Assembly: GCF_009827055.1 (NCBI RefSeq)
Contig: NZ_WUMK01000004.1
Location: forward strand, 124,001-188,000
Origin: Shinella kummerowiae
GTDB taxonomy: Bacteria > Pseudomonadota > Alphaproteobacteria > Rhizobiales > Rhizobiaceae
Direction of reading: 5' to 3'
DNA: 64,000 nt
A program made the position numbers and the translations under genes. Below are positions 1-64,000 of this stretch, in pieces. Below the pieces are notes generated by a model. It was not told where the DNA came from. It did not search any database and saw only the letters and a list, made by a program, of their open reading frames with translations. Position 1 is the first letter of the stretch; every line of letters begins with the position of its first letter.

Positions 1-373
1 CATGGAGGTCAGCACCGTGGCGCAGGTCGCGGCTGCATCCGGCTACGAGGTCCTGCTGCTGGAACGGGGCCAGGCACCGACAAACGATCAGTTGGACCGC
101 GACACCGCCGTCGCACTGCTGTTCCACGACATTGATCGGGAATTGGCATTGCTCGAACGCGCCTTGGCATCGAGGGTCTTCTACATCGGCGCGCTCGGAA
201 GCCGCCGCACGCACGCAAAACGCTGCGCAGCCTTGCGACAACGTGGCTACGGTGACGGCGACCTCGCCCGGATCAAGGCCCCCATCGGAATTTTCGACAA
301 GGCAAGGGATGCGCGCACACTGGCGCTCTCGATCGTCGCCGATGTTGCGCAGGCGCGGCTGAACGACTGCTGA
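1..373 (+). CDS. XdhC/CoxI family protein, C-terminal part
   Basis: The open frame enters from the left edge, so only about the last 124 residues are present; the ATG at position 2 is internal. The fragment is the Rossmann-fold half of XdhC-type proteins, recognised by VFYIGALGSRRTHAKR followed by RIKAPIG and a final segment rich in Ala, Leu and Ile. Family members help insert molybdenum cofactor into xanthine dehydrogenase or related hydroxylases. The partner genes, if linked, lie outside the window. The gene ends in TGA and is followed by a hairpin terminator. The family call is firm; the exact client enzyme is unknown. Confidence 0.85.
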   Translation, partial: MEVSTVAQVAAASGYEVLLLERGQAPTNDQLDRDTAVALLFHDIDRELALLERALASRVFYIGALGSRRTHAKRCAALRQRGYGDGDLARIKAPIGIFDKARDARTLALSIVADVAQARLNDC

Positions 374-435
374 AAGATCCAGTGTTCAGGCGAAGCTGTT
401 TGAACGAGGCTCGGGAACAAATCATCTACCTGCGA

Positions 436-463
436 AAAAAGGCCCGGAGATTCTGGGCCTTTT
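436..463. terminator. Bidirectional rho-independent terminator
   Basis: The stem AAAGGCCC / GGGCCTTT (438-445 with 455-462) encloses a 9-nt loop. Reading leftward it ends in a run of six T, and rightward in four T. It lies between the converging xdhC-like and protease genes and can serve both. Confidence 0.8.
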
Positions 464-524
464 CGTATCAATTTAAACGGTTACTGCCAGGAGGCAGGAA
501 AATTTCAGCGCAGAAATCCTCCGA

Positions 525-2381
525 TCAGAGAAGGAAGTCGCTGGCGTTGAGATCGCTCAACTTGAAATCGTGCAGAACAATGATGTCGGTGCTGGTAAAT
601 TTAATCTGGACGTCTGCACCGACCTGCGTCGATCGGACCAATACCGAGTTTATCGATGAGAAGTTGTAAGACCGCAAATCGATATCATCAATGTTGTTCT
701 GGAAGTCGATGATCGTGTCCTTACCATAACCCTTGGCAAAATAAAAGTCATCGCCGCCGCCACCGCCGGTCAATACATCATTGCCCCTGCCACCGGTAAT
801 TTTGTTGACGCCGCTGTTGCCGACCAACCTGTCATTGAACGCACTGCCCAGCAGGTTTTCGATGGACGAATAGGTATCCCCCGCGGCATCGCCAGTATTG
901 GTTGACGAATTCGCCAGGTTGGCCCGCACAGCGGCTTTGGCATCGGAGTAGGAGGCTGTGTCCGTTCCGCTGCCGCCAATCAGTTTGTCGGCACCCGCTC
1001 CGCCCGTCAGAGTATCGCTGCCGGTGCCACCGGTAAGCATGTTGACACTGCTGTTGCCGACCAACCTGTCATTGAAAGCGCTGCCCAAAAGATTTTCGAT
1101 GGACGAATAGGTATCCCCTAAGGCATCACCTGTATTGGTTGACGAATTTGTCAGATTGGCTCGCACGGCGGCTTTGGCCGTGGCGTACGAGGCTGTGTCC
1201 GTTCCGCTGCCGCCGATCAGTTTGTCGGCACCTGCTCCGCCCGTCAGAAGGTCGTTTCCGGTGCTGCCGTCCAGCGTATCGACTCCCGCACCACCGTCCA
1301 GTTTGTCGTTGCCGGCGAAACCATAGAGCTTGTCGTTGCCGTTGTTGCCAACGAGACTGTTGGCACCCTGGTTGCCACGGATCGTATCGCTGCCGCTACC
1401 GCCTTTGGCGTTTTCAATGAGAGACCGTAGGTCGCCATTGAAGAGAAGCGCATTGAAAATATTGCCGCGCGCGAAAGCGTCAACTTCAAAGTTCAACTTG
1501 GCAAGCTGAACTGCGCTGAACTTGGAGTGCAAGCCCGGGCGCAGGTCAATTGAAAGGGCCGTTGTATAGGCCGACAAGTCGTAGGTGTCTGTGCCGCCGC
1601 CATCCCAGATCGTTGCAAAAATTCGATTGCCGCCGGCATCAATCGCGACTTGGCCGTTCACCAGCGTATCACCACTATTGGGATTCCACTTGTAGACAGT
1701 GTTGCCCGAGTTTGTTGAGAAGTCGGCACCGTACATTTGCTGTAACGCTGCGATGTCATACATCATATATGTTTGCGCGTAGCCGAATTCCTCGTTCCTA
1801 TAACCATCGATAGGTCCACCAACATTCGAGCGGTACGTCATGATGGAATATTCCATCGAGTCCGTGTTGCTCGGCAGGGCAGGAAAACCGAATTCCGCTT
1901 CATGGCCGTGTTTCAGACCGAGCGCATGACCGATCTCGTGCAGCATGGTTGCCCAGGCGTAGTTTCCCGCGACCGGCGAGCGATAGTCGAACGAGCGGCC
2001 AAACCACACATCACCGCCGACCGCCGCGGTCGTCGGGAAATACGCATGAGCCGTTCCGGAGCCGTTGGTTTCGGCAAAGCGCAGGGTCGCCGTCGTGTTG
2101 CTGCCGCCCGAGATCGTGACGTTTGTGAAACCCTCAACGGAAAAACCGTCATTTGCCGCCGGGCCGAAAGCCGTGTCGAGGGCAAACTTGGCGGCATTCT
2201 GCTGCAGCGTCGATACCGTCCCGAAGACGTTCGTGGGCTCACCCGTATAGGAATAATCCGACGAGGCGGTGGGAAAAGCATAGGTGATCGGACCGTCCCA
2301 TGCGGTGCCAAAAAAAAGACCGTCGGTTGTCTGCGTCCCGGTTGCAGTTACCGTCTTGGTGGTCTTGCCTGTGCCTGTCAT
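525..2381 (-). CDS. Serralysin-type RTX zinc metalloprotease (M10B)
   Basis: This 618-residue protein is a predicted secreted metzincin. The zinc motif HEIGHALGLKH (HExxHxxGxxH, residues 148-158) and the Met-turn SIMTY (Met181) are intact. A serralysin C-terminal region follows with glycine-aspartate RTX repeats (about 328-545) of GGxGxD type that bind calcium. It ends with a C-terminal segment finishing in DFLL, typical of type I secretion substrates, and there is no N-terminal signal peptide. Start: an upstream frame reaches 2480, but ATG 2381 has a GGAG site nine bases upstream and begins at the conserved protease sequence. No type I transporter genes are nearby. The RTX part contains a recent 79-residue tandem duplication, annotated separately. 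The substrate is unknown. Confidence 0.9.
   Translation of the reverse strand: MTGTGKTTKTVTATGTQTTDGLFFGTAWDGPITYAFPTASSDYSYTGEPTNVFGTVSTLQQNAAKFALDTAFGPAANDGFSVEGFTNVTISGGSNTTATLRFAETNGSGTAHAYFPTTAAVGGDVWFGRSFDYRSPVAGNYAWATMLHEIGHALGLKHGHEAEFGFPALPSNTDSMEYSIMTYRSNVGGPIDGYRNEEFGYAQTYMMYDIAALQQMYGADFSTNSGNTVYKWNPNSGDTLVNGQVAIDAGGNRIFATIWDGGGTDTYDLSAYTTALSIDLRPGLHSKFSAVQLAKLNFEVDAFARGNIFNALLFNGDLRSLIENAKGGSGSDTIRGNQGANSLVGNNGNDKLYGFAGNDKLDGGAGVDTLDGSTGNDLLTGGAGADKLIGGSGTDTASYATAKAAVRANLTNSSTNTGDALGDTYSSIENLLGSAFNDRLVGNSSVNMLTGGTGSDTLTGGAGADKLIGGSGTDTASYSDAKAAVRANLANSSTNTGDAAGDTYSSIENLLGSAFNDRLVGNSGVNKITGGRGNDVLTGGGGGDDFYFAKGYGKDTIIDFQNNIDDIDLRSYNFSSINSVLVRSTQVGADVQIKFTSTDIIVLHDFKLSDLNASDFLL
789..1262 (-). 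repeat. 237-bp tandem duplication inside the RTX protease
   Basis: Positions 789-1025 and 1026-1262 encode two adjacent 79-residue modules (protein residues 453-531 and 374-452). They share GGAGADKLIGGSGTDTASY and SSIENLLGSAFNDRLVGNS blocks and differ at about ten residues. The period of 237 bp keeps the frame. Each module contains RTX turns plus a non-RTX insert with a conserved NSSTNTGDA segment. Confidence 0.9.
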
Positions 2382-2404
2382 ATCGCGATCTCCGGAGATT
2401 GGGT

Positions 2405-2437
2405 GGACTATCCATGGTCTTTCGCCATGGATAGTCC
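2405..2437 (-). promoter_or_regulatory. 13-bp perfect hairpin in the protease leader
   Basis: GGACTATCCATGG (2405-2417) is the exact reverse complement of 2425-2437, with a 7-nt loop. It ends 23 bases before the protease ATG and lies just upstream of its ribosome binding site. No T-run follows, so it is not a normal terminator. It could be an RNA hairpin controlling translation or stability, or a dyad operator. The function is inferred. Confidence 0.6.
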
Positions 2438-2528
2438 TCAATTGGCGTGGAAACTCATGCGCGTTGAATTGCGCTTGCAACGCGTTACTGATTCATTAAC
2501 GTCCTAACACAGAACGGATGACAGCAGC

Positions 2529-2795
2529 ATGCTATTCGCGCGGAGATTCAAAGTGTTCTTTAAAATATCCATGATGGCAACGACCTGTCTTGTGCTGTCG
2601 GCCGCAAGCAACGGGCCCGAAGGCACGGGTGGTACGATGATTCCGCCGACGGACCCTGAAATCGTCGTCGAGGCCGAATACAAGAGCTTCAAAGCAAAAG
2701 GCACGCGGGAGGCGCTTGAGCTCTTCATCGCGCGCCATCCTGACCACCCCCTTGCCGAGAAGGCACGGGAGGATATCCGCCGCCTGGGCAAATGA
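2529..2795 (+). CDS. Small exported hypothetical protein
   Basis: This 88-residue protein has a basic N terminus and a hydrophobic stretch (about residues 10-26), which suggests a signal peptide or anchor. A Gly/Pro-rich linker follows, then a charged helical tail ending in FIARHPDHPLAEKAREDI, reminiscent of a single TPR-like helix pair. The start at 2529 has only a weak ribosome site, and the Met-Met at codons 15-16 is an alternative. It is divergent from the protease and separated by a promoter-sized gap. I do not recognise a named family. Confidence 0.6.
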   Translation: MLFARRFKVFFKISMMATTCLVLSAASNGPEGTGGTMIPPTDPEIVVEAEYKSFKAKGTREALELFIARHPDHPLAEKAREDIRRLGK

Positions 2796-2821
2796 GCGGA
2801 TACAGATTGACAGAAAGTCGG

Positions 2822-2842
2822 TAGGGCGCCTATGGCGCCCTA
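2822..2842 (+). terminator. Stem-loop after the small exported gene
   Basis: TAGGGCGCC (2822-2830) pairs perfectly with GGCGCCCTA (2834-2842) around a 3-nt loop. A loosely T-rich stretch follows. It probably terminates the 2529-2795 gene, although the T-tract is poor. Confidence 0.6.
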
Positions 2843-3023
2843 TTCTATGTGTTTCGTTCCATTGTCATATTAGATTTCGGTGAGGGGATTTTCCTCTCGT
2901 CTCATCCCGTAGCGAAGATACACCCGAATAAAGCCGAAGGCCCGTCCGTCGATTAGAGGATTGCGGTTGACGAATGTCATGGGCCTTGCCAGCATGCCCC
3001 CGGGATTCCGACCGACCGGCTGA

Positions 3024-4298
3024 ATGTGGGGGCATACGTTGACTGCGGGTTCCATCATCGCGACGCTTTTGATTGTCTTTGCCGGCCTTCTGGCCGTGCC
3101 GGCTGTCAGCCATACCAATGCGGGAACCACGTTTTCGCTGATGGCCTCTTCCATGGCCTTCGTGGCCATGGGGATCGCCCAGTTCATGGCAACACGCCCG
3201 CCTTTCATCGAAAGGCTTTTCGGCGGACTTGACCGTATCTACCAGTTCCATCGCAAGATCGGCATCGCGGTGCTCTGTCTTATCCTGGTGCACTATTTCA
3301 TTGCACCGGATTTCCAGGGGCTTTCCGTGACGAGCGGGCTGAACCAGCTTGCGAAGACGGCGGGGGAGTGGGCGTTCTATGCCTTTGTCTTCCTGCTGGT
3401 CCTCAGCATCGTCAAGGTGATCCCGAAGACGCGTTTCCAGATTCCCTATCAGTACTGGCGCATCACGCACCGCTTCATCGGCCTGCTCTTCGTGATGGTG
3501 GCGTTCCATCAGATGTTCATCAAGCGCCCTTATGACGGCACGGCACTGCTGGCGACCTATCTCAATCTGTTCGCTCTCATCGGCATTGTAAGCTACGCCT
3601 ATACGCAGCTCCTGCCATGGCTTCGCACGCGCAGATACGAGGTTGTCAATGTCGAGCGCCATGACGGGGCGACGATCATTTCGGCGAGACCGATCGGCGG
3701 GAAGCTTCGGGCGAAGCCTGGCCAGTTCGGTTTCTTTCGCGTCAACAAGCCGGGTCTTCGCGAGCCGCATCCTTTCACCATCGCCGGCATCGAGGATGAT
3801 GGTTCCGTCCGTTTCGCCATCAAGCCACTCGGTGATTATACAAAGGCGCTGCGCGAGACGGTTGCGGTCGGCGATGCCCTGACGCTCGAGGGTGGCTACG
3901 GTCATTTCAATCATAAACGTGGCGGCAAGAAACAGATCTGGCTTGCCGGCGGCATCGGCGTCACACCCTTCCTCGCCATGGCGAGCCGGCTGAAAGGCGA
4001 CGAGGGGCAGGATATCCACATGGTTTATTGCGTGCGCGACGGCGCCGAGGCGATCGGCCTCGAGACGTTCCGCGCGCAGGCGGAAAAGCTCGAGAACTTC
4101 AACTTCGTTCTGCACAATTCGGCGACCGATGGGCGCTTCGATGCAACGAAGCTGGTCGCGGGCACATCGATGAACCCCGCCGAGGCCGACCTGTGGTTCT
4201 GCGGTCCACCGCCCTTGCGAATGGCCATTGAAAAAGGATTGAAGGAACTCGGCAAGGCACCACGCCGCGTCGAGTTCGAGCGTTTCGAGTTTCGGTAG
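3024..4298 (+). CDS. NOX/ferric-reductase-like transmembrane flavocytochrome
   Basis: The 424-residue protein has an N-terminal membrane domain of about six helices (residues 8-200) and a C-terminal FAD/NAD(P)H reductase half. Haem ligands are visible as H76-x13-H90 and H149-x12-H162, the paired spacing known for NOX and ferric reductases. The reductase half has HPFTIAG for flavin, LAGGIGVTPFLAM for nucleotide, and a late WFCGPPPLR motif. It should move electrons from cytoplasmic NAD(P)H across the membrane to oxygen, metal or a periplasmic acceptor. A stop codon lies directly before ATG 3024, which fixes the earliest start; the ribosome site is weak. The tetrahaem cytochrome gene starts 102 bp downstream on the same strand, so electron hand-over is possible but not shown. 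Confidence 0.85.
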   Translation: MWGHTLTAGSIIATLLIVFAGLLAVPAVSHTNAGTTFSLMASSMAFVAMGIAQFMATRPPFIERLFGGLDRIYQFHRKIGIAVLCLILVHYFIAPDFQGLSVTSGLNQLAKTAGEWAFYAFVFLLVLSIVKVIPKTRFQIPYQYWRITHRFIGLLFVMVAFHQMFIKRPYDGTALLATYLNLFALIGIVSYAYTQLLPWLRTRRYEVVNVERHDGATIISARPIGGKLRAKPGQFGFFRVNKPGLREPHPFTIAGIEDDGSVRFAIKPLGDYTKALRETVAVGDALTLEGGYGHFNHKRGGKKQIWLAGGIGVTPFLAMASRLKGDEGQDIHMVYCVRDGAEAIGLETFRAQAEKLENFNFVLHNSATDGRFDATKLVAGTSMNPAEADLWFCGPPPLRMAIEKGLKELGKAPRRVEFERFEFR

Positions 4299-4400
4299 GA
4301 TAGTTCCCGAAGAAACTGCGAAGCGGTTTTGCATCCGGAATTGTGTGAGAGATTGAATTTCCAGCCGGTCCGCCGGCCTCTTGGAGCGAGGGAACAAGCC

Positions 4401-7400
4401 ATGCGCATGTTCAAGACATCACTTTCCCGTCGGCGCTCGGGCATTGCCGCAACGCTTGGCCTTGCCATGTTGACCTTCTGTCCCATCGGGGCATCGGCGA
4501 TCGACCAGTTCGCGTCGGATGCGTTCGGCACCTACCAGCCGAATGCCGACAACGGCAAGGTCGTGTTCGGCGCCGCTGGCTGTGGCGCCTGCCATGGCTC
4601 GGGCGACAACACCGAACTGCTGTCCGGCGGCATGGAAATGCAGACGGCGATCGGGAAATTCTTCGCGCCAAACATCTCCGCCCATCCGAACGGCATCGGC
4701 GGCTGGTCCAATGCGGACTTCCTGAATGCCGTGATGGTCGGCCTCGACAAGGAAGGCAACAACCTTTACCCGGTCATGCCCTATACGTCCTATGGCGGCA
4801 TGAAGCCGGAGGACGTGCTGGATATCAAAGCCTATATCGAGACGCTGCCGCAATCGGATGCCGCCTCGCAAGAGCATGAGATTGCCTTCCCGTTCAACCG
4901 GCAGACCACGCTCACACTTTGGAAGCGCAGCCACTTCACCGTGCAGGCTTACCAGCCGCGCGAGGAAACCCAGATGGAGCGTGGCCGCTATCTCATCGAG
5001 AATGTCGGTGGCTGCGGTGATTGCCACACGCCGCGCACCACGACCTATGGCCTTGATCTCGCCCGTGCCTATGAGGGTGAAAAGGGCCTGACCGGCGCTG
5101 TCGCACCGGATATCACCAAGGCGCGCATGAGCGGGCTGGCGTCCCACGAGGTCTTCACCAAGGGCCTGATCGACGAGGGCAAGAAACTCTCCGGTTCGCC
5201 GCTGTCGGATCCGGTCATGCGCCGCATCGCACAGGGCCTTTCGACGCTGTCCGATGAAGACAAGCAGGCCATGTATGCCTTCCTTGCCGATCGCGAGGTG
5301 AAGGTGACACCGGTCGAGACCAGCACTGCCCCGGTCTGTAGCGAAGCGACGGCCGAATCCGCGCTCAGCGCCGGGGGTGGCAGTGCGGAATTGGCCTCGG
5401 CAGCCGATGCCTTCATCGGCAAATATTGCCGCAACTGTCATGGTCCGGGCGAAAGCTCGCAGGGCTCTTTCCCGTCGGGCGACCTAGCCTCGATTGCCGC
5501 CAACCCGGCCTTCGTAACGCCCGGCGACGCTGCCAAATCTCTGCTTTACACCAGCGTCACCAGCGGCCGCATGCCGCTCGGCAAACGCCCGAGCGACGCC
5601 GAAGTGCAGGGTCTGGCCGACTGGATCAACTCGCTGAACCAATCGGATATCCCGACAGCGGTTTCCGCAACGCAGACCAAGCGCTCGCGGCCGATGCTGA
5701 AATATCTCGATTTCGTCGAGCTGGCGCTGCGCGACATTTCGGAGGTGGACGAACACGACCAGCCGTTCATGCGCTATTTCAGCTACCGCGACCAGTACAA
5801 CGGCATGATGAGCTGCGAGACGCATGAAACGTTCCTGAAGCGCATGAAGGTTCTCGCCGGTGGCTTCAAGAAGCTTTTGAACTCGCTCTCCTACGGGCCG
5901 GAGCTTGTGCTGCCCGAGGAAGTGGAAGGATCCGACGGCCTGCTCGTTCGCGTCGATCTGCGCGACCTCGAATGGAGCCAGGAAGACTACGATTTCCTGA
6001 TCAACGAGTATTTCTATGGTGTGGATCCGGCGAGCGACGCCCAGCTGCACTCTTTGGCCAAGGCGACGCAGAGCCAGTTGCCGATCATGCGCGTCGACTG
6101 GTTCATGAGCAACGGCGCACGGCCGAAGGTCTACAACCGCCTCATGAAGCTGCCGACCAATATTTCGGAGCTTGAAAAGCGCTTCCAGGTGCCTGTCGAG
6201 CAGAATATCGAGCGCCGCCGCATCGTTCGTGCGGGCTTCGCCGACGGTTCCTCGGGCGTTTCCGATCACAACCGCATGCTGGAGCGGCACGACATGCCGT
6301 TTGGCGGCTACTACTGGAAGTCCTATGACTTTGCCGGCGACGTCGGCAAGCAGGTGCTGAAGCGCTTCCCGGCGGGTCCGGAAGGCGTTCGCCTGAAGGC
6401 TGGTCTCGAAGCCTTCGACCATGACGGCGGCGAAATGATCTTCTCGCTTCCGAACGGCATGCAGGGCTACTATCTCTCGACCGACAAGGGCGACCAGCTC
6501 GACATCGGCCCGACGGCGATCGTCTCCTTCCGCAAGCGGCCGATCGGCAAGGGTGTGGAGATCATCAACGCCCGCTCGTGCTTCGACTGCCATTTCGACG
6601 GCATTCTCTCCAAGCGCGACCAGCTGCGTGAGCATATCGAAACCTCCACGCTGTTCTCCAAGGACCAGCAGGACGAGCTGCTCGCCGTCTATGTGCCGCA
6701 GGAGGAACTGAACGAGGTCTACAAGCGCGACACGGACCGTTTTGTCGCCGCGCTCGATCGCCTCGGCATCACGGAAGCAACGTCCGGCGGCGGCAAGACC
6801 AGCCTGAAAGCGCCGGGTGGGGCGGAAATCTTCACCTACTTCGCCGACAAGTATGAGGACGAGTTGAACTTCGAGCAGCTGGCTGCCGAGTTCGACATGA
6901 CGCCGGAGGAGTTCTCCTCCGACATCCGCCGCCTGACCGACGTGAATGCCCTGCGCATCGGTATCGACTGGGTTGCGACGCTCGAATCGGGTGCCACGAT
7001 CCCGCGCACCGAGGTCGAGGAGCAATATGCCTTCATGCTGGAACCACTGCTGCAGCTGGAACCGCTGAAGCGCGGCGTCAATCCGGACGTTGCCGCCAAC
7101 AACACCGGCGATGCCTCCTACAATAAGCCGGCCGTGGACAATACGGGCTATCAGCAACCGGAGCAGAAGCAGGAGCAGGCGACCGGCGGCGAGCAGTACC
7201 CGGCCAACGACGCCTATGTCACGCCGGCCTACAAGCAGGACGACAAGGCGCAGGCTGAAAAGGTCAAGCTTGCCCTGCATGTCCCGTCGACAAGTGCGAA
7301 GGTGGGGGACTATCTGAGCTTCGAGCTCAGCACGAACCATGCCTGCGAGCTTCAGGTGATGTATGTGGAGGACACCGGCAATGTGGAGATCATTCCGGAT

Positions 7401-7685
7401 GTGATGATCGGCAACACGACGCTGAATGTCGGAGAACGCCGCCTGATCCCGCAGCCGGGCACGGGCAACCTGACCTTCGATTCGCCGTCGCCCGGCGAAA
7501 CGATGCTCGCCTACTGCAAGATCGGCGGCCTCGGCGACCAGAAACTGACGGCCGAGCAGGCCAAGCAGCTGGCTGCCGGTTCGAAGCAGCCGACAACCCG
7601 CGGCATCGCGGTCAACCTCGCCAAGCAGGCCGAGAAGGACAACGGTGCGGCCGGTCTCCAGATGGTGACCTTCGAGATCAAATGA
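4401..7685 (+). CDS. Large periplasmic tetrahaem cytochrome c with DUF4384 domain
   Basis: This 1094-residue protein starts at ATG 4401 after GAGCGAGGGA. It has a signal peptide ending near ASA (residue 33). Four CxxCH haem motifs are present: CGACH 61-65, CGDCH 205-209, CRNCH 343-347 and CFDCH 727-731. The first two lie in paired class I cytochrome c domains, and the third in another c-type domain. The fourth sits in a long domain with NRMLERH, YYWKSYDFAG and FDHDGGEMIFSLPNG, like uncharacterised cytochromes of planctomycetes and proteobacteria. After a Gln/Glu-rich linker (about 905-950), residues 955-1040 resemble DUF4384. The same linker and DUF4384 type recur in the caspase-like gene at 10221, which suggests joint assembly. 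Function is unknown; periplasmic electron transfer or redox sensing is inferred. Confidence 0.85.
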   Translation: MRMFKTSLSRRRSGIAATLGLAMLTFCPIGASAIDQFASDAFGTYQPNADNGKVVFGAAGCGACHGSGDNTELLSGGMEMQTAIGKFFAPNISAHPNGIGGWSNADFLNAVMVGLDKEGNNLYPVMPYTSYGGMKPEDVLDIKAYIETLPQSDAASQEHEIAFPFNRQTTLTLWKRSHFTVQAYQPREETQMERGRYLIENVGGCGDCHTPRTTTYGLDLARAYEGEKGLTGAVAPDITKARMSGLASHEVFTKGLIDEGKKLSGSPLSDPVMRRIAQGLSTLSDEDKQAMYAFLADREVKVTPVETSTAPVCSEATAESALSAGGGSAELASAADAFIGKYCRNCHGPGESSQGSFPSGDLASIAANPAFVTPGDAAKSLLYTSVTSGRMPLGKRPSDAEVQGLADWINSLNQSDIPTAVSATQTKRSRPMLKYLDFVELALRDISEVDEHDQPFMRYFSYRDQYNGMMSCETHETFLKRMKVLAGGFKKLLNSLSYGPELVLPEEVEGSDGLLVRVDLRDLEWSQEDYDFLINEYFYGVDPASDAQLHSLAKATQSQLPIMRVDWFMSNGARPKVYNRLMKLPTNISELEKRFQVPVEQNIERRRIVRAGFADGSSGVSDHNRMLERHDMPFGGYYWKSYDFAGDVGKQVLKRFPAGPEGVRLKAGLEAFDHDGGEMIFSLPNGMQGYYLSTDKGDQLDIGPTAIVSFRKRPIGKGVEIINARSCFDCHFDGILSKRDQLREHIETSTLFSKDQQDELLAVYVPQEELNEVYKRDTDRFVAALDRLGITEATSGGGKTSLKAPGGAEIFTYFADKYEDELNFEQLAAEFDMTPEEFSSDIRRLTDVNALRIGIDWVATLESGATIPRTEVEEQYAFMLEPLLQLEPLKRGVNPDVAANNTGDASYNKPAVDNTGYQQPEQKQEQATGGEQYPANDAYVTPAYKQDDKAQAEKVKLALHVPSTSAKVGDYLSFELSTNHACELQVMYVEDTGNVEIIPDVMIGNTTLNVGERRLIPQPGTGNLTFDSPSPGETMLAYCKIGGLGDQKLTAEQAKQLAAGSKQPTTRGIAVNLAKQAEKDNGAAGLQMVTFEIK

Positions 7686-7694
7686 TAACAGGGG

Positions 7695-7714
7695 CAGGGG
7701 CTTTCGGGCCCCTG
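7695..7714 (+). promoter_or_regulatory. Intergenic hairpin between cytochrome and OmpA genes
   Basis: CAGGGGC (7695-7701) pairs with GCCCCTG (7708-7714) around a 6-nt loop, ten bases after the cytochrome stop. No T-tract follows, so read-through is expected. It may act as an RNA-stability or processing element. Confidence 0.45.
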
Positions 7715-7750
7715 TCCATGGCGACCACGAGGATAAGGGCTGGACTGACA

Positions 7751-8647
7751 ATGCTGATGCGATCCCTGGCGGTGACACTCTTCTTACTGGCTGGAGCCGC
7801 GCCGGCCGCGGCGGCCTGCGATGCCTTCACCGGCGTCATCGAGGCGTTCAATGCCGGCGACGAGCAGAAGGCACGCTCCTTTGCCGAAACCGCCGGCACG
7901 GCCAATTGCAGCGCAAACGAGCGCACCCTGGTCGGTCGCGTCGCGGCTCTGACGGCCTTCAACCGCATCTCGACGGCGGTGGGCAATGGCGGAACGCTGT
8001 CCGACCACCGGCAGGAGCTGGAAGACCTCCAGCGGCAGTATGGCGGACCCTGGCAGGTTTTCGACGCGCTGGGCGATCTTGCCCGTGAGCGCAAGGACTA
8101 CGAGCAGGCAGCACGGTTCTACCAGATTGCACTGGAAGACGGATCGAACGAGACGCTGACGCCGGACTGGATGGCGCCGGACGAACAATACATTCTGCGT
8201 CTCGACAAGATGGCGAGCGAAATGCGGCTTGCCGCGCCCCGCCCGGTGAAGCTTGCCATGCGCGGCGGGTGCAAGGTTTCGTTCCGGGGCGTGACGATCA
8301 AGAAGAAGTCGACGCCGGTGCGCTACGTCTTCGGCACGGCGGATTTTGCGCCGGAAGGCATCGAGGCGGCTAAGGATCTGGCCGAGTGCCTGAAGACTGT
8401 CAAACCCGGCTCGATCACGCTGATCGGGCATACCGATCCCGTCGGCTCCGCTGACGCGAACTACAAGCTGTCGCTCGCCCGCGCCGAAACGCTGAAGACC
8501 TATCTCCACGACGCCGGTTATGCCGGCACCATCACCACCGAGGGCAAGGGCGAAGACCAGCCCTTCAAGCCGGACGATGCCAGCGCCTATGACGCGGAAA
8601 CGCTGAACCAGTTGCACCGTCGCGTGGAAGTGGACGTGCAACAATGA
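7751..8647 (+). CDS. OmpA-family periplasmic protein
   Basis: From ATG 7751 the protein has 298 residues with a signal peptide ending at APAAAA (about residue 22). The N-terminal half is helical, with a TPR-like segment at 104-128. The C-terminal OmpA/MotB domain (about 190-298) contains LIGHTDPVGS (224-233), an NYKLSLARAETLK helix and the closing HRRVEVDV strand. Such domains bind peptidoglycan, so the protein may tether the neighbouring exported complex to the wall. A frame extends upstream to 7682, but 7751 gives a proper signal peptide and has a purine-rich site before it. Its TGA overlaps the ATG of the first caspase-like gene (ATGA), showing translational coupling. The domain call is firm; the role is inferred. 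Confidence 0.85.
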   Translation: MLMRSLAVTLFLLAGAAPAAAACDAFTGVIEAFNAGDEQKARSFAETAGTANCSANERTLVGRVAALTAFNRISTAVGNGGTLSDHRQELEDLQRQYGGPWQVFDALGDLARERKDYEQAARFYQIALEDGSNETLTPDWMAPDEQYILRLDKMASEMRLAAPRPVKLAMRGGCKVSFRGVTIKKKSTPVRYVFGTADFAPEGIEAAKDLAECLKTVKPGSITLIGHTDPVGSADANYKLSLARAETLKTYLHDAGYAGTITTEGKGEDQPFKPDDASAYDAETLNQLHRRVEVDVQQ

Positions 8648-10221
8648 TGAAGACTCTGCCCCGTCTGCTGGCGCTGTCTCTCGCCGTCGCCTTGCCGGCG
8701 CCGGTTTTCGCGGCACAGACCTACGCGCTCGTCGTCGGCGTCGACCAGTACCCGAACGATGTCAGTCTGGACGGTGCGGTGCGGGACGCGGAAGACGTTT
8801 ATCGTTCGATGACCGCGGCGGGCTTCACGACCACCAAGTTCACCAACGAGCAGGCCCGCAAGGACGATATCCGCAAGGCCTGGACCGACATGGTGGCACA
8901 GGCCGCCGCCGGCGATACGATCATCTTCACCTATGCGGGCCACGGTGCACAGATGCCCGAGCTTGTCGCGGGCGACGAGGCGGATGGCCTCGACGAGTTT
9001 CTTCAGCTGCCGGGTTTCGACCGCAACCGTTATGATGAAACATCCAACGAGATCATCGTCGACAACGAGATGAACGCCTGGTTTGCCGAGGCCGAGGGCA
9101 AGGGCGTGCATGTGCTGTTCGTCTCGGACAGCTGCTTTTCCGGTGGCATGAGCCGGTCGATCAAGGGCAAGAGCCGCCTCGCACCGGCCGTCAAGGTCAA
9201 GCTCGCGCCACCGTCGCAGGAGGCGATCGCCGGCGCCAATCTCAAGGAAATCAGCTTCAAGCAGGTGACGGTGCTGGCGGCCTCGCTGGAAAGCCAGCCG
9301 ACGCCGGAGGTCATCATCGACGGCGAGCCGCGCGGCGCTCTGAGCTGGAGCTTTGCCCGCGCCGTGGAGGGCAGCGCCGACCGCGATGGGGACGGCGTCA
9401 TTACCCGTATCGAGCTTGAAGACTATATCTTCTCCAATGTGAAGAACCGCTCGGAAGCCTTGCAGGTGCCGAACTTCATGCCGCAGGTGGCGCGTTCGGA
9501 TGGTGAGGTCGTCGTGACCTTGACGCGCGGCATCCCGGTCGCGAGCGGCAACACCACGACGACAGACACCGCTGATGACGGCGCGGCCGATGCGGGCAAG
9601 ACGGTCAAGACGGCGAAGGATCTCGGCTGGACGGGCAACATCGCCCTTCAGATCGACGGCACGGCAGACAAGCCGAAGAATGCCGATGGCACCGGGACGC
9701 CCTATCGCTGGGATGTGGCGGGCGGCGTCTTCTACACGCCGAATGGCGATGTCGCGGCCGAAAATGTCGGCGCGGACCGTATCCAGTCCGTAGTGGACAA
9801 ATATGTGCTGCTCGACTTCCTGAAGGCCATGGCCAGCCAGAATCCCGGTTCCGTGTCTTTGACGCCCACCAAGGATATATATGCTGCCGGCGATCGCCTG
9901 CGTTTCGACGCGCCGCCCGGCCGCTATCCGAACATGCTCGTCTTCAACCTCGCCAATACAGGCGAGGTGCAGTTCCTCGACATGCAGGCGGCGGGCACGA
10001 ACAGTTCCGAATTCAAGCTGACGGATGTCGAGGTCGTCAAACCGTTCGGCGCCGACCACCTCATCACGATCTGGACGGCCGAGCCAGTCGATGCGATCGG
10101 CGCGGTGCTGGCGGACAAGAACGTGACGGCCGAAGCCCTGCTGCGGGCGCTGACGACCCGTCTCGACGGCAAGGAAGCCGGCGTCGCCATTCAACCTCTC
10201 TACACGCGGGAAACGCTCTGA
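8644..10221 (+). CDS. Exported caspase-like (C14) protein 1
   Basis: This 525-residue protein has a signal peptide ending at VFAA (about residue 24). The p20-like core shows the catalytic dyad: His100 in TYAGHGAQ and Cys164 in SDSCFSGG, with the conserved acidic GDEADGLDE between them. This is typical of metacaspases and orthocaspases, which cut after Arg or Lys. Residues 246-257 (DRDGDGVITRIE) form a canonical EF-hand loop. The C-terminal part (about 395-480) looks like a diverged DUF4384 module. It is coupled by ATGA overlap to the OmpA-type gene and by TGATG to the next caspase-like gene. Export to the periplasm is unusual for this family. Activity and target are not shown. Confidence 0.88.
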   Translation: MMKTLPRLLALSLAVALPAPVFAAQTYALVVGVDQYPNDVSLDGAVRDAEDVYRSMTAAGFTTTKFTNEQARKDDIRKAWTDMVAQAAAGDTIIFTYAGHGAQMPELVAGDEADGLDEFLQLPGFDRNRYDETSNEIIVDNEMNAWFAEAEGKGVHVLFVSDSCFSGGMSRSIKGKSRLAPAVKVKLAPPSQEAIAGANLKEISFKQVTVLAASLESQPTPEVIIDGEPRGALSWSFARAVEGSADRDGDGVITRIELEDYIFSNVKNRSEALQVPNFMPQVARSDGEVVVTLTRGIPVASGNTTTTDTADDGAADAGKTVKTAKDLGWTGNIALQIDGTADKPKNADGTGTPYRWDVAGGVFYTPNGDVAAENVGADRIQSVVDKYVLLDFLKAMASQNPGSVSLTPTKDIYAAGDRLRFDAPPGRYPNMLVFNLANTGEVQFLDMQAAGTNSSEFKLTDVEVVKPFGADHLITIWTAEPVDAIGAVLADKNVTAEALLRALTTRLDGKEAGVAIQPLYTRETL

Positions 10222-11768
10222 TGATCCGTTACGCCGCCGCTCTTCTCCTGTCGCTTAGCCTTTTCTCCGGGGCGGAGGCCGCCGACCGGGCGCTCCTGAT
10301 CGGCATCGGCACCTACGCTTCGCTGCCTGAAAAAATGTTCCTCGAAGGGCCGAAGAACGATGTACCGCTGATCGAGAAGCTGCTGAAGGAGAAGCAGGGT
10401 TATGCGGCGGATTCCATCCGGGTCCTGCTCGACAAGGATGCGAGCCGCGCGTCAATCCTCGCCAACATCGACGAGTGGCTGGTCAACGGCACGCAGCCGG
10501 GCGACCGGGTCTATTTCTACTTCTCCGGTCACGGCCTTCAGGTGAAGGACGTGAGTGGCGACGAGGAGGACGGGCTGGACGAGGCGCTGTCGACCTATGA
10601 CATCGTTGCCGGCGATGGCGACTGGTCGAATGTCATTCTCGATGACGAGATCGATGCGATGCTGGCGAAGTTGAAGGATCGCGCCGTTTCCATCGTCATC
10701 GACGCCTGCCATTCGGGCACGATTTCACGCTCGCTGTCCACGGATGTCGGCGAAGCGCTGGAGAGCGCGCGCTTCCTGCCGCGGCCCTTCGCCAAACCGG
10801 TCGACGTGGTGAAGACGCGCGGCCTACGCATCGACGTTGCCGTGGTCGACAAGCCGGAGATCGCCAAGCAGAACGGCGTGGAGGCGTGGAGTGCGGCCTC
10901 GTCCTATCAGGTGGCCTGGGATGATACGCGCCTGCCGCCCGAAGAGCGGCACGGCGTTTTCACGCTCTCCTACGTCAATGGCCACGAGATTTCCGCTGCC
11001 GATAGCAATGGCAACGGTATCGTCTCCAACGCGGAGCTGCTCGAATATGTGAAGAAGCAGTCGCAGACCTATTGCGCCGCGCAAACGCAGTGCCAGGGTC
11101 TCGATCCGCAGCTGGAGGTCAATTACGCGCTGCTTGGTGCCAGCGCCGTCACGCCGGCCGCCGAAGGCGGGCAGCAGTATCAGCAGCCGCAGACCGGCGG
11201 CGAAACGCAGCAGAACCCCGACTACGGCAAGGTTGAGGAGGTCAAGGTCGAGAACACGCCGCAGACGGCTTACGTCGCAGCGGACCCGGTGGATGCCGTC
11301 GGTGACATTCTCGGCAAGCCGCAGACCGGCGATGTCACGGTGGCGCTCTCCTCCGACCACCTCAAGGCTGGCGATGCCTTCAAGATCAGCGTGACGAGCA
11401 GCACAGGCGGGCACCTCATCCTCTACGACGTCGACAAGGACGGCAAGGCGACGCAGATTTTCCCGAACGAGGCGGCGCAGAAGATCACGCCGCTGACGCC
11501 GAACATGCCGCTCACCATTCCCGACGACTATTACGGCTTCGATTTCGAGGCGGATGGCCCAAGCGAAAACGTGCTGGTGGCGATCGTCATCGCCGACGAT
11601 GTCGACCTCACCAAGGTCGCGCCCAACGACTACGGCCTGACCAAGGAACTGGATGCGCGCACCACGATCGCCGAGATCGCCGATACCCTGAAACAGACGT
11701 GGACGCGCGATGCTGAAAACCGCAGCGTCAACTGGTCGCTCGGGCTGCTGAAATATACGGTCTATTGA
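10221..11768 (+). CDS. Exported caspase-like (C14) protein 2 with DUF4384
   Basis: This 515-residue protein has a signal peptide ending at AEA (residue 20). The catalytic pair is His104 in YFSGHGLQ and Cys163 in IDACHSGT, with GDEEDGLDE between them. Residues 261-272 (DSNGNGIVSNAE) fit an EF-hand loop. A Gln-rich linker (about 318-345) leads to a clear DUF4384 domain (about 365-465) containing a DKDGKATQIFPN turn. The first codon shares a base with the stop of the previous gene, so the two caspase-like proteins should be made in similar amounts. They are clearly diverged, which argues against a very recent duplication. It converges on moeA 36 bp downstream with no clear hairpin between. The biological role is unknown. 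Confidence 0.88.
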   Translation: MIRYAAALLLSLSLFSGAEAADRALLIGIGTYASLPEKMFLEGPKNDVPLIEKLLKEKQGYAADSIRVLLDKDASRASILANIDEWLVNGTQPGDRVYFYFSGHGLQVKDVSGDEEDGLDEALSTYDIVAGDGDWSNVILDDEIDAMLAKLKDRAVSIVIDACHSGTISRSLSTDVGEALESARFLPRPFAKPVDVVKTRGLRIDVAVVDKPEIAKQNGVEAWSAASSYQVAWDDTRLPPEERHGVFTLSYVNGHEISAADSNGNGIVSNAELLEYVKKQSQTYCAAQTQCQGLDPQLEVNYALLGASAVTPAAEGGQQYQQPQTGGETQQNPDYGKVEEVKVENTPQTAYVAADPVDAVGDILGKPQTGDVTVALSSDHLKAGDAFKISVTSSTGGHLILYDVDKDGKATQIFPNEAAQKITPLTPNMPLTIPDDYYGFDFEADGPSENVLVAIVIADDVDLTKVAPNDYGLTKELDARTTIAEIADTLKQTWTRDAENRSVNWSLGLLKYTVY

Positions 11769-11804
11769 GCGAACGGGCCGCCGAGGCTGCCCGAAAGCGC
11801 CGGC

Positions 11805-13028
11805 TCAGCCTTGCGGCTCGCGGATCAGCAGGATCTCGCAGTTCATGCCTTCCGGCGCTGCCGGCGCATGCGGCGCACGGATGAGCAGGCCTTCCGATTC
11901 GGCGAACAGCTTCATCATCGAGGAATCCTGCTTTTCGAACGGCGTCACGCGGTAAGTCCCGTCAGCGGCGCGGTGGATGCGCGACCGCACATAGTCCTGC
12001 CGCTGGTCGTTCTCCTTGAGCGCGACGGCGGCAATGGCTGGATGCTGCCGGTTCCGCGCAGGCAGGCGGGCGAGATGGCGGACAAGCGGCTCGAGGAAGA
12101 GCAGCGAGCAGACGAGGCTCGACACCGGATTGCCGGGCAGGCCGACGACCTGGATGGCGCCAAGGCGGCCGACCATCAGCGGCTTGCCGGGGCGCATGGC
12201 GATGCGCCAGAAGTCGAGTTCCATGCCGGCTTCGCCAAGCACGGGCTGAACGAGATCGAAATCCCCGACGGAAGCGCCGCCGAGCGTCACGAGCACGTCG
12301 ATGTCGAGCGACAGCGCGTTGCGCACGGCGTCGAGGATCGCCTGTTTGTCGTCCCGGACGATGCCGAGGTCGATCACCTCCGCGCCGGCCTCGCGGGCGA
12401 GGGCGGAGACACCATAGGTGTTGGAGGCGATGATCTGGCTGGCGCCGGGCGGCGTGCCCGGCGGCACGAGTTCGTCGCCGGTGGCAAGCAGGGCAACGCG
12501 CGGGCGGGCGTAGACGGTCAGTTCCGGATGGTTCATGGCCGCTGCGACCGTCAGGCGGCCGGCATCGAGCACGTCGCCGGTCTTCAGCACGACGTCGCCT
12601 TCGGAAAAATCCTGGCCGCGCGGGCGGATATGGCGGCCTTTCGGCGTGAGGAAGGTCGTGCGGATGCGCCCGCCCTCCAGCACCTCGGCGTCTTCCTGCA
12701 AGAGCACGGTCTCGGCGGAGGCCGGAAGCGGCGCGCCGGTGAAGATGCGCACGGCCTCGCCGGGGCCGACGGAGCCATCGAAAGCATGCCCGGCGGCTGA
12801 GGTGCCGATGACCGTCAGGACGGAGCCGAGTTCGGCAATGTCCGCATGGCGGACGGCGTAACCGTCCATGGCGGAATTGTCGAAGGGTGGCTGGGTCAGC
12901 CGTGCGGCGATATCTTCGGCGAGCACGCGGCCCTGTGCGTCATGCAGTAAGACCTGTTCCGTGCGCTGCGTAGGGCTTGCGCCGGCGAGCAGGCGATCGA
13001 GGGCATCGGCAACGGGAAGAAGGGACAT
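11805..13028 (-). CDS. moeA: Molybdopterin molybdenumtransferase MoeA
   Basis: The 407-residue protein inserts molybdate into adenylylated molybdopterin, the last step of Mo-cofactor synthesis. Family marks include PPFDNSAMDGYA near the N terminus, IFTGAPLP, LATGDELV and the TLGGASVGDFD and LPGNPVSS motifs of the molybdopterin-binding domain. A longer frame reaches 13145, but ATG 13028 begins at the family N terminus ([10 protein letters not shown]). It shares one base with the moaC stop (TGATG), so translation is coupled. It is the last gene of the minus-strand operon. Confidence 0.95.
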   Translation of the reverse strand: MSLLPVADALDRLLAGASPTQRTEQVLLHDAQGRVLAEDIAARLTQPPFDNSAMDGYAVRHADIAELGSVLTVIGTSAAGHAFDGSVGPGEAVRIFTGAPLPASAETVLLQEDAEVLEGGRIRTTFLTPKGRHIRPRGQDFSEGDVVLKTGDVLDAGRLTVAAAMNHPELTVYARPRVALLATGDELVPPGTPPGASQIIASNTYGVSALAREAGAEVIDLGIVRDDKQAILDAVRNALSLDIDVLVTLGGASVGDFDLVQPVLGEAGMELDFWRIAMRPGKPLMVGRLGAIQVVGLPGNPVSSLVCSLLFLEPLVRHLARLPARNRQHPAIAAVALKENDQRQDYVRSRIHRAADGTYRVTPFEKQDSSMMKLFAESEGLLIRAPHAPAAPEGMNCEILLIREPQG

Positions 13029-13522
13029 CAGGCGTCTCTGCGTTTGTAATCGCCGGAGCGGCCACCGGATTTTTCGCGGAGCCGGACGCCGCCGATTTCC
13101 ATCTCGCGATCTGCGGCCTTTGCCATGTCGTAGATGGTGAGGCACGCGACGCTGACGGCGGTCAGTGCCTCCATCTCGACGCCGGTGCGGCCGGTCAGCT
13201 TCGCCATGGCCTCAACGCGCAGGCCGGGCAGGGCGCGGTCCTCGCGGATATCCACCGCGACCTTTGTCAGCATCAGCGGATGACAGAGCGGGATGAGGCT
13301 CGACGTCTGCTTGGCGGCCATGATACCGGCAAGACGCGCCGTGCCGATCACGTCGCCCTTCTTGGCGTCTCCTTTGAGGATGAGATCGAGCGTCGCGGGC
13401 GCCATGCGGATGAAACCCTCGGCGACGGCAATGCGGACGGTTTCGGCCTTGTCTCCGACATCGACCATGTTGGCTTCGCCGGAGGCATCGATATGGGTCA
13501 GCGTGTCAGCCGTCCCGGCCAT
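13028..13522 (-). CDS. moaC: Cyclic pyranopterin monophosphate synthase MoaC
   Basis: The 164-residue enzyme forms cyclic pyranopterin monophosphate in Mo-cofactor synthesis. The family sequence is complete, with MVDVGDK, the SLIPLCHPL motif, a [13 protein letters not shown] block and YDMAKA. The length is normal. Its start overlaps the trpC stop (TAATG) and its stop overlaps the moeA start, so it is translated as a link between tryptophan and Mo-cofactor genes. Confidence 0.96.
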
Positions 13523-14337
13523 TATTCCGCCGCCAGCATGCCGGCCGAGCCGGTCAGGAGTTCACGGGTCGCGGCCGCGACGTCATCCTTGCGCATCAGG
13601 CTTTCACCGACGAGGAAGGTGGAAATGCCGACCTTGCCGAGGCGCTCACAATCGGCATGGGTGAAGATGCCGCTTTCGCCGACGAGCAGCTTGTCGTCCG
13701 GCACCATGCCGGCGAGCTTTTCCGAAACGGCGAGATCGACCTCGAAGGTGCGCAGGTTGCGGTTGTTGACACCGACGAGCTTGGATTTCAGCTTCAGCGC
13801 GCGCTCCATCTCTTCCTCGTCATGCACCTCGATCAGCACGTCCATGCCGAGCGAGAAAGCGGAATCCTCCAGCATTTTCGCGGTGTCGTCGCTGAGCGAT
13901 GCCATGATGAGCAGGATGCAATCCGCACCCCAGGCGCGGGCTTCCAGCACCTGGTAGCTGTCGAACATGAAATCCTTGCGCAGCGCGGGCAGGGCGCATG
14001 CTTCACGCGCGGCGGTCAGGAATTCCGGTGCGCCCTGGAAGCTCGGCGTGTCGGTGAGCACGGAGAGGCAGGCGGCACCACCGGCCTCATAGGCTCTTGC
14101 CAGCGCTGGCGGATCGAAATCCGGACGGATCAGGCCCTTCGAGGGGCTTGCCTTCTTGATCTCGGCGATCAGGCCGAACCGACCTTTCGCCTTCTTGTCC
14201 TTGAGGCTTGCGAAGAAGCCGCGTGGCGGCTGCTGGTCGCGGATGCGGGCACGAAGCTCGGCGGGGGTGACACGCGCCTTGGCGGCGGCGATCTCGTCCA
14301 GCTTGTAGGCTTCGATCTTCTTCAGTATGTCGGTCAT
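13522..14337 (-). CDS. trpC: Indole-3-glycerol phosphate synthase
   Basis: The 271-residue TIM-barrel enzyme converts CdRP to indole-3-glycerol phosphate in tryptophan synthesis. Diagnostic blocks are [11 protein letters not shown], the LRKDFM strand, VGVNNRNL and GESGI. ATG 14337, with AGTAGGAT upstream, is preferred over a TTG two codons earlier. It lies 8 bp after trpD and overlaps moaC by one base. Confidence 0.96.
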
Positions 14338-14345
14338 GGCCAATC

Positions 14346-15368
14346 CTACTCCGCCTGGCCTTCATTGGAAACCGTGACAAGACGCTCCAGTGCGGCGCGG
14401 GCGCGGCCGCTCTCGAGCGCTTCCGTCGCCAGCGCCATGCCGTCCTTCAGCGTTTGCGCCCTGCCGGCCACGACCAGCGAGGCAGCGGCATTGGCAAGCG
14501 AGATGTCACGATAGGGCATGTGCGCGCCGCCGAGCACCGAGAGGAGGGCGGCGGCATTGTGCGCGCCGTCACCGCCGCGGATATCGTCGAGTTTCACCTG
14601 CGGAAGGCCGAAATCGGCGGGCGTCAGTTCGAAGGTGCGGATCTTGCCGTCCTCGAGTGCCGCGACCTGCGTCGTGCCGGTCGTGGTGATCTCGTCGAGG
14701 CCTTCGCCGTGCACGACCCAGATGCTTTCCGAGCCGAGGTCCCGCATCACTTCGGCAATCGGCACCAGCCAGTGCGGCGAGAAGACGCCGAGGAGCTGGC
14801 GCTTGACGCCGCCGGGATTGGACAGAGGACCAAGCAGGTTGAAGATCGTGCGCGTGCCGAGTTCGACGCGCGACGGGCCGACATGCTTCATCGCAGGATG
14901 GTGCAATTGGGCGAACATGAAGCCGAGGCCGGCATCGTGGACGCAGCGGGCAATCTCGGCCGGGCCGATATCGAGCTTGACGCCAAGGCAGGAGAGGGCA
15001 TCCGCCGTGCCGGACTTGGAGCTGAGCGCCCTGTTGCCATGTTTGGCGACGGGCACACCGGCGCCGGCGACGATGATCGCAGCAAGTGTCGAGATGTTGT
15101 AGGTCCCTGCACCATCACCGCCGGTGCCGACGATGTCCATGGCATCCGCCGGCACGGTGACCGGCAGCATGCGGGCGCGCATCGAGCCGACGGCGCCGTA
15201 GATCTCGTCCACGGTCTCGCCGCGCACGCGCAGCGCCATCAGGAAGCCGCCGATCTGCGAGGGCGTGGCGGCGCCGGACATGATGATCTCGAAAGCGCCT
15301 CTCGCCTCCTCGCGGTCGAGATGGTTTCCCGCCGCGACTTTGGCAATATAGGGTTTCAGGTCGGACAT
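14346..15368 (-). CDS. trpD: Anthranilate phosphoribosyltransferase
   Basis: The 340-residue enzyme transfers phosphoribosyl from PRPP to anthranilate, the second step of tryptophan synthesis. The PRPP loop DIVGTGGDG, the [13 protein letters not shown] segment and the [12 protein letters not shown] block are intact, and the length is standard. It is a separate TrpD rather than a TrpGD fusion. It follows ppiD by 16 bp and precedes trpC by 8 bp, so it is probably cotranscribed from a promoter upstream of ppiD. Confidence 0.96.
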
Positions 15369-15384
15369 GGATTTCCCGTCTCCC

Positions 15385-17274
15385 TTACCGCGCGATGCTT
15401 TGTTCGGCGAGCGTGCGGTTGATGGAGACGCCGTAGGCCGTCTGCAGCGCGCTGACCATCTGGTCGAGAATGTCGTCTCCGCTGGCGCGGGCGACGGCGG
15501 CGATCTGCTGCTCGTCGTTGGAGAGCGCGTCGGTTGCCGTATCCGCGTTGGCTTCCGTCACCTTCAGCAGGATCTGGCCTTCGCCATCGACGCCCGGCGT
15601 GTTGACGACATGGCCGACAGGGCCGGCAAAGGCCGCCGCAACTGCGGCGGGACCGAGCACCGGATCCTGCGCGCCACGGTGCAGACCGATCTTGTTTTCG
15701 ACGGCAATGCCGAGTTCGCCGGCAATAGCGGCAAGGTCGCCGCCCTTGCGGACACGCTCAGCCAGTTCGCCTGCCTTCGTGGCGAGCGCCTGGCGCTGCT
15801 GTTCGGCCGTCCAATCGGCAACGACGCGGTCGCGCACTTCGTCGAGCGTGCGGTCACGATCCGGGATCACGTCGAGCACTTCGAACCAGGCATAACCTTC
15901 GCGGCCGACATTGACCGGCTGGGTTTCCGTGCCGACGTCCGTCTTGAAGATTTCGCCGACAAGGGCGGCTTTTTCCGGCAAGCCGTTGATTTCCTCGCCC
16001 TTCTGGTCGTTGCCCTGGGCGTCGATCGCCTCGATCGTCACGGCCTTCAGGTTGTTCTTGGCGGCGGCCTCGGCAAGAGTCAGGCCCTCGGCGCGGCTGT
16101 CCTCGATGCGGTCATGCACGGCAAGAATGCCGTCGGCCGCTTCGGAAAGCGCCAGCTCGTTGCGCAGTTCTTCCTTTACTTCGTCGAAGGACTTCAGCAC
16201 TTCCGGGCGGATGTTCGTCACGCGCAGGATGATCGGACCGAACGTGCCGTCGATGACCGGCGTCGTGCCGCCATCCGCAGCGACGGCGAAGGCGGGCTCC
16301 GCGAATTTCTGGTCCGGGACGTTCGCCTTCGTGAAATCGCCGAGCAGCACGTCGGCCGGGGTCTTGCCCTGTTCCGTGATGAGCGCGTCGAAGGTCGTGC
16401 CGGCGGCAAGCTTCGTGGCGGCGGCATCGGCAGCGGCGCGGTCGGCAAAGGTCAGCTGCTCGATCGTGCGGGTTGCCGGCGTGCGGTATTTTTCCTTGTT
16501 CTTCTCGTAGTCGGCCTGCAGCGCCTCGTCGGTGATGGCGGCCGTGTCCAGGATGTCCTTCGGCTCGAGCGCGAGATAGACGAATTTGCGGTATTCCGGT
16601 GCGCGATACTTCGCCTTGTTCTGTTCGAACCAGGGCGCGAGCACGTCATCGCCCGGCGCCTTGACGGGGTCGATATTGGCATTGCTCAACAGCAGGTAGT
16701 CAATGGTGCGCGCTTCGTTGCGATACTGGCGAAGCGCTTCGGTCAGCACGGCAGGCGCCTTGTAACCATCGGAAACGGCTTCGACCACCTGGGTGCGGAT
16801 CGCCACCTGGCTGCGGTTGTTGATATAGTCGTTCTCGCGCAGGCCCGCATTGCGCAGCACGGACGAGAAGGCCATGCGGTCGAACTGGCCATTGACGCCG
16901 CGGAAGGCCGGATCGTCGGCGATCAGCTGGGCGAGGCGGCCTTCGGAGAGTCCGAGGTTCATGTCGCGCGAAAGCTGGTCGAGTGCCGCACCCGCAACGA
17001 GTTCGGCAAAAACCTGGTTCTCGACGCCGAAGGCGCGAGCCTGTTCGGCGGTGAGCCGCGTGCCGAAGCGCTGCGACATCGTTGCGACCTGGCGCTCATA
17101 GGCCAAACGGAAGTCCGTCGGCGAGACCTTGACGTCCCCGACTGTGACGACGGCGTTCGACGCGCCGGTAACAAGCGAACTCGAAACGCCCCAAACTGCG
17201 AAAGAACCGACCAGTACGATCAGCAGGGCTTTTGCCACCCAGGTCTGGGAGGCGCGTCTCAGGGCGTCGAGCAT
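15385..17274 (-). CDS. ppiD: Membrane-anchored peptidyl-prolyl isomerase PpiD/SurA-N family
   Basis: The 629-residue protein has one N-terminal membrane anchor (about residues 13-35) followed by a large periplasmic part. This consists of a SurA-like chaperone N domain (about 40-160), a parvulin-type region in the middle (about 230-370), and a long C-terminal helical domain. PpiD proteins help outer-membrane and exported proteins fold as they leave the Sec channel. ATG 17274 has GAGGAAAT upstream. It is the first gene of the ppiD-trpD-trpC-moaC-moeA run. The AT-rich region 17275-17557 between it and the divergent transporter gene should hold both promoters; no other gene is seen there. Confidence 0.9.
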
Positions 17275-17557
17275 CGTCTAAATTTCCTCATGAACGCGGC
17301 CATGCGGCCGGAAATCGTCTCTTAAAGGAAAGTTCACGGGAATTGAAGTGCGCAACGTGCTTGCAATGCTGCGCAAAATAACCGCTCGCACACAAGCGGG
17401 CTTTGCTTCGATTTCCTTTGCCGGCAAACCAAATTTTTTTGAAATTATTGGCAGATTTCCGACGAATTCCACTGTCATAATTTGAAAATTCATGCTCGGA
17501 TGCGTGATCACCGCCGTGAGTCCGTTCGCGACCGGGGTGTGGAGGAGGATAACAAAG

Positions 17558-19207
17558 GTGGAATCTACAATCGTCATGATCAACCTTTTCGGCGCGGTCG
17601 CGCTGCTCCTGTTCGGTCTCGCGCAGGTGAAGGACGGCATGACGCGGGCCTTCGGCGTCAAACTGCGCTCCGGGCTGGCGCTTGGCACGCGCGGGCCGTT
17701 CCGCTCCTTTTTTGCCGGTTTCGTCGCGACGGTCGCCCTGCAGAGTTCTACGGCAACGGCCCTGATGATCGCCTCTTTCGTCGAGCGCAATCTGGTGCGG
17801 GCGCGGATGGCGCAGATCGTGCTGCTCGGTGCCAATGTCGGCACGGCCGTCACCGCCTGGCTGGTGGCGACGGGCATCGAATCGATTTCACCGCTGATCA
17901 TCCTGGTCGGCGTCGTGCTTTATAAATCGAGCAGCTCCACCGCGCGGCAGGGCCTTGGTTCGGCGCTTGTCGGCATTGGCTTGATGCTGCTCTCCCTGCA
18001 TCTGCTTGGCCTTGCCACGGAGCCGATGCGCCAGTCGCCGGCGCTCGCCGCATTCCTGAAGCTTCTCGACGGTGCCTGGCCGGCAGCGCTCGCCTTCTCC
18101 ACCGTGCTGGCCATCATTTCCTCGTCGAGCCTTGCGGTCGTCGTGCTGATCCTGTCGCTCGCATCCATGGGCATTCTTTCCCCCGCTTTGACCGTCATCC
18201 TCGTGCTCGGTGCCAATCTCGGCGGCGCCGTGCCGCCGGTCATCGCGACGCTGAAAGCCGCAGCCTCCGCGCGCCGGGTCACGCTTGGCAATCTTCTGGT
18301 TCGCGGCGTGGGGTGTCTTGTCGTGCTTCCCTTCGCGGGGCAGATTGCCGGACTGCTGGCGATGCTGCCGGTCCCTGCCGCAAAACTGCCGGTCGACGTG
18401 CATCTCGTCTTCAACATCGCCGTCGCAATGGTGCTCTGGCCGCTTTCCAGCCCACTGTCACTCCTTATGGAAAAGCTTGTTCCGGAGGAGAAGCAGCCGG
18501 AAACCGGGCCGAAATACCTCGACGATACCGCGCTTTCGACGCCGGTGATCGCGCTTTCCGGCGCGACTCGCGAAGTGCTGCGGGTCGGCGACATCATCGA
18601 ATCCATGCTGATCAGCACCATGCGGGCCTTCAACGACAACAATCTCGCGCCGCTGAAAGATGTCGCCGAGCTGGAGCGCCAGGTCGATGCCCTGCAGCAG
18701 GAGGTGAAGATCTATCTCTCGCGGCTTGGCAGGCAGGGCGTGGGCGGCGAATCGGCGGCCCGCTCGATCGTCATCATCGATTACGCGATCAACCTCGAGC
18801 ATGTCGGCGACATCATCGAAAAGGGCCTTCAGGAGCAGGTGCGGAAGAAGATCGTCAACGGGCTGAAATTTTCCGACGACGGTTACAAGGAGCTCGCCAA
18901 CCTTTTCAACCTGACGATCGAGAACCTGCGCATCGCCCAGACGATTTTCGTCACGCGGGATTCCGGCCTGGCGCGTCAGTTGGTGGAGGTGAAGGTCGAT
19001 GTGCGCCGCATGGAGAAACAATCCTCCGAACGCCACCTCGAACGGTTGCGCGACGGCCGGCTGGACAGTCTCCAGACCAGTTCGCTGCATCTCGACATCC
19101 TGCGCGACCTGAAGCGGGTGAATGCCCATCTGGTGTCGGTCGCCTATCCGATCCTCGACGAGAGCGGATTGCTGACGGAAAGCCGGCTGCGCAGCAACAC
19201 CAAATGA
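17558..19207 (+). CDS. Na+/phosphate cotransporter family protein with PhoU-like tail
   Basis: From GTG 17558 the protein has 549 residues. Two inverted Na/Pi repeats carry the QSST-type motifs ALQSSTATALM and ISSSSLAVVVL, with LLGANVGTA and LGANLGGA nearby, and several membrane helices up to about residue 305. The last third (about 330-545) is helical and PhoU-like, as in NptA-type exporters and importers of phosphate. Start choice: GGAGGAGGAT ends seven bases before GTG 17558; a longer frame from 17492 and the ATG at 17576 both fit the ribosome site less well. It may equally carry another anion. Confidence 0.87.
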   Translation: MESTIVMINLFGAVALLLFGLAQVKDGMTRAFGVKLRSGLALGTRGPFRSFFAGFVATVALQSSTATALMIASFVERNLVRARMAQIVLLGANVGTAVTAWLVATGIESISPLIILVGVVLYKSSSSTARQGLGSALVGIGLMLLSLHLLGLATEPMRQSPALAAFLKLLDGAWPAALAFSTVLAIISSSSLAVVVLILSLASMGILSPALTVILVLGANLGGAVPPVIATLKAAASARRVTLGNLLVRGVGCLVVLPFAGQIAGLLAMLPVPAAKLPVDVHLVFNIAVAMVLWPLSSPLSLLMEKLVPEEKQPETGPKYLDDTALSTPVIALSGATREVLRVGDIIESMLISTMRAFNDNNLAPLKDVAELERQVDALQQEVKIYLSRLGRQGVGGESAARSIVIIDYAINLEHVGDIIEKGLQEQVRKKIVNGLKFSDDGYKELANLFNLTIENLRIAQTIFVTRDSGLARQLVEVKVDVRRMEKQSSERHLERLRDGRLDSLQTSSLHLDILRDLKRVNAHLVSVAYPILDESGLLTESRLRSNTK

Positions 19208-19286
19208 GCGGGTGCGAAATCCCTTTGTCTCTTTGGGGGGCTTTTTGCTAAGGAACGCCATCGATTTCGAATGAAAGAGGATTCTC

Positions 19287-20666
19287 ATGACTCCAGACCG
19301 CACGAAGCGCAATTGCCTGGCCGTCATTCTCGCGGCGGGCGAAAGCATGCGTATGAAGTCGTCGCAGTCGAAGGTCCTGCACCCGGTCGGCAACCGGCCG
19401 ATGATCGCCCATGTCGTTGATGCACTCGCCAAGGCCGGTATTTCCGATATCGCGCTGGTATTGGGCCGCGACGCGGATAAAGTCGAAGCGGCGGCGAAGA
19501 ACGCTGCGGTCACAAGCTCCGTCCATATACAAACGGAACGCCTCGGCACGGCGCATGCGGTGCTTGCGGCGCGAGCGGCCATCGCCAAGGGCTATGACGA
19601 CGTGCTCGTCGTCTTCGGGGATACTCCGCTTATCACCAAAACACCGTTGATCGCCGCGCGGGATGGCCTTGCAGCCGGCGCCGATGTGGTCGTCATCGGC
19701 TTCGAAACCGCGGATCCGACCGGTTACGGCAGGCTGCTCATCGAAAACGGCGAACTGCTGGCGATCCGCGAGCACAAGGATGCGAGTGACGCCGAACGCG
19801 CCATCACCTATTGCAATGGTGGCCTGATGGCGATCGACGGCCGCAAGGCGCTCGATCTGATCGACCGGATCGGCAACAGCAACGCCAAGGGCGAGTACTA
19901 TCTCACGGACATCGTCGAGATCGTGCGGGCCGAAGGCGGCCGTGCCATCGCCGTCGAAACGCCGGAGGAGGAACTGACCGGCTGCAACACACGTGCCGAA
20001 CTTGCCGTCATCGAACGGCTCTGGCAGCAGCGTCGCCGGCATGAAATGATGATCGACGGCGTTTCGATGACCGCGCCGGAAACCGTCTTCCTGTCCTATG
20101 ACACGGTGATCGGGCGGGATGTGACGATCGAGCCGAATGTCGTCTTCGGCCCGGGCGTGACCATCGAGAGCGGTACTGTCATCCATTCCTTCTCGCATAT
20201 CGAGGGCGCCCATGTCGCGGCGGATGCGGAAATCGGCCCCTATGCGCGGCTGCGGCCGGGCGCAAATCTCGGCGAGGGTGCGAAGGTCGGCAATTTCTGC
20301 GAGGTGAAGAAAGCGGAGATCGGTGCGGGCGCCAAGGTCAACCACCTGACCTATATCGGTGACGCGGTCATTGGGGCCAAGACGAATATCGGCGCGGGAA
20401 CGATCACCTGCAATTACGACGGCATCAACAAGCACATAACCCACATCGGCGCCAACGCCTTTGTCGGATCGAATTCGTCGCTCGTCGCACCGGTGTCGAT
20501 CGGCAACGGCGCCTATGTCGCGTCGGGCAGCGTCGTCACCGAAGATGTGCCGGACGACGCGGTCGCCTTCGGCCGCGCCCGGCAGGAAAACAAGCCCGGG
20601 CGGGCCGCCATCATCCGCGCGCGTAACCAGGCGCTCAAGGATGCGAAGACGAAGGCGGCCGAATAG
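19287..20666 (+). CDS. glmU: Bifunctional GlmU (UDP-GlcNAc pyrophosphorylase / GlcN-1-P acetyltransferase)
   Basis: The 459-residue enzyme makes UDP-N-acetylglucosamine for peptidoglycan and lipid A. The N-terminal uridyltransferase has [19 protein letters not shown], where the usual GTRM segment reads SMRM. The C-terminal left-handed beta-helix shows hexapeptide repeats (about 250-420) with [20 protein letters not shown] precedes the ATG. glmS follows after 138 bp, so the two enzymes of the same pathway are adjacent. Confidence 0.96.
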
Positions 20667-20687
20667 CCGCCGCATCTGCCCCGTTAC

Positions 20688-20697
20688 AACACGTGTT
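20688..20697. promoter_or_regulatory. AACACGTGTT palindrome upstream of glmS
   Basis: A perfect 10-bp palindrome lies 108 bp before the glmS start, in the otherwise gene-free glmU-glmS gap. It could be an operator half or chance; no regulator is identified. Confidence 0.25.
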
Positions 20698-20804
20698 TCA
20701 CATTAATGCTTGCAATTGAAAGTGAGCATGGGCGTGTTGCGCTGCGGTAAAAAATCTCTACGAAAAGAACGAAATCAAAACCATTCGAAAGAGCGGAGCG
20801 GCTT

Positions 20805-22631
20805 ATGTGCGGAATTGTCGGGATCGTTGGAAACCAGCCTGTCGCGGCTCGGCTCGTCGATGCCCTGAAGCGCCTTGAATACCGGGGGTATGATTCCGCG
20901 GGCGTGGCCACCATCGTTGACGGAAAGCTCGCGCGCCGGCGCGCCGAGGGCAAGCTCGTCAATCTGGAGAAGCGGCTCGGGGAAGAACCGCTGGCCGGCG
21001 TCATCGGCATTGCCCACACCCGCTGGGCAACGCACGGCGCTCCGACGGAAGGCAACGCGCATCCGCATTTCGTCGATGGCGTCGCTGTCGTCCACAACGG
21101 CATCATCGAGAATTTTTCTGAGCTGAAAGATGAGCTGACGGCCGAAGGTGCGACCTTCGCGACGCAGACGGACACCGAGGTCGTCGCGCAGCTCGTCGCA
21201 AAATATCTCCGGCAGGGCCTCGGCCGCCGCGAAGCGATGCATGCGATGCTGCGCCGCGTCACGGGCGCCTATGCGCTCGCGGTCATCTTCGAAGACGATC
21301 CGTCGACCATCATGGCCGCCCGCAACGGCCCGCCGCTGGCCGTCGGCTACGGCAAAGGCGAGATGTTCCTCGGCTCCGATGCGATCGCGCTTGCGCCGTT
21401 CACCAACGATATCAGCTATCTCATCGACGGCGACTGGGCCGTGATGGGCCGCGAGGGCGTGCACATTTTCGATGCCGACGGCAACCGCGTCGAGCGCCCG
21501 CGACAGATCTCCTCCGCCGCTGCCTATCTCGTCGACAAGGGTAATCACCGTCACTTCATGGAAAAGGAAATCCATGAACAGCCGGAGGCGATTTCCCACG
21601 CGCTCGGCCACTATGTCGATTTCCTCAAGCACACGGTTCGTCCCGTCGCGGCGGATATCGATTTCGCCAATGTGCCGAGCCTTGCCATTTCCGCCTGCGG
21701 CACGGCCTATCTCGCTGGCCTGGTCGGAAAATACTGGTTCGAGCGTTATGCCCGCCTGCCGGTCGAAATCGATGTTGCATCCGAATTCCGCTACCGCGAA
21801 ATCCCGTTGAACCCTGCCTCGGCAGCCCTCTTTATTTCCCAGTCGGGCGAAACCGCCGACACGCTCGCCTCGCTGCGCTATTGCAAGGAACACGGCCTGA
21901 AGATCGGCGCCGTGGTCAATACGAAGGAATCGACGATCGCCCGCGAATCGCATGCGGTCTTCCCGATTCTCGCCGGCCCGGAGATCGGTGTCGCCTCGAC
22001 CAAGGCCTTCACCTGCCAGTTGACGGTGTTGGCCGCGCTGGCGATCAGTGCGGGCAGGGCGCGCGGTACGATCACCGAGGCGGAAGAGAAGGACCTCGTT
22101 CGTTACCTCGCCGAGATGCCCCGCATTATGGCGAGCGTACTGAACACCATTCAGCCGTCGATCGAGCAGCTTGCCCGCGAGCTCACCAAGTTCAAGGACG
22201 TGCTCTATCTCGGTCGCGGCACCAGCTATCCGCTGGCGATGGAAGGCGCGCTGAAGCTCAAGGAAATTTCCTATATCCACGCCGAAGGTTACGCCGCCGG
22301 TGAGCTGAAGCATGGACCGATCGCGCTGATCGACGAGAACATGCCGGTCATCGTGATTGCGCCGCATGACCGATTCTTCGACAAGACCGTCTCGAACATG
22401 CAGGAAGTGGCGGCCCGCGGTGGCCGGATCATCTTCATCACCGACGAGAAGGGGGCGGCCGCGTCGAAGCTGGAAACCATGGCGACGATCGTCCTGCCGA
22501 ATGTCGACGAGATCATCGCGCCGATGATCTATTCGCTGCCGATCCAGCTGCTCGCCTACCACACCGCGGTGTTCATGGGCACCGACGTCGACCAGCCGCG
22601 CAACCTTGCGAAGTCCGTGACGGTCGAATGA
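20805..22631 (+). CDS. glmS: Glutamine--fructose-6-phosphate aminotransferase
   Basis: The 608-residue enzyme makes glucosamine-6-phosphate, the first step to UDP-GlcNAc. Mature Cys1 follows the initiator Met (MCGIVGIVGN), and the glutaminase domain has HTRWATHG. Two SIS domains follow, with ISQSGETADTL and the conserved GRGTSYPLAMEGALKLKE. The terminal KSVTVE is the family end. GAGCGGAGC precedes the ATG. No ribozyme-like leader was seen. Its stop overlaps the following GNAT start (ATGA). Confidence 0.97.
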   Translation: MCGIVGIVGNQPVAARLVDALKRLEYRGYDSAGVATIVDGKLARRRAEGKLVNLEKRLGEEPLAGVIGIAHTRWATHGAPTEGNAHPHFVDGVAVVHNGIIENFSELKDELTAEGATFATQTDTEVVAQLVAKYLRQGLGRREAMHAMLRRVTGAYALAVIFEDDPSTIMAARNGPPLAVGYGKGEMFLGSDAIALAPFTNDISYLIDGDWAVMGREGVHIFDADGNRVERPRQISSAAAYLVDKGNHRHFMEKEIHEQPEAISHALGHYVDFLKHTVRPVAADIDFANVPSLAISACGTAYLAGLVGKYWFERYARLPVEIDVASEFRYREIPLNPASAALFISQSGETADTLASLRYCKEHGLKIGAVVNTKESTIARESHAVFPILAGPEIGVASTKAFTCQLTVLAALAISAGRARGTITEAEEKDLVRYLAEMPRIMASVLNTIQPSIEQLARELTKFKDVLYLGRGTSYPLAMEGALKLKEISYIHAEGYAAGELKHGPIALIDENMPVIVIAPHDRFFDKTVSNMQEVAARGGRIIFITDEKGAAASKLETMATIVLPNVDEIIAPMIYSLPIQLLAYHTAVFMGTDVDQPRNLAKSVTVE

Positions 22632-23122
22632 TCGTCCGGCCCGAGCAGCCGGCCGATGTCGACGCCATCCGCACCCTGACTGAAACGGCGTTCCGAACTG
22701 CTCCGCATGCCGATGGCACGGAGCACCTGATCATCGACCGCCTGCGGGCAGCCGGTGTCCTGACGCTCTCGCTTGTCGCGGAGCTCGATGGCGCGGTTGT
22801 CGGCCACGTCGCCTTCTCGCCGGTCACGGTCTCCGATGGCAGCGCGGGCTGGTACGGTCTCGGCCCGATTTCCGTCGACCCGGCCCTGCAGGGCAAGGGG
22901 ATCGGCGGCAGGCTGGTGCGTGAGGGGCTTAAGCAGTTGAAGACGCTCGGAGCGACGGGGTGCGTGCTGCTGGGCGATCCCGCCTATTATGGCCGTTTCG
23001 GCTTTGAGGCCGATCCGAAACTGACGCTGAACGGTGTGCCGCCGGAGTATTTCATGCGTGTGGCATTTTCACCGGTTTACGGCGGGGGAACCGTTTCCTA
23101 TCATCCGGATTTCTACGGCTGA
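22628..23122 (+). CDS. GNAT family N-acetyltransferase
   Basis: The 164-residue protein has the GNAT core: an N-terminal IVRPEQPADVDAI strand-helix, the acetyl-CoA loop LQGKGIGGRLV, and the GCVLLGDPAYYGRFGF block typical of the YhbS-like subgroup. The substrate is unknown. Its ATG overlaps the glmS stop, so it is translated from the same message. Confidence 0.88.
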   Translation: MIVRPEQPADVDAIRTLTETAFRTAPHADGTEHLIIDRLRAAGVLTLSLVAELDGAVVGHVAFSPVTVSDGSAGWYGLGPISVDPALQGKGIGGRLVREGLKQLKTLGATGCVLLGDPAYYGRFGFEADPKLTLNGVPPEYFMRVAFSPVYGGGTVSYHPDFYG

Positions 23123-23157
23123 GCGGCCTCCCACGCTCGCCCCACGCTGGATATCCG

Positions 23158-23868
23158 ATGACCGAACTTCTTCCGAGACAGTCGCTTGCCATGCGGCTGC
23201 GCAACAACTTTCTGACGGGCCTCGTCATCTGCGCGCCGATCGCCATTACCATATGGCTGACCTGGACGTTTATCCGCTGGGCGGACAGCTGGGTAAAACC
23301 CTATATTCCGGCGCAGTATAACCCGGAAAGCTATGTCCAGTTCGCCATTCCCGGCTTCGGCCTGCTGACGGCGCTGGTGCTGATCACACTGGTCGGCTTT
23401 CTCGGCAAGAACCTCATCGGCCGGACGATCGTCGAATTCGGCGATTCGCTGTTCAACCGCACGCCGCTGGTGCGCACGGTGCACAAGAGCCTGAAGCAGA
23501 TTTTCGAGACGGTGCTGAAGGACAAGGGCACGTCATTCAACAAGGCGGCGATGATCGAATATCCGGGCCCGGGTCTGTGGGCGATCGTTTTCGTGGCGAC
23601 GGATGCGCGCGGCGAGATTGCGTCGAAATTCAAGGCGATGGGCAAGGACATGGTCGCCTGCTTCCTGCCGCCGACGCCGTTTCCGACGGCGGGTTTCCTC
23701 GTCTATGTGCCGCGCGAAAAGCTCGTGCCGCTCGACATGAGTGCCGAGGATGCCGCCAAGCTGATCATTTCGGTCGGATTGGTCACGCCACCGGAAAAGA
23801 CGTTGCAACTGCTGGAAAGCGAAGAGCAGCGCAAGGCAAAGGCGAAAGCCAAGAAAAAGAACGGATAA
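23158..23868 (+). CDS. DUF502 family membrane protein
   Basis: The 236-residue protein has two N-terminal membrane helices (about 17-40 and 60-83). A conserved soluble part follows, with SLFNRTPLVRTVHKSLKQ and PFPTAGFLVYVPREKL, the signature of DUF502. The lysine-rich tail (AKAKKKNG) is likely cytoplasmic. Function is unknown. It lies 35 bp after the GNAT gene and may be cotranscribed. Confidence 0.88.
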   Translation: MTELLPRQSLAMRLRNNFLTGLVICAPIAITIWLTWTFIRWADSWVKPYIPAQYNPESYVQFAIPGFGLLTALVLITLVGFLGKNLIGRTIVEFGDSLFNRTPLVRTVHKSLKQIFETVLKDKGTSFNKAAMIEYPGPGLWAIVFVATDARGEIASKFKAMGKDMVACFLPPTPFPTAGFLVYVPREKLVPLDMSAEDAAKLIISVGLVTPPEKTLQLLESEEQRKAKAKAKKKNG

Positions 23869-23872
23869 GAGG

Positions 23873-23898
23873 CGAGCCGTCCCGGCAGGAACGGCTCG
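23873..23898. terminator. Hairpin between converging genes
   Basis: CGAGCCGT (23873-23880) pairs with ACGGCTCG (23891-23898). It sits in the 36-bp gap between the DUF502 stop and the stop of the small minus-strand gene. The T-tract is weak, so termination is plausible rather than certain. Confidence 0.55.
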
Positions 23899-23904
23899 AA
23901 CGGC

Positions 23905-24120
23905 TTATTTTGAAGCCGGCAGGTCTTTTTGATCTTCGATGATGATCGGATCCGCTTCTGCGGGAAGACGAGACTGTTTTTCCGTGGTGGCGACGCTTGC
24001 TGTCGTAATCGTCTTGTCAACGTCTGCGGCCGCATTGATCTTGCTGTGGCCGGCACAGTCCGCAAAGGCTGCTGATGCCGAGAGGCCAAGCGTTGCTGCG
24101 ACTATGAGAACTGTCTTCAT
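23905..24120 (-). CDS. Small exported hypothetical protein
   Basis: From ATG 24120 (preceded by AAGGAGAAATGCC) the protein has 71 residues: a clear signal peptide ending at AAFA, then a short polar region with one cysteine, Thr-rich, and a PIIIEDQKDLP tail. A longer frame from 24147 lacks a ribosome site. I do not recognise a family; small periplasmic proteins of this type are common in Rhizobiaceae. Confidence 0.7.
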   Translation of the reverse strand: MKTVLIVAATLGLSASAAFADCAGHSKINAAADVDKTITTASVATTEKQSRLPAEADPIIIEDQKDLPASK

Positions 24121-24195
24121 GGCATTTCTCCTTCTTCGCTTATGCAAAACAATTATGCCTTTACATCCGGTATCGGCGAAATCACGATTTTGTGG

Positions 24196-26301
24196 TCACC
24201 CGGCGCGCAGGAAGCGGATCGCCTCGTCGCGGCGGTGGAGATAGAGCAGGGTGCGGATCGCCTCGCCACGCCCGCTCGTCAGGTCGGCATCGCGCTCCAG
24301 CACATAGGCCGCATCCTTGCGGGCGATTTCCAACAGGTCGCCATGCGCCTCGAGACTTGCCACCAGAAAGCCCGGCGTACCGGATTGCCGGGTTCCCAGC
24401 AGTTCGCCTTCGCCGCGCAGCTTGAGATCCTCTTCCGCGATGCGGAAGCCATCCTCCGTGTCCCGCAGGATGGAGAGGCGCGCCCTGCCATTCTCGCTGA
24501 GCGGCCCCTTGTAGAGCAGGATGCAGCTTGACGCCTCGTCGCCACGTCCGACACGGCCGCGCAACTGGTGCAACTGGGCGAGCCCGAAGCGCTCGGCATG
24601 TTCGATGACCATGATGGTGGCATCCGGCACGTCCACGCCGACCTCCACCACAGTCGTCGCCACCAGCAGCCGTGTCTCGCCGCTCTTGAAGGCGAGCATG
24701 GCCGCGTCCTTCTCCGGCCCGCTCATCCGGCCGTGCACGAGGCCGGCGGCCGGGCCGAAGACGCTGGCGAGCGTCGCATGCCGCTCCTCGACGGACATCA
24801 GGTCGCTTTCTTCCGATTCCTCGACCAGCGGGCAGATCCAGTAGGCCTTCTTGCCTTCGGCAAGGGCCGCGCGCAGCCGGTCGACGATCTCGCCGACACG
24901 CTCCTGCGCCACCACGACCGTCTGGATCGGCTTGCGGCCGGCCGGTTTCTCCGTGAGCTTGGACACGTCCATGTCACCGAAGGCCGCTAGCACCAACGTG
25001 CGGGGGATGGGTGTCGCCGTCATCACCAGCATATGTGGCGAGATGCCCTTTGCGGTCAGCCGCAGGCGCTGGTGTACGCCGAACCGGTGCTGCTCATCGA
25101 CGACGGCCAACACAAGGTCGTTGTAGACAACATTGTCCTGGAACAGGGCGTGCGTGCCGATGACGATCTGCGTTTCACCCGAGGCGATGCGTTCGAGGAT
25201 CGCGTCCCGTTCGCGGCCCTTCGTCCGCCCGGTCAGCACATCAATCGTCACGCCGGCCGGTGCGGCCATGCGCGACAGCGTGGCGAAGTGCTGCCGCGCA
25301 AGAATTTCGGTTGGGGCCATCAGCACAGCCTGCCCGCCGGATTCGACGGCTGCCAGCATGGCCATCAGCGCCACCGCCGTCTTGCCGGCGCCGACATCGC
25401 CTTGCAGGAGACGCAGCATGCGCTGTTCGCCCGCCATGTCCTTGAGCACCTCGGCGATGGCCGCCTGCTGGCTGTTGGTCAGCGAAAAGGGCAGGGCGCC
25501 GGTGACTGGCTTGCTGAGCGCGCCCGTTGCGACGACCGGCCGGCCGGCGACCTTGCGCAGGCGCTGGCGCACGAGGGCAAGCGAAATCTGGCCGGCCAGA
25601 AATTCGTCATAGGCAAGCCGGCGGCGAGCAGGGGCCTGCGGGTCGAGGTCCGTCTCGTCGCGTGGATCATGCAGGCGGTGGATGGCATCGAAGGCGGAGG
25701 GAAAACCCTGCCGCTGCAACAATGTCTGGTCGATCCATTCCGGCAGGTGCGGCACGCGGGCGATCGCCGCTTCGACGGCTTTGCGCAGCACACGGGAGGT
25801 CAGACCCGCGGTCAGCCCGTGCACCGGCTCGACCAGCGGCAGGTTATCCGCTTCGCCAAGCCGGACCATGTAGTCCGGATGCACCATCGAGGGGCGACCG
25901 TTGAACCAGTCGACCTTGCCGCTGACGACCACCGTCTCGTCGATCGGCAGCGCCTTTTCCAGCCAGTTGCCCTTGGCGCGGAAGAAGGTGAGCGCCAGTT
26001 CTCCCGTCTCGTCATGCAGGAAGACCCGGTAGGGCTGGTTCGATCTGCCGGGTGGCGGCGGCTGGTGGCGATCGACGCGGCCGGTGATCGTCACGATGAC
26101 GCCGGGCTGCGCGTTGGCGATGCCCGGCTGGTTGCGGCGATCGACGATGCTGTGGGGAAAATGGAAAACGAGGTCGATGACGCGGCAATCGTCGATGCTC
26201 TCCTGGTTGAGCAGGCGCGCGAACAGGTCTCCCAGCTTCGGGCCGATGCCCGGAAGGGAGGAAAGCGGTGCGAAGAGCGGATCAAGAAGGGCAGGACGCA
26301 T
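24196..26301 (-). CDS. recG: ATP-dependent DNA helicase RecG
   Basis: The 701-residue superfamily 2 helicase rewinds stalled forks and processes Holliday junctions. An N-terminal wedge/OB domain (VIVTITGRVD region) is followed by Walker A GDVGAGKTAVA, the DEQH box (VVDEQHRFG), TATPIPRT, and the RecG-specific LRGRVGRG and GTRQSGTPGF blocks. ATG 26301 starts at MRPALLDPLF; an upstream frame to 26346 adds an unlikely tail. It is divergent from sdhE-mfd with a 107-bp shared promoter region. Confidence 0.96.
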   Translation of the reverse strand: MRPALLDPLFAPLSSLPGIGPKLGDLFARLLNQESIDDCRVIDLVFHFPHSIVDRRNQPGIANAQPGVIVTITGRVDRHQPPPPGRSNQPYRVFLHDETGELALTFFRAKGNWLEKALPIDETVVVSGKVDWFNGRPSMVHPDYMVRLGEADNLPLVEPVHGLTAGLTSRVLRKAVEAAIARVPHLPEWIDQTLLQRQGFPSAFDAIHRLHDPRDETDLDPQAPARRRLAYDEFLAGQISLALVRQRLRKVAGRPVVATGALSKPVTGALPFSLTNSQQAAIAEVLKDMAGEQRMLRLLQGDVGAGKTAVALMAMLAAVESGGQAVLMAPTEILARQHFATLSRMAAPAGVTIDVLTGRTKGRERDAILERIASGETQIVIGTHALFQDNVVYNDLVLAVVDEQHRFGVHQRLRLTAKGISPHMLVMTATPIPRTLVLAAFGDMDVSKLTEKPAGRKPIQTVVVAQERVGEIVDRLRAALAEGKKAYWICPLVEESEESDLMSVEERHATLASVFGPAAGLVHGRMSGPEKDAAMLAFKSGETRLLVATTVVEVGVDVPDATIMVIEHAERFGLAQLHQLRGRVGRGDEASSCILLYKGPLSENGRARLSILRDTEDGFRIAEEDLKLRGEGELLGTRQSGTPGFLVASLEAHGDLLEIARKDAAYVLERDADLTSGRGEAIRTLLYLHRRDEAIRFLRAG

Positions 26302-26408
26302 GACCGGCAAAATCGCCGGAGAAGGACGCTTTGGCAAGGCTGACAAGTGGCTTTTGCCAGTCTATAGAAGCGCCAGACGATCCAAGCGGTAGGAAAGTGA
26401 AGACGATC

Positions 26409-26713
26409 ATGACGGGAACGACACGCTCCAGCGCCGAGATCGACCCACGCCGCAAGCGCATCCTCTTCCGTTGTTGGCACCGTGGCATCCGCGAGATGGA
26501 CCTGGTGCTCGGCGCCTTTGCCGATGCCGAGATCGCGACACTTTCCGAGACCGAGCTGGACGAGCTGGAACGCATCATGGCCGAGGAAGACAACGACCTC
26601 GTCAAATGGGTGACCGGCGAGAGGCCGGTGCCCGACGAATTCCGCGGTGGCCTCTTCCCGCGCATCGCCGCCTATCGCCCTGATTTCTCTCCGCTCTTCA
26701 AAGACGACCGCGC

Positions 26714-26717
<4 letters not shown>
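26409..26717 (+). CDS. sdhE: Succinate dehydrogenase assembly factor SdhE (Sdh5 family)
   Basis: From ATG 26409 the protein has 102 residues. Family features are RRKRILFRCWHRGIREMD, including the RGxxE motif that helps attach FAD covalently to SdhA, and an acidic EEDNDLVKWVTGE helix. A longer frame from 26331 starts at TTG without a ribosome site. The gene overlaps mfd by ATGA, an arrangement seen in rhizobia. Confidence 0.93.
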
Positions 26718-30226
<3,509 letters not shown>

Positions 30227-30238
30227 CAGCCGCCTGTT

Positions 30239-30670
30239 TCAGCGCAACCGTTTCTTCATGAAATAGAGGGGGATGGCACCATCATCGCCTTCGAGTTCAC
30301 CGAACGCCACATAGCCCTGCTTCTCGTAAAAGGCGCGTGCCTGGAAGGCGAATGTACCGAGCCACACGCCGATGGAACCACGCTTGCGTGCAATCGTCTC
30401 CGCTTCCGTGAGCAGTTCGGCTCCAAGCCCGATGCCGCGATAGGATTTCGGCACGAGCAGGAATTTGATATACGACCAGCCGTAGTCGTCCGTACCATAA
30501 AGACCGCCGATGACCGTGCTGGTTTGCGGGTCGCGCAGGACGACGGCAAAATCCGGTGTCTCCGGTGCGAAACCCCGCATTTCAGCGTTGAAAGCGGTGA
30601 GGGCGGTATCGATGGTGTCGTGGATCTCGGCAGAGGGATTTTCGGCTATGATCTCGACAATGGGGCGCAT
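30239..30670 (-). CDS. GNAT family N-acetyltransferase
   Basis: The 143-residue protein shows the GNAT acetyl-CoA site YRGIGLGAELL, an EAETIARKRG helix, and the FYEKQGYVAFGEL ending strand. A CTGGAG site lies six bases before ATG 30670. Its substrate is unknown. It converges on mfd with a 12-bp gap and lies just downstream of the DsbA-like gene on the same strand. Confidence 0.88.
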   Translation of the reverse strand: MRPIVEIIAENPSAEIHDTIDTALTAFNAEMRGFAPETPDFAVVLRDPQTSTVIGGLYGTDDYGWSYIKFLLVPKSYRGIGLGAELLTEAETIARKRGSIGVWLGTFAFQARAFYEKQGYVAFGELEGDDGAIPLYFMKKRLR

Positions 30671-30696
30671 GCAAACTCCAGATTGACCAAACGGGC

Positions 30697-31368
30697 CTAC
30701 GTGCCGGCGGCGCGTTCCTTCGCCTTCACGGCGACGATCTCGCGGAAGGCATTCGTCAGCACGTCGACCGACTGCGCACCCATCACCGCATATTTGTTGT
30801 CGATGATGAAGCAGGGCACGCCGGTGACGCCCATGTCGCGGGCCATGCCGATCTCTTCCTTGACCGCGTCGACATCGGCGCCGGCGGAGAACAGCGCACT
30901 CACCACGGCGCGATCCATGCCGTTGTTTTCCGCAATGTCGAGCAACACCGCGCGGTCGCCGACATTGCGGCCCTCTTCAAAATAGGCCTTGAACAGGGCC
31001 ATCGCCACGCGGCTCTGGATGTCCGGGCTCTCGATCATCGCCCAGCGCAGGAGGCGGTGGGCATCCAGCGTGTTCGGGCTGACCGTCACCGCCGGGAAAT
31101 CGAAATCGATACCGTCCTCATGGCCGAGATCCGTCAGCATCTTATGCGCGCGCTCGACAGCGTCGGCGCCGCCGAGCTTTTCGGCGAGGTGTTTCTTGTG
31201 GTCGACGCCCTCGGCGGGCATGTCCGGATTGAGCTGGTAGGGACGGAACGTCACGGCCACGGCAACGTCGCCCTTGACGTTGTCGATCGCTTTCTCAAGC
31301 CGTTTCTTGCCGAGATAGCACCAGGGGCAAACGACGTCCGAAACGACATCGATCGTAATGGCTTCCAT
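30697..31368 (-). CDS. DsbA-family (FrnE-like) thiol oxidoreductase
   Basis: From ATG 31368 (AAGGAAAT upstream) the protein has 223 residues. It has an N-terminal thioredoxin strand, CPWC active site (VCPWCYLG), an inserted helical domain, and the cis-proline segment GVTGVPCFII near residue 180. No signal peptide is present, so it acts in the cytoplasm like FrnE and 2-hydroxychromene-isomerase relatives. An upstream frame to 31413 lacks a ribosome site. The specific substrate is unknown. Confidence 0.9.
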   Translation of the reverse strand: MEAITIDVVSDVVCPWCYLGKKRLEKAIDNVKGDVAVAVTFRPYQLNPDMPAEGVDHKKHLAEKLGGADAVERAHKMLTDLGHEDGIDFDFPAVTVSPNTLDAHRLLRWAMIESPDIQSRVAMALFKAYFEEGRNVGDRAVLLDIAENNGMDRAVVSALFSAGADVDAVKEEIGMARDMGVTGVPCFIIDNKYAVMGAQSVDVLTNAFREIVAVKAKERAAGT

Positions 31369-31503
31369 CCGGATTTCCTTTCGAGATACCGGAAATTTCC
31401 GGCATATGCACATTGACGCGGTACCTGACCGCCGAGATAGGCCGACCCGGCGAGGCTTTCAACAGGTTACCATAAAGTACCCGTAATTCTGGGGATGTCC
31501 TCT

Positions 31504-33315
31504 TTATTGTGCCTTCTCGTCCCACCATACGGGTAACTGGAAGCCCCAGAGCGGCGTCATCTCGGGACGGCCGATATGTTTGTTGCGCGCAATCCATTGT
31601 TCGCCCAGATGATAGAGCGGCACAATGTAATTGCCGGAAAGCAGCATCCGATCCTGGAGACGGACGGCAGATTGAAAATCCTCTGCCGTGCGGGCGGCGA
31701 GAATGGCTGCCATGACACGGTCGATATCGGCATCGGCGACGCCTGCGAAATTCTCGCTGCCTTCGATATCCCGCGCCTGCGTTCCCCAGCGGCGCACCTG
31801 TTCGAGACCCGGCGACAGGGAGGACAGGAAGGCTTTCATGATGACGTCGTAGTCAAAAGTCTGGCTGCGGCTCTGGTATTGCGAATCATCGACGGTTCTA
31901 AGGCTTACCCGGACACCCAGGGCGGCTAGGAAACGCTGGTAGGCGAGGGCGAGTTTTTCCTGATCGGCGTTCTGTGTCATGATTTCGAAGGCCAGCGGCT
32001 TGCCGGAGGCATCGACCATGCGGCCGTCCTTGATCGAGTAACCCGCCTTCTGGAAATGCGTCATCGCCTCCCGCAGAACCTTGCGGTCACGGCCCGAACC
32101 GTCGGTCACCGGAAGGCGATGCGTGCCGGCGAGCACGGACGGATCGATCTTGTTCACCGCGTCGCCGATGATGTCGCGTTCGCGTGCGTCGATCGGCACA
32201 TTGAGCGATGACAGTGCCGAATTCTGCCAGAAGCTTTCCGTGCGCGTATAGGCGTTTTCAAACAGGGTCCGGTTGACCCACTCGAAATCGAAAACGAGCG
32301 AGAGCGCCTTGCGCAATTCCGCGTTCTGGAAGACGGGCCTTCGCGTATTGAAGACGAAGCCGAACATGACCGGCGGCAGTTTCGATTTCACGGCGTCCTT
32401 GACGACCGTGCCGGAGTGGACCGCGGGAAAATCGTAACCGCGCGCCCATTTCGTCGGATTGCCTTCCTGGTAGACGTCGATCACGCCCTTCTTGAAGGCT
32501 TCGAACAATGAATTGTCCTGCAGGAAATATTCGACGGATATCTCGTCGTAATTGTCGAAACCGACTTTCGAGGGAATGTCCTTGCCCCAGTAGTTCGGAT
32601 CGCGCTCGTAGACGATGCGTTCGCCCGGCTTCACGGCCTTGACCTTGTAGGGGCCGGAGCCGAGCGGCAAGGCGAGCGAAGACCGGTCGAAGGTTTCCAC
32701 GTCGATCGCGTGTTTCGGCAGGATCGGCGAGAAGGCGATCAGCAGCGGAGCCTCGCGGTCGCCCTTGTCGTTGAAGGTGAAGCGGACACTGTGCTCGCCG
32801 GTCTTTTCGAGTTTCTCGACGGTGTTCAGCCGGATGCTGAACGGCGCACGGCCCTTGTCGCGCATCAGTTCGAAGGTGAAGATAACGTCTTCCGGCGTGA
32901 CCGGTTTTCCGTCTGCCCAGCGCGCCTTCGGGTTGAGATGAAATTCGATGAAGCTGCGGTCGTCGTCCCACTCGACGCTTTCCGCGAGCAGGCCGTACAT
33001 GGAGAACGCTTCGTCGCGCGAGCGCACCATCAGCGATTCGTAGACGAGATTGCCGAATTCGGGGTCCCACATGCCGCGCGCCGTCGTGCGCATGCTTTTC
33101 AGGATGAAAGGATTGAGGCTGTCGAAGGTGCCGACGACGCCATAGGAAATGCGGCCGCCCTTCTTCACGTCCGGATTGACGTAGCTGAAGTGCTTGTAGT
33201 CCGGCGGGAGAGCCGGGTCGCCGTGCATGGCAATTCCGTGGACGGGGGCGGCATGGCCAAGGCTGGCGGGCAGGCCGATGAGGCAGGCCGCAAAGGCCAT
33301 CAAGAAGGGACGCAA
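31504..33315 (-). CDS. YejA-like extracellular peptide-binding protein (SBP family 5)
   Basis: I place the start at TTG 33315, since GAGGAG lies six bases upstream and the protein then begins with a good signal peptide ending near GHA; the first ATG is 33300. The mature part starts HGIAMHGDPALPPDYKHF and runs about 580 residues with family 5 blocks: GTFDSLNPF, WADGKPVTPEDV, LPLGSGPYKV and RDPNYWGKDIP. YejA-type proteins deliver peptides or microcin-like compounds to an ABC importer. No permease or ATPase genes are adjacent, so it is an orphan here. Confidence 0.87.
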   Translation of the reverse strand: MRPFLMAFAACLIGLPASLGHAAPVHGIAMHGDPALPPDYKHFSYVNPDVKKGGRISYGVVGTFDSLNPFILKSMRTTARGMWDPEFGNLVYESLMVRSRDEAFSMYGLLAESVEWDDDRSFIEFHLNPKARWADGKPVTPEDVIFTFELMRDKGRAPFSIRLNTVEKLEKTGEHSVRFTFNDKGDREAPLLIAFSPILPKHAIDVETFDRSSLALPLGSGPYKVKAVKPGERIVYERDPNYWGKDIPSKVGFDNYDEISVEYFLQDNSLFEAFKKGVIDVYQEGNPTKWARGYDFPAVHSGTVVKDAVKSKLPPVMFGFVFNTRRPVFQNAELRKALSLVFDFEWVNRTLFENAYTRTESFWQNSALSSLNVPIDARERDIIGDAVNKIDPSVLAGTHRLPVTDGSGRDRKVLREAMTHFQKAGYSIKDGRMVDASGKPLAFEIMTQNADQEKLALAYQRFLAALGVRVSLRTVDDSQYQSRSQTFDYDVIMKAFLSSLSPGLEQVRRWGTQARDIEGSENFAGVADADIDRVMAAILAARTAEDFQSAVRLQDRMLLSGNYIVPLYHLGEQWIARNKHIGRPEMTPLWGFQLPVWWDEKAQ

Positions 33316-33589
33316 GGGGATCTCCTCGTGGGGTCCGGATGATTCTTGACCATTATACCCGCTGGAACGGGGACAGCAGTGTGGCAAGTGAGGGAAATCG
33401 AATGTGTGCGGGATTTTCGCAAGAAAAGCTGGATATCCGCAGCCGCCCATTGTAACAGGGTTCGCCGAAGCGGGTCATGCAAATGCCTCAATTCGCCGAC
33501 AGGAGAGCGCACGGCTGACCAAATGCCCGAGAGGGGCTCAAGGAGGGGCGTCGTCGCTCCGGCACCGGATTTCAGGAGACCGAACTCGT

Positions 33590-34216
33590 ATGATCTTCAC
33601 ATCGCACCTCATCAAGCGGACCGTGCTTTCCGCCTTTGCTGCTAGCGTCGCCCTGGCGGCTGCGCCGTCTGCATCGTTTGCACAGCAGCAGGCCGCTCCG
33701 CCGAAGGGCTGGTTCAAGGTCTGCACCAAGCAGGAAGACAATGACGTCTGCATCGTGCAGAACCTGCTGGCGGCCAACAGCGGCCAGCTGATCACGGCTG
33801 TCGGCCTCATCACCGTCACCGGCAAGACCAACCGCAAGATCATGCAGGTCTCGGTCCCGAGCGCACGCCTCATCCCGCCGGGCATCCAGATGCAGATCGA
33901 CGGCGGCAAGGGCCAGAAGCTCGATTACGCCATCTGCATGCCCGACAAGTGCGTTGCCGAAGTGCTTCTGACGGACCAGATGATCGCCAGCCTCAAGAAG
34001 GGCGGCGAACTCGTCCTGACCTCGATCAACTTCCAGCGTGCGCCGAACCCGATCAAGATCTCGCTTGAGGGCTTCACCGGCGTGTTCGACGGCGAGCCGA
34101 TCGAGCAGTCGAAGCTCGAAGAGCGCCAGCGCCTGCTGCAGGAAGAAATGCAGAAGAAGGCTGAAGAGGCCCGCAAGAAGCTCGAGGACGCCCAGAAGGC
34201 AGCCAAGAGCCAGTAA
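33590..34216 (+). CDS. Invasion-associated locus B (IalB) family protein
   Basis: From ATG 33590 (AGGAGA upstream) the protein has 208 residues with a signal peptide ending at SFA. The IalB fold is recognised by GWFKVC, CIVQN, RLIPPGIQMQIDGG, YAICMPDKCVAEV and a SLEGFTGVFD strand; four cysteines probably make two disulfides. The last 35 residues are a charged coiled coil (EERQRLLQEEMQKKAEE). Founding members aid host-cell entry in Bartonella, while most rhizobial relatives are uncharacterised periplasmic proteins. Confidence 0.9.
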   Translation: MIFTSHLIKRTVLSAFAASVALAAAPSASFAQQQAAPPKGWFKVCTKQEDNDVCIVQNLLAANSGQLITAVGLITVTGKTNRKIMQVSVPSARLIPPGIQMQIDGGKGQKLDYAICMPDKCVAEVLLTDQMIASLKKGGELVLTSINFQRAPNPIKISLEGFTGVFDGEPIEQSKLEERQRLLQEEMQKKAEEARKKLEDAQKAAKSQ

Positions 34217-34240
34217 GCCTCACGGCGACCAAGACATTAA

Positions 34241-34266
34241 AACCCGGCCAAGAGCCGGGTTTTTTG
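34241..34266 (+). terminator. Rho-independent terminator after IalB gene
   Basis: AACCCGGC (34241-34248) pairs with GCCGGGTT (34254-34261) and runs directly into six or more T. Confidence 0.92.
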
Positions 34267-34379
34267 TATGTGGAGCCTGGCCGACACGATCGGGCTTTGC
34301 GGAATCGGCGGGGCGCTTTATATCTGCACGACTGTTCTGGACTAAAAGGGGTGGTTCGGGACGGAGGAGGGGAACATTC

Positions 34380-35123
34380 TTGCGCAAAGGCTTGCTTGAA
34401 ACCGTCATCAGCGGGATGAACACGCGTACCAGCCACGCGCAGGTCGTCAACGAATTGGGCAGGGCTATCATCGCGGGGGATTATCCCGTCGGGGCAACGC
34501 TGCCGGGCGATGCCGAGCTTGCCGCCCGCTTCAAGGTTTCCCGCACCGTCCTGCGTGAGGCGATGAAGACGCTCGCGGCCAAGGGCCTTGTGGTGCCGCG
34601 CGCGCGCATCGGCACCCGCGTGACGCCGAGCATGCAATGGAACCTCTTCGACAGCGATATCCTCACCTGGTACTTCGCCGTCGGCGTCAACGAAGACTTT
34701 CTGCTGCATCTTTCCGAGGTGCGGCTTGCCTTCGAGCCGCATGCGGCGGCGCTTGCGGCACGGCACGCTTCGGAGGCGGATATCAGCCAGATGATGCGCC
34801 TTGCCGTCGCCATGGGCGATCCCGAGCATACGGCCGAAACGCTCGCCGTAGCCGACCTGAAATTCCACCTGGCCGTGCTCGAGGCCTCGCGCAATCCCTT
34901 CCTGCGCACGCTGGGCAGCCTCATCGAGGCCGGGCTTGTCGGTGTCTTCAAGCTGAGTTCACCCGCCGCCGACCGCGGCAAGATCAGCGATGTGTCGACC
35001 AGCCATATCCGCATCGTCGAGGAAATCGACAAACGCGACGAGGACGGCGCACGGCGCGCGATGGAAAACGTCATTCGGGTTGGACGCGAGCGGGTGGTTG
35101 AGGCCCTGCGCAGCGACGACTAG
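34380..35123 (+). CDS. GntR/FadR-family transcriptional regulator
   Basis: From TTG 34380, nine bases after GGAGGAGG, the protein has 247 residues; ATG 34416 is the alternative. The winged helix-turn-helix (about 15-85) has GATLPGDAELAARFKVSRTVLREAMKTL-type spacing. The FCD effector domain follows, with metal-binding-type HASEAD, DLKFHLAVLEASRNP and SHIRIVEEI helices containing conserved His residues. Regulators with the VTPSMQWNLFDSDILTW linker typically sense sugar acids. Its target genes are not adjacent: the next gene is a convergent antiporter with no gap. Confidence 0.9.
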   Translation: MRKGLLETVISGMNTRTSHAQVVNELGRAIIAGDYPVGATLPGDAELAARFKVSRTVLREAMKTLAAKGLVVPRARIGTRVTPSMQWNLFDSDILTWYFAVGVNEDFLLHLSEVRLAFEPHAAALAARHASEADISQMMRLAVAMGDPEHTAETLAVADLKFHLAVLEASRNPFLRTLGSLIEAGLVGVFKLSSPAADRGKISDVSTSHIRIVEEIDKRDEDGARRAMENVIRVGRERVVEALRSDD

Positions 35124-36914
35124 TCAGGTCGACGACGGCTGGGCGAGATCCAGTTCGCCCTGCGCGCCATTTTCCGGGCGATGTCCCTTTTGCCCATCGC
35201 CGGCAAGCAGCCGATCGGCCATTGCCGCGGCAAGCTCCTCCTTGGCAAGAACGATGTGATTGGCGCCGAATTGTCGGAGGTGATCGGCCTCGGCCTGAGA
35301 ATTCGCCCGCGCCACGATGTTGATCGCGCCATTGGCGGCCCGCGCTTGCTCGATCAGCGTACCGGCGGCAAATGCATCCGGAAGGGCGGTCACGAACCAT
35401 CGCGCGGCGGCAATATTGGCTTGTGCGAGCACGCCACGGCTTCCGGCCGGCTCGCCGATCGCCTCGGTACCTCCATCGCGCAACTCTTCCGCCACGCCGG
35501 CCCGCTCCTCGATGACGAGCAGGGGAATGCCGGCCGCCCGCAACTGATCGACGATGCGTTTGCCGACCCGGCCATAGCCCACCACCACCGCATGGTCGGT
35601 GAGTGTCGTCGGCTCCGGCACATCCTGCGCAGGCTCGTCCGGCGGCGGCGCCACGTTTTCGTCTCCTGCCGGTTCCGACGCGGTTGGGGCCGTGTCGAGC
35701 TTGGCACCATAATGATCGACCGCGAGGAAGAGCAGGGGATTGACGAGGATCGAAAACAAGGCGCCCGCAACAATGAGATCCTGCGCGACGGGCGGCAACA
35801 GGTCGAGGCCTACACCCAGAACGACGAGAATGAAGGAGAATTCGCCGACCTGCGCCAGACTGGCGGCGATGGTCAGCGCGATCGTGCGCGGATAGCCGAA
35901 TGCCTTGACGATCAGATAGGCCGCCGCCGACTTGATGAAGACGATCGTCACGATGGTCGCGAAGATGGCCAGCGGCCGTTCGATCAGGTTGACCGGATTG
36001 AACAGCATGCCGACGGAGACGAAGAACAGAACAGCGAAGGCATCGCGCAACGGCAGTGTTTCGCGCGCGGCCTGCTGGCTTAGCTGCGATTCGGCCAGCA
36101 CCATGCCGGCAAAGAACGCGCCCAGCGCGAAGGAGACACCGAAGAGTTTAGCCGAACCGTAGGCGACACCAAGCGCGATGGCGAGAACCGCAAGGCGGAA
36201 AAGCTCCCGCGAGCCGGTATGCGCGACATAGTGCAGGATCATCGGAATGACCTTGCGCCCGACGATGAGCATCAGCGCGATGAAGGCGGATACCTTGAGC
36301 GCGGTGACGCCGACCGCCGTCCACACCGAACCGATCCCCAGCGCCCGCGTCAGTTCTGGATCGACATTGGCGGTCTGCGCCGTACCGCCCAGCACGCCCG
36401 CGAGCGGCGGCAGGAGCACGAGCGTCAAAACCATCACCAGGTCCTCGACGATCAGCCAGCCGACCGCGATACGGCCTTTTTCCGTCTCCACCATGCGGCG
36501 CTCCTGCAGCGCGCGCAGCAACACCACGGTACTGGCGACGGACAGCGACAGGCCGAACACGAAGCCGCTGCCCGCCGACCAGCCCATTGCGAGCGCAAGC
36601 AGCAGGCCAAAGACGGTCGCCACCGCGATCTGACCGATTGCACCCGGAATGGCGATCGCCCGGACCGACAGCAGATCCTTCAGGGAGAAATGCAGGCCGA
36701 CACCGAACATCAGCAGGATGACGCCGATCTCCGCCAGTTCGTTTGCGAGATTCTGGTCCGCGACGAAGCCCGGTGTGAACGGGCCGATGATGACGCCCGC
36801 CAATAGGTAGCCGGCTATCGGTGGCAGGCGGAAGCGATGCGCCACCAGTCCCGCCGTGAAAGCGAGGCAGATACCGGCAACCAGGGTTGCGATCAACGGT
36901 GTCGCGTGGGGCAA
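35124..36914 (-). CDS. ybaL: KefB/YbaL-type monovalent cation:proton antiporter
   Basis: The 596-residue protein has a CPA2 Na/H-exchanger membrane domain of about 12 helices (residues 7-390), with GYLLAGVIIGPFTPG, GVILLMFGVGLHFSLKDL and a SLAQVGEFSFIL helix. A linker rich in Glu and Pro leads to an RCK/TrkA-N domain (about 440-560), recognised by HAVVVGYGRVGKRIV. It likely exports K+ under stress control by nucleotide binding. The start is TTG 36914, matching the family N terminus PHATPLIATLVAG. Its stop abuts the GntR stop. Confidence 0.92.
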   Translation of the reverse strand: MPHATPLIATLVAGICLAFTAGLVAHRFRLPPIAGYLLAGVIIGPFTPGFVADQNLANELAEIGVILLMFGVGLHFSLKDLLSVRAIAIPGAIGQIAVATVFGLLLALAMGWSAGSGFVFGLSLSVASTVVLLRALQERRMVETEKGRIAVGWLIVEDLVMVLTLVLLPPLAGVLGGTAQTANVDPELTRALGIGSVWTAVGVTALKVSAFIALMLIVGRKVIPMILHYVAHTGSRELFRLAVLAIALGVAYGSAKLFGVSFALGAFFAGMVLAESQLSQQAARETLPLRDAFAVLFFVSVGMLFNPVNLIERPLAIFATIVTIVFIKSAAAYLIVKAFGYPRTIALTIAASLAQVGEFSFILVVLGVGLDLLPPVAQDLIVAGALFSILVNPLLFLAVDHYGAKLDTAPTASEPAGDENVAPPPDEPAQDVPEPTTLTDHAVVVGYGRVGKRIVDQLRAAGIPLLVIEERAGVAEELRDGGTEAIGEPAGSRGVLAQANIAAARWFVTALPDAFAAGTLIEQARAANGAINIVARANSQAEADHLRQFGANHIVLAKEELAAAMADRLLAGDGQKGHRPENGAQGELDLAQPSST

Positions 36915-36936
36915 TGCACGATCCCGGTTTCTATGG

Positions 36937-36966
36937 GAGAATTTCAGCGGATCGCAGAAAATTCTC
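36937..36966 (-). promoter_or_regulatory. AT-rich inverted repeat upstream of antiporter gene
   Basis: GAGAATTT (36937-36944) and AAATTCTC (36959-36966) form an 8-bp inverted repeat with a 14-nt spacer, 23 bases before the antiporter start. It could be an operator or part of the 5' leader. The regulator is unknown. Confidence 0.35.
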
Positions 36967-37024
36967 TATAATTCAAGAGGATAGGGTATCGTCGCCGGTT
37001 TTTGCGTGCAAGGCGGAAAATGCA

Positions 37025-37372
37025 TCAGTCGTCGTTGCTGGCGTCCAGCTCTTCCGGCCGCTTGCCCTCGTCTACTGCGCGGGTGACAAGCTGGGCGGCG
37101 CCCATCGACTGATAAAGATTGAAAAGCGCCTCGCTCGCCCGCGCGGCAAGCCGGAACCATTCGCTGTTGCCGGCAATTGCGGGGTGGTGAAGAAGCTGGT
37201 CGTCGACCAGATCGAGCACGATGGAGGTGGTATGGACAGCCTCGTGGAAACCGAAGGTGCCGGACGCATAGTGGGAAAGCAGGACCGGCGGCGTCATGGC
37301 ACGTTCGGTGGCCAGAATGTCGAGCTGCTTCAGGCGTTCGTCTTCCAGTTCGATATCGGTGCTTTCCAACAT
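37025..37372 (-). CDS. Conserved-looking hypothetical protein
   Basis: The 115-residue soluble protein starts at ATG 37372, seven bases after GGAG; an ATG four codons upstream lacks such a site. It is acidic, mainly helical, and carries no signal peptide or membrane segment. A central VLLSHYASGTFGFHEAVHTTSIVLD region includes two histidines. I do not recognise a family. It follows the lipoprotein gene by 18 bp and may share its transcript. Confidence 0.65.
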   Translation of the reverse strand: MLESTDIELEDERLKQLDILATERAMTPPVLLSHYASGTFGFHEAVHTTSIVLDLVDDQLLHHPAIAGNSEWFRLAARASEALFNLYQSMGAAQLVTRAVDEGKRPEELDASNDD

Positions 37373-37390
37373 GGTCGTCTCCATTCGTTT

Positions 37391-37660
37391 CTAATCCCAG
37401 AGATACTCGATTCGAGTGTAACGACGGAGAAGAAGAAGCGAGCGATCCGGCTGAATTTGATAGGTCTCCACGACGCGGCGGCCACGCTTGTCGAAGAACG
37501 TGTGATCGAAGGTGCTGCCGATCGGGGCTTTCGTCAGCTTGCTGCGCGGCTGGCCGCCATAGGTGATGCTGCCCGGGATGGGCTCCACCGACGATGGGGC
37601 GCCGGTCGTACAGGCGGCAAGCAAGAGCACGGACAGAAGGGGCGGAACAAGACGGATCAT
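37391..37660 (-). CDS. Small lipoprotein
   Basis: From ATG 37660, with AAGGAGACC upstream, the protein has 89 residues. It has a signal sequence with lipobox LLAAC, so the cysteine should be lipidated. The mature part is about 70 residues, beginning with a Pro/Ser stretch and continuing with ITYGGQPRSKLTKAPIGSTF and a C-terminal RYTRIEYLWD strand, resembling other small rhizobial envelope lipoproteins. Function is unknown. Confidence 0.8.
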   Translation of the reverse strand: MIRLVPPLLSVLLLAACTTGAPSSVEPIPGSITYGGQPRSKLTKAPIGSTFDHTFFDKRGRRVVETYQIQPDRSLLLLRRYTRIEYLWD

Positions 37661-37713
37661 GATGGTCTCCTTGGGCATAGTCTAGCAGATCAGCGCGCGA
37701 CAACCATCATGAG

Positions 37714-37739
37714 AAACGGGCGGCCAAGGCCGCCCGTTT
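37714..37739. terminator. Terminator of the DUF992 gene
   Basis: AAACGGGCGGCC (37714-37725) pairs perfectly with GGCCGCCCGTTT (37728-37739) around a minimal loop, ten bases after the DUF992 stop. Confidence 0.85.
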
Positions 37740-37748
37740 TCATCCATA

Positions 37749-38273
37749 TCAGCCCTGCGGCGTCAATGTCACCGATGTGCCGGTTGCCGCCAGGTTGAGA
37801 CCGATCTGGCCGCTGATGCTGACCGTCTGCAGGTGGATCGACCCCGAGGTGCCGCCAACGAGCAGGTTGGTGCCGACGCCGAAGCCGAGGGTCGCCTCAG
37901 CCGTCGCGCCCTGGTAGAGGCCGCCAAGCGAACCCTGATGGTAGCCGGCCGTCGGCGCGAAGACCGCCCAGACGATGCGGCCCTGTGTGGTGAAGCCGAG
38001 GTCGACGCCCATCTTGCGGATGACGCCGGTGTAGGAATCGTGTGCGCCGCGGCTGGAGGAGAAGACGCAATCGACGGTCTTTGCCGAACCCAGCACGTAG
38101 CCGACTCCGCCGCCGACGTCGCAGGTCAGCATTCCGATCTTCACACCGCCCTGGTCGCCACGGTCGACATAGGTCGGCGCTTCTTCGCGGATAACCATAT
38201 CCGCCGCGCCGGCCGTCGTCGCGATAGCCTGCGCAAGGGTCAGCGCGAGGACTGTTCCGAGCTTCTTGTTCAT
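37749..38273 (-). CDS. DUF992 family exported protein
   Basis: From ATG 38273 (AAGGAG upstream) the protein has 174 residues with a signal peptide ending at AGA. The DUF992 core contains KIGMLTCDVGGGVGYVLGSAK, VDCVFSS, YTGVIRKMGVDLGFT and a glycine-rich GGLYQGATAEATLGFGVG strand set. Two cysteines could form a disulfide. The family is nearly restricted to alphaproteobacteria and has no known function. An upstream frame to 38444 overlaps another candidate gene and is not used. Confidence 0.88.
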   Translation of the reverse strand: MNKKLGTVLALTLAQAIATTAGAADMVIREEAPTYVDRGDQGGVKIGMLTCDVGGGVGYVLGSAKTVDCVFSSSRGAHDSYTGVIRKMGVDLGFTTQGRIVWAVFAPTAGYHQGSLGGLYQGATAEATLGFGVGTNLLVGGTSGSIHLQTVSISGQIGLNLAATGTSVTLTPQG

Positions 38274-38286
38274 CTGTGCACTCCTT

Positions 38287-38466
38287 CTAACAGGCACGAT
38301 AATGGCGAATCCGGCGAAATTGTTCCGGGTCGCACTGCATCTCATGGCGAAGATCGTGGCAGAGTGTAGGCAGGTAATCTTTTGATAACACATTGCAGGC
38401 GCCAACGGAGACAGCGTCCACCGGTTGAGGCTTTTCAACAACATATCCGGGGCAGGGCGGCTGCAT
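38287..38466 (-). CDS. Candidate cysteine-rich mini-protein, coupled to upstream gene
   Basis: This is a 59-residue frame whose ATG shares a base with the TGA of the 70-residue gene (TGATG), and whose TAG lies 13 bp before the DUF992 start. It has five cysteines and several histidines (PTLCHDLRHEMQCD). The tight packing between two genes suggests real translation. Codon use is less GC-rich at third positions than in neighbours, and no family is recognised, so it may still be spurious. Confidence 0.45.
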   Translation of the reverse strand: MQPPCPGYVVEKPQPVDAVSVGACNVLSKDYLPTLCHDLRHEMQCDPEQFRRIRHYRAC

Positions 38467-38678
38467 CACACCTGGTTGATCGTCGGCAGATGCGTGATCA
38501 CCTCGTCACGGCGCTTTTCGTCGAGACGCGCGATATGCTCGTTCCAGAACGCTTCGGCCGCGCGCGTCTCGTGCTTCCATTGGCGTGTGCTGAGGTGATT
38601 GTCGTCGATCTTCGCCAGCCGCCCTCCGCCGAGGCGAACATATTCTGCGGCAAGTTTTGCGGTCGATGTCTGTTCCAT
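38466..38678 (-). CDS. Small soluble hypothetical protein
   Basis: The 70-residue protein starts at ATG 38678 with a near-perfect AGGAGG six bases upstream; the longer frame to 38870 lacks support. It is charged and helical, with a basic RLAKIDDNHLSTRQWKHETRAAEAF middle and no cysteine or membrane segment. Its stop overlaps the next small frame. Family not recognised. Confidence 0.7.
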   Translation of the reverse strand: MEQTSTAKLAAEYVRLGGGRLAKIDDNHLSTRQWKHETRAAEAFWNEHIARLDEKRRDEVITHLPTINQV

Positions 38679-38734
38679 GGCGGCCTCCTGTGGTGGCCAA
38701 CCGAAACCCCGCATGCTGCCTGATTGTTCCGGCA

Positions 38735-38912
38735 ACAAAAAAGGCCGGGGCGAAACCGCACCGACCTTCCTCATCATCACCTGTTCACCAGTGCCAGTAC
38801 ATCCGTGGTCAAGGGCATCAGGTGATGCGGCCATCGCGAGCGGCAGATATTTTCCAGCGCTCATCAGCAAGGCCGATGACGGGTATATAGGAGGGCATTG
38901 TGTTCAAAACAA
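38735..38912 (-). ncRNA. Candidate small RNA with promoter and terminator
   Basis: The gene-free stretch 38679-38982 holds, on the minus strand, a -35-like TTGTTT (38907-38912), a 17-bp spacer and a -10-like TATATA (38884-38889). A hairpin follows, whose arms AAGGTCGG and CCGGCCTT (38761-38768 and 38741-38748, one G-T pair) end in six T. Initiation near 38877 would give an RNA of about 140 nt. An attenuating leader of the 70-residue gene downstream is the main alternative. Confidence 0.5.
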
Positions 38913-38982
38913 GTTCACGCCGTCTTAGATTGTTTAGGCTAAGTGATCGCGCCAGAAGCCACGTTTTAAAGGGGTGGAAAGC

Positions 38983-39555
38983 GTGCATAGGGATTTTCCC
39001 CGCGAGGAATTCAAGCTTTCGGAAGGACATCACTATCTGGCTGTCCTTCTTCTTAGTTTTCTAATGGCGTATATGGCTGCGACCGGCATTTATGCAATTT
39101 TACCGACGGGTCATTGGCTTGCGCCCGTTGCTGCTTTGGCTTCCAGCGCGGTTGTTTTCGTGGTTTTTATCGTGATGGGTCTCCGGACTATCGCCAAAAT
39201 AGACGTCGACCGCATTGTCCTGGCCATCGATCCCGAAGGCATTCATGTCGCGGATGTGCGGGGCTTTTACATGAAAGGCACTCTATCAACGCATGTTCCC
39301 TGGACCTGTGTCGAAAAAATTCAATATGTTGTTTCGGGGCGGTTCAAGGAGACCAAAAGAATTATCGTCGAAACCCGTGATCACGCCCATCAAAGCATAA
39401 CGATCCCGGCGAATGACCTTCGTTGCGACGATCCACACCACCTCTACGAAACGATGAAACGATACCGGCGCCAGTTCGCACCGATCGTTCAAAATGAACT
39501 AGGCCTCAAAGCCTACCGCTCTTCCGCCTGGACGGGCCTTGATGAGGATTATTGA
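38983..39555 (+). CDS. Hypothetical membrane protein with PH-like domain
   Basis: From GTG 38983 the protein has 190 residues; GTG 38974 is possible but sits too close to the AAAGGGG ribosome site. Two membrane helices (about residues 20-40 and 47-70) are followed by a soluble beta-rich part of about 110 residues with IDPEGIHVADVR, VPWTCVEKIQYV and IIVETRD strands, resembling bacterial PH-like (STM3941-like) membrane proteins. GC is visibly lower than in neighbours, which may mark transfer. The nearby tRNA gene downstream is a frequent type of insertion site. The fold assignment is an inference. Confidence 0.65.
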   Translation: MHRDFPREEFKLSEGHHYLAVLLLSFLMAYMAATGIYAILPTGHWLAPVAALASSAVVFVVFIVMGLRTIAKIDVDRIVLAIDPEGIHVADVRGFYMKGTLSTHVPWTCVEKIQYVVSGRFKETKRIIVETRDHAHQSITIPANDLRCDDPHHLYETMKRYRRQFAPIVQNELGLKAYRSSAWTGLDEDY

Positions 39556-39703
39556 GAGCGGCTGTAATTCTTCAGGCGTGTGTCAAACGTTGACGATGGG
39601 ATGAAAGCTGCTAAAAAGCGGCATCGCTTGAAGACTGAAGAGCCGGCTTTAAACACGGTTTACGGACTTCTCCCGTCCTGGAGAAGAAGGCCTTCAAACA
39701 GAT

Positions 39704-39793
39704 GGAAGAGTGTCCGAGTGGTTTAAGGAACCGGTCTTGAAAACCGGCGTGCGGGAGACCGTACCGTGGGTTCGAATCCCACCTCTTCCGCCA
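39704..39793 (+). tRNA. tRNA-Ser (anticodon UGA)
   Basis: The acceptor stem GGAAGAG / CTCTTCC, the discriminator G and an encoded CCA (39791-39793) are present. The anticodon stem CCGGT / ACCGG holds loop CTTGAAA with anticodon TGA at 39738-39740. A long variable arm and the T arm GTGGG-TTCGAAT-CCCAC confirm a class II serine tRNA of 90 nt. Confidence 0.98.
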
Positions 39794-39832
39794 GCCCTGA
39801 TTTTCGAGAGCTCAGGGTGACTGGTTTTGCGG

Positions 39833-40462
39833 TCACCCCAGGAAGACCGACTTCACCCCGTCCACCACGAACTGCACCGCCAGTGCGGCCAGGATGACGC
39901 CGAGGAGGCGGGTCAGGATGGCGCGGCCGGTGTTGCCGAGGAAACGGTCGATACGCTCGGCGATCACCAGCGAGAGAAAGAGGATGGCGATGCAGAGCGC
40001 GATGACGCCGATGAGCGCGCCGCGCTCCAGCGCCGACGGGAAGGAACCGGAGGTGAGGATCGTCGCGGAGATGGCGCCGGGGCCGGCGATGAGCGGCAGG
40101 GCGAGCGGGAAGACGGCGATATTGTGGATGTGATCGCGGGTGATCGCCACCTCACTGGTCTTTTCCTTCCGTTCGTTGCGGCGCTCGAAGATCATCTCGA
40201 AGGCGATCCAGAACAGCAGCAGGCCGCCGGCGATGCGGAAGGCGCCGATCGAGATGCCGAGAAGCGACAGCACGCCAGCGCCTGTCAGCGCAAAAACCGC
40301 CAGGATACAGAAGGCGATGATGCAGCCGCGCAGCGCCACCTGCTTGCGCTGCGCGCGCGTCATGCCGACGGTCAGCCCCAGGAAAATCGGTGCGAGCCCG
40401 GGCGGATCGATGGTCACGAGCAGCGTCGTGATCGCATTGACCAGAAGGTCGATGTTGAGCAT
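39833..40462 (-). CDS. marC: MarC family integral membrane protein
   Basis: The 209-residue protein has six predicted membrane helices and the MarC family blocks LLVTIDPPGLAPIFLGLT, RIAGGLLLFWIAFEM and FPLALPLIAGPGAISA. The family was linked to multiple antibiotic resistance in E. coli, but that role was later doubted and its function is open. ATG 40462 follows GAGGGG. The symbol denotes the family only. Confidence 0.9.
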   Translation of the reverse strand: MLNIDLLVNAITTLLVTIDPPGLAPIFLGLTVGMTRAQRKQVALRGCIIAFCILAVFALTGAGVLSLLGISIGAFRIAGGLLLFWIAFEMIFERRNERKEKTSEVAITRDHIHNIAVFPLALPLIAGPGAISATILTSGSFPSALERGALIGVIALCIAILFLSLVIAERIDRFLGNTGRAILTRLLGVILAALAVQFVVDGVKSVFLG

Positions 40463-40635
40463 TGCGGCGTTCCCCTCGCCATTGTGCGGCCGCTTTTGGC
40501 GGCTTTATGCCGACATTGTTAGGCGAGGGTGGTGTGCAAGGGAAGGGCGGTCGCGGGCTTGTACCGACAATGTCTCGAAAATGCGCAAATTGGCGGATCT
40601 TCCTTGCAAAAGCCTGTTCAAAACCCTTTGCAAAA

Positions 40636-40664
40636 TTGGCGCGGCAAGCGCCGGTAGGCTATAA
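40636..40664 (+). promoter_or_regulatory. Likely gyrA promoter
   Basis: TTGGCG (40636-40641), a 17-bp spacer and CTATAA (40659-40664) match the alphaproteobacterial housekeeping pattern and would start transcription about 30 bases before gyrA. Confidence 0.6.
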
Positions 40665-40700
40665 ATCAAGACTGATTCTGAACAACGATCGTGATCAAAA

Positions 40701-43481
40701 TTGACAGAGCAATCGACACCCGGCGGCAAAAACCCACCCGGCATTGAGCCTATTTCCATCATCGAGGAAATGCAGCGGTCGTATCTCGACTACGCGATGA
40801 GCGTGATCGTGTCCCGCGCGCTGCCCGATGTGCGCGACGGCCTGAAGCCCGTGCACCGGCGCATCCTCTACTCGATGAGCGAGATGGGCGTCGACTGGAA
40901 CAAGAAATACGTGAAGTCGGCGCGCGTGACCGGTGACGTGATGGGTAAATACCATCCGCACGGAGACTCGGCGATCTATGATGCGCTTGCCCGCATGGCG
41001 CAGGATTGGTCGCTCCGCCTGCCGCTGATCGACGGTCAGGGCAATTTCGGCTCCATCGACGGCGACCCGCCGGCAGCCCAGCGTTATACGGAATGCCGTC
41101 TGGAAAAGGCGGCACACTCGCTGCTCGACGACCTCGACAAGGAAACCGTCAACTTCCGCGACAACTACGACGGCACGATGAGCGAACCCGTCGTCGTTCC
41201 GGCAAAGTTTCCGAACCTGCTGGTCAATGGCGCTGGCGGTATCGCCGTCGGCATGGCGACGAACATTCCGCCGCACAACCTGATCGAAGTCATCAACGGC
41301 TGTATCGCACTGATCGACAATCCGGCGATCGAGTTGCTCGACCTGATGCAGCACATTCCCGGTCCCGATTTTCCGACCGGCGCCCTGATTCTCGGCCGCG
41401 CCGGCATCCGCCAGGCCTACGAGACCGGCCGCGGCTCCGTGGTCATGCGCGGCCGCGCCACCATCGAGCCGATGCGCGGCGACCGCGAGCAGATCATCGT
41501 CACGGAAGTTCCCTTCCAGGTGAACAAGGCGACGATGATCGAGAAGATGGCCGAGCTGGTGCGCGACAAGCGCATCGAGGGCATTTCAGATCTGCGCGAC
41601 GAATCCGACCGCGATGGCTACCGCGTCGTCATCGAGCTGAAGCGCGATGCCAATGCCGAGGTTATCCTCAACCAGCTCTACCGTTACACGCCGCTGCAGA
41701 CCTCCTTCGGCTGCAACATGGTGGCGCTGAACGGCGGCAAGCCGGAGCAGATGACGCTGCTCGACATGCTGCGCGCCTTCGTCTCGTTCCGCGAGGAAGT
41801 CGTCAGCCGCCGTACGAAATATCTGCTGCGCAAGGCGCGTGACCGTGCCCATGTCCTGGTCGGCCTCGCCATCGCCGTCGCCAATATCGACGAGGTGATC
41901 GCCCTTATTCGCCGTGCGCCCGATCCGCAGACGGCGCGCGAGCAATTGATGGAGCGCCGCTGGCCGGCAAAGGACGTTGATGTGCTGATCAAGCTCATCG
42001 ACGACCCTCGTCATCGCATCAACGAGGACGGCACCTACAATCTCTCCGAGGAGCAGGCTCGCGCCATCCTCGAACTGCGTCTCGCCCGTCTCACGGCACT
42101 CGGCCGTGACGAGATCGACGAAGAACTCAACAAGATCGGCGAGGAGATCAAGGATTACCTCGATATCCTTTCGTCGCGCCTGCGCATCATGACGATCGTC
42201 AAGGACGAGCTTATTGCCGTGCGCGACGAGTTCGGCACGCCGCGCCGCACCGAGATCGTCGAGGGCGGTCCGGACATGGACGACGAGGACCTGATCGCCC
42301 GTGAGGACATGGTCGTTACCGTGTCGCATGCCGGTTATGTCAAGCGCGTGCCGCTCGCGACCTATCGCGCGCAGCGCCGTGGCGGCAAGGGCCGCTCCGG
42401 CATGGCCATGAAGGACGAGGATTTCGCAACCCGTCTGTTCGTTGCCAACACGCATACGCCGGTGCTGTTCTTCTCCTCGCGTGGCATCGTCTACAAGGAG
42501 AAGGTCTGGCGCCTGCCGATCGGCACACCGCAGTCGAAGGGCAAGGCACTCATCAACATGCTGCCGATCGAGCCCGGCGAACGCATCACGACGATCATGC
42601 CGTTGCCCGAGGATGAAACGACGTGGGAAAACCTCGACGTCATGTTCTCGACGACGCGCGGCACGGTTCGCCGCAACAAGCTCAGCGACTTCGTCCAGGT
42701 CAACCGCAACGGCAAGATCGCGATGAAGCTCGAGGAAGAGGGTGACGAAATCCTCAACGTCGAGACCTGCACGGAGCAGGACGACGTGTTGCTGACGACG
42801 GCGCTCGGCCAGTGCATCCGCTTCCCGGTCGATGACGTGCGTGTCTTTGCCGGCCGCAACTCGGTCGGCGTGCGCGGCATCTCGCTTGGCTCCGGCGACC
42901 GCATCATCTCGATGACGATCGTCAGCCATGTCGATGCCGAGCCGTGGGAACGCGCCGCCTACCTCAAGCGCTCCGCCGCCGAACGCCGCGCCAGCGGTGT
43001 CGACGAGGAGGATATCGCGCTGGTCGGTGAAGAGGTCGGCGAAATCGGCGACCTGCCCGAAGAGCGCTATCAGGAACTGAAGGCGCGCGAACAGTTCGTG
43101 TTGACTGTGTCGCAGAAGGGCTTCGGCAAGCGCTCCTCCTCCTACGACTTCCGCACGTCGGGTCGTGGCGGTAAGGGGATCCGCGCCACGGATACCTCGA
43201 AGACCAATGAGATCGGCGAAGTCGTCGCGGCCTTCCCGGTCGAGGACAAGGACCAGCTCATGCTCGTCTCGGACGGCGGCCAGCTGATCCGCGTGCCGGT
43301 CGATGGCATTCGCATCGCCAGCCGCGCGACGAAGGGCGTGACGATCTTCTCCACTGCCAAGGACGAGAAGGTCGTGTCGGTCGAGCGCATCAGTGAGCCG
43401 GAAGGCGAGGATGATGTGGAAGAGATCGGCGTCGAAGGTGAGATCGAAGCGGGAGATGCAGCGCCGCCCGCCGAGGAATAA
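40701..43481 (+). CDS. gyrA: DNA gyrase subunit A
   Basis: The 926-residue protein breaks and rejoins DNA in the gyrase A2B2 complex. The catalytic tyrosine is Tyr129 (AAQRYTECR), equivalent to E. coli Tyr122. The quinolone region reads [15 protein letters not shown], with Ser90 and Asp94 at the E. coli 83 and 87 positions, so the sensitive-type residues are present. The C-terminal beta-pinwheel has the GyrA box QRRGGKG, and the tail is acidic. The start is TTG 40701 because an in-frame stop lies three codons upstream; the ribosome site is weak. Confidence 0.97.
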
Positions 43482-43506
43482 GCCCTTCACGCCACTATAG
43501 AAATGG

Positions 43507-43543
43507 AAAAGCCGGACGGGCAGGGAACGACCGTCCGGCTTTT
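43507..43543 (+). terminator. gyrA terminator
   Basis: AAAAGCCGGACGG (43507-43519) pairs with CCGTCCGGCTTTT (43531-43543), a 13-bp perfect stem with a T-rich end, 26 bases after the gyrA stop. Confidence 0.93.
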
Positions 43544-43599
43544 GTATGTGCGGGCGGCCTGGAGGAAAGGCCACCCGCTCAATCGGCGGCAAGGGGGCG

Positions 43600-43746
43600 T
43601 TAAACGCCGAAGCCGCCTGCTTCTGTTTTCAGCTTCACCACCTTCAAGGCTGCACGGTCACGTTTCAGTTCGATGATCGTGCGCGCAAAGTCGAAGGTGA
43701 AGACGGCGCTGATAAAAACTGTGAAAAGTATGGTAAGGGCAGCCAT
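43600..43746 (-). CDS. Tiny membrane protein (48 aa)
   Basis: Reading the minus strand from ATG 43746 gives MAALTILFTVFISAVFTFDF, then a charged helix with ARTIIELKRDRAALKVVKLK and the stop TAA. There is one N-terminal membrane helix and a basic cytoplasmic tail. GGAGA precedes the second of two adjacent ATGs with good spacing. It starts 12 bp after the stop of the 41-residue gene, so the two form a mini-operon facing gyrA. No family is recognised. Confidence 0.65.
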   Translation of the reverse strand: MAALTILFTVFISAVFTFDFARTIIELKRDRAALKVVKLKTEAGGFGV

Positions 43747-43758
43747 CATGGTCTCCAC

Positions 43759-43884
43759 TCAACGCAGCCACTTGCCACGGCCGACGGCCTTTGGCGTGAT
43801 GGGGCGATCCTCTTGCCGCAGGGCATGGATCGTCGCAACGCTGAGCGCGATGAACATCGTCATGCAAAGAAGTGCCAGTGCCAT
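43759..43884 (-). CDS. Tiny membrane protein (41 aa)
   Basis: From ATG 43884, with GGAAGGAAC upstream, the frame encodes one hydrophobic helix (MALALLCMTMFIALSVATIH) followed by a short basic tail with RPITPKAVGRGKW and a TGA. It is the first gene of a two-gene set with the 48-residue protein. Small single-helix proteins of this kind often modulate larger membrane complexes; no specific role can be assigned. Confidence 0.65.
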   Translation of the reverse strand: MALALLCMTMFIALSVATIHALRQEDRPITPKAVGRGKWLR

Positions 43885-44013
43885 TTTCGTGTTCCTTCCA
43901 GCCAGAGGAAACGCAATACTTGGTTCTTGGTGTTCGGACGGTACAATGCGCGACTGCGACCTTTGTTCCCGTCCTTCATACTCGCTATTTAGACATGGTG
44001 TGCTGAAACGGAC

Positions 44014-44041
44014 TTGAACAGTCTGTTCACCGAGAGTTCAT
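44014..44041 (+). promoter_or_regulatory. LexA-like box in a promoter-like site upstream of coaD
   Basis: GTTC-N7-GTTC (44025-44039) is the alphaproteobacterial SOS operator pattern. It lies within the 17-bp spacer and -10 region of TTGAAC (44014-44019) and TTCATC, where a repressor would block initiation. An overlapping dyad TGAACA-GTC-TGTTCA spans 44015-44029. The box is 95 bp from coaD and 140 bp from the tiny membrane genes. Chance matches to this short pattern are expected about once or twice per window. Confidence 0.4.
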
Positions 44042-44133
44042 CTTCGCGACCGGGGACAGTTGCGGGCACAGCCTTGCGGAGCCTTGCGATTTGGCGCCGT
44101 CCATGACAAAAGGCGGCAAACGGGACCCTGCCG

Positions 44134-44628
44134 ATGACAGTTGCCTTCTATCCTGGCTCTTTCGATCCGATCACCAACGGCCATATCGATGTTCTCGCGC
44201 AGGCGCTGAACGTGGCGCCCAAGGTGATCGTGGCGATCGGGATCCATCCCGGCAAGACCCCGATGTTCTCCTTCGAGGAACGCGCCGACCTCATCCGTCA
44301 ATCCATCGCCGGAACGCTGCCGGACCGGGCAGACGATGTCAGTGTCGTGTCCTTCGCCAATCTGGTTGTCGATGCGGCGCGCAGCCACAATGCCCGCCTG
44401 CTCATCCGCGGGCTGCGTGACGGCACGGATCTCGACTATGAAATGCAGATGGCCGGCATGAATCGCCAGATGGCGCCCGACGTGCAGACCGTCTTTCTGC
44501 CGGCCGGCGTTGCCTCGCGGCCCATTACCGCCACATTGGTCCGCCAGATCGCGGCCATGGGCGGCGATGTCAGCGCCTTCGTTCCGGCGCCCGTCTTTGC
44601 GGCTTTGAATGCCCGCAAGAAGAGCTGA
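44134..44628 (+). CDS. coaD: Phosphopantetheine adenylyltransferase
   Basis: The 164-residue nucleotidyltransferase converts 4'-phosphopantetheine to dephospho-CoA. The [10 protein letters not shown] motif, [13 protein letters not shown] and the ATLVRQIA end motif are intact; the length is normal. It begins the coaD-ppi-ppi group 35 bp before the first cyclophilin gene. Confidence 0.97.
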
Positions 44629-44662
44629 GCACAATCATCCTGAACCCCTCAAGGGAGCTATC

Positions 44663-45232
44663 ATGAACATCCTTCGCCTTGCTTTCGCCGGAGCCCTGTT
44701 CCTCGCGACGACCACAGGCGCCGTCGTTGCCCAGGCCGCCGATTTCCTCACGATCCAGCTGAAGGACGGCCCGGTCGTCATCGAGCTTGATTCCAAGGTG
44801 GCGCCGAAGCACGTCGAGCGCATGAAGGCGCTCGCCGCCGCCGGCGAATACGACAACGTCGCCTTCCACCGCGTCATCGAAGGCTTCATGGCCCAGACCG
44901 GCGACGTGCAGTATGGCGACATGGCGGACGGCTACCAGGCGCAGGCGGCCGGCACGGGCGGTTCCAGCCAGCCGGACCTGCCGGCAGAATTCTCCGAGGT
45001 GCCCTTCCAGCGCGGCACGGTCGGCATGGCGCGGTCGCAGGATCCGAATTCCGCCAACTCGCAGTTCTTCATCATGTTCGCGCCAGGCGACTTCCTGAAC
45101 GGCCAGTACACGGTCGTCGGCAAGGTCGTCTCCGGCATGGAGAACGTCGACAAGATCAAGCGCGGCGATGACGCCAACAACGGCTCCGTCACCGACCCCG
45201 ACCGCATGGTCAAGGTCACGGTCGGCAAATAA
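44663..45232 (+). CDS. ppiA: Periplasmic cyclophilin-type peptidyl-prolyl isomerase
   Basis: From ATG 44663 (AAGGGAG upstream) the protein has 189 residues with a signal peptide ending at AQA. The cyclophilin core has the catalytic-type FHRVIEGFMAQTGDVQYGD, the MARSQDPNSANSQFFI block and the GQYTVVGKVVSGM loop. It catalyses proline isomerisation in exported proteins. The next gene encodes a cytoplasmic paralogue. Confidence 0.94.
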   Translation: MNILRLAFAGALFLATTTGAVVAQAADFLTIQLKDGPVVIELDSKVAPKHVERMKALAAAGEYDNVAFHRVIEGFMAQTGDVQYGDMADGYQAQAAGTGGSSQPDLPAEFSEVPFQRGTVGMARSQDPNSANSQFFIMFAPGDFLNGQYTVVGKVVSGMENVDKIKRGDDANNGSVTDPDRMVKVTVGK

Positions 45233-45315
45233 TCCCACTTTTTGATGTGTCGCCGGTTGTAATCGCAAAACCGTGCCACACCTCTTGCGCAACAGACTTT
45301 TGAAGGAGAAAGACC

Positions 45316-45831
45316 ATGGCCGAGATCAAAGATCCGGAAAACACCATCATCATGGAGACGACGAAGGGCAAGGTTGTCATCCAGCTGCTTCCGGATCTCG
45401 CACCGGGCCACGTGGCGCGCATCAAGGAACTGACGCGCGAAGGCGCCTATGACGGCGTCGTCTTTCACCGCGTGATCGAAGACTTCATGGCCCAGACCGG
45501 CGACGTGCAGTACGGCAAGACCGGCGGCAAGGACTTCAACCCGGCCCGCGCCGGCATGGGCGGCTCGGAAAAGCCGGACCTGAAGGCCGAATTCTCCAAC
45601 ATGAGCCACGTGCGCGGCACGTGCTCGATGGCCCGCAGCCAGATGCCGAACTCGGCCAACTCGCAGTTCTTCATCTGCTTCACGGACAGCCCGTGGCTCA
45701 ACAAGCAGTATTCGGTCTGGGGCCAGGTCATCGAAGGCATGGACAATATCGACAAGATCAAGCGCGGCGAGCCGGTGCGCGATCCTGACACCATCGTCTC
45801 GATGAAGGTTGCCGCCGACGCGGCTGCCTGA
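45316..45831 (+). CDS. ppiB: Cytoplasmic cyclophilin-type peptidyl-prolyl isomerase
   Basis: The 171-residue protein has no signal peptide. It shares FHRVIEDFMAQTGDVQYGK and MARSQMPNSANSQFFI with the upstream periplasmic paralogue, consistent with a tandem duplication followed by loss or gain of export. GAAGGAGAAAG precedes the ATG with ideal spacing. It ends before a strong terminator. Confidence 0.95.
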   Translation: MAEIKDPENTIIMETTKGKVVIQLLPDLAPGHVARIKELTREGAYDGVVFHRVIEDFMAQTGDVQYGKTGGKDFNPARAGMGGSEKPDLKAEFSNMSHVRGTCSMARSQMPNSANSQFFICFTDSPWLNKQYSVWGQVIEGMDNIDKIKRGEPVRDPDTIVSMKVAADAAA

Positions 45832-45851
45832 TACAGGAACGATCGATTTCG

Positions 45852-45882
45852 ACCGCGCTCGCCACGGCGGGCGCGGTTTTTC
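45852..45882 (+). terminator. Terminator after ppiB
   Basis: ACCGCGC (45852-45858) pairs with GCGCGGT (45871-45877), with further inner pairing, and ends in TTTTTCTTT. Confidence 0.9.
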
Positions 45883-45911
45883 TTTGTGCGCTTTTCAAGA
45901 GACAAGTCGAT

Positions 45912-46361
45912 ATGGCTGCTTTCCTCTGGGCGCTGCTCGGCGTTGCGGCCGGCGCGTGCATCGCAATCCAGGCTCCGATCAATGCCATGCTCGGCCGCGG
46001 GCTGGGCATGCCGGTGGCGGCTGCCTGTGTGTCCTTCCTGTCCGGCGCCATCATCCTCGCCATCGTCGTGCTGGCCACCGCCTCGTTTGAAGGCCGGGGA
46101 CCCGACTGGCGCGGACCTGCCGCCTGGCTGTACTTCGCCGGCGGCGCGCTCGGCACGGTCTATGTCACCACCGCAATCTTCCTGACGCCGCGCATCGGCG
46201 CTGCCGCCGTCATGGCCTTCGCCGTCTCCGGCCAGCTTCTCGCCGGCATCCTCCTGGATCGCATCGGCTTCCTCGGCATGGCGGTGCGAGAAGTTTCCGT
46301 CGGCCGCATCGCCGGTGCGATGTTGCTCGTCGTCGGCGCGCTGATGATCCGCTTCTACTGA
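45912..46361 (+). CDS. YdcZ/DUF606-type small membrane transporter
   Basis: The 149-residue protein has about five membrane helices. It matches the small DMT-superfamily YdcZ (DUF606) type by [44 protein letters not shown] and [16 protein letters not shown]. Members are thought to work as dimers or paired half-transporters; the substrate is unknown. It sits 7 bp before queA. Confidence 0.87.
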
Positions 46362-46368
46362 GGGTTTC

Positions 46369-47436
46369 ATGCGCGTCGACCTCTTCGATTTCGATCTCCC
46401 GGAAGCCAACATCGCGCTTCGCCCGGTCAGCCCGCGCGAGGCCGCGAAACTCCTCGTCGTACGCCCCCGGACGGATGCCCCCTACGAAGACCGGACCGTC
46501 GGCGACCTGCCGTCGCTTCTGCGCGCGGGCGATGCGCTGGTGTTCAACGACACGCGCGTCATTCCCGCCCAGTTGGAAGGCATCCGCCACCGCGACGGCG
46601 CTGGCGGCCAGAAGGTTTCCGCGACGCTGCACATGCGCATTGCCGGCGACCGGTGGAAGGCCTTTGCCAAGCCCGGCAAACGCATCAAGATCGGCGACCG
46701 CATCACCTTCGGTGCGGGCGGCGATCTCTCCGCGACCGTCGAGGCGAAGGGTGAGGGTGGCGACGTCACGCTCCACTTCGATGCCTCTGGCCCTGACCTC
46801 GACCGCGCCATCGCCATGGTCGGCCATATCCCGCTGCCGCCCTATATCGCGTCGAAGCGCGAGGACGACGAGGCGGACCGCCGTGACTACCAGACCATCT
46901 ATGCCCGCGAGGAGGGCGCCGTTGCCGCGCCCACCGCCGGCCTGCACTTCACCGACGCGCTTTTCGAAAAGCTCGATGCGCTGGGTGTCGAGCGGCATTT
47001 CGTAACGCTGCATGTCGGCGCCGGCACCTTCCTGCCGGTCAAGGCGGACGACACGACCGAGCACGTCATGCACGAGGAAATCGGTTATGTCTCGCAGGAG
47101 ACCGCTGCCGCGCTCAACGCGGTGCGCGCGAGGGGCGGGCGCATCGTCTCCGTCGGCACGACGTCGTTGCGCTTGCTCGAAAGTGCGGCCGACGCGGATG
47201 GCACGATCAAGCCGTGGTCGGGTGCCACGGGCATCTTCATCACGCCAGGCTATCGTTTCCGCACCGCCGATATGCTGATGACCAATTTTCATCTGCCGAA
47301 ATCGACGCTGTTCATGCTTGTATCGGCCTTCTCCGGCCTCGAGACGATGCGTGGCGCCTATGCGCATGCGATCGACACCGGCTACCGCTTCTATTCTTAC
47401 GGCGACTCCAGCCTGCTTTTCCGGAACGACCGATGA
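46369..47436 (+). CDS. queA: tRNA preQ1 ribosyltransferase-isomerase QueA
   Basis: The 355-residue enzyme transfers ribosyl from S-adenosylmethionine to preQ1 in tRNA, forming epoxyqueuosine. Family blocks are [11 protein letters not shown] near the start, [34 protein letters not shown] and [17 protein letters not shown]. It overlaps tgt by ATGA, so the two consecutive queuosine steps are coupled. Confidence 0.97.
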
Positions 47437-48563
47437 CCGAAACATTCCAGTTCAAACTCACCGCCACCGATGGCAAGGCACGCCGCGGCGAGGTCTCCAT
47501 GCCGCGCGGCACCATCCGCACGCCGGCCTTCATGCCCGTGGGAACCGTGGGCACCGTCAAGGCGATGTATCTCGACCAGGTGCGCGACCTCGGTGCCGAC
47601 ATCATCCTCGGCAACACCTATCATCTGATGCTGCGGCCGGGTGCCGAGCGCGTTGCGCGGCTTGGCGGTCTGCATGAGCTTATCCGCTGGAAGCATCCGA
47701 TCCTGACGGATTCCGGCGGTTTCCAGGTCATGTCGCTTTCCGGCCTACGCAAGCTCGACGAACAGGGCGTGACCTTCAAGAGCCATGTCGACGGCGCGTT
47801 GCATCACATGTCGCCGGAGCGGTCGATCGAGATCCAGGGCCTGCTCGGCAGCGATATCCAGATGCAGCTCGACGAATGCGTGGCGCTGCCGGCCTCACCA
47901 AAGGAAATCGAGCGGGCGATGGAAATGTCGCTGCGCTGGGCCGAGCGTTGCAAGGTTGCCTTTGGTGACCAGCCCGGCAAGGCGATGTTCGGCATCGTGC
48001 AGGGCGGCGACATTCCGCATCTGCGCGTGCGCTCGGCGCAGGCACTGGCCGCGCTCGACCTCAAGGGCTATGCCATCGGCGGCCTTGCCGTCGGCGAGCC
48101 GCAAGAGGTCATGCTCGACATGATCGACACGACAATTCCCCATATGCCGGCCGAAAAGCCGCGTTACCTGATGGGCGTCGGCACGCCGGACGACATGCTG
48201 AAATCCGTCGCGCGCGGCGTCGACATGTTCGACTGCGTGATGCCGACCCGTTCCGGCCGCCACGGCCTTGCCTTCACCCGCCGCGGCCGCATCAACCTGC
48301 GCAACGCCCGCCATGCGGAAGACATGCGTCCGCTCGACGAGGAATCAAGCTGCCCGGCCGCCCGCGACTATTCGCGCGCCTATCTGCATCACCTCGTGCG
48401 CGCCAACGAATCACTCGGCGGCATGCTGCTGACATGGAACAATCTGTCCTACTACCAGGACCTGATGGCCGGCATCCGCAAGGCGATCGAAGAAGGCCGT
48501 TTCGCCGATTTCATGGCGCAGACGCAGGAAGAATGGGCGAGGGGCGATCTCGCTCCCCTGTGA
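47433..48563 (+). CDS. tgt: Queuine/preQ1 tRNA-guanine transglycosylase
   Basis: The 376-residue enzyme swaps guanine for preQ1 at the tRNA wobble position. The TIM-barrel motifs [26 protein letters not shown] and MPTRSGRHG are present, including the catalytic-site aspartates. The usual zinc site CxCxxC near the C terminus reads [17 protein letters not shown], so two of three cysteines are replaced while the following His region is kept. This may be a lineage trait. The start overlaps the queA stop. Confidence 0.95.
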
Positions 48564-48566
48564 CGA

Positions 48567-48989
48567 TCAGATTTCCGGGCCCGGCGCGGCGCGCACCATG
48601 TGCACGCCGTTGATCTTGTAGCTGCCATCCGGCTGCTTTACGAGTTGGTAGAGCGCCGTCCAATCCTTGCCGTCCGGCCCGGAAATCAGCACCTCCTGCA
48701 CCACCGTATCGCCCGCGACCTTCGAGCGGCCGAAGGCAAAATTGCCCGGCCGGTAGACCGGCGCATAACCCTTCTTCACCATGTCGAAGAAGGCGCTCTC
48801 GCTCGGGAATTTACCGCGGATGGTGGGCGAAGCGAAGGAATAGGCCGTTTTCGCATCATCGTTCAGGAAGGCATCGATCTGGTTCTGGATGATGGACTGT
48901 GCTGTATCAACGGGCTCCTCCGCCCGGGCGAAGGAGGACGGTAGCGTGATGGTGAGAATGCAAAGGAATAAGGCGGCAGGCAATTTCAT
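48567..48989 (-). CDS. DUF4864 family exported protein
   Basis: The protein has 140 residues from ATG 48989, eight bases after AAGGAG. A signal peptide ends at ARA. The mature part has IIQNQIDAFLNDDAKTAYSF, AFFDMVKKGYAPVYRP and a DWTALYQLVKQPDGSYKI beta pair, the signature of DUF4864, an NTF2-like small domain of unknown function. It converges on tgt with a 3-bp gap. Confidence 0.87.
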   Translation of the reverse strand: MKLPAALFLCILTITLPSSFARAEEPVDTAQSIIQNQIDAFLNDDAKTAYSFASPTIRGKFPSESAFFDMVKKGYAPVYRPGNFAFGRSKVAGDTVVQEVLISGPDGKDWTALYQLVKQPDGSYKINGVHMVRAAPGPEI

Positions 48990-49098
48990 GGCGCGCACTC
49001 CTTTTCGATGGAAGGTAGAGTAGCACGGGGATTTTCAAGGGGCTGCCCTTTTCCGGGAAGGTCAGTGCGATGAAATAAAAAAATTCCAGTAAAAACAA

Positions 49099-49133
49099 AG
49101 TGATGTTTTTATTTTTTAAATAAAAACATCACT
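49099..49133. promoter_or_regulatory. AT-rich perfect palindrome
   Basis: AGTGATGTTTTTAT (49099-49112) is the exact reverse complement of 49120-49133, and the stem can extend two more pairs into a 3-nt loop. A second small dyad ATCACG-TATC-CGTGAT follows at 49134-49149. It lies in the 205-bp gap between two minus-strand genes, 110 bp upstream of the DUF4864 start. Candidate operator or GNAT terminator. Confidence 0.55.
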
Positions 49134-49194
49134 ATCACGTATCCGTGATGTGGGGGCTAGGCGAATACAGAGGCAGCGAACGTGACGCCCGTTC

Positions 49195-49722
49195 CTATGC
49201 TGCGCTCCTGCGAAAGACCACGATGTCCGAATCCTGGTAGGTCGACCGGGCGAACTCCTGGAAACCATGCCGCTCTGCAAGGCGTATGGAGGCCGCATTG
49301 TCGGGATCGATGATGCAGGTGATGGGAACACCGCGGTGGTTGGCCTCTGCCCAGGGCAACGTCGTCTCCAGCACCTCGCTGGCATAGCCGCGCCCGTGGT
49401 ATTCCGGGATCAGACCCCAACCTGCCTCCAACGTGCCTTCGATGCTGGGGACGAAGCCCCTGCGCATCTCATGGAAACCGGCTTCTCCGATGAGCTGTCC
49501 GGACGCCTTTTCCGTGATCGCCCAGAAGCCGAAGCCCATGACGCTCCACATGCCGATATGGCGAAGCAAGCGGACCCACGACTGTTCCCGCGACAGGGGG
49601 ACGCCGGCAACGTAGCGGACAACCTCTGGCATGCTCCACATCGCCGTCATTGCATCAAGATCGTCGGCTCGAAAGCCTCGCAGCACGAGGCGGTCGGTTT
49701 CAAGGACAGGTATATTGGGCAT
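49195..49722 (-). CDS. GNAT (RimJ/RimL type) acetyltransferase
   Basis: From ATG 49722 the protein has 175 residues. It shows ETDRLVLRGFRADDLDAM, WAITEKASGQLIGEAGF, the acetyl-CoA loop YHGRGYASEVLE and DPDNAASIRLAERHGF, typical of the RimJ/RimL group that acetylates protein N termini or small molecules. The ribosome site is weak, and a TTG 14 codons upstream is possible. Substrate unknown. Confidence 0.87.
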   Translation of the reverse strand: MPNIPVLETDRLVLRGFRADDLDAMTAMWSMPEVVRYVAGVPLSREQSWVRLLRHIGMWSVMGFGFWAITEKASGQLIGEAGFHEMRRGFVPSIEGTLEAGWGLIPEYHGRGYASEVLETTLPWAEANHRGVPITCIIDPDNAASIRLAERHGFQEFARSTYQDSDIVVFRRSAA

Positions 49723-49898
49723 CGGACCGTTGGTAGCGGAAGATCGGAGACTGTGCGTGTTCAAGAAGAAAGCCGGCTCTGAGTTTGACGGAACAAGACT
49801 GGATTCCCGACAACCTACACTGGAAAGATTGACATAGTCGACAGTTCCCTCGTGCGCTCCACCGGATTCCTGATTGGCACATCTTTCAAACCGATATG

Positions 49899-49922
49899 AA
49901 AAAGCCCGCCGAGGCGGGCTTT
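49899..49922 (-). terminator. Terminator of the BA14K gene
   Basis: AAAGCCCGC (49901-49909) pairs with GCGGGCTTT (49914-49922), ending in five T on the minus strand, 40 bases after the BA14K stop. Confidence 0.9.
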
Positions 49923-49962
49923 AGCCAGTTCATCAGGCCCCCCCGCAGTCAGCGGGTCCGTC

Positions 49963-50400
49963 TTACGAGTAGGGCGAGATGCACGCCTTGCGCGGGCCGT
50001 AGTTCGGCTGGAACGTATTGTCGTAGGCGCGGTATGAGCGGTAGCGGTTGGAGCACCAGTTCACATGCGAATTGCCGCCAGCCTGCGGCTGGTTGGCGAT
50101 CGCACCGCCGATTGCCGCACCCAGGCCGAAGGCAGCAAGCGGATACCACCAGCCATCCGAGTGACGGCGATAGCCGGGACGATAATCGCGGTAGCCGCGG
50201 TGACCATGCCAGCGGCGGCGGTCCGCCCGGCGTTCATACCGGTCGCGACGGCGCTCGTAGCGATACTGGACCTGTTCAACGGAGGATGCTTCCGGAACGG
50301 GCACGCGGGCAAATGTCACCGCCTGGGCCGGAACGACCGATGTCAGTCCAACGGCAAGGGAGAGAAGCCCAGCGGCAAGACCGGTCTTGAGGTTAAACAT
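49963..50400 (-). CDS. BA14K family envelope protein
   Basis: The 145-residue protein has a signal peptide ending near AQA, an Arg/Tyr-rich middle (RYERRRDRYERRADRRRW), a Gly/Ala-rich helix with GLGAAIGGAIA, and the BA14K C-terminal motif with W-C-x2-RYRSY, TFQPNYGPRKAC. The Brucella prototype is immunoreactive and lectin-like. AAAGGTTGTGCC precedes the ATG. Confidence 0.92.
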   Translation of the reverse strand: MFNLKTGLAAGLLSLAVGLTSVVPAQAVTFARVPVPEASSVEQVQYRYERRRDRYERRADRRRWHGHRGYRDYRPGYRRHSDGWWYPLAAFGLGAAIGGAIANQPQAGGNSHVNWCSNRYRSYRAYDNTFQPNYGPRKACISPYS

Positions 50401-50489
50401 GGCACAACCTTTCTAAATTGTTCGGCAGCAGAACGCGGCACAGGGGACTTGGTTCCCATCGCGATGTTGAACGTCACCATTTCCAAAAC

Positions 50490-50660
50490 AAAAAAAACGG
50501 GTTGGTCCGCCTCGTCGGCTCGCCAACCCGTTCCGGTAAATGCGGATCAGGGTGTTCGGGGTACAGGGGTTCTCACCGCAATCCGGCTGCATCTCCGGAT
50601 CTCCTGTGCGGCCGATCATGCCCGAACGCGCTTTTATCGATTGACATAATCCGCATCTTT
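50490..50660 (-). ncRNA. Candidate small RNA ending in a strong terminator
   Basis: On the minus strand the stem AACGGGTTGG / CCAACCCGTT (50523-50532 with 50496-50505) is followed by eight T, a textbook terminator. No convincing coding frame lies upstream of it before the divergent regulator at 50676. A transcript of up to about 170 nt in this gap is implied. The 5' end is not fixed, because the promoter elements near 50660 are ambiguous. Confidence 0.5.
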
Positions 50661-50675
50661 TTTGACAATTTCTTC

Positions 50676-51650
50676 ATGAGCAAAAAGGTGCATCGGCAGG
50701 GGCCGCTCGACGTCACGATCGTCCTCCTGCCTGAATCGTCGATCATGTCGCTTGCCTCGGCCCTTGACCCGATGCGCGCCGCCAATCGCGTCGTGCCGGA
50801 GCCGGTTTTCCGCTGGAAGATCCTGTCGCCGCAGGGCAAACCCGTCCTGCTGACCTGTGGCCTGGAAATCCGGGTGGACGGGGACTTTGCCGACGTGACC
50901 AGCGGCGACGCGCTGCTTTTGATCGCCGGCTTCAACCAGGATCGTCATGCCGACCGCACTTTCGTTGCCCGGCTCAAGAAGGTGGCGCGGCGCTTCGGCG
51001 TGGTTGCCGGCATCGAGTCGGGCTGCTGGCTGCTGGCGCGGTCCGGCCTGCTCGATGGCCGCGACGCGACGGCGCATTGGGAAGAACTCGAGGATTTCGC
51101 GGCCGCCTTTCCGGCGCTCAACGTGCGGGCCGACCGCTTTGTCACCGATGGCCCGCTATGGACATCGGGCGGCGCGTCGCCGACCTTCGACATGATGTTG
51201 CATCTGGTGCGCGAGCAGTTCGGCTCGGCGGTGGCGCTCGATGTGGCGAGCGTCTTCGTCTATGACGAAACCCATGCGGCAACGGATGCGCAGCCACTCG
51301 TCTCGCTTGGCCGGCTGGGGGAACACCAGCCGGAACTCGCCGCCGCCATCCGCCTGATGGAGCGCACGATCGACCGGCCGCTGACCATCGCGGCCCTTGC
51401 CCGGCGGCTCGGCTTTTCGACGCGCAAGCTGGAGACGCTGTTTACTAACCGCCTCGGCATCGGGCCCGGAAAGTATTACCTGCGGCTGCGGCTGACGGCC
51501 GCGCAGCGGATGGTGCGCGATACGCCGCTGTCGATCCAGGACGTGGCGCTGCGCAGCGGCTTTGACAGCCTGTCCGCCTTTTCCCGCGCCTTTCGCCATC
51601 ATTTCGGGGCGAGCCCACTGAAACTGCGGGCGGAACTGCGCCCGAAATGA
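50676..51650 (+). CDS. GlxA-type AraC-family regulator with DJ-1/PfpI domain
   Basis: From ATG 50676 the protein has 324 residues. The N-terminal DJ-1/PfpI-like domain (about 8-180) holds the elbow segment VAGIESGCWLLA with its cysteine. The C-terminal AraC double helix-turn-helix (about 222-322) shows RPLTIAALARRLGFSTRKLE and GFDSLSAFSRAFRHHFG. Such regulators often respond to nitrogen compounds, such as carnitine or amino acids. It converges on the aap transporter through a shared terminator, so regulation of aap is conceivable but not shown. Confidence 0.9.
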   Translation: MSKKVHRQGPLDVTIVLLPESSIMSLASALDPMRAANRVVPEPVFRWKILSPQGKPVLLTCGLEIRVDGDFADVTSGDALLLIAGFNQDRHADRTFVARLKKVARRFGVVAGIESGCWLLARSGLLDGRDATAHWEELEDFAAAFPALNVRADRFVTDGPLWTSGGASPTFDMMLHLVREQFGSAVALDVASVFVYDETHAATDAQPLVSLGRLGEHQPELAAAIRLMERTIDRPLTIAALARRLGFSTRKLETLFTNRLGIGPGKYYLRLRLTAAQRMVRDTPLSIQDVALRSGFDSLSAFSRAFRHHFGASPLKLRAELRPK

Positions 51651-51651
51651 A

Positions 51652-51677
51652 AAAGGCGGGCTGTTCGGCCCGCCTTT
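51652..51677. terminator. Shared terminator of regulator and aapP
   Basis: AAAGGCGGGC (51652-51661) pairs with GCCCGCCTTT (51668-51677) around a 6-nt loop. It has a five-T tail leftward, serving aapP, and a shorter one rightward. Confidence 0.9.
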
Positions 51678-51697
51678 CGATCTCCATGCCGATCCGC

Positions 51698-52474
51698 CTA
51701 GTGCAGGATCTGGCTGAGGAAGAGTTTGGTGCGCTCGTGCTGCGGATTGTCGAAGAACTCGGCCGGCGAATTCTGTTCGACGATCTGGCCCTGGTCCATG
51801 AAGATGACGCGGTTGGCGACCTGGCGGGCAAAACCCATTTCGTGCGTTACGCACAGCATGGTCATACCCTCTTCGGCCAGCGACACCATCGTGTCGAGCA
51901 CTTCCTTCACCATTTCCGGGTCGAGTGCGGAGGTCGGCTCGTCGAACAGCATGATCTTCGGCTTCATGCACAGCGAACGGGCGATCGCCACGCGCTGCTG
52001 CTGGCCGCCGGAAAGCTGGCCCGGATATTTGTGTGCCTGTTCCGGAATCTTGACGCGCTTCAGGTAGTGCATCGCCACTTCCTCGGCGTCCTTCTTCGGC
52101 ATCTTGCGCACCCAGATCGGCGCCAGCGTGCAGTTCTCCAGGATCGTCAGGTGCGGGAACAGGTTGAAGTGCTGGAACACCATGCCGACTTCGCGGCGCA
52201 CCTCGTCGATCTTCTTCAGGTCGTTGGTCAGTTCGATGCCATCGACGACGATCGAGCCCTTCTGGTGTTCCTCCAGCCGGTTGATGCAGCGGATCATCGT
52301 CGACTTGCCGGAGCCCGACGGGCCGGCGATGACGATGCGCTCGCCCTTCATCACCTTCAGATTGATGTCGCGCAGCACGTGGAAATCGCCGTACCACTTG
52401 TTCATGTTGGTGATCTCGACGGCGACGTCCGTCGTGGAGACCGCCAGCTTTTGCGCCTGGGCTTGGTTGGCCAT
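51698..52474 (-). CDS. aapP: General L-amino acid ABC transporter ATP-binding protein AapP
   Basis: The 258-residue ATPase has Walker [11 protein letters not shown]-loop FQHFNLFPH, signature LSGGQQQR, Walker [15 protein letters not shown] and the switch His in VTHEMGF. It powers the AapQM permease pair for broad-range amino-acid uptake. GAGAGGAAAC precedes the ATG; it follows aapM by 16 bp. Confidence 0.96.
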
Positions 52475-52490
52475 TGTTGTTTCCTCTCAG

Positions 52491-53645
52491 TTATCTTTTG
52501 TGGCCCTTGTCGAGCCGGCGTTCAACGAAGGCCGAATAGCGCGACATGCCGAAGCAGAAAATCCAGAACGTGAAGCCGGCGAAGATCAGGCCCGTTAGCG
52601 GCGTGACCGGCGTGATCCAGCCAGAATCCCCAAAACTTGCCTTCACGATACCGAGCAGGTCGTACATCGAAATGATCGTGACGAGGGAGGTATCCTTGAA
52701 CATGCCGATGAAGGTGTTCACGATGCCCGGGATCACGAGTTTGATGGCCTGCGGAAGCACCACGAAGGTCATTTTGTGGAAGTAGTTTAGACCAAGTGCA
52801 TCGGCCGCTTCATATTGTCCTTTCGGAATGGCTTGAAGACCACCGCGAATAACCTCCGCCATATAGGCGGACGCGAAGATCGACACCCCGATCAGCGCGC
52901 GCAGGAACTTGTCGATGTTGTTGCCGGGCTCGAGGAACAGCGGCAGCAGCACGCTGGCCATGAAGAGAACGGTGATCAACGGCACGCCGCGGATCAGTTC
53001 GATGAAGGCGACGCACACCGTCTTCAGCACCGGCATCTGCGACCGGCGGCCGAGCGCCAGCAGAATGCCGGCAGGCAACGAGACCGTGATGCCGACAAAG
53101 GAGATGATCAGCGTGACCATCAGGCCGCCCCACAGCGACGTCTCGACATGCCGCAGGCCGAACACGCCGCCGAGCAGCAGGAAGAAGGCGATGACCGGCA
53201 GGACGATCAGCAGCAGGATGGCATTCAGCCCCTTGCGCGGTACCTTCGGCATCAGGAAGGGGACGAGCAGCCCGACGAACATGGCCACGACCAGTAACGG
53301 CCGCCACAGTTCGTCGCGCGGATAGGAGCCGAACATGAACTGCACGAAGCGGTCGCCGACATAGGCCCAGCAGGCACCGCTCCAGCCGGCCGGAAGCTGG
53401 CCGCCCTGGTCGACGGTGAGGCAGGCCGTGCGGTCTGCGCCGATCCAGACGGCCGATACGAACAGCCAGTTGATGAGGCCCGGCAGGAAATAGACCAGCG
53501 CAGCCAGCGCGAGAAGCGACAGGATACTGTCCTTCACCGAGGCGAACAGGTTCTTGCGGATCCAGCCGATGGCCGACGAGTCGGACAGCGGTGCCTTCTC
53601 CGGCTCGAGGAAGTCTTCGCGGACGTAGGTAATACTTTCGGCCAT
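52491..53645 (-). CDS. aapM: General L-amino acid ABC transporter permease AapM
   Basis: The 384-residue inner-membrane permease has several helices. A long periplasmic insert near residues 60-105 contains the paired cysteines of [11 protein letters not shown] and GACWAYVGD. The ATPase-contact loop is [23 protein letters not shown]. The size, larger than typical HisQM-type permeases, is normal for Aap/Bzt types. It starts 1 bp after aapQ. Confidence 0.95.
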
Positions 53646-53646
53646 A

Positions 53647-54855
53647 TCAGCGCTCCACCAATGCCATCTTGGCGTTGAACCAGTTCATGAACAGCGAGGT
53701 GATGAGGCTGATCGAGACATAGATCAGCATCCAGATCGAGATGATCTCGATCGACTTGCCGGACTGGTTGAGGATGGTGCCGCCGACCGCGACGAGGTCG
53801 GCATAACCGACGGCCACCGCGAGCGAAGAGTTCTTGATGAGATTGAGATATTGCGAGGTGAGCGGCGGAATGATGATCCGCAGCGCCTGCGGCAGCACGA
53901 CGAGGCGGGTGGCCTGGCCGGGACGCAGACCGAGCGCATAGGAGGCTTCCGACTGCCCCTTTGACACGCCGCGGATACCGGCGCGCACGATCTCGGCGAT
54001 GAAGGAGGCCGTGTAGAGCGAAAGAGCGAGGTAAAGCGCGAGGAATTCCGGCCCGATGACCATGCCGCCCTTCATGTTGAAGGAGCCGGGCACGGCATAA
54101 TCGAGGCTGAGCGGGCTTCCCACCGCGACGAAGACGATCAGCGGGAAGAGCAGGATCAGGCCGAGATTGACCCAAAGCACCGGCGGGCGCTTGCCCGTGG
54201 CGCGCTGGCGGGCATTTGCCCAGATTGTGAAGCCGATCGCCGCGATGATGCCGATCACGAAGGCTGCAAGCACCACCCCGAAACCCTCGCCGAAAATTGG
54301 CGCCGGCATGTAGATGCCGCGGTTCGAGATGAAGAAGACCGCGTTCGGGTCATCCTTGACGTGCTGGAAGATGGTGCGGATCGAGGGCAGCAGGGCGAGA
54401 ACGCCGAGATACCAGAAGAAGATGACCAGCAGCGGAGGAATGTTGCGGAAGATTTCCACATAGACCGTGCAGAGCCGCGCGATCAGCCAGTTATGCGACA
54501 GGCGCCCGATGCCGACGAGCAGGCCGACGATCGTCGCGGTGACGATGCCGGCGGCGGCCACGACGAGCGTGTTGATGAGGCCGACCTGAAGCGCGCGGAA
54601 ATAGGTCGAGTCGCTCGAATAGGCGATCAGGGTCTGCGCGAGATCGAAGCCGGCGCGGCTGTTCAGGAAGCCGAAACCCGCCGTCATGTTGGCGCGGGCC
54701 AGGTTCTGGACGACGTTGTTCCACGCGTACCAGACCGCGGCGACGATCACGACGAGCGTCACGACCTGATAGACGATGCTTCTCAACGCGGGATTGTAGA
54801 GAAGAGATACCTTCGGCGGTTCGCCGGACCCTGTTCGGGCATCCGCAAGAGCCAT
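53647..54855 (-). CDS. aapQ: General L-amino acid ABC transporter permease AapQ
   Basis: The 402-residue permease has an N-terminal helix, a large extracytoplasmic stretch and a C-terminal permease domain. The coupling loop is [41 protein letters not shown]-type sequence marks the family. AGGGGAAATGC precedes the ATG. It pairs with AapM. Confidence 0.95.
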
Positions 54856-54906
54856 GCATTTCCCCTGAGCTTGTGTTCGCCCTGTTTTCCGGGCGTTTGT
54901 TAAAAG

Positions 54907-54930
54907 GGGAGGGCAATGATCTGCCCTCCC
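54907..54930 (-). promoter_or_regulatory. aapJ-aapQ intercistronic hairpin
   Basis: GGGAGGGCA (54907-54915) pairs with TGCCCTCCC (54922-54930), 21 bases after the aapJ stop, followed by four T on the minus strand. It probably protects or partly terminates the aapJ message so that binding protein exceeds permease. Confidence 0.65.
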
Positions 54931-54951
54931 GGATTGGTGTCGATCAGCCGC

Positions 54952-55980
54952 TTAGCGGATCGGCGGGGCGTACTGCAGGCCGCCCTTCGTCCACAGGCCG
55001 TTCAGGCCGCGGGCGATCTTGAGCGGCGAGCCTTCGCCGACATTGCGCTCGAAGGATTCGCCGTAGTTACCAACAGCCTTGATGATCTGCACGGCCCAGT
55101 CCTTCGGCAGGCCGAGGTCGGCACCGATGGTCGAGTCAGCTTCTTCGCCGAGGAAGCGCTTGATGTCCGGGTTGGCGGACTTCTTCATCTCTTCGACGTT
55201 CGCCGTCGTGATGCCGAATTCCTCGGCAGCCACCATCGCATAGTGCGACCAGGTCACGATGTCGAACCACTTGGAGTCGTTCTGGCGAACGGCCGGGCCG
55301 AGCGGTTCCTTGGAGATGATTTCCGGCAGAACCATGTGGTCGTCCGGGTTGGCCATCTTCAGGCGGATCGAGTAGAGGCCCGAGGCGTCCGTCGTGTAGG
55401 CGTCGCAACGGCCGGCATTGTAGGCGGCGTCGGCTTCATCCTGCGCTTCGAAAACGACCGGCTTGAAGTCCATGTTGTTCGCGCGGAAGTAATCGGCGAG
55501 GTTGAGTTCGGTCGTCGTGCCGGACTGGACGCAGACGGAGGCGCCGGACAGTTCCAGCGCCGACTTCACGCCGAGTTCCTTCTTCACCATGAAGCCCTGG
55601 CCGTCATAATAGTTCACGGCACGGAAATCGAAGCCGAGCTGCGAATCGCGGCTGACGCTCCAGGTGGTGTTGCGGGCGAGAATGTCGATTTCGCCGGACT
55701 GCAGGGCCGGGAAGCGGTCCTTGGCCGAGAGCGGCGTGTACTTTACCTTGGTGGCGTCGCCGAAGACGGCAGCAGCCACAGCCTTGCAGAGGTCAACGTC
55801 GAGACCGGCCCAGTTGCCGGCCGAATCCTGTGCGCCGAAGCCGGCAAGGTTCGAACCGTTCACGCCGCACTGTACGAAGCCCTTTGCCTTTACGTCACCG
55901 AGCGTGTCGGCCTGTGCTGCCGTTGCGCCAAGCCCCAGAACGGCTGCACCAACGAGCGCCGTCACGATTTTTTTTGCCAT
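54952..55980 (-). CDS. aapJ: General L-amino acid-binding protein AapJ
   Basis: The 342-residue periplasmic protein has a signal peptide ending at AAQA. The SBP family 3 fold shows LGDVKAKGFVQCGVNG, GLDVDLCKAVAAAVFGD and GNYGESFERNVG. It binds amino acids for AapQMP and is the first gene of the operon. AAGGTTG precedes the ATG. The promoter should lie in the AT-rich part of 55981-56334. Confidence 0.96.
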   Translation of the reverse strand: MAKKIVTALVGAAVLGLGATAAQADTLGDVKAKGFVQCGVNGSNLAGFGAQDSAGNWAGLDVDLCKAVAAAVFGDATKVKYTPLSAKDRFPALQSGEIDILARNTTWSVSRDSQLGFDFRAVNYYDGQGFMVKKELGVKSALELSGASVCVQSGTTTELNLADYFRANNMDFKPVVFEAQDEADAAYNAGRCDAYTTDASGLYSIRLKMANPDDHMVLPEIISKEPLGPAVRQNDSKWFDIVTWSHYAMVAAEEFGITTANVEEMKKSANPDIKRFLGEEADSTIGADLGLPKDWAVQIIKAVGNYGESFERNVGEGSPLKIARGLNGLWTKGGLQYAPPIR

Positions 55981-56334
55981 TTTTTACAACCTTTTTCTGT
56001 TGTCTTTGTTTTGTCCGCTGATCACGCGATCCTGATGATCGCGTTGCGGAACTCGCCACCCTCCCGGCGCGAGGTTGCTTATCTCATGCTCAAAATTTCG
56101 CAGGGTCAAGTGATCCTGACCATTTTCCGGTCGGTAACCTAAATTTGTCGGCGCTTGGCGGGATTTTGGGCAAAAAACCGGGGATTTGTGCAGTAAATCG
56201 CTCAAAAAAATCGCGTCTTTCCCATTTGAAGCGCTTTGGATATCGCGCCGCCCGTTCATGCAGGGGTTGACCTGCCGGTTTCGCTGGCGAAAAGTCGGCG
56301 GCTCAATCCCTCTTGCCTCTCTTCGGACCGATCC
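55981..56334. other. Divergent promoter region aapJ / metC
   Basis: This 354-bp gap has no convincing gene. It is AT-rich near 56130-56225, with runs of A and T, and should hold promoters for both directions. No clear operator or riboswitch-like element was identified. Confidence 0.5.
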
Positions 56335-57525
56335 ATGAAAAACAGAGACGAAATCCTCGCCGGCGCCGGCGTGAACACCCGCCTTGCCCATGCCGGAAAC
56401 GACCCGGCGGACTATCACGGTTTCGTCAATCCGCCTGTGGTACACGCCTCGACCGTGCTTTTCCCGAATGCCGCGACGATGGAGAACCGGGCGCAGAAAT
56501 ATACCTACGGCACACGCGGAACGCCCACCACGGACGCGCTTTGCGCCGCCATCGATGAACTGGAAGGCTCGGCCGGCACCATTCTCGTGCCCTCGGGCCT
56601 GGCGGCCGTCACCGTGCCGTTCCTGGCCTATCTCTCGGCTGGCGACCATGCGCTCATTGTCGATTCGGTCTATCACCCGACCCGCCATTTCTGCGACACG
56701 ATGCTGAAGCGCCTCGGCGTGACGGTGGAATATTACGATCCGATGATCGGCGCGGGAATCGCGGCGCTGATCAAGCCGAACACCAGGCTGGTCCACACAG
56801 AGGCGCCCGGCTCGAACACCTTCGAGATGCAGGATATCCCGGCCATCGCGGCGGTTGCGCACCAGCATGGCGCGGTCGTCACCATGGACAACACCTGGGC
56901 GACGCCGCTCTATTTCCGCCCGCTCGATTTCGGCGTCGATGTCTCCATCCATGCCGCGACGAAATACCCGGCCGGCCATTCGGACGTGCTGTTCGGCACC
57001 GTTTCCGCCAATGCTGCGCATTGGGAACAGTTGCATGACACGCAGATCACGCTCGGCACCTGCGCCTCGCCAGATGACGCCTATCAGGTGCTGCGCGGCC
57101 TGCGCACCATGGGCGTGCGGCTGGAGCGGCACCAGGAAAGCGCCCTGGAGCTCGCCCGCTGGCTGGAAGGCGTGGACGACGTTTCACGCGTGCTGCACCC
57201 GGCATTGCCGAGCTTCCCGGGCCACGATCTCTGGAAACGCGACTTCAAGGGCGCGAGCGGCATTTTCTCGATCGTCCTGAACGGCGGCTCGCGGGAGCGT
57301 TACCGGGCGAAGGCCCATGCATTCCTCGATGCGCTTGGTATTTTCGGCCTCGGTTATTCCTGGGGCGGCTTCGAGTGCCTTGCGGTGCACGTCACCCTTG
57401 CGGATCGCCGCGTCGCCAAGGGACCGGAGGAGGGACCGGTTCTGCGCCTGCAGATCGGCCTGGAAGACGTGAAGGACATCAAGGCCGATATCGAACGCGG
57501 GCTTGCAGCGGCACGCGCTGTCTGA
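56335..57525 (+). CDS. metC: Cystathionine beta-lyase (Cys/Met PLP enzyme)
   Basis: From ATG 56335 the protein has 396 residues. It belongs to the Cys/Met-metabolism PLP family: YTYGTRGTPTTDAL, TEAPGSNTFEMQD, TMDNTWATPLYF and the PLP lysine in HAATKYPAGHSDVLFG. The MetC-type ending GYSWGGFECLA supports beta-lyase, which makes homocysteine. A longer frame to 56236 starts in the promoter region. Some relatives have other substrates. Confidence 0.9.
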   Translation: MKNRDEILAGAGVNTRLAHAGNDPADYHGFVNPPVVHASTVLFPNAATMENRAQKYTYGTRGTPTTDALCAAIDELEGSAGTILVPSGLAAVTVPFLAYLSAGDHALIVDSVYHPTRHFCDTMLKRLGVTVEYYDPMIGAGIAALIKPNTRLVHTEAPGSNTFEMQDIPAIAAVAHQHGAVVTMDNTWATPLYFRPLDFGVDVSIHAATKYPAGHSDVLFGTVSANAAHWEQLHDTQITLGTCASPDDAYQVLRGLRTMGVRLERHQESALELARWLEGVDDVSRVLHPALPSFPGHDLWKRDFKGASGIFSIVLNGGSRERYRAKAHAFLDALGIFGLGYSWGGFECLAVHVTLADRRVAKGPEEGPVLRLQIGLEDVKDIKADIERGLAAARAV

Positions 57526-57528
57526 TCC

Positions 57529-58689
57529 TCAGCGGGGCGTGCGGTAGCCGTAGAGCCAGTCGAGATCGGCGGCGAGGCTCTGCGGTCCGCGCAGCGCCAG
57601 CACCAGGTTTCGGCCCAGCGCGATCGGGCCACGCGCATGGTAGGCGAAGCGGTTGAAGGCACCGCGGCTGCGCACGCGGGCGACGCGTTCGCGGCGGGTG
57701 GTTTCGAAACGCCGCAGCGCCTGCGCACTGTCGGTTCCATCGGCAAGCACATGGGCGAGCAATGCGGCATCCTCGATCGCCATCGCCGCGCCTTGCGCCG
57801 CAAATGGCGTCATGGCATGCGCGGCGTCGCCGATCAGCACCGTCTCGCGTCCATTCGTCCACGCACCATCGGGGCATTCGAAGAGCGGCCACATCAGGGG
57901 CTCTTGCGCATCGTTCAACAGGCGGCGGATACCGGCGTGCCAGCCGGAAAAGGCGTCGAGCAGGCGCTTTCGCGCCATGGCATCACCCTGTCGCGACCAG
58001 CCTTCCGGCGGCGCTTCCGCAAGCTGGTGGATGGCGACGATGTTGAAGGCCTGGCTTTCCGCAAGCGGGTAGGCGACGAGATGCGCCTGGGGACCCAGAA
58101 ATGCCGTCACGGTACGCGGGTTGAGAAACGGCGGGGCGAGGCCATAGGGCACGAGAAAGCGCCAGGCGACCGTACCGGAATAGCGTGCGAGCAGGGCGCC
58201 CGGCACCGCTTGCCGGAGGCGCGACCACACACCGTCGGCAGCGACGAGGATATCGGCCGGCGCGATGGCGCGCGCCTGTTCGGCGGTCTCGATTCGCCGG
58301 CCGGTCGTCACCGTGCAGAGTGGTTCCCGGCGAACGGCATCCACGAGCACGGCTTGCAGGGCCGCGCGGTGCAGCACGCCATAGGGAGCGCCCCAGCGCG
58401 TGCGGGCGTCGCCGCCGGCGGGCACTGACGCGAGCGGCGCAAGCGAACTTCCCGAAGACAGCAGGATATGGTCAGGCTCACTCCAGCGGGCGCTGAGCCT
58501 GTCGATAAGGCCGAGATCATCGAGGATGCGAGACGCGTTCGGCGAGAGTTGCAGGCCGGCGCCGACTTCCTCGAAGGCGGGAGCCTGTTCGAGGATGTGC
58601 GCGGTGATGCCCTTTTGGGCAAGTGCGAGCGCTGCCGTCAGCCCGGCAATGCCGGCGCCGACGATCGTTGCGGATGTGACGGAAGACAT
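57529..58689 (-). CDS. FAD-dependent aromatic hydroxylase-type monooxygenase
   Basis: The 386-residue flavoprotein has the N-terminal GAGIAGLTAALALAQKG dinucleotide fold, EVGAGLQLSPNA, the DG-type segment LVAADGVWSRLRQ, and GDAAHAMTPFAAQGAAMAIED near residue 290. It resembles salicylate hydroxylases and UbiH-type enzymes. There is no neighbouring catabolic cluster, so the substrate is unknown. It follows the zinc-finger gene by 21 bp and may be cotranscribed. Confidence 0.88.
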   Translation of the reverse strand: MSSVTSATIVGAGIAGLTAALALAQKGITAHILEQAPAFEEVGAGLQLSPNASRILDDLGLIDRLSARWSEPDHILLSSGSSLAPLASVPAGGDARTRWGAPYGVLHRAALQAVLVDAVRREPLCTVTTGRRIETAEQARAIAPADILVAADGVWSRLRQAVPGALLARYSGTVAWRFLVPYGLAPPFLNPRTVTAFLGPQAHLVAYPLAESQAFNIVAIHQLAEAPPEGWSRQGDAMARKRLLDAFSGWHAGIRRLLNDAQEPLMWPLFECPDGAWTNGRETVLIGDAAHAMTPFAAQGAAMAIEDAALLAHVLADGTDSAQALRRFETTRRERVARVRSRGAFNRFAYHARGPIALGRNLVLALRGPQSLAADLDWLYGYRTPR

Positions 58690-58710
58690 CGAGTGCCGGC
58701 CTTTCGGCCG

Positions 58711-58959
58711 TTACGCCGCAACCTGGTTGGTGAAGGTGCAGCCGACCGGATCGGTCTGGCTGGCCTTGAAGGCCGGGTTGTAGCGGAAGAGCGTTGAGCA
58801 GTACGGGCAGACCTTTTCGTTGTCATCGCCCATGTCGAGGAAGACGTGCGGATGGTCGTAAGGCACGGACGCACCGACGCACATGAATTCCTTCACGCCG
58901 ATCTCGATTGCGCGATGGCCGCCGTCGTTCTGGAAATGGGGAATGCTGTGGCCAGCCAT
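58711..58959 (-). CDS. Zinc-finger (CHCC type) domain protein
   Basis: From ATG 58959 the protein has 82 residues. A CHCC zinc site is visible as EFMCVGASVPYDHPHVFL followed by VCPYCSTLFRY. The family is homologous to the small NDUFS6-type subunit of complex I and is common in alphaproteobacteria. A longer frame to 59256 overlaps the hydrolase and is rejected. The precise role here is unknown. Confidence 0.9.
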   Translation of the reverse strand: MAGHSIPHFQNDGGHRAIEIGVKEFMCVGASVPYDHPHVFLDMGDDNEKVCPYCSTLFRYNPAFKASQTDPVGCTFTNQVAA

Positions 58960-59125
58960 GTCATGCTCCGTAGAATACCGTCTTTTCTGGCGCGGACCAT
59001 AGTCGGCTTCCGGTGAAATGTGTAGATGCAAAACCGTCGCGTCTGGCGAGATTTCGGCGCGGCTGCCGTTTTCTCCAGGGCCGAACCGCTTTATGAGCAG
59101 GATAGAAAACGAAAGAAGGCCCGCG

Positions 59126-59911
59126 ATGAACCTCGATGCTCCAGCCTTTTCCAGCTTCACCCATGACGGGCTCGAACTCGCCTTCTTCGATGAAGGCGAT
59201 CCCGCGGGGGATCCGGTACTGCTGATCCACGGCTTTGCCTCCAGCGCCAACGTCAACTGGGTGTTTCCCGGCTGGTTGAAGACGCTGGGCGATGCCGGCT
59301 ACCGCGTCATCGCGCTGGACAATCGCGGCCATGGCAAGAGCGCCAAGCCGCATGACCCGGCTTTCTACACGCCGCCCCTGATGGCCGGCGATGCCGCCGC
59401 ACTGCTCGATCATCTCGCAATCTCCGAGGCGCATGTCTTCGGCTATTCCATGGGCGCGCGCATCACCGCCTTCATGGCGCTTGCCCATCCGCACCGCGTG
59501 CGGTCCGTCGTGTTCGGCGGGCTGGGCATCGGCATGGTGACCGGTGTCGGCGACTGGGACCCGATCGCCGATGCCCTGCTGGCGCCGTCGCTCGACGTGG
59601 TGGACCATGAGCGTGGGCGCATGTTCCGCGCCTTTGCCGACCAGACGAAATCCGACCGGCAGGCGCTCGCCGCCTGTATCATGACGTCGCGCGATCTGCT
59701 GACGGAAGCGGATATGGGACGCATCGACGTGCCGGCGCTGATCGGTGTCGGCACCAAGGACGACATTGCCGGCGCCCCGCAGCCACTGGCCGATCTCATG
59801 CCGAATGCCCGTGCGCTCGACATTCCCGGCCGCGACCACATGCTCGCCGTCGGCGACAAGGTCTTCAAGCGCGCCGTGCTGGATTTCTATGCGGAAATCG
59901 ACGCTCGCTGA
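59126..59911 (+). CDS. Alpha/beta hydrolase
   Basis: From ATG 59126 (AAGAAGG upstream) the protein has 261 residues. LLIHGFASS gives the oxyanion strand, GYSMGAR the nucleophile Ser, IGVGTKDD the acidic residue and IPGRDHM the catalytic His. DNRGHGKSAKP follows the first strand. The sequence fits small esterases or PcaD-like hydrolases; the substrate is unknown. Confidence 0.88.
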   Translation: MNLDAPAFSSFTHDGLELAFFDEGDPAGDPVLLIHGFASSANVNWVFPGWLKTLGDAGYRVIALDNRGHGKSAKPHDPAFYTPPLMAGDAAALLDHLAISEAHVFGYSMGARITAFMALAHPHRVRSVVFGGLGIGMVTGVGDWDPIADALLAPSLDVVDHERGRMFRAFADQTKSDRQALAACIMTSRDLLTEADMGRIDVPALIGVGTKDDIAGAPQPLADLMPNARALDIPGRDHMLAVGDKVFKRAVLDFYAEIDAR

Positions 59912-60000
59912 CGCGTCGTTCACGACAGGGCTGCCGGACCATTTCGCTCGGCCGTCCTTTGCTTTATAGTCGGACCGGAATGACGATAAGGAGTGCGGCA

Positions 60001-60834
60001 ATGGTCGCGACAAATGAAATCAGGGCCGGCGAGAACCTCAAGGCCATGGATCCGATCTGGGACAGCCTGCGCGAAGAAGCGCGCGTTGCCGCCCAGGCCG
60101 AGCCGCTTCTGGCGGCCTTCCTCTATTCGACGGTGTTGAACCACCGCTCGCTGGAAGAAAGCGTGATCCATCGTGTCTGCGAGCGTCTCGATCATCCGGA
60201 CCTGCAGGCGAACCTGCTGCACCAGATCTTTTCCGAGATGCTGGAAGACTGGCCGGAATGGGGTGGCATCCTGCGCGTCGATATCCAGGCCGTCTACGAC
60301 CGTGACCCGGCATGCCTGCGGTTCCTGGATGCCGTGCTCTATTTCAAGGGCTTCCACGCCATCCAGACCCATCGTGTCGCGCACTGGCTCTACAACAACG
60401 GTCGCCGCGACCTCGCGCTCTACCTGCAAAGCCGCTCGTCCAGCGTCTTCCAGACCGACATCAACCCGGCCGCGCGCATCGGCAAGGGCATCTTCCTCGA
60501 TCACGCCACCGGTTTCGTCGTCGGCGAGACGGCGGTGATCGGCGACAACGTGTCGATCCTGCACAACGTGACGCTCGGCGGCACCGGCAAGGAGGGCGGC
60601 GACCGCCACCCGAAGATCGGCGACGGCGTGATGATCGGCGCTGGCGCAAAAATCCTCGGCAATATCCATATCGGCCATTGCTCGCGCATTGCCGCCGGCT
60701 CCGTGGTGCTGAAGCCCGTGCCGCCGAAATCGACGGTGGCCGGCGTGCCGGCCAAGGTGATCGGCGAGGCGGGCTGCAACGAGCCGTCGCGCGCCATGGA
60801 CCAGCTTCTCGCCGCCTTCGACTACGATCTCTAA
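60001..60834 (+). CDS. cysE: Serine O-acetyltransferase
   Basis: The 277-residue enzyme makes O-acetylserine for cysteine synthesis. The N-terminal helical domain (to about 150) is followed by a left-handed beta-helix with GIFLDHATGFVVGETAVIGD, LGGTGKEGGDRHPKIG and VPPKSTVAGVPAKV. AAGGAG lies eight bases before ATG 60001. The C-terminal tail is present, which in relatives mediates the complex with cysteine synthase. Confidence 0.97.
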   Translation: MVATNEIRAGENLKAMDPIWDSLREEARVAAQAEPLLAAFLYSTVLNHRSLEESVIHRVCERLDHPDLQANLLHQIFSEMLEDWPEWGGILRVDIQAVYDRDPACLRFLDAVLYFKGFHAIQTHRVAHWLYNNGRRDLALYLQSRSSSVFQTDINPAARIGKGIFLDHATGFVVGETAVIGDNVSILHNVTLGGTGKEGGDRHPKIGDGVMIGAGAKILGNIHIGHCSRIAAGSVVLKPVPPKSTVAGVPAKVIGEAGCNEPSRAMDQLLAAFDYDL

Positions 60835-60930
60835 AACGGGAAAAGTCGCGGCCTGCCGGATATCGAGGGTTTACACGACCGGGGGCAGGTGCGAGAAGCG
60901 CGGCAAATCAAACGTTGACGGAGACATGAC

Positions 60931-61134
60931 GTGAAGCCGGAAGAAATCAGGAAGCTCGAGGCCTACTTCAAGCGCAATATCAACAAGGAGATCGTCATCA
61001 AGGCCCGTCCGCGCAAGGATGAATCGGCCGAAGTCTATCTCGCTGATGAATTCCTGGGCGTCGTATTCCGCGATGACGAGGATGGCGAACTCTCCTACAA
61101 CTTCTCCATGGCGATCCTCGACATCGATCTCTGA
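60931..61134 (+). CDS. DUF3126 family small protein
   Basis: The 67-residue protein starts at GTG 60931 with GGAG eight bases upstream. KPEEIRKLEAYFKRNINK, then EVYLADEFLGVVFRDDEDGE and a SYNFSMAILDIDL ending match DUF3126, a small conserved alphaproteobacterial family of unknown function. It ends before a terminator. Confidence 0.9.
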   Translation: MKPEEIRKLEAYFKRNINKEIVIKARPRKDESAEVYLADEFLGVVFRDDEDGELSYNFSMAILDIDL

Positions 61135-61159
61135 TCTGTCGACATTTGCCTAGAAAACG

Positions 61160-61188
61160 ACCCGGCTGCCCATGGCGCCGGGTTTTTT
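61160..61188 (+). terminator. Terminator after DUF3126 gene
   Basis: ACCCGGC (61160-61166) pairs with GCCGGGT (61177-61183), with extra inner pairing, followed by six T. Confidence 0.92.
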
Positions 61189-61271
61189 GTTATATTTTTG
61201 CGACAAAACGGCCATTTCGGGCGCCAATAATCATACCTATCGGGCAAGGTCTTGCTTTGTTTGCGGAATAT

Positions 61272-61317
61272 TGCATTGCAGCATCTTCATTGACTTTTTT
61301 GTGCATTGCATATAGAT
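61272..61317 (+). promoter_or_regulatory. Phasin promoter with repeated TGCATTGCA sites
   Basis: TGCATTGCA occurs at 61272-61280 and 61302-61310, exactly 30 bp apart. The second copy lies between the -35-like TTGACT (61290-61295) and the -10-like TATAGA (61311-61316). TGC-rich sites of this kind are known targets of the PhaR repressor, so phasin control by PhaR is a reasonable inference. Confidence 0.5.
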
Positions 61318-61349
61318 TCAAGGCTATCACCGGGATCAAGGAGACTTCG

Positions 61350-61703
61350 ATGTTCAATTTCGATGACGCCAACAAGAAGAGCAAGGAAGCCGTGGATTCG
61401 TTCGTCAAGAGCTACACGACCGTTGCGCAGGGCTTTCAGGCGATTGCCACCGAGACGGCTGACTATTCGAAGAAGTCCTTCGAAAACAACATTGCCCACA
61501 TCGAGAAGCTCTCTGGCGTCAAGAGCGTCGAAGCCGCTGTCGAACTGCAGACGGCTTTCGTGAAGTCCTCCTATGAAGGCTTCGTCGCCGAAGCGACCAA
61601 GCTCAGCGAAATGTACGCCGACCTCGCCAAGGGCACGTACAAGTCCTACGAAGCACCGGTTGCCAAGGCGACCGCTGCTGCCAAGGCTGCCGTCGCCGCC
61701 TGA
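61350..61703 (+). CDS. Phasin family protein
   Basis: From ATG 61350 (AAGGAGA upstream) the 117-residue protein is almost wholly helical. It begins MFNFDDANKKSKEAVDSF and carries SFENNIAHIEKLSGVKS and an Ala/Lys-rich tail (APVAKATAAAKAAVAA). Phasins coat polyhydroxyalkanoate granules. Upstream frames to 61146 lack a ribosome site. It is monocistronic with its own promoter and terminator. Confidence 0.93.
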   Translation: MFNFDDANKKSKEAVDSFVKSYTTVAQGFQAIATETADYSKKSFENNIAHIEKLSGVKSVEAAVELQTAFVKSSYEGFVAEATKLSEMYADLAKGTYKSYEAPVAKATAAAKAAVAA

Positions 61704-61738
61704 TCTTCTTCGTACAGCGTACGCGTATAACGTTTATC

Positions 61739-61770
61739 GGCCGGCTGCGGGCAACCGCAGCCGGCCTTTT
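61739..61770 (+). terminator. Phasin terminator
   Basis: GGCCGGCTGCGG (61739-61750) pairs perfectly with CCGCAGCCGGCC (61755-61766) around GCAA, then four T. Confidence 0.93.
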
Positions 61771-61969
61771 CGCGTCGCGAGGGTTGCGCGAGGCTGGCGC
61801 GGCGGGAGCAAATTTCGCTATTTCCTTCGGACGGTCCCCGATTATGATTGCAGTGCGAAGCAGGGGTCTTACAATCGTGTGTCGAGACATTAGATAACAG
61901 GTCCACAAGGCAGCCTCGGCTGAACGGTGCGCTCCAAGGAAGCGGCCGAAATCAAGGGAATGAACACAG

Positions 61970-62320
61970 ATGAATGTGAGACGGGCTCGAATGCAGGATG
62001 GGGAAGGCGGCAGCGACACTCCCGGTCGCAGCACCTCCGTCATTACCCGCACGAAGCCGAAGACCAAGAAGCCGAGCCTGTACCGCGTCCTGCTTCTCAA
62101 TGACGATTATACTCCGATGGAGTTTGTAATCCACATTCTGGAACGTTTCTTCCAGAAGGACCGGGAAGCCGCCACACGGGTCATGCTCCATGTGCACAAT
62201 CATGGGGTCGGCGAGTGTGGTGTGTTTACCTACGAGGTTGCCGAAACCAAAGTGACACAGGTGATGGATTTCTCCCGCCAGCACCAGCATCCGCTGCAAT
62301 GTGTCATGGAAAAGAAATGA
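61970..62320 (+). CDS. clpS: Clp protease adaptor ClpS
   Basis: The 116-residue protein delivers N-end-rule substrates to ClpA. The N-degron pocket residues lie in [16 protein letters not shown] and the [14 protein letters not shown] strand; the Lys/Thr-rich N-terminal arm ([11 protein letters not shown]) is typical. ATG 61970 is chosen over ATG 61991, though neither has a strong ribosome site. clpA begins 9 bp after its stop. Confidence 0.94.
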
Positions 62321-62329
62321 GGAACGACC

Positions 62330-64000
62330 GTGCCAACATTTTCTGCAAGCCTTGAAAAGGCGCTCCACCAGGCACTGACCTACGCGAACGAGCGTCATCA
62401 CGAATATGCGACGCTCGAGCACCTTCTGCTCGCGTTGATCGACGACGCCGATGCGGCCGCCGTGATGGGTGCCTGCAATGTCAATCTCGACGTGCTGCGC
62501 AAGACCGTCGTCGATTATGTCGATAACGACCTCGCCAACCTGGTGACCGGTTACGAGGAAGATTCCAAGCCCACCTCCGGCTTCCAGCGCGTCATCCAGC
62601 GCGCGGTGATCCATGTCCAGTCGTCCGGACGCGAGGAAGTGACCGGCGCCAACGTGCTCGTCGCGATCTTCGCCGAGCGCGAGAGCCATGCCGCCTATTT
62701 CCTGCAGGAGCAGGAGATGACACGTTACGACGCGGTGAACTTCATCTCGCATGGCATCGGCAAGCGTCCCGGCTCCACCGAGCAGCGCACGGTGCGCGGT
62801 GCCGACGAGTCCGAAGGCGAGCCGACGAAGCAGCAGCGCAACGGCGGCGAGCCGGAAGAGGCCGCCAAGAAGCAGGACGCGCTGACCGCCTATTGCGTGA
62901 ATCTCAACGAGAAGGCGAAGAACGGCAAGATCGACCCGCTCATCGGCCGCCACGCCGAGGTGAACCGCACCATCCAGGTCCTCTGCCGCCGCTCGAAGAA
63001 CAATCCGCTCTATGTGGGCGATCCGGGTGTGGGCAAGACGGCCATCGCCGAAGGCCTCGCCAAGCGTATCGTCGAAGGCAAGGTGCCGGAAGCGCTCGCC
63101 GACGCGACGATCTTCTCGCTCGACATGGGCACGCTCCTTGCCGGCACGCGTTATCGCGGTGACTTCGAGGAGCGCCTGAAGCAGGTCGTCAAGGAACTGG
63201 AAGATTATCCGGGTGCGGTTCTGTTCATCGACGAGATCCACACCGTCATCGGCGCCGGCGCCACCTCCGGCGGCGCGATGGATGCGTCCAACCTCCTGAA
63301 GCCGGCGCTGTCTTCCGGCGCGATCCGCTGCATCGGTTCGACGACCTACAAGGAATACCGCCAGTTCTTCGAAAAGGACCGGGCGCTCGTCCGCCGCTTC
63401 CAGAAGATCGACGTCAACGAGCCGACCATCGACGACACGATCGAGATCATGAAGGGCCTGAAGCCCTACTTCGAGGAATACCACAAGCTCCGGTATTCCA
63501 ACGAGGCGATCAAGTCGGCCGTCGAATTGTCGGCACGCTACATCAACGACCGCAAGCTGCCGGACAAGGCGATCGACGTGATCGACGAGACCGGCGCGGC
63601 CCAGATGCTGCTGCCGGCCGGCAAGCGCCGCAAGCTGATCACCGAGAAGGAGATCGAAGCGACGATCGCCACCATGGCCCGCATTCCGGCGAAGACCGTG
63701 TCCAAGGACGACGAGCAGGTGCTCTCCAACCTGGAGAAGGAACTGCGCTCGGTGGTCTATGGCCAGGATCTGGCGATCGAAGCGCTGGCATCGGCAATCA
63801 AGCTTGCCCGTGCGGGCCTGCGCGAACCGAACAAGCCGATCGGCAGCTACCTGTTCTCCGGCCCCACGGGCGTCGGCAAGACGGAAGTCGCCAAGCAGCT
63901 TGCCGCCTCGCTCGGCGTGGAACTGCTGCGCTTCGACATGTCGGAATACATGGAACGGCACACGGTTTCGCGCCTGCTCGGTGCACCTCCCGGCTATGTC
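62330..64000 (+). CDS. clpA: ATP-dependent Clp protease ATP-binding subunit ClpA, 5' part
   Basis: The gene starts at GTG 62330, six bases after GAGGAAC, and runs off the window after 557 codons. The Clp N domain ([15 protein letters not shown]) is followed by AAA module 1 with Walker [14 protein letters not shown] and the DEIH Walker B, then module 2 with [15 protein letters not shown]. Together with ClpS it unfolds substrates for ClpP. The remaining third lies to the right of the window. Confidence 0.97.

Follow-up and report, generated by a model that had tools for sequence, protein, structure and literature searches.

A recurrent gene set in Shinella kummerowiae and other bacteria combines a NOX-type reductase, a multihaem cytochrome and exported-type proteases: a candidate envelope redox-proteolysis module

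Introduction

What could join a transmembrane electron exporter, a multihaem cytochrome, a wall-binding protein and two caspase-like proteases that are encoded side by side in Shinella kummerowiae? An initial annotation had proposed that these genes form one functional unit, a periplasmic redox-triggered system for proteolysis or cell death. Here we analysed the window (the whole 64,000-nucleotide stretch of contig NZ_WUMK01000004.1, positions 124,001 to 188,000) together with related loci from other genomes. As judged from sequence, the gene set is conserved in soil and marine bacteria and shared beyond the window strain, and it looks like an undescribed way of tying the redox state of the envelope to protein cutting.

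Layout of the locus

Five ORFs (FRD, CYT, OMPA, CASP1 and CASP2) were found consecutively on the plus strand between 3024 and 11768, in agreement with the initial annotation, and each matched the Pfam domains expected of it, including an OmpA domain for the proposed wall-binding protein and a Peptidase_C14 domain for each of the two caspase-like proteases (Table 1). If first starts are assumed, neighbouring frames overlap by four bases (CYT/OMPA and OMPA/CASP1) or by one (CASP1/CASP2). The ATGA and TGATG overlaps noted previously therefore stand for OMPA/CASP1 and CASP1/CASP2 when those starts are used, while the CYT/OMPA overlap may go unused because, in a script combining hydropathy with the AxA motif, the OMPA signal peptide favours a start at 7751 over one at 7682. 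For CYT the start was placed at ATG 4401, preceded by gagggaacaagcc; use of the longer frame that opens at TTG 4329 is improbable. Export-type N-termini, judged by the hydropathy/AxA script only, were seen on all four soluble products, consistent with the signal peptides ascribed to them. A scan for sigma-70 promoters returned 0 matches against 1.8 expected in shuffled sequences, so the scan was uninformative.

Table 1. Positions of the genes, domains and motifs within the window
Feature	Position	Strand	Basis or content
FRD, NOX-family transmembrane flavocytochrome, 424 aa	3024..4298	+	Pfam, SpNOX 8qt6 match, conserved His
FRD haem His76/90/149/162	codon starts 3249, 3291, 3468, 3507	+	alignment
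CYT, predicted exported tetrahaem cytochrome, 1094 aa	4401..7685	+	two-haem part, cbb3-type haem, MID, DUF4384-like tail
CYT haem motif 1, CGACH	4581..4595	+	sequence motif
CYT haem motif 2, CGDCH	5013..5027	+	sequence motif
CYT haem motif 3, CRNCH	5427..5441	+	sequence motif
CYT haem motif 4, CFDCH, within MID	6579..6593	+	sequence motif
MID domain, 466 aa, without a Pfam family	5667..7064	+	
MID sub-part, possibly like beta-sheet cytochrome c' / cytochrome P460	6150-6629	+	predicted structure
DUF4384-like stretch of CYT	7299..7499	+	Pfam E 0.0036, below cut-off
OMPA, predicted exported, C-terminal OmpA peptidoglycan-binding domain 8324-8581	7682..8647, start may be 7751	+	Pfam, hydropathy/AxA script
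CASP1, predicted exported C14 protease, His100 (8941), Cys164 (9133), EF-type loop near 9376	8644..10221	+	Pfam, alignment
CASP2, predicted exported C14 protease, His104 (10530), Cys163 (10707), EF-type loop 10992-11057, DUF4384 11361-11585	10221..11768	+	Pfam, alignment

On one side of the block, a gene diverging from it (525-2480, minus strand), which we take from its look to encode a serralysin-type RTX metalloprotease, has a relative in 30 of the 93 loci described below. On the 3' side, a presumably ccdA-like gene follows on the same strand in loci of Shinella and R. alarense (L033, L034, L046-L049, L052, L053, L055, L056); the window lacks it and has instead, on the other strand, a gene that we take to be moeA-like. 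A general role for the downstream ccdA was rejected, as its position is shared by Shinella and R. alarense alone and it otherwise appears in L099 on the other strand.

A NOX-type reductase beside a tetrahaem cytochrome

FRD contains the Pfam domains Ferric_reduct, FAD_binding_8 and NAD_binding_1, and its residues 29-423 match SpNOX (8qt6) with E 3.8e-38. Against the six transmembrane helices expected of the NOX family, a simple hydropathy script gave four segments, and the Ferric_reduct match spans residues 43-159. The four haem histidines form two pairs with the spacing found in SpNOX; they are invariant in 90 of 91 alignment rows, as are the HPFT and CGP motifs, the remaining row being a gap in each case. 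The GGIG motif is also present, with the first glycine changed to alanine in four rows. By these features of its sequence FRD is a SpNOX homologue carrying the key motifs. Its gene lies directly upstream of CYT, which bears out the proposed pairing of a transmembrane electron exporter with a multihaem cytochrome.

CYT combines Cytochrom_C and Cytochrome_CBB3 domains with a weak DUF4384 match and four CxxCH motifs. All four motifs are present in 87 of the 93 loci; of the six exceptions, three are cut contigs, two are sightings of a single X-ridden contig and one is a short form. The MID domain of the window shares 97% identity with its counterpart in Shinella sp. SUS2. The best two structural matches of the predicted MID model, with modest Z, were beta-sheet cytochrome c' and cytochrome P460, and both span the MID haem motif. 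In 7ead, a protein with a P460 domain, the haem motif lies near the C-terminus. The model thus gives a weak indication that a sub-part of MID resembles these two folds. MID as a sequence relative of P460 was rejected after three comparisons without a sequence match: PF16694 was absent among the matches of 45 MID members, no P460 appeared among the PDB sequence matches of MID, and hhalign of MID against P460 aligned 20 columns only, around CxxCH.

Two MID-like proteins occur in unusual records. An uncultured phage record of 595 kb (LR756511.1; L135, 5683-6861) holds a stand-alone, export-type mono-haem protein, and a contig filed as viral, which to us looks poribacterial, encodes cytochrome c, MID and leucine-rich repeats (L137, 4497-8777).

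Exported caspases and their tails

Both proteases have a C14 p20 domain with its dyad, an export-type N-terminus and calcium-loop motifs, in line with their earlier description as exported caspases. The His-Cys dyad is intact in 165 of 172 C14 rows; four exceptions are CASP2 copies with one residue replaced (L035, L065, L066, L076), and the other three rows are fragments or poor alignments (L051, L121, L124). A strict EF-type loop was found in 50/54 CASP1-like and 41/52 CASP2-like ORFs (91/106 together), compared with 7/59 other ORFs and 0/165 reversed sequences. Across the 94 ORFs in which both elements could be placed, this calcium loop lies 80-110 residues past the catalytic Cys. With regard to the p10 domain, which an orthocaspase should lack, the Peptidase_C14 match ends at model position 137 of 233 in CASP1 and at 187 in CASP2. 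As a separate observation, CASP2 looks to be decaying in several Ensifer and related strains (L035, L038, L065, L066, L076), where a dyad residue is replaced or the gene is in pieces.

The cytochrome and the caspases had also been thought to share Gln-rich linkers and DUF4384 modules. The linkers are not retained among the aligned homologues; the DUF4384 link survives between CYT and CASP2 and fails for CASP1. CASP2 scores 50.9 bits against the Pfam cut-off of 27, and window CYT scores 17.8 bits, below the cut-off (E 0.0036), with a match at E ≤ 0.01 in 11 of 12 CYT homologues. The hhalign probability between the CYT and CASP2 tails is 55%. The CASP1 tail matches neither of them (1-3%), and CASP1 is therefore without a detectable DUF4384.

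Conservation of the gene set

To place the block among its relatives, genomes within Pseudomonadota were searched, in addition to plasmid, phage and viral contig records. CYT was matched at E ≤ 1e-30 in 139 of the 151 genomes of the GTDB family (window genome included), most of the listed matches covering only the common two-haem cytochrome. The MID region was reached in at least 13 of these 151 genomes (G000, G075, G011, G057, G103, G003, G071, G053, G144, G110, G001, G012 and G150 (short form)), and in 3 of 398 sampled Pseudomonadota, the window genome among the three. Scanning named genomes with MID yielded 148 relatives. The 80 best of them were analysed, and these include Shinella, Rhizobium, Ensifer, Pararhizobium, Cucumibacter, Roseibium, Hoeflea, Ancylobacter, Chelatococcus, Methylopila, Rhodobacteraceae and others. 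Together with 13 further loci they make up the set of 93, some of which are the same genome twice (85 remain at 99.5% MID identity), and 47 loci remain after dereplication at 90% MID identity. The CASP and OMPA profiles were iterated on these loci, with a Pfam check of some; OMPA matches are generic.

The order FRD-CYT-OMPA-CASP-CASP was found in 46 of the 93 loci, and an arrangement confined to the window strain is thus ruled out. The remaining loci hold all or some of these genes in a different order or strand arrangement (for example CASP-OMPA-FRD-CYT and CASP-FRD-CYT-OMPA-CASP), giving well over 12 different orders; the annotation of Neorhizobium petrolearium lists a caspase first, followed by OmpA, a ferredoxin reductase and a c-type cytochrome. 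In all 89 FRD-bearing loci, FRD immediately precedes CYT and shares its strand. Three of the four loci without FRD end at a contig edge, and the fourth (L044) is a short form on a 5.8-kb contig. An exception outside the 93 loci is L164, whose FRD is encoded on the other strand at a distance of about 6 kb. An apparent FRD-CYT fusion in L108 and L124 was rejected, the long CYT ORFs merely overrunning FRD in another frame.

Among the 47 dereplicated loci, FRD was found in 43, OMPA in 47 and C14 in 37, with C14 or CHAT within 8 kb in 41 (40 plus L100, by its CHAT). Four loci lacking a protease have less than 8 kb of sequence on at least one side (L091, L096, L042, L044), and the true misses are L097 and L101. 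With seven C14 genes in the 6.34-Mb window genome, including the two of this block, and 1-7 in each of six module-bearing genomes, about 0.02 C14 would be expected per locus within 8 kb, compared with the 37 of 47 loci observed. At 70% MID identity, 17 of 21 loci still carry C14 or CHAT. FRD, OMPA and C14/CHAT are all near CYT in 38 of the 47 loci (37 plus L100) despite the shuffled order, which favours the single functional unit originally proposed. Chance or neutral clustering of unrelated genes is scarcely credible: flanks are common to close relatives only (ccdA in 11 loci), but the same cast recurs in these 38 loci in many orders, and co-occurrence this strong is found in distant lineages.

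Plasmids and phages were rejected as carriers given scant matches: 1 of 72,556 plasmid records covers at least 80% of CYT and one contains MID, two phage records have partial matches, and two viral contigs contain MID. Other genes were noted near some blocks. Five loci (L089, L092, L096, L105, L106) have a nearby gene of one similarity cluster, which in L089 is an M15 D-Ala-D-Ala dipeptidase by Pfam. In N. petrolearium four related exported-type proteins surround the block (L032, 7364-8518 and 15574-19147) and resemble the N-terminus of CHAT proteins from other loci.

Natural contrasts in protease and haem number

Four loci from Roseibium and Hoeflea (L094, L099, L100, L110) have no C14 within 8 kb and encode a CHAT protein of 1400-1660 aa. 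The CHAT and C14 families are members of one protease clan. At L100 a TPR-CHAT protein lies immediately upstream of FRD; its apparent absence in a phmmer comparison was rejected by the Pfam match.

A second contrast came from a Rhodobacteraceae-type family (f17), in which MID was found in 13 of 198 genomes (the MID of L163 is identical to that of L113). Eight of its loci encode a two-haem CYT consisting of the cbb3-type haem, the MID haem and a DUF4384-like tail (Pfam on L138 only). All eight have a trypsin-type gene upstream and OmpA downstream, and neither FRD nor C14 was found within about 19 kb in any of them. The L138 protease has Trypsin_2 and SH3 domains; its protease part served as the query by which similar trypsin-type genes were located in the other short-form loci, and three of the eight loci matched in a script that required a strict His/Ser motif. 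The five loci with a four-haem CYT all have FRD and C14, with 2-5 caspases each (up to five C14 genes at L166) and no trypsin-type gene; OMPA is present in four of them, in L163 about 6 kb off on the other strand. FRD is thus associated with haem form in this family (Fisher p 0.0008, n=13). In a tree of MID, however, one branch (99/94 support) separates the long from the short forms, in the presence of long branches, so the association reflects a single evolutionary switch.

The two-haem extension of CYT still pairs with FRD, which points to it as the likely site of electron entry. The two-haem form, without NOX or caspase in 8/8 loci, shows that this pair is one of several interchangeable options within a broader haem-protein/protease system. 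By sequence comparison, an exported-type protease is the recurrent candidate output in every version.

A possible mechanism and its alternatives

The cast, its motifs and export-type N-termini, their conservation and the co-variation of input and output come directly from sequence and comparison. The reading we prefer, with a probability of about one half, is an envelope module in which electrons from NAD(P)H enter a haem relay that controls proteolysis. FRD would take electrons from NAD(P)H in the cytosol and move them over the inner membrane by way of FAD and two b-haems. CYT is probably the recipient, through its two-haem N-terminal part, as suggested by the constant adjacency and joint absence of the two, and electrons would then pass to the cbb3-type haem and on to the MID haem. 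At that haem, the redox state or a bound ligand such as oxygen or NO may be read as shape. OMPA would anchor the complex to the peptidoglycan, and an exported protease may be linked to CYT through DUF4384-like parts. A change in the relay, probably together with calcium, would release or license the caspases to cut envelope proteins, with CHAT or trypsin-type proteases taking their role in other lineages; the outcome could be a stress response or self-killing. This would make the function and switch of exported bacterial caspases testable, as the form of the haem relay changes with the protease type. The natural acceptor of a bacterial NOX also becomes testable, with a tetrahaem cytochrome gene next to FRD in 89/89 loci.

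The strongest competitor, itself rather unlikely, is a periplasmic reductase in which FRD feeds CYT, the P460-like MID haem detoxifies a small molecule such as NO, hydroxylamine or peroxide, and the proteases have only the house-keeping task of maturing the cytochrome or removing damaged cytochrome and envelope proteins. The resemblance of the predicted MID structure to P460/c'-beta and the persistence of the two-haem form without FRD are consistent with this, and MsrQ-MsrP offers a precedent in which a membrane haem protein feeds a periplasmic enzyme (available text of PMC5676040). However, five C14 genes at L166 and the exchange for CHAT or trypsin would seem excessive for a cytochrome maturase.

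A defence or suicide module, in which an attack on the envelope (phage, bacteriocin, contact killing) alters the relay, releases the caspases and kills the cell, is improbable. In its favour, the spread is patchy (at least 13/151, 3/398 and 13/198 genomes), the protease outputs are exchangeable, and the PADLOC caspase model matches the C14 domains. On the other hand, no other PADLOC 2.0.0 component was found among six proteins, bar weak MotB-type hits of OMPA, and the soluble parts look exported. The parts of most abortive systems are not known to be exported.

More improbable still is a role in extracellular electron transfer or metal reduction, in which the proteases would be unrelated passengers. 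A multihaem cytochrome does sit beside a ferric-reductase-type protein, and 8 of 12 CYT homologues have a weak MtrC/MtrF-like match, but no outer-membrane porin is among the five proteins and the proteases stay though the order is shuffled.

Returning to the envelope redox-proteolysis reading, a more specific form of it is that the c-type cytochrome itself gates the caspase-type proteases, the NOX-set redox or gas-ligand state of a P460-like MID haem licensing cutting. We regard this form as doubtful.

Comparison with known systems

No paper joining these parts was found in the literature searched (most subscription papers lie outside it), which agrees with the earlier statement that no described system of this composition was known. 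The nearest known systems are compared with the locus below.

MID is like cytochrome P460 and beta-sheet cytochrome c' in having these as its top two matches in the predicted structure, with the haem motif covered; unlike them, it is 466 aa long with extra helical parts, and it has no sequence match to them. MsrP is a molybdopterin enzyme, whereas the putative acceptor here is a tetrahaem cytochrome; to our knowledge, no proteases accompany MsrQ-MsrP. The likeness is that a membrane haem protein of the same superfamily feeds a periplasmic protein (PMC5676040, in the part available). SpNOX resembles FRD in full-length similarity, two equally spaced bis-His pairs and the HPFT, GGIG and CGP motifs. 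It reduces cytochrome c directly according to the accessible part of PMC5676040, and its natural electron acceptor is left open in that of PMC11564096; in contrast to SpNOX, which has no known natural acceptor in these texts, FRD is adjoined by a multihaem cytochrome gene.

Orthocaspases have been described from Alphaproteobacteria, including some pseudo-orthocaspases with a DUF4384 tail, and the accessible main text of PMC6426788 contains neither 'cytochrome' nor 'OmpA'. These proteins share the C14 p20 domain, the His-Cys dyad and, on some, the DUF4384 tail with the window caspases, which, unlike those in the accessible text, are operon-linked to a NOX and a cytochrome. Cyanobacterial orthocaspases, some with DUF4384, are reviewed in PMC7475262 (as far as its text was available). 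Bacterial conflict systems with caspases are covered in PMC7159879, the available part of which mentions cytochrome twice, once in a reference title, in connection with the Apaf-1 apoptosome.

The apoptosome of cytochrome c, Apaf-1 and caspase is alike in linking a c-type cytochrome with caspase-type proteases. It differs in being cytosolic, whereas the window system is predicted to be exported and has a multihaem cytochrome; there is no sign of descent, and Pfam found no STAND/NB-ARC NTPase or WD40 scaffold in the five window proteins. On other grounds, PMC7641849 (in its available part) puts forward the hypothesis that the tie of cell death to cytochrome c was brought in by the alphaproteobacterial endosymbiont. 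If the cytochrome controls the caspases, the locus would represent a cytochrome-caspase switch in Alphaproteobacteria. Mitochondria are thought to derive from this class, and gating by the cytochrome, if true, would give bacteria a counterpart, perhaps a convergent one, of the mitochondrial switch from cytochrome c to caspase.
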